From Candidatus Eiseniibacteriota bacterium (GTDB taxonomy: Bacteria > Orphanbacterota > Orphanbacteria > Orphanbacterales > Orphanbacteraceae), in the NCBI GenBank assembly GCA_024276995.1, contig JAJRWB010000066.1, positions 1-15,953 of the forward strand: DNA of 15,953 nucleotides, given 5' to 3'. Made by a program: the position numbers and the translations under genes. The stretch's first letter is position 1. Every line of letters starts with the position of its first letter. Under the pieces are notes generated by a model that made no database searches, was not told the DNA's origin, and was given only the letters and a program-made list of their open reading frames with translations. This document shows, one piece after another, positions 1 through 15,953 of the stretch.

Positions 1-49
1 GGAGATCGACTCCGCAGTAGTGCTTGTGTTGTCCGGTGTAGAATCGCAT
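1..49 (-). CDS. IS110-family transposase, N-terminal fragment
   Basis: Read on the minus strand from the ATG at 49-47, the sequence gives MRFYTGQHKHYCGVDL and runs off the left edge of the window. This N-terminus (aromatic-Tyr-Thr followed by YCGVDL) is the typical beginning of IS110-family DEDD transposases, where the Asp of the G-[IV]-D motif is the first catalytic acidic residue. A strong ribosome binding site (CCTCC on the plus strand at 58-62, i.e. GGAGG, 8 nt from the ATG) supports the start. Only 16 residues are visible, so the group (IS110 or IS1111) cannot be decided. The identification rests on pattern recognition of a short segment, but start, motif and RBS agree. Confidence 0.75.
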   Translation of the reverse strand, partial: MRFYTGQHKHYCGVDL

Positions 50-57
50 AATTAATA

Positions 58-62
58 CCTCC
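58..62 (-). promoter_or_regulatory. Ribosome binding site of the IS110 transposase
   Basis: GGAGG on the minus strand, 8 nt upstream of the transposase ATG at 49-47. It decides that start and shows that 50-120 is leader rather than coding sequence. Confidence 0.7.
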
Positions 63-90
63 TGGGTTGAGTGGAAGATGGACACCACCA

Positions 91-114
91 GTCTACCCCG
101 TCATCGGGGTAGAC
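91..114. repeat. Perfect 10-bp inverted repeat in the IS110 leader
   Basis: GTCTACCCCG (91-100), a 4-nt loop TCAT (101-104), then CGGGGTAGAC (105-114): a perfect stem. It lies 42 nt upstream of the transposase start codon and close to the inferred edge of the element. It could be a structured leader, part of a guide RNA, or a target-site palindrome. There is no T-tract on either side, so it is not an intrinsic terminator. Confidence 0.8.
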
Positions 115-122
115 CCCAGGGG

Positions 123-2236
123 GCCTTGATGAGGATCAAGCAGATCACCTCGACGGCCACAGACAACAGGGGGAACACGTCCGAGTTCAGCAACTGCATT
201 CCCGTGGAGGATGGCGGCGGTGTGGTGATCGTCAATTCGACAGGCGACGCCGGTGACATCCATCCGGGCGACGGGAATTGCAGCACCGGCGGCGTCAACT
301 CGGAGGCTCAGGTGGAGTGCACGCTCCGCGCGGCGATCGAGGAGGTGAACGCGCAAGGGGGATTCCAGAAGGTGATCTTCGATGTCCCCGGTGAATCGCC
401 TTTCACGATTTCCCCGGCGGCCGGGCTGCCCGCCGTCGCGGGGCAGGCCGAAGTGGATGCCACTACGCAGATCGGGTTCGGTGGCACGCCGGTGGTCGAG
501 ATCGACGGGAGCGACGCGGGCACATCCGACGGGCTTACACTTTCAGGAAGCGACGTGACCGTTCGCGGTTTCGCGATCAACCGGTTCGGCGGGAACGGCA
601 TCGTCCTCGGCGGAAGCGGAACGCATGTTGTCGAACTCAACTACATAGGAACGGATGTCGGGGGAACGGCGGACCTCGGGAACGGGGGGCACGGTCTGTT
701 GGTGAGTGACGGCGACCACAACCGGATCGGCAGCAGAGAAGCCGGCATGGCGAATGTGATCGTCTACAACGACAGCGACGGCGTGCATCTTTCCGCCGGC
801 CTGGCGAACTCGATTTCCCGGAATTCGATCCGTTCGAACGGCCGTCTCGGGATCAACCTCGTGGGAGGGAGCGAGACGGTCGAGGGTGTTACGTCGAACG
901 ACGACGGCGACGCGGACACGGGACCGAACGATCTTCAGAATTATCCGACCTTGAACAGCGCCGTTCTAGGCGGCGATCTACTGGAAATCGAAGGGACGCT
1001 CACCGGCTTCGCGGAGGCGACCTACACGATCGAGCTCTTTGGAAACGACACGTGCGATTCATCTGACTTCGGAGAGGGAAGAGAACCTATCTCGGCTCCT
1101 TCGATCTGACGTACACCGGCGGCGCGCCCACGTTCCAGGTGACACTCCCCCTTGACGGCAAACCGGCCGGTGACTTCGTCACGGCGACGGCAACCGATGC
1201 CGAATCGAACACATCCGAGTTCTCGCATTGCGCGGCCGTGGAGATAGCGCCCCTCGTCTTGACCCTAGGCGTTCTGCGCAATCCGTTTCTCGGTCAGTTC
1301 CTTGATATCTACATGGTCGCGTCCACCGAGTTGGATACGCAGTCTGTCGCGTTGACGGTCGGTGGTGAGGACGTGCCGATGGCACTCGCTGACAGCGCGG
1401 TGAATCTGTGGAAGGGCGACTACGAGATCACCGGGAGCGCCACGCTGCCGATCGAAGTGTGCGCGACAAGCCCGGCGGATAGCTCCGATTGCGCGTCCAC
1501 ATCGGTGGCGGCGCTCTTCGCGAAGCGGGGAGAGCCTGTCGACCTGTGGAGCGGCGATCACCGATTCAGGTTTCTCCTCTCCGCCGGCGACGTCGCCAAA
1601 GACGGCATTATCGTGATCATTCCATCGACCGACCCCCGATCGCTACCGCCATCGCCAAAGGAAAAGTTCCCGGCGCCAGTCGTGTCGGACAGCGCGGCGG
1701 GTGACTCGCCGGCGGCCTATACGGTCGGCGCATCGAACCTGGCGGAGCAAAGCGCGATCACCGTCGAGTTCCGCTACAGCGACTTCGCCCTCCCCCCCGG
1801 CACGGAGCTGTCGCAACTATATATCCAGCATGTGGGCGTCGGACGGCGTCCCTCGGTTGTCGATCCGATTGACGAAGTGGTACGGGCAACCGTCGAGAAG
1901 CCCGGCAGGTTCGAGCTTCGCATCGGATCGACCGGCGCGGGACGAACCGCCGATGCTCGCTTTCTGCGGCTCGATCCCAACTATCCCAATCCGTTCAATC
2001 CTTCGACCATGATCCAATACGAGTTGCAGACCAGCCAGCACGTGCGTCTCACCGTTTACGACGCGCTCGGGCGCCGGGCGGCCCAACTGATCGATGAAAT
2101 CGTCCCCGCGGGAGTTCACCGGTTGCCGTGGAACGCGACGACCGGCAGCGGCCGGGCTCTTGCGTCGGGAGTCTATTTCCTCCGCCTCGAAACTTCCCAC
2201 GGCGAGGCTACACGAAAGGTGGTGCTCGTCCGATGA
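123..2236 (+). pseudogene. Beta-helix / CSLREA surface protein with C-terminal sorting domain; 5'-truncated and frameshifted
   Basis: Two open segments in different frames form one protein: about 123-1109 and the frame that is open through to 2236. The first begins inside a repeat ending (TATDNRGNTSEFSNC), then has a CSLREA-like motif (CTLRAAIEEVN) and a right-handed beta-helix-like region ending in DDGDADTGPNDLQNYPTL. A second copy of the repeat ending (TATDAESNTSEFSHC) lies in the other frame. The extreme C-terminus (NYPNPFNPSTMIQYEL to GVYFLRL) is a FlgD-Ig/type A sorting-like domain, typical of proteins exported to the cell surface in FCB-like bacteria. One base is missing, or two are extra, at about 1075-1085: the expected TYLGSFDLTYTGG continues only in the shifted frame. 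The ATG at 78 lies in the IS110 leader and is probably not a native start. Its last 4 nt overlap the next gene's ATG. Confidence 0.75.
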
Positions 2237-2844
2237 GAGGGAGAAAATGGATCGGACTCGTCTGCGCCATGTGCGTGGTGGTCGCTTTGGGAGGGTGCGG
2301 AGGCTCCGGTTCAGCTACCGGTCCGGGCCAGAACCCCACACTTGTCGATCAAGGATGGTCCGCGTTCGAAGCCGGGGACTTCGTGGGCGCGAAATCCGAC
2401 TTCGAGCAGGCCGTTGCCGAAGACTCCACAAGCAGCGCCGCCCGCAACGGGCTCGGCTGGGCGGACATGATGCTCGGCAACCTTCCCGACGCGGTGGAGA
2501 GCTTCGACAGAGCGCTGGCAGACGGGTTCACCGGCGCCGACCCGCACGCGGGAAAAGCGATTTTGCTGCGCGATCTGGATCCGGTCGACTATGGTGCCGC
2601 GATCGCCTCCGCCGGCGCGGCGCTGGCGATCGATTCCGCCTATGCGTTCACGCATGACACGGATCTCGACTGGAAGGACCTCCGACTGATCCTGGCCCAA
2701 TCCCATTTCGCGCTCGGCGAGTACGTCGAGGCGAATGCCCAGGTCGGTGAACTGGGAGGCGCTGTTCAGGATCCCGATTCGACCACTTTCGTCGAGAGCC
2801 TGCTCGCGGAGATCGATCGCTTGGGAGAAGTCATCGAAGGGTGA
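2233..2844 (+). CDS. TPR-containing lipoprotein
   Basis: 203 residues. The start is the ATG at 2233, which overlaps the upstream stop (ATGA), suggesting translational coupling; an upstream in-frame ATG at 2128 would place the signal peptide inside the protein and is rejected. The N-terminus is a lipoprotein signal: Arg/Lys at 2-5, a hydrophobic stretch at 7-19 and the lipobox LGGC with Cys22 as the lipidated residue, followed by a Gly/Ser linker. Residues about 37-100 form tetratricopeptide-like helices (GWSAFEAGDFVGAKSDFEQAV, then GLGWADMMLGNLPDAVESF). The C-terminal part (150-203) is also helical with TPR character. It probably acts as a scaffold at the outer membrane. Its partner is not evident, although the upstream sorting-domain protein is a natural candidate. 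Confidence 0.85.
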   Translation: MRGRKWIGLVCAMCVVVALGGCGGSGSATGPGQNPTLVDQGWSAFEAGDFVGAKSDFEQAVAEDSTSSAARNGLGWADMMLGNLPDAVESFDRALADGFTGADPHAGKAILLRDLDPVDYGAAIASAGAALAIDSAYAFTHDTDLDWKDLRLILAQSHFALGEYVEANAQVGELGGAVQDPDSTTFVESLLAEIDRLGEVIEG

Positions 2845-2873
2845 TCGCGGTACGGCCGGCTCACGCCCGCTCG

Positions 2874-3944
2874 TCACTCGCTCTCGACAATACGTGTCAC
2901 CGGCCTCCCACAGCGGACGCAGCGTCCCTTCAGCACCAGCTTCTTTCGCTGCATCCGTCCGCCGAGAAGCTCCATCGACGCGTTCTTTCCGCAACGGCTG
3001 CAGAAAACGTTGTTCAAGATCCGCATGCGCAGCGACGGATCGATGCTCTCCCACCGCTTCATGGCGGTGGCGCTGAACGTCGGCTTCCTCTCCGCCGCGC
3101 CCGTCCTCACCCGAGTGCCCGCTCCCGTGCTCGGTCCACCGCCGGCACCGTCCTTCTCGGCTTCCTCGGTTACCGGTCGGCCCGCGAGGCCGCGCTTCTC
3201 CCATGGGGTACCGCGCCACCCCTTGATCAACCCCGCATCCCGGCAGACCGGGCACGCCCACTGGATCTCCAACCCGTCGGGCGGAAGGGGAATCGCCTGG
3301 ATCATCGCACGGCACGCTTTCCGGTTCGGCCGGCGGCGGCAGCGCACGGGCGGCAATTCGTCGCCGGGTGAAAAGAGACTCACCGTGTAGGCGACAATCG
3401 ACCCGAAGTACTCGACGAGTTTCGCCGTCGACGCCGGGAGAGGATGGACCTCCCCGTTTTCATCGAGAAAATGTCCCAAGTCGGTGCTCCAGAAAGTCGG
3501 TCTCTTCTCTTTCGGCTTCTTCTTCGACTTCGCCGCTTTTCGTATCATCGCCTTCGTTTTCTTCGACAAAGCTTCGGCGGTCACCGGGTCGAAGATGCCG
3601 GCCAACACCGCTCTCACGGGATCGTCCGGAAGCAGTTTGTCGCCGTTCCAAAGTCGGTCATCGTAAAGACGCTCGATGTGGGCGATCTTGCCGTATAGGT
3701 CGTCGAGCTTCTTCTCCTTGCGGGGATTCTCCGCATGGTTCGCTTCCGCCGCAATCCAGCCGAGGAAGTCATCCAGGTCACCGAGGGTGAACTCGCCGAC
3801 GAAATCGCCGCCCTTGTCGACTTTTCTGAAGCGCTTCACATATTCATCGTCGAGCAGGAGGAGCTCGTCGAGCAGCTTCTTTTCCCGCCCTGTGATGTGG
3901 ACCGGCACCTTCTCGCCGGGGCGGATCTTCTTTCGTCGCGACAT
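2874..3944 (-). CDS. Uncharacterised protein with two predicted zinc ribbons
   Basis: 356 residues from the ATG at 3944-3942, chosen because GGAGG lies 7 nt upstream; the open frame extends to 4034 but that extension has no such signal. The N-terminal half (1-150) is charged and helical (VPVHITGREKKLLDELLLLDD, then EAEANH-type and Lys-rich segments). A first four-Cys site is C202, C211, C231, C234, with a segment (CRRRPNRKAC ... CPVCRDAGLIKGW) that I associate with widespread uncharacterised bacterial proteins. A Gly/Thr-rich linker (260-285) leads to a second treble-clef or ribbon-like site: C315, C318, C342, C345 (CSRCG ... CVRCG). No catalytic motif is visible. It converges with the lipoprotein gene (29-nt gap) and diverges from the protease-like gene. 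Nucleic-acid binding is possible but not shown. Confidence 0.8.
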   Translation of the reverse strand: MSRRKKIRPGEKVPVHITGREKKLLDELLLLDDEYVKRFRKVDKGGDFVGEFTLGDLDDFLGWIAAEANHAENPRKEKKLDDLYGKIAHIERLYDDRLWNGDKLLPDDPVRAVLAGIFDPVTAEALSKKTKAMIRKAAKSKKKPKEKRPTFWSTDLGHFLDENGEVHPLPASTAKLVEYFGSIVAYTVSLFSPGDELPPVRCRRRPNRKACRAMIQAIPLPPDGLEIQWACPVCRDAGLIKGWRGTPWEKRGLAGRPVTEEAEKDGAGGGPSTGAGTRVRTGAAERKPTFSATAMKRWESIDPSLRMRILNNVFCSRCGKNASMELLGGRMQRKKLVLKGRCVRCGRPVTRIVESE

Positions 3945-3951
3945 CGTCGAA

Positions 3952-3956
3952 CCTCC
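3952..3956 (-). promoter_or_regulatory. Ribosome binding site deciding the zinc-ribbon protein start
   Basis: GGAGG on the minus strand (CCTCC on plus), 7 nt upstream of the ATG at 3944-3942. This is why the shorter start was chosen over the in-frame ATG at 4034. Confidence 0.75.
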
Positions 3957-4202
3957 AGGGTGATCGCTTCGGGCCCGCGGCGACTTTCGGCCCGCGGCGG
4001 CGGGCTCAGCACGGCCCATACGAAGATTGTACAACAGCGCGGCCCCGCCCGCATCAGATTGTGGGGTCGTGAGAAGACCCCTCCCCCATATTCCCCTTGC
4101 CCCACACCTCCTCCCACTCTAAACTATTGACCCGGGAGCGGATGTCGCCGGCGCTCCCCGCTTATTTTCTTACCGGGCCGCTTACCGCCGGAGCGCTTTC
4201 TC
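3957..4202. other. Divergent intergenic region
   Basis: About 245 nt between the minus-strand zinc-ribbon gene and the plus-strand protease-like gene. It must hold promoters for both. A plausible plus-strand promoter is listed separately. On the minus strand a TACAAT hexamer (4031-4026) could be a -10 box but has no good -35 partner. A 6-bp inverted repeat, GGGGTC (4063-4068) and GACCCC (4076-4081), could be an operator. The two GGCCCGCGGCG copies near 3973 and 3988 form a short direct repeat. No convincing ORF. Confidence 0.5.
4097..4125 (+). promoter_or_regulatory. Candidate sigma-70-type promoter of the protease/sigma-factor operon
   Basis: TTGCCC (4097-4102), a 17-nt spacer and TAAACT (4120-4125), matching the consensus at 4 of 6 positions in each box. 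It would start transcription about 70 nt upstream of the ATG at 4203. A nearby TTGACC (4127-4132) has no -10 box at the right distance. Confidence 0.35.
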
Positions 4203-6395
4203 ATGGATGACCTGAGATTCCTGGAGCGAAGCTACGAGGAGCTTACGCGTTTCCTGCGGAGCCGATCGGCTTCCGGCGCGCGGCTCCTCGCGATCTCGCG
4301 CTTCATCGAAGAGATTCCGTCGGATCTGCGCGGGGGGAAGTACTATCTCGAAGAGCTGGCGCCCGCTTTTGACGCGGCGCTCCACGAAATCGACGGCGAT
4401 CTGAGGGATCCGGAGGTGCTCCGCCTCGCGGACGCGGCATTCGAAGCGCTCTCGTCCGCCGGTCTGCTTCCACCGGAAGCCGTCGCTCCCGCGGCGCTCG
4501 ATGCCGGCACACCGATCACGAGCGGGCCCGCCGGGCATTCTCCCGCCCAGATCCATGTCGTCGTTCCGCTGGTGCGGGAACTCCCTCCCACGCTCGCGCA
4601 GGGAGGCGGGATCCACGCCGCCGGCTCGATCGTGGAGATCACCGCGATCCCGCGCGCGGCCCGCTGGAGGCGCCCCAAATTCCGATGGAACAACGGCAAC
4701 GTCGAGGAGGCGGTAGGCGATCTCCGTTCGCTCCACGATGTCACCGCCGACGCCCTTCTCGCGGCGAAGGAGGCGGTAACGTCGCGCTCCCGCGGACTCC
4801 GTAGAAGCACGGAGCCGTTGTCCGCCGTCGCCTTCGACTTCTCCCTCCCCGAGAAGGTGATCCCCGTGGTGGGCGACTCGGCGGGCCTCGCTCTCGCCGC
4901 AGCCGCCGCGTGTGTTTATTCCGGCGCACTCAAGGGACGCGCTCCCCGACGTATACTCCCCGGTGTCGCCTGGACCGGCCGCGTCGAACCGTCGGGTGAA
5001 GTGAAGCCCGTCGATTCCGTCACGCTCAGGGCGAAACTTCGCGCCGCGTTCTTCGCGGGGCGAAGGACGTTCGTCCTCCCACGCGGCCAGGGAATCGCCG
5101 CCGCAAAGATCCTGCAGAGCGACAACCTCGCCATGAAAATCATCGAAGTCGGACACGTCGCGGAAATCTTCGATCATGAAACTCTTTTCAAGCCGTGGAG
5201 CTTTCCCCCCGAACTCGTCCGCTTCCTCAAGTTGCGTCCGTTCCGGCGCGCCTTCCGGCGCGTCACCGTCGCGGCCGCGCTCCTCGGCATCATCTATGCC
5301 GCCCCCTGGCTGGCGGAACTTGCCGGCGTTCACTTCTACACATGGTGGCACCCCGCCCCGGAGTGGGCGAAAGCGCAGGTGGAACTACTCGACGAGCTCT
5401 ATACGATCAAAGTCGATGTGCCCGGTCTGGAGCGTCCGATCGTGATCCACGAGAGCGCCCAGGTGGCGTTCACCCAGATCGTTCCCGACCTCGATGTTGG
5501 CGGGCCGGGCAAGGTGTACCTCGTCTACGGATGCAGCTGGGGAACGCGCGACCCGAGCCCCGGTAAAGTGATCGCCTTCGACCTGGAAGGAGAGAAGCCG
5601 CTCTGGACGTACGTGCTCACGTCCACGGGTCTCCCTTACGATCCGTGGGGCGACGATGTCGAAGGGACTCTTTCGGTGAAAACGGGGTGCGCGGGCGACG
5701 TGGACGGCGACGGCCGCTCCTAAGTGCTCGTCATCGGAAGCCTCCAGCCGTGGTCGCCCACGTTCCTCTGGCTTTTCGGCGGTGACGGCCGCCCGCGCGG
5801 GGTGCTCTTTCATATGGGGCATCTCGAATACCTCACCATACGCGATCTCGACGCCGACGGTGTCCCCGAAATCATCATCGAGGGAATTCACAACGCGAGC
5901 AACGGTCTGAGCCTGATCTCCCTTCATGCCGATCAGCTCGAACCGTTCCACGAGGAAGGCGCACCCGTGTCCAACAGCGCCGCTGGTGAATCCGCCTCTT
6001 CATGGAACCCGGAAGCGCAGCCGTGCGATTTCCACATGATCATCCCGATGATCCCCGGTCTTTCCGAGGTGGAAGGCCGGCCGAATCTCGGGGTCAAGCG
6101 GGAATTGTCGTTCCTCCCCGCGCACGACGGATGGTATAATACAGAGGTCGATATCAATGTTCTCATAGGAGCCAGGAACACATCCGACTACATCTTGACC
6201 GTCAATCCGCGGGGCGAGGCGGTAGGGATCTACGCCAACGCGCCACTCGCCGAAAGAGCGCGCTACTGGCTCTCGGAAGGGCTGACCGATATCGATTTCG
6301 CGTCCGCCGAAGTGATGGAGAAGTGGATCCGCATGGCCCGAACGACCGACACGATACGACTCGACTGGAAGAGTGACGGGGAGACTTCGCGTTGA
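4203..6395 (+). pseudogene. Lon-like (S16) protease domain, membrane segment and FG-GAP-like repeats, interrupted by an in-frame TAA
   Basis: One continuous frame of 731 codons including the final stop, broken only by TAA at 5721-5723 (codon 507). Residues 1-100 are helical. Residues about 140-330 resemble the Lon proteolytic domain: GDSAGLALA with Ser226 corresponds to the DGPSAG motif, and the TGRVEPSGEVKPV...LRAKLRAA segment places Lys278 at the catalytic-lysine position, so the Ser-Lys dyad looks intact. There is no AAA+ ATPase part. A hydrophobic stretch at about 354-373 is a likely membrane helix. Beyond it lie beta-propeller-like sequence and two Ca-binding FG-GAP-type loops (DVDGDGRS and DLDADGVPE). 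The TAA replaces the position where GDGRSE is expected, which fits a GAA to TAA change. If real, translation ends at residue 506 and the second loop (5724-6395) is lost, unless there is read-through or reinitiation (GTG at 5724). GGAG about 9 nt upstream supports the ATG at 4203. Confidence 0.7.
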
Positions 6396-7054
6396 CACTT
6401 CCCGCCGCCACCGACTGGAATCTCATCGTCCGCGGCTGTATCGACGGCGACCGTCTCGCGTGGGAAACGCTCGTCTCCGCATCACGCCCCATGATCATCG
6501 GCGTGCTTCACCGCCGCATCGGCGACGTGGAAATCGCCCGCGATCTCGCCCAGGACGTTTTTCTCCGCCTCGTGGAAAACGGCTGCCGCCGCCTTCGCGC
6601 CTTCGACCCGGAGCGCAACGTACCGCTCCTCTCCTACCTGCGCGTGATCGCCGTGAACCTTTCGATCGACTGGAGCCGCGGCCGGCACGCGAAGGCGCGC
6701 GGACGGACGATCGCTCTCGAAGAACTGGTCGATCGTCTCGTCGAACCGCCGTGCGTGGAGAAGCTCCTCGCCGCCGGCGCCGTCCACGACGCGGTGGAGG
6801 AACTCCCCGATCGCGAGCGACTCGCTGTCCGGTTGATGCTCGACGGACTCAAGACGAAGGAGATCGCGCGGATCATGGGGCTTTCGGACGGAGGGGTATC
6901 GGCGCTCCATTTCCGGGCACGCCGGAAGCTCGCGACGCTCCTCGAAGGAGGTTGGGCGGATCCAGGCTCGGCGGGCGGCGATGCGCGACCCGCCCACCGC
7001 GGGGCGAACTCCGAGCACACGAAGAATCGTTCCGCGGGGGGGGCATCCGAATGA
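6392..7054 (+). CDS. ECF-type RNA polymerase sigma factor (sigma-70 family)
   Basis: 220 residues from a TTG start whose last two bases overlap the upstream TGA (TTGA), implying translational coupling. Region 2 lies at about 25-97: helices around RDLAQDVFLRLVE, then PLLSYLRVIAVNLSIDWSRGR, the usual core-binding and -10-recognition segment. Region 4 lies at about 132-185: AVEELPDRERLAVRLML, then the helix-turn-helix LKTKEIARIMGLSDGGVSALHFRARRKL, which reads -35 elements. The last 35 residues are low-complexity, Gly/Ala/Arg-rich. Its place directly behind a predicted membrane protease domain and ahead of a zinc-finger protein suggests a regulated sigma/anti-sigma system. Its target promoters are not evident here. 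Confidence 0.9.
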   Translation: MTLPAATDWNLIVRGCIDGDRLAWETLVSASRPMIIGVLHRRIGDVEIARDLAQDVFLRLVENGCRRLRAFDPERNVPLLSYLRVIAVNLSIDWSRGRHAKARGRTIALEELVDRLVEPPCVEKLLAAGAVHDAVEELPDRERLAVRLMLDGLKTKEIARIMGLSDGGVSALHFRARRKLATLLEGGWADPGSAGGDARPAHRGANSEHTKNRSAGGASE

Positions 7055-7178
7055 CCGGCCGGCACAACACCTCCGCCGGCACAGCGTATCGATTCGAGGA
7101 CGCGGTATCGAGGTTCACTTCGTACATAATAATAGAAGGAGATGCGACAAAGAGGCGCGACCGGAGACTCAGGGAATC

Positions 7179-7820
7179 ATGAGCGAACATCTGACAGACT
7201 TCGAGATCCTCCTGGTATCGACCGGAAAAGCGAGCCACGGGGCGCACCAAGCGCTTCTCGATCACGCCGCCGATTGCGACGATTGCCGAGAACGGCTGGC
7301 GGAGTGCGCACGCGAACAGATCACCGCGGAGGAGATCGACTGTGCGCGCGAAGCGGATGCGGCCGCATCTCCCGGCGGGGATGATCCGGCGGCGATCCGG
7401 AAGATCGTAGACGCCGTTTCCCGGAGGCACCGGCAAATCGGGCCGGATACCGCCGGCGAGGGCGAGAGGGTGATCTCCCTTTATGAGGACGCTCCCGAAG
7501 AGAACGACGCCTCGTACGCGCTCGCAGCCAGACCCAAGCGCTCCGCCCCCGATTCTCTACCGGTTCTTCGATCGGCCGATGGCAGACTCGTGGTCCGCTT
7601 CCGAAATGTGCAGGAAGGTGACGGCTACCGCGCCTACATCATCGGCGACCTTCCCGGTACCGACGCGGACATCCGGGTCGCCTTTCCTCACCGGGATCTC
7701 GAATTCCCGGTTGACGAGAAGGGAAAGGCCGACCTTCCCGGTATCACCATCGAGGACCTCCCCCAGGGGACGATCCGGATCGGCCTGCGTCCCGGCGGTG
7801 GCGAAGGGGAAAGAGAATAA
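7179..7820 (+). CDS. Soluble zinc-finger (ZAS-like) putative anti-sigma factor
   Basis: 213 residues. The N-terminal 50 residues contain HAADCDDC, the H-x3-C-x2-C core (H29, C33, C36) of zinc-binding anti-sigma (zf-HC2) domains, with a further His at 20 or 23. Unlike most of the family there is no membrane helix. After an acidic, charged middle (50-120), a beta-rich C-terminal domain follows (LVVRFRNVQEGDGYRAYIIGDLPG ... EDLPQGTIRIGL), which might sense a ligand. It lies 124 nt behind the sigma factor gene, so it may have its own promoter; two GTATCGA copies (7086 and 7105) stand in that gap. The ATG at 7179 has a modest AGGGA upstream; the strong AGAAGGAG at 7134-7141 is not placed for it. 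The role as anti-sigma is inferred from motif and context. Confidence 0.75.
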   Translation: MSEHLTDFEILLVSTGKASHGAHQALLDHAADCDDCRERLAECAREQITAEEIDCAREADAAASPGGDDPAAIRKIVDAVSRRHRQIGPDTAGEGERVISLYEDAPEENDASYALAARPKRSAPDSLPVLRSADGRLVVRFRNVQEGDGYRAYIIGDLPGTDADIRVAFPHRDLEFPVDEKGKADLPGITIEDLPQGTIRIGLRPGGGEGERE

Positions 7821-7832
7821 AATTCATCTTTT

Positions 7833-7850
7833 CTACAAAATTATTTGTAG
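7833..7850. repeat. Perfect 7-bp inverted repeat
   Basis: CTACAAA (7833-7839), loop ATTA, TTTGTAG (7844-7850), 12 nt after the anti-sigma stop codon. The AT-rich stem without a following T-tract is more like an operator than a terminator. Confidence 0.6.
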
Positions 7851-7884
7851 TACATCCTCGCGCCGTCCTCGTTCCACCCTCTGT

Positions 7885-7913
7885 TCGACAGGCACCCCCC
7901 GGCCCGCTATTCT
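7885..7913 (+). promoter_or_regulatory. Candidate promoter of the HIRAN operon
   Basis: TCGACA (5 of 6 to TTGACA), exactly 17 nt, then TATTCT (4 of 6 to TATAAT). It would start transcription about 150 nt upstream of the ATG at 8070. No experimental or comparative support. Confidence 0.35.
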
Positions 7914-8069
7914 CTATTCCATGTGAATCGAACAAGATAGCCCTCCACTTCCATATCTCCTCCCCCTTTCGGGCGAAACCGGCATCCCCCTTGCAGTGGG
8001 AACGGCCTGAACCGCGATCCTGCGACACTCACTTCGCCAGCGGCACCACGCCGGCACGCAAGGGGAGAG

Positions 8070-8969
8070 ATGGAATTGATAAACGACCTTCACTTCGGTC
8101 CCGGTCTATTCGATGCCGCCTCGCCGTCGGGGGGCGCACTCCCCGCGCGACAGATGAGCCTGTGGAGCACCGTGAGCGACGAAGACGATGGTGGGCGCGA
8201 CTCGGCCGACGCGATCGTCGAAGCGTGTCTCGGCTTCGGGTGGGAGACGCGCGGCGGGGCGGAGGAAATCTTCGCGGGGCGGTACGAGGAGTTCGTGCGC
8301 ACCGCCGGCCTCGACCGGCGCGTCCGGACGGTGATTCGCGTGGCGGAAGCGGCGGAGGCGGGCGAGGGCTCGGCGCTCTCGCTCCTCCCGTTCATTCTCG
8401 CCGACCCGGCGCGGCAGGTGATCCACACGGCGGCGCTCGAAGCGACGCTCCTCGTGCCCATGGCGGACGGAGATCCGTTGACCGGCCCGCGCACGCTTCT
8501 CGCCTTCGCCGATACTTTCTCCGCCGGACACGCCCGCGCCGGCATCCTCGGCGGTCTCCTCCTCCTCGGTGACAGGCGCATCCTCCCGCTCATCCGCGAG
8601 GAGCGATGGAGGCTCGCCCCCGCCGGACGCTCCATGCTGATGGAGGCGTGGTCCGGATACGCCCTCGCGGCGCAGATCGACTTCCTCGTCGACTGGCTCG
8701 AGGACGCACCCGAGTACGACTTCGGCGGGATCGTCGCGGCACTCGCCGCCATCCCGGAACGGGCTTCTCACTCGGCGGTGATCGACGTCGAACGGCGCTT
8801 CCCGCGGCGCTGCGGCGACGACGACGGCCCGCCGCTCATCATCACCGCGCGGTGGTCGATCGAAGAGTACGCGGCGATTCTCGCCCCGCGGCTCCTCGAC
8901 CTCCACAGGCGGGAAACACCGCCGCGTACGCTGCAGCTGGCGCTCGACGCCTGGGGGATCCGCCGATGA
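8070..8969 (+). CDS. Uncharacterised helical protein coupled to the HIRAN protein
   Basis: 299 residues, not recognised. The sequence is mostly helical, with HEAT-like alternation in the middle (ALSLLPFILADPARQVIHTAALEATLL; ARAGILGGLLLLGDRRILPLI; AAQIDFLVDWLEDAPEYDFGGIVAALAAIPERA), and Arg/Glu/Ala-rich. There is no signal peptide, membrane helix or catalytic motif that I can name. A purine-rich GGGGAGAG stands immediately before the ATG, rather close; the in-frame TTG at 8076 would be better spaced. The stop overlaps the next gene's ATG (ATGA at 8966-8969), so the two products are made together and may act together. HEAT-like scaffolding is a guess. Confidence 0.75.
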   Translation: MELINDLHFGPGLFDAASPSGGALPARQMSLWSTVSDEDDGGRDSADAIVEACLGFGWETRGGAEEIFAGRYEEFVRTAGLDRRVRTVIRVAEAAEAGEGSALSLLPFILADPARQVIHTAALEATLLVPMADGDPLTGPRTLLAFADTFSAGHARAGILGGLLLLGDRRILPLIREERWRLAPAGRSMLMEAWSGYALAAQIDFLVDWLEDAPEYDFGGIVAALAAIPERASHSAVIDVERRFPRRCGDDDGPPLIITARWSIEEYAAILAPRLLDLHRRETPPRTLQLALDAWGIRR

Positions 8970-10600
8970 AGACCCGGAAGAAGACGACGCGAAAGAAGCG
9001 CCCGGCCCGCGCGCCGGTGACCACCTCCCGCGCGGGCGACCGCTACCTCGGCGGAATCCGCACCACCATCGTGGGGACGCAATACTGCGACGTTTCCGTT
9101 CGCCCGGGAGAGATCGTTCACTTCGAAAGAGAATACGATAACGAACATGATGCGAACGCGATCCGCGTGGAGAACGACGACTTCGCGCCGGTCGGTCACC
9201 TGCCCCGGCGGGAGGCGCGCTGGATCGCGCCTCTCCTCGACGGCGGGAAGCTCAAGATCGCCGGCCACGTTCCGAAGGACGCCGCCCCCGGCCGATACGA
9301 CGCCCCCATCGTGCTCGACCTCCACCTCACCCGAAAGGGGAGCGGCATGCTCTCGTCGTCCGATCGGTGCGCCACCGAGGCGCAAGCGCTTCACGAGACG
9401 GTGCTCGCGGCGTACGAGCGGTCGGCCGCGTGGAGATCGCGCCGCGCAGTCACCGGAGTGGCGCGACGCCTTACGAAAAGCCTTGGCCGCGACGCGCTCC
9501 CCGATACCTATCTCGTGCTGAAGCTCTTCGAAGTACGCGCCGAAGAACTTTCGGTTCGCCGTCGCACCGAGGAGAAAGCGCGGATCCGCGAGACGATCCG
9601 CTCCCTTCGCGTGGGAAAAGCCGCCTTCTTCGACGGGTTGACCCTCTTCCCCCTCTTCGGAAAACGAGGACACCGACCGGACTACGATCTCCTCGCCGAC
9701 GCCCTCAGGGAAGAAACCGCCGCCGTCACCGAGATTTCGGCGGAGGGGCGTGTAGGCGAACTGAAGGTGGTGAACCGCGGAACGCGCCCGATCCTGATCC
9801 CCGAGGGGGAAATCATCATGGGCGGGAAGCAGAATCGGGTGATCAACATCACGGTGATCGTCGAGCCGTGCACCGAGTTCATCGTACCGGTGTCGTGCGT
9901 CGAGCAGGGGCGATGGGGCGACCGCGGAGACCGGTTCCGCACGAGCTACTTCGCTGCGCCGAGCCTTCGGTCGGTGAAAGCCGCCTCGGTTCACGCATCG
10001 ATGCGCTCCAACGGGACGGCCCGAAGCGACCAGGGCGAAGTGTGGCGCCAGGTGGACGCCTCGCTCGCCGGCGTGGGCGCCGACTCACCCACCTGTTCGC
10101 TCCCCGACGGCTACGCAAAAGCGACCGAACGCCTCGAAGGCTACCGCCGGGCGTTCGACCTCGAAGAGGGGGCCATCGGATTCCTTGCCGCTCGGGGCGA
10201 CCGGATTCTCGGCGCCGAGCTGTTCGATGCACCCGAAACGCTCGCCACTCTATGGCCGAGACTCTCGGAGAGCTACTTCCTCGAGAGCGTGATCCGCCGG
10301 GAAACGGAAGCGACCGGGAACTTCGCGCATGCAGGCCGTGTCCGAGCCGCCCGCCGTCCCGGCCGGGCCGGGAACTCCGAGCGACCGACGCCGAAACCGC
10401 GAAAGGCGCTCCGCAGGACGGCGACCGATTTCCTCGAAGCGCTCAGCGTCAGTACCGTCCCCGCCGAAGGGGCGAGCGCCTGGCCGGGCCAACTCGCCGT
10501 GGAGATGGAGACCCACATCGGCGGCGGCCTCTTCTATGATGACCGGATCTGCCATCTCGGCGTGTTCCACAAGCCGACCGGAGCCACCGGCGAAGAATGA
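8966..10600 (+). CDS. HIRAN domain fused to an ARPP-1-like domain
   Basis: 544 residues from the ATG inside the upstream stop; a far upstream frame opening at 8606 is a shadow. Residues 1-25 are a basic tail. Residues about 26-125 form a HIRAN-type domain: YLGGIRTTIVGTQ, a GEIVHFEREYDNEHDANAIRVEN segment close to the family pattern REP-N-D-NAI, and VGHLPRREARWIAPLLDGG. HIRAN domains bind DNA ends in fork-remodelling proteins such as HLTF. Residues about 215-535 resemble the ARPP-1 family (found near ADP-ribosylglycohydrolases and rhodanese-phosphatases): LTLFPLF, LKVVNRGTRPILIPEGEIIMGG, then QNRVINITVIVEPCTEFIVPVSCVEQGRW, and a C-terminal HIGGGLFYDD. A Lys/Arg-rich linker (455-485) splits it. 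No helicase or nuclease motif is present. DNA-damage or nucleotide-modification stress is a reasonable context, but the function is unknown. Confidence 0.8.
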   Translation: MKTRKKTTRKKRPARAPVTTSRAGDRYLGGIRTTIVGTQYCDVSVRPGEIVHFEREYDNEHDANAIRVENDDFAPVGHLPRREARWIAPLLDGGKLKIAGHVPKDAAPGRYDAPIVLDLHLTRKGSGMLSSSDRCATEAQALHETVLAAYERSAAWRSRRAVTGVARRLTKSLGRDALPDTYLVLKLFEVRAEELSVRRRTEEKARIRETIRSLRVGKAAFFDGLTLFPLFGKRGHRPDYDLLADALREETAAVTEISAEGRVGELKVVNRGTRPILIPEGEIIMGGKQNRVINITVIVEPCTEFIVPVSCVEQGRWGDRGDRFRTSYFAAPSLRSVKAASVHASMRSNGTARSDQGEVWRQVDASLAGVGADSPTCSLPDGYAKATERLEGYRRAFDLEEGAIGFLAARGDRILGAELFDAPETLATLWPRLSESYFLESVIRRETEATGNFAHAGRVRAARRPGRAGNSERPTPKPRKALRRTATDFLEALSVSTVPAEGASAWPGQLAVEMETHIGGGLFYDDRICHLGVFHKPTGATGEE

Positions 10601-10750
10601 CCGATTCCCCCGGGCACGGTTTTCGAACGATAAGATGCGCATCACCGCTCCAAAACCGCCCAAGGATTTCGTCCATCGCGTCTGCCCCTCCTTCACTCGC
10701 GGCGGCCGAAAGTTTCTTGAAAAATCTGTGCGCGAACTTCACATCGACTG

Positions 10751-10779
10751 TTGACATCGCAAAGGCGGTGTGCTAGAGT
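10751..10779 (+). promoter_or_regulatory. Promoter P1, sigma-70 type
   Basis: TTGACA (10751-10756, perfect), a 17-nt spacer and TAGAGT (10774-10779, 4 of 6). Transcription would begin near 10786, almost 490 nt ahead of the peptide gene, so it makes either a long leader or a separate RNA. Confidence 0.6.
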
Positions 10780-11063
10780 TGCTGCGTCGGATACGGATTC
10801 CGCGCGAGGCATTGTTTTCGTGGAAGACCGGCCGGCTGGCCCGAGACAGGACAAACTATCGTGCCCGAATCCCCCGATCGTCTGGGAATGGCTCCAAAGC
10901 CTTCGGTGTTCCACCTCACGTCTCGGGAAGCGGCCGCTCTCACACCTAAAAACCTAACTTCTTTATTCCCGTCCCGTTGCAAAGAAAAAAATTTTTACTT
11001 CGCCGCTCTATCGGTTGGGCGGCGTGAAAACCGGCTCATGTCGGCGATGGGCACTTGCACGTT

Positions 11064-11083
11064 AGGGGCCGATAACCCCTTTT
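11064..11083 (+). terminator. Weak terminator-like hairpin between P1 and P2
   Basis: AGGGG (11064-11068), loop CCGATAA, CCCCT (11076-11080), followed by TTT. The stem is only 5 bp and the T-run short. If it works, P1 yields an RNA of about 300 nt. Confidence 0.25.
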
Positions 11084-11183
11084 CGCTTGTTGCGTTACGT
11101 AAAATCTGAACCGGGCCCCCGATGAATGGGATGTGTGGAGGGGCGGAAAAGGGGCGTCGATGATCGGCTAACGAAGAATGGAC

Positions 11184-11213
11184 TTGTCGGAAAAGAAAAC
11201 GGGGTGCTATAGT
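11184..11213 (+). promoter_or_regulatory. Promoter P2 of the peptide/regulator operon
   Basis: TTGTCG (11184-11189, 4 of 6), an 18-nt spacer and TATAGT (11208-11213, 5 of 6). The start would be near 11220, about 55 nt ahead of the ATG at 11275, where TAGGAG supplies the RBS. Its downstream half (GGGGTGCTATAGT) resembles that of P1 (GGTGTGCTAGAGT). Confidence 0.6.
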
Positions 11214-11274
11214 AACTTCGACCGCACCAAAGCGTTGCCCCGAAAAAAAATTTCCGCCCGATAGGAGTCACGAA

Positions 11275-11547
11275 ATGAAACAGATCCGAAACCTTTCGAA
11301 CTCCCTCCTTCCATTTCTCGCGATCACCCTGGCACTCTGTATTTTCACCCTCGCCGCCCTGCCGGCGACGGTCGGCGCATTTCCGCGGCCGCTGCAGCTC
11401 CTTGAGGTTCAAATGCCAGGAGATGACGATCCGGATCACCCATTTCCTCTCACTGACGGGGAACATCAGGCTTCTGAGGTGCAGGTTGACGACTCAGTCT
11501 CCCAATCAATCGGATTGGTATTCCGGATTTTGGATATTCTCCTATAG
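11275..11547 (+). CDS. Small predicted exported peptide (90 residues) ahead of the TPR regulator
   Basis: Not a recognised family. The N-terminus is a textbook Sec signal peptide: MKQIR, then a hydrophobic core at about 11-33 (LLPFLAITLALCIFTLAALPA) and a small-residue cleavage site, T-V-G-A before F36. The mature part of about 55 residues is acidic (PGDDDPDHPF and EVQVDDS) and ends in a hydrophobic segment, SIGLVFRILDILL. A good RBS (AGGAG) and P2 support expression. It is followed within 10 nt by a 48-codon ORF and then the TPR-sigma54 regulator, so it is likely co-transcribed. A role as an exported signal read by the TPR regulator is attractive but unproven. GC drops from about 72% in the end of the signal-peptide segment to about 50% right after it. 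Confidence 0.7.
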   Translation: MKQIRNLSNSLLPFLAITLALCIFTLAALPATVGAFPRPLQLLEVQMPGDDDPDHPFPLTDGEHQASEVQVDDSVSQSIGLVFRILDILL

Positions 11548-11556
11548 AGGGTAAGC

Positions 11557-11703
11557 ATGGCTGTTACTTGGGAAAAACTTAGAGGAGCGCGGTTGGTTCC
11601 CCATAGAATCGACGTTATTGGAACTCGCCTTGGAATATCTCGTGACGAGTTCGAGACATTTCTTAATGGCTTCCGGCGATCAAGCGGACCGAATTCGAAT
11701 TAA
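11557..11703 (+). CDS. 48-codon ORF, possibly the original N-terminus of the TPR regulator
   Basis: MAVTWEKLRG through SSGPNSN, ending at TAA 11701-11703. AGAGGG about 6 nt upstream is a fair RBS. Residues 18-41 (IDVIGTRLGISRDEFETFLNGFRR) look like a helix-turn-helix. The frame is identical to that of the following regulator, whose GTG start (11710) is only two codons past the TAA and has no clear RBS. Either this is a separate micro-protein with coupled translation of the regulator, or the regulator once began here and the TAA is a nonsense change. Base composition matches the regulator's low-GC N-terminal part. Confidence 0.5.
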   Translation: MAVTWEKLRGARLVPHRIDVIGTRLGISRDEFETFLNGFRRSSGPNSN

Positions 11704-11709
11704 GATCTC

Positions 11710-14565
11710 GTGAACGATGCACCGATTCGCTTGAATAACCCTAGTCACCTGATCCGCGCATGGTGCCTAGCAGGAGTCGGCAGACTGAACGAAGCTCTAA
11801 CTCTTTTGGATCGATTCGACCTAGACGACCCACGTGTACCTACTTCGTATTTCTACTCTAGCCTTGATCTTCGGTTTCGAATTCTTAACTACCAAGGTAA
11901 GTATAAGTTAGCCTCCAAGATGGGACCTCTCCTCCTTACCGGATGTCGGAGATCCGTTTCTGATGAGGCACTTTCTCCATTACTGGGACTAGGAACGGCT
12001 TATCTTCGCATGGCAAGAAACCAAGAGGCTCTTGAAGTTTTTGCACTTGTTAGCTCTGTTGCGAACTTACACTCGAATACCGTTCTACATGTTTGGGCTC
12101 TCAATAATATATCGATCGCATATAAGAATGTTGGCGATCTTAATTCGGCAAATAGCTACATCGAACAAGCCCTTGATCTGAGTAGGGATATGTCTCCAGA
12201 CGAGCGCAAGAACCTTTTTAACACTGCCGGGATCTTGGCTTTTTGGCAAGGTGACTTCAAGAGATCTCTAGTTCATTCTCGAAAATGCCTGAAGCAGTCA
12301 GAAGCTGCGTCAAACTATGTTTTACAAGCGAGCAGCGGGTTAGCTATCGGCCGAACGTTAACCTATATGCTTGACTATTCTCAAGCTCAAGAATATCTCT
12401 CCACGGCCCTCCAATCTGCCATTAAGCATGAGCTCCCTCGCGAAGAAGCCCTTGCATACGAGTTTCTCGGTGACCTGGAAAGAGCACTCGGCAAGACCGA
12501 CGAGGCCGGAGAGTATTATCGAAAAGGAATGGAAATATCCGAGCGCATCGCTCCGCGAACGCTGATGACCACCGAACTCGGTCGTCGGATCGCCGACTGG
12601 CATATCGACCGGGGCGAGTACACCGAGGCACGCGCGGAATTGGAGCAGGCTCTCGAAATCGCTCTTGAGATCGGCGACAAGCGCGAGGAAGCGATCCTCT
12701 ATCGCGTCAAGGCGCGGCTGATCGTCGCCACGAACGGCCGTGTTCAGTCGGCGGAAGCCGCCTTGAAGAAAAGCATCGAGATCATGGGGGGCATGGGCGC
12801 GCGATACGAGGAGGCTCTCTCGCGGGCGGCGCTCGGCCGGCTGAAGGTCGGCGCCCCGCGGAAGGGGCGCGCGACGAGGCTCGAGGGAGTGGATGATCTT
12901 TGTGCCGCGGCCGCCACGTTCGGCGAACTGGAACTTTCGGAGCGCCAGGCGGAGCTGCTCATCGAGACGGTGGAACTGGGCGAAGGTGTACTCGAGCCGC
13001 ACGATAGTCTCGGCATGCTCCACGAGGCGGAGATCGCTCTTCGTCCCCTCCGCAGGAACCGAAACGGCGACGGCGGGCGTGCCGACAAGATGATGGAGAA
13101 GATCGCCTCCCTTCGAACCGAGTTCGAAACAGAGATCGCACGGCGCGCCACGAATACCGATCCCGAGCCGATCGCTCGTGGCGGCAACGGGAACGATGAC
13201 TCGCACGCCGACCGCCTCCTTCGATCTCTCTCCCGCCGGCTGTCGGCGAAGAAGGCGTTTCTCTATCTTCGCCGTTCGCTCGAAGGGCCGCGCACACTCG
13301 GCTGTTGCACCGGAGACGCGCTCCCCGCCCTGGAGCGGCTCGCCTTTTCCCCCGACAAGGAGCTGATCGTCTCCGCCGGGGATCTCACGGGCGAGGGGAG
13401 CGAGTGCTACGGTCCTTTCGTCGCCTATCAGGGATTCGATTCGGAAGGTGTGGTCTACATGGAGCGCGCTCTCGGCTCGAAACCGTTCACCGAGCAGGAG
13501 GCGGCGGAGTTCGCCGCGTGCAGCGCCCGTCTACTCCGCCGCATCCCTCCTCCCGTGCAGGGTGAAGGGGACGGCGTCTTCCCGCGCGTGGTGACGCGCA
13601 ACAGCGCGATGCGCGATCTGATCGACCGGATCGCTTTCCTCCGCAATTCGAGCGCCAGCGTTCTGATGCGCGGCGAGACGGGAACGGGCAAGGGGCTTTT
13701 CGCACATCTTCTTCACGACCTGGGGGACCGCGCGCGCACCGGCTCGTTCGTCCAGGTGCACTGCGCCGAGTTCCCGGAGACACTGATCGAAAGCGAGCTT
13801 TTCGGGCATGTGCGCGGGGCGTTCACCGGGGCGTTCACATCGAAACAGGGGCTCGTCGAAAAGGCCGACGGCGGTACGCTCTTTCTCGACGAAGTGGGCG
13901 ATCTCAGCCCGACGGTGCAGCTCCGACTTCTTCGCGTCATCGAGGAGAAGCGGCTGAAACGGGTCGGCGAGGCCCGCGACCGGGAGGTCGACATCCGCAT
14001 CATCGCGGCGACCCATCGCAACCTTGAAATGGAGATCGAGCGGGACAATTTCCGCGAGGATCTCTACTACCGGCTGAACGTGGTCACCCTCATCATCCCC
14101 CCGCTGCGCGACCGTCGCGAAGACGTGCCGCTTCTGGCGGAACACTTCCTCTCGCTCTACGCGTCGGCGGAGGGGAAGAGCGCCCCCGGAGTGAGTGCGG
14201 AGACGATGCGCCGGTTGAAGCTCTACTCGTGGCCCGGGAACGTCCGGGAGCTGCAGAACGAAATCCGCCGCCTCGTGGCGATCCTCCCGGCGGGGGCGTC
14301 GATCCAGCCGTCCGACCTGTCGGAGCGGATCCTGCACAACGGCAAGGCTTCCCGGTTCCTCCGCCGCCCCGGGCAGCTCTCCTTCCAGGAGCAGGAGAAC
14401 AACCTGCAAGACGCCCTCGATTCGCTCGAGCAAGAGTGGATCCGCGAGGCGCTCATCGAGGCGAAGGGAAAGGCGAAGGCAACGGCCCGCATCCTCGGCA
14501 TCTCACCGCAGCTCCTCCACTACAAGATGAAGAAATACGACTTCGCGGCGGTCGACCTCGACTGA
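11710..14565 (+). CDS. TPR / GAF-like / sigma54-activator AAA+ / Fis-HTH regulator
   Basis: 951 residues from GTG 11710 (or about 1002 if it began at 11557). Residues 1-430 are tetratricopeptide-like helices (GVGRLNEALTLLDRF, GDLNSANSYIEQALDL, RGEYTEARAELEQALEIALEIGDKREEA). Residues about 495-613 resemble a GAF sensor. Residues about 625-870 are a complete sigma54-activator AAA+ domain: Walker A GETGTGKG (655-662), the sigma54-contacting GAFTGA loop (703-708), Walker B LFLDE (D727/E728), the ATHRN sensor, REDLYYRLNV arginine-finger segment and WPGNVRELQNE. The C-terminus (908-943) is a Fis-type helix-turn-helix (ATARILGISPQLLHYKMKKY). With GAFTGA intact it should activate RpoN promoters; none was found nearby. 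Base composition breaks at about residue 277, from about 46% GC to about 65%, inside the TPR part, suggesting recombination. No receiver domain, so the TPRs/GAF are the likely sensors. Confidence 0.92.
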   Translation: MNDAPIRLNNPSHLIRAWCLAGVGRLNEALTLLDRFDLDDPRVPTSYFYSSLDLRFRILNYQGKYKLASKMGPLLLTGCRRSVSDEALSPLLGLGTAYLRMARNQEALEVFALVSSVANLHSNTVLHVWALNNISIAYKNVGDLNSANSYIEQALDLSRDMSPDERKNLFNTAGILAFWQGDFKRSLVHSRKCLKQSEAASNYVLQASSGLAIGRTLTYMLDYSQAQEYLSTALQSAIKHELPREEALAYEFLGDLERALGKTDEAGEYYRKGMEISERIAPRTLMTTELGRRIADWHIDRGEYTEARAELEQALEIALEIGDKREEAILYRVKARLIVATNGRVQSAEAALKKSIEIMGGMGARYEEALSRAALGRLKVGAPRKGRATRLEGVDDLCAAAATFGELELSERQAELLIETVELGEGVLEPHDSLGMLHEAEIALRPLRRNRNGDGGRADKMMEKIASLRTEFETEIARRATNTDPEPIARGGNGNDDSHADRLLRSLSRRLSAKKAFLYLRRSLEGPRTLGCCTGDALPALERLAFSPDKELIVSAGDLTGEGSECYGPFVAYQGFDSEGVVYMERALGSKPFTEQEAAEFAACSARLLRRIPPPVQGEGDGVFPRVVTRNSAMRDLIDRIAFLRNSSASVLMRGETGTGKGLFAHLLHDLGDRARTGSFVQVHCAEFPETLIESELFGHVRGAFTGAFTSKQGLVEKADGGTLFLDEVGDLSPTVQLRLLRVIEEKRLKRVGEARDREVDIRIIAATHRNLEMEIERDNFREDLYYRLNVVTLIIPPLRDRREDVPLLAEHFLSLYASAEGKSAPGVSAETMRRLKLYSWPGNVRELQNEIRRLVAILPAGASIQPSDLSERILHNGKASRFLRRPGQLSFQEQENNLQDALDSLEQEWIREALIEAKGKAKATARILGISPQLLHYKMKKYDFAAVDLD

Positions 14566-14850
14566 AATCCCGCCTGCTACCCGACCTGTAAGATCTTCCG
14601 CCGTCGATCGACCCATGGGGGAAGATGAATGCCCCGGACGTCTCACTCCATCGAGCATGGAGAGGAAATGGAAACTGCATGGTGTGAACACCTAATGCGT
14701 CGCGAGGGGATCGGCAAGTTGGAGAAGATGCGATCGGATCCGGGCACCGCGGCAACGCGCGCGCAAGGGTCCCCCCTGTGTCAGGAGTTGTCGCGTGGTC
14801 TGACGGCCGAGGGGCCCCTGGCAGGACGGAGTCCTGGCAGGGCTCGGCCG
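14566..14850. other. Intergenic region between the regulator and the IS3-type element
   Basis: No convincing gene; an open frame from 14629 is noise upstream of the transposase frame. It holds a 6-bp inverted repeat (CTCCAT 14646-14651 and ATGGAG 14657-14662) and a direct repeat CCTGGCAGG (14817-14825 and 14833-14841). The left edge of the insertion element probably lies in here, but no terminal repeat can be fixed because the other end is missing. No terminator is seen right after the regulator. Confidence 0.5.
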
Positions 14851-14871
14851 GTCCCGCCTCTCAGGCGGGAC
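14851..14871 (+). repeat. 8-bp inverted repeat ahead of the transposase
   Basis: GTCCCGCC (14851-14858), loop TCTCA, GGCGGGAC (14864-14871): a perfect stem abutting the terminator palindrome. Together they form a double hairpin in the IS leader. Confidence 0.7.
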
Positions 14872-14895
14872 GCCCCCCATGGGGGGCGATTTTTT
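14871..14895 (+). terminator. Intrinsic terminator just upstream of the IS3-type transposase
   Basis: CGCCCCCC AT GGGGGGCG (14871-14888) is a perfect palindrome, followed by ATTTTTT (14889-14895). This is a strong Rho-independent terminator pattern on the plus strand. It would stop transcription coming from the regulator side before the transposase; insertion elements often protect themselves in this way. It also contains the ATG at 14879, which therefore is an unlikely start. Confidence 0.75.
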
Positions 14896-14926
14896 CATCC
14901 AAATCGGGGGCATGGGAGGTTCCGGC

Positions 14927-15475
14927 TTGGCGGAATACACGGCAGGTTTCAAATCGCGCATGATCGAACGGATGGCCGGAGCGGAGGGGATCTCGGCGAC
15001 GGCGCTCTCTCGGGAAATGGGGATTTCCCAGTCGACGTTATCGCGCTGGCTTCGCGGAGCGGGTATTGTGGAGAGCATGAAAAAGAAACAGGGAACCCAC
15101 CGAGCCCGCAGTCCACGTCAGTGGACGGCGGAAGAGAAGCTCCGCGTGGTGCTGGCCACAGCGGAATTGACCGGAGAAGAGCTGGGAGCGTACCTCCGGC
15201 AGGAGGGGTTGCACCAGGCCCAGCTCGACCGGTGGCGGTCGGCTGTCGCCGAGGCGCTTTCCGGTCCGGACAAGCAAAAGCGCAAAGCCGCCCTGAAGGA
15301 GGCCCGGAAGATCAAAACCCTGGAGAGAGAGCTGCGGCGCAAGGACAAGGCACTGGCGGAGGTGACCGCTCTTCTGGTGCTAAAAAAAAGTTGGAAGCAC
15401 TTATGGGGGACGGGGACGAAAGCACCACCACGAGGAAAGGGACATGATTCTGGGCCTCATACTGGAAGCCCTTGA
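14927..15475 (+). CDS. IS3-family transposase OrfA
   Basis: 182 residues from a TTG start with GGGAGG about 7 nt upstream; ATG 14912 and ATG 14879 are alternatives in frame, the latter inside a terminator hairpin. The N-terminus (LAEYTAGFKSRMIERM) and a helix-turn-helix at about 19-45 (SATALSREMGISQSTLSRWLR) are typical of IS3 OrfA. A coiled-coil, Lys/Glu-rich C-terminal region follows (KTLERELRRKDKALAEVTALLVLKK). In the family the end usually reads LKKKLEAL; here that sequence is in the -1 frame beyond an A8 tract at 15382-15389, and in that frame the stop is at 15445-15447, overlapping the orfB ATG. The unshifted frame runs on to 15475. OrfA binds the ends and regulates transposition. Confidence 0.85.
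   Translation: MAEYTAGFKSRMIERMAGAEGISATALSREMGISQSTLSRWLRGAGIVESMKKKQGTHRARSPRQWTAEEKLRVVLATAELTGEELGAYLRQEGLHQAQLDRWRSAVAEALSGPDKQKRKAALKEARKIKTLERELRRKDKALAEVTALLVLKKSWKHLWGTGTKAPPRGKGHDSGPHTGSP
15382..15389 (+). other. A8 slippery tract in orfA
   Basis: Eight A's in CTAAAAAAAAGTTGG. Reading one base back (or transcripts with nine A's) restores the family-like C-terminus KKKLEALMGDGDE and a stop overlapping the orfB start (ATGA at 15444-15447). Either programmed slippage or a one-base deletion. Confidence 0.6.
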
Positions 15476-15820
15476 GGGAGGAGCGCGGTTGTCGAAAGCG
15501 TGTGAGATCCTCGGTCTGAAGGAACGCACTGTGCAGCGGTGGCGCGCGCAGGGCATCGGCGAGGATCGCCGCTGTGGTCCGCGCAGAGCACCGAGCAACA
15601 AGCTGAGCGCCACGGAACGCTCGAAGATTCTTCAACCCGTCAACCGACCTGAGTATCAGGACTTGAGCCCGAAGCAGATCGTTCCGTTGCTGGCCAACCG
15701 GGGAACCTACCTGGCCTCGGAATCCACGATCTACCGCATTCTCCGACAGGAAAATCAGCTGACGCACCGGGCCGCCTCGGCACCACCCCGGAAACGATAC
15801 TGCCCCACCGCCTACACCGA
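15444..15820 (+). pseudogene. IS3-family transposase OrfB, truncated by an IS256-type element
   Basis: The ATG at 15444 opens MILGLILEALEGGARL, with a helix-turn-helix (LSKACEILGLKERTVQRWRAQG) and the second recognition segment (LSPKQIVPLLANRGTYLASESTIYRILRQ) leading to APPRKRYCPTAYT, where the family's integrase core normally begins (W-x-W-D-I-T). Instead the sequence changes to the end of another element at about 15821, so all DDE residues are missing. About 125 codons remain of roughly 270-300. The frame happens to stay open to the window end through the foreign DNA. No active transposase can come from this copy. Confidence 0.8.
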
Positions 15821-15953
15821 GGAGTTATGGTCAAGAGTTGTGTATGAACCATCAGGCGGCGACCTCCTCGACACGATCGACGAACTTCACACCCTCAATA
15901 ACTTTGGCAAGCAGTTCATATCCATTGAGTTTCCTCCATCGCTTCTGAGCGCA
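15821..15953 (-). mobile_element. 3' end of an IS256 (Mutator)-family element
   Basis: The minus strand carries the C-terminus of an IS256-type transposase, and 15821-15850 is the short non-coding end between its stop codon and the disrupted orfB. The likely terminal sequence, read on plus, starts GGAGTTATGGTCAAGAG. The other end and the 8-9-bp target duplication typical of the family lie outside the window. Confidence 0.7.
15852..15953 (-). CDS. IS256-family transposase, C-terminal fragment
   Basis: Minus strand, 33 residues and a TGA stop (15854-15852): AQKRWRKLNGYELLAKVIEG, then VKFVDRVEEVAA. The pattern K-x-W-R-x-L-N-G-x-x-L-[LI]-x-x-V-I-x-G-V-x-F-x-D is the usual end of IS256/Mutator transposases. 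The catalytic part lies beyond the window edge. Confidence 0.75.
   Translation of the reverse strand, partial: CAQKRWRKLNGYELLAKVIEGVKFVDRVEEVAA

Follow-up and report, generated by a model that had tools for sequence, protein, structure and literature searches.

A gene for a small, predicted exported peptide and, directly downstream, a gene for a TPR-containing sigma54 activator form a recurrent pair in several little-studied bacterial groups, and these pairs look like a peptide signalling family that has so far gone unrecognised. The initial annotation had described one such pair in the window (the whole 15,953-nt stretch of DNA analysed here); its presence was confirmed, and the pairing proved to be far more general than the window shows. 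We consider it probable that the two genes work as an RRNPP-like peptide-receptor module with a sigma54 output. This reading is supported by the pairing itself, its exclusivity in both directions, a conserved core in the peptide, covariation of the TPR domain with this core and, in several sister lineages, sigma54 promoters located next to the pair.

Organization of the Locus in the Window

The features of the locus are listed below by window coordinates.

11184–11213, + strand: putative sigma70-type promoter, TTGTCG-18-TATAGT with extended -10 (TG); weak by scan, block kept in orthologs L098 and L099
11275–11547, + strand: exported propeptide, 90 aa (ORF, hydropathy, homologous pairs, profile match)
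11275–11379, + strand: predicted signal peptide, residues 1–35 (crude predictor based on hydropathy and an SPase I-like site)
11419–11448, + strand: acidic core GDDDPDHPFP, residues 49–58, candidate signal (family motif; near-invariance within most well-sampled orthogroups)
11450–12450, + strand: low-GC diversified module, peptide end and N-terminal TPRs (GC 0.44–0.49 versus about 0.65)
11497–11544, + strand: hydrophobic C-terminal tail, last 16 residues (hydrophobicity versus shuffled mature part)
11557–11703, + strand: N-terminal regulator segment, 48 codons up to an in-frame TAA (same frame; aligns with ortholog N-termini)
11710–14565, + strand: sigma54 activator, TPR-(GAF)-AAA+ with C-terminal Fis HTH; 951 aa when read from GTG (Pfam, motifs, GAF in relatives)
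11710–13150, + strand: TPR solenoid, about 10 repeats (Pfam TPR families; all-helical low-confidence model)
13591–14091, + strand: sigma54-interacting AAA+ domain, residues 628–794 (PF00158, Sigma54_activat, E=5e-63)
14416–14538, + strand: Fis-type HTH, residues 903–943 (PF02954)

The peptide has a basic N-terminus, a hydrophobic core and a plausible SPase I site (TVGA^F), with the cut predicted after TVGA; the signal peptide was called from hydropathy and the cleavage motif only. The tail runs up to the stop codon and is hydrophobic relative to the shuffled mature part (z 2.9). Together, hydropathy, the SPase I-like site and this z value bear out the earlier description of a 90-residue protein with a signal peptide and a hydrophobic C-terminal tail. 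The promoter assigned to the peptide gene fared less simply. The consensus promoter scan found 2 promoters where 1.2 were expected, i.e., chance level. Despite this, a sigma70-type promoter appears credible, because a CTTG...TGCTAnnGTA block and an AGGAG Shine-Dalgarno sequence upstream of the peptide are kept in orthologs of two other genera.

The TPRs of the regulator span about residues 1–430, with matches including Pfam TPR_12 and TPR_MalT. The AAA lid occupies residues 800–880, and the Walker A, GAFTGA, Walker B and sensor motifs are all intact. A GAF domain between the TPRs and the AAA+ domain is recognisable in relatives, and a GAF-like region is present in the window copy. The true start of the regulator is very probably ATG 11557, judged from the sequence: it has a GAGGG Shine-Dalgarno, lies 9 nt past the peptide stop and is in frame with the ORF from GTG 11710, which has no good Shine-Dalgarno of its own. 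The 48-residue segment is most likely the true N-terminus, because it aligned with the beginnings of orthologous regulators (MAVTWEKL versus MSSTWDKI and MQGKWEDI). Thus, the architecture of a TPR-sigma54 regulator directly downstream of the peptide held, but the start is probably to be moved upstream and the GAF domain had been overlooked.

After codon 48, counted from ATG 11557, an in-frame TAA is found at 11701–11703, which would mean either a damaged copy, an assembly error at this position, or translation restart at the GTG. The interrupting TAA, the transposase genes directly downstream (from 14879) and a TAG within the AAA+ domain of the own-genome paralog L032 could all be taken as signs that the window copy is a decaying pseudogene within an otherwise functional family. 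We regard this as rather unlikely, since beyond the stop the reading frame of 951 codons is undamaged and every AAA+ motif is preserved; the stop itself falls in a linker of low conservation, and translation could restart at GTG 11710. Moreover, another protein of the window is also split by a TAA, and base errors in the assembly are therefore possible.

The Peptide Gene Regularly Precedes Homologous Regulators

Homologous activators were found in 7/7 genomes of the window's phylum and in 7/8, 18/20, and 42/47 genomes of three further phyla. Regulators of the same architecture were drawn from the own genome, its phylum, the three further phyla and other families. In a strict scan, an ORF of 65–135 aa was required to have a hydrophobic N-terminus with a basic residue and a stop between -130 and +60 nt from the regulator start. 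An exported-peptide ORF lay upstream of 43 of the 46 full-length TPR-sigma54 regulators, compared with 2 of 54 sigma54 activators of other kinds and none of 4 TPR-sigma54 proteins fused to a kinase in the same scan (Fisher p=3.5e-22). At other genes, an upstream peptide-type ORF was seen in 10/194 cases. The window pair and L173 were missed only through start-codon choice or threshold, and both qualify on inspection. With all sets taken together, a signal-peptide ORF of 70–135 aa was present upstream of about 100/103 regulators; many of these loci stem from related species, so they are not independent trials. Exceptions include the divergent regulator L191, clearly without a peptide, and one of two L228 regulators, with a dubious candidate only. 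The suggestion that such an ORF regularly precedes homologous regulators was thus upheld by the strict scan, by the two loci added on inspection and by the later sets.

The converse relationship was also analyzed. A profile built from 21 peptides gave 29 matches below E=1e-4 in the seven genomes of the window's phylum. The placed matches adjoin TPR-sigma54 regulators or sit at contig ends, and a clear gap separates them from the next matches; these are parts of other ORFs, most of them large. A peptide conserved without the regulator was therefore essentially not seen among the profile matches. BLAST with the window peptide returned weak matches (E 0.2–0.3), three of which are cognate peptides beside paralogous regulators, and a scan of the window genome's contigs for relatives found AAA+ relatives only.

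The gap between peptide and regulator is 9 nt in the window, with a family median of 50 nt and a range from overlap to >100 nt. In all pairs examined the peptide gene is upstream, and the pair stays together across varied genomic contexts. One of the phyla carries 3–5 parallel paralogous pairs per genome.

The Peptides Carry an Internal Acidic Core

The family peptides have a median length of 106 aa (range 70–135) and a common layout, in which an SPase I-like signal peptide is followed by the short acidic core and this by a variable linker; they usually end in a hydrophobic tail. Of 88 nonredundant mature parts, 70 contain the core, either as G[DE]xD or, in another branch, as xPWD; shuffled sequences gave 10.6 ± 2.8, and no more than 21 in any of 1000 shuffles. 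It is near-invariant inside most well-sampled orthogroups and different between them: GDGDIPE in clade C, GGGDPDNPVP in clade D, VDPDGLEG in clade B, GDDDRWG in f70 and GDPDIVEG in f135. Because the core is near-invariant within orthogroups while its surroundings and the tail sequence drift, sequence conservation suggests that this internal acidic core, rather than the C-terminus, is the best candidate for the specific signal. The C-terminal 10–15 residues, which had been put forward as the ligand, are probably not the best choice.

The anatomy of the peptide also bears on two other explanations. The position of a short exported ORF just ahead of the regulator, in most cases no more than about 110 nt away, would suit a translational leader or arrest peptide of the SecM/VemP kind that governs translation of the regulator. 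Known arrest peptides, however, rely on a specific C-terminal sequence, and no conserved C-terminal arrest sequence was found here, the C-terminal residues differing within orthogroups; together with the wide range of gaps, this makes an arrest leader very improbable.

The main rival to the peptide-receptor module is an export or envelope monitor, in which the cytoplasmic TPR domain would bind unexported precursor through its signal peptide and/or tail. When Sec or the envelope is impaired, precursor would build up and the regulator would report it, with neither a cell-to-cell signal nor import. This explanation fits the same pairing data and the covariation described below, makes the import step unnecessary, and agrees with a tail whose hydrophobicity is kept as a property despite sequence drift. 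On the other hand, the best-conserved part of the peptide is the orthogroup-specific acidic core in the mature region, and a general monitor offers no ready explanation for 3–5 parallel paralogs per genome. We therefore judge the monitor to be unlikely.

Core Similarity Follows the TPR Domain

Similarity of the cores was compared with that of the regulator domains over 92 pairs by partial Mantel tests corrected for AAA+. The partial r was 0.34 for TPR_N, 0.28 for TPR_mid and 0.23 for TPR_C (p=0.003 each, the smallest value allowed by 300 permutations), although this covariation may still contain shared ancestry left over after the AAA+ correction. For the GAF domain, the partial r was 0.05 (p=0.11).

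These values are relevant to the possibility that the peptide is a target or effector, i.e., a small envelope protein co-transcribed with the regulator, whose TPR or GAF domain binds some other signal. GAF domains of related activators bind small molecules, a GAF domain is present in the relatives, and the operon arrangement alone is compatible with co-regulation. However, core similarity follows the TPRs and not the GAF domain, and the pair is kept together in varied genomic settings. Moreover, the conserved promoters ahead of clade A and clade D peptides are sigma70-type, so the peptide is no obvious sigma54 target. A target or effector role thus appears quite improbable.

Strongly conserved polar residues occupy canonical groove positions of the TPR domain (N197, K204, E317, R358 and R398 in L100 numbering); as a class, conservation of the groove positions was not significantly higher (p=0.16). 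Single-sequence AlphaFold runs gave an all-helical low-confidence model for the TPR domain alone (mean pLDDT 59) and no usable docking for the mature peptide tethered to the TPRs by reading through the two stops (mean pLDDT 52).

Among orthologs of the window's clade, identity drops to 29–36% in the N-terminal third of the TPRs, compared with 50–60% for the next TPRs, and the peptide core varies as well. The GC3 of this diversified module is 0.45 versus 0.77–0.86 elsewhere; in three of four clade members the N-terminal TPR third has a clearly lower GC3 than the remainder of the gene, in L097 a mildly lower one. In the other clades, neither diverged low-GC N-terminal TPRs nor a varying core was found. 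The diverged TPRs and core of the window's clade may represent an exchanged recognition module, which they resemble, as in pherotype systems.

Sigma54 Promoters Adjacent to the Regulators

The window regulator has the features of a sigma54 enhancer-binding protein (AAA+ with Walker A/B, GAFTGA, C-terminal HTH), and RpoN is encoded in 7/7 genomes of its phylum. A -24/-12 scan just downstream of the regulators found 39 strong sites in the sense orientation versus 0 in antisense, with position and spacing coherent by lineage. In clade C of the window's phylum, 4/5 genomes have the site 42–44 nt ahead of the gene for a sensor histidine kinase (Pfam-confirmed, L101); in clade B it lies 72–74 nt before the gene of a small membrane protein upstream of the peptide, also in 4/5 genomes. 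In f135 and f67, the site precedes an alternative sigma70-family factor (Pfam-confirmed, L171), with less uniform spacing.

In the G200 phylum, the site is mostly about 195–260 nt past the regulator, ahead of a structured RNA. This RNA has a CGGAGGGGGGGACCTCC hairpin, a long closing stem and some compensatory changes, and a T-run terminator in most f269 members; it matched no Rfam family at the gathering threshold.

An adjacent sigma54 site was sought and not found in the window's own clade, and exact matches to the consensus in the own genome numbered 2, versus 1 in controls. A sigma54 promoter before the clade D peptides looked promising in the scan; the alignment shows a conserved sigma70 TTGACA instead.

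Proposed Mechanism and Its Meaning

In the peptide-receptor module that we favor, the sigma70-type promoter would drive propeptide and TPR-GAF-AAA+ activator as one operon. The propeptide would be exported by Sec and then presumably cut by signal peptidase. The signal would be a fragment around the acidic core, GDDDPDHPFP in the window. It would re-enter the cytoplasm, most likely via oligopeptide import as in RRNPP systems, and bind the concave face of the TPR solenoid, turning the AAA+ ring on or off. The regulator would then act on a sigma54 promoter, usually beside its own gene. Peptide-TPR binding and RRNPP-style re-import are steps that we infer. Each of the 7 genomes of the phylum encodes at least one OppA-type protein, although OppA is common and thus not specific evidence.

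In the literature searched, signalling by peptides via TPR receptors in the cytoplasm is known only from Firmicutes and their phages. If the pair, which is nearly universal in at least four phyla beyond these, is such a system, the TPR-peptide strategy is far more widespread. It would also open a first way into the regulation of lineages apparently without genetics and be a source of ready peptide-receptor-promoter parts. As the conserved cores have 7–10 residues, synthetic peptides would offer a direct test of the ligand hypothesis. More tentatively, the pairs may form a core class of peptide communication, distinct from RRNPP and so far unrecognised, that extends over several deep phyla. In it, a TPR-GAF-AAA+ sensor would detect the core-bearing propeptide and itself directly activate an adjacent sigma54 promoter, giving a new structured small RNA in one large phylum, and the window's clade would have exchangeable specificity modules (pherotypes).

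Comparison With Known Systems

No description of a matching system was found in Pfam, NCBIfam or the literature searched (few subscription journals, no preprints), which supports the earlier view that a TPR receptor with a sigma54 output is a new pairing. The published RRNPP signature comprises a propeptide of 10–100 aa, its export by Sec, and a receptor of 250–500 aa with TPRs, the genes lying -60 to 400 bp apart (PMC10075063). The window pair agrees with four of these five features. Its propeptide is 90 aa long, although many relatives slightly exceed 100 aa, as the family median and range imply; Sec export is predicted by hydropathy and SPase I-like sites; TPRs were detected by Pfam; and the two genes are adjacent. 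The exception is the regulator, with 951 aa. No RNPP-specific Pfam or NCBIfam model scored above its cut-off (AimR, 12.7 bits versus a cut-off of 70). Because receptor size, homology and effector differ, we did not file the pair as RRNPP, although the function may be alike.

The RRNPP(A) systems of Firmicutes and phages (Rap-Phr, NprR-NprX, PlcR-PapR, Rgg-SHP, AimR-AimP) resemble the present pairs in that the gene of a small Sec-exported propeptide adjoins that of a TPR protein, that a genome has several such pairs in parallel, and that the candidate signal is short. They differ in the receptor, which in this family is about 950–1040 aa with GAF, sigma54 AAA+ and C-terminal Fis HTH domains instead of 250–500 aa. 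Here, moreover, the peptide gene is always upstream, the core is internal rather than C-terminal, and the lineages are outside Firmicutes. The f135 core GDPDIVEG is similar to the NprX peptide SKPDIVG (PMC5641580), probably by chance.

Vibrio LuxO is a sigma54 activator and response regulator that is fed by membrane kinases and switches on the Qrr small RNA (PMC10162802, PMC4878744). The likeness lies in a signalling sigma54 activator combined with a structured small RNA, the predicted RNA promoter in G200 being beside the regulator gene. In contrast, the regulator here is of the TPR-GAF type and has an exported peptide encoded beside it, and the RNA lies outside the Rfam families as judged at the gathering threshold. 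Activators of the NorR/FhlA/NifA type have the GAF-AAA+-HTH core in common with the present regulators, which differ in about 10 added TPRs and a nearly obligate exported-peptide partner.

Elements flanking the peptide-regulator pairs

A predicted sigma54-dependent structured RNA was found about 195-260 nt 3' of the regulator at L240-L267 and L174/L175 (e.g. L245 and L258), which are homologous peptide-regulator loci of the G200 phylum. The predicted RNA has a CGGAGGGGGGGACCTCC hairpin and a long closing stem, with some compensatory changes among these loci, and in most members of group f269 it was followed by a terminator. Comparison of this RNA with Rfam gave no match. In the window's phylum, a conserved non-coding block was observed about 210-420 nt 3' of the regulator at the clade E loci L142, L146 and L147, where it comes after a TGGCAC element and contains the anti-Shine-Dalgarno-like CCACCTCCTGCCCTCCTCA.

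Upstream of the peptide at L031 and L102-L105, a family of single-pass membrane proteins (62-72 aa, ARFCAVNAGW) was found, for which the comparison with Pfam gave no match. A predicted -24/-12 site lies 72-74 nt 5' of this small protein in four of the five genomes.

Other features of the window

1139-2236: protein with a YPNPFNPST-type sorting-like domain at its C-terminal end
5721-5723: in-frame TAA in an otherwise conserved gene
6392-7820: ECF sigma factor, then a second gene
8606-10600: HIRAN and ARPP-1 domain protein
11701-11703: in-frame TAA in an otherwise conserved gene
14879-15953: IS-type transposase genes, directly 3' of the peptide-regulator module

The adjoining transposase genes may have displaced the module's target. 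The two TAA codons, together with an in-frame TAG in the AAA+ domain of the own-genome paralog L032 (G000:C80), may be sequence errors or decay. The gene after the ECF sigma factor, whose product carries a CDDCRERL motif, probably encodes an anti-sigma factor. C-terminal domains of the YPNPFNPST type are typically found in phyla that belong to the FCB group.
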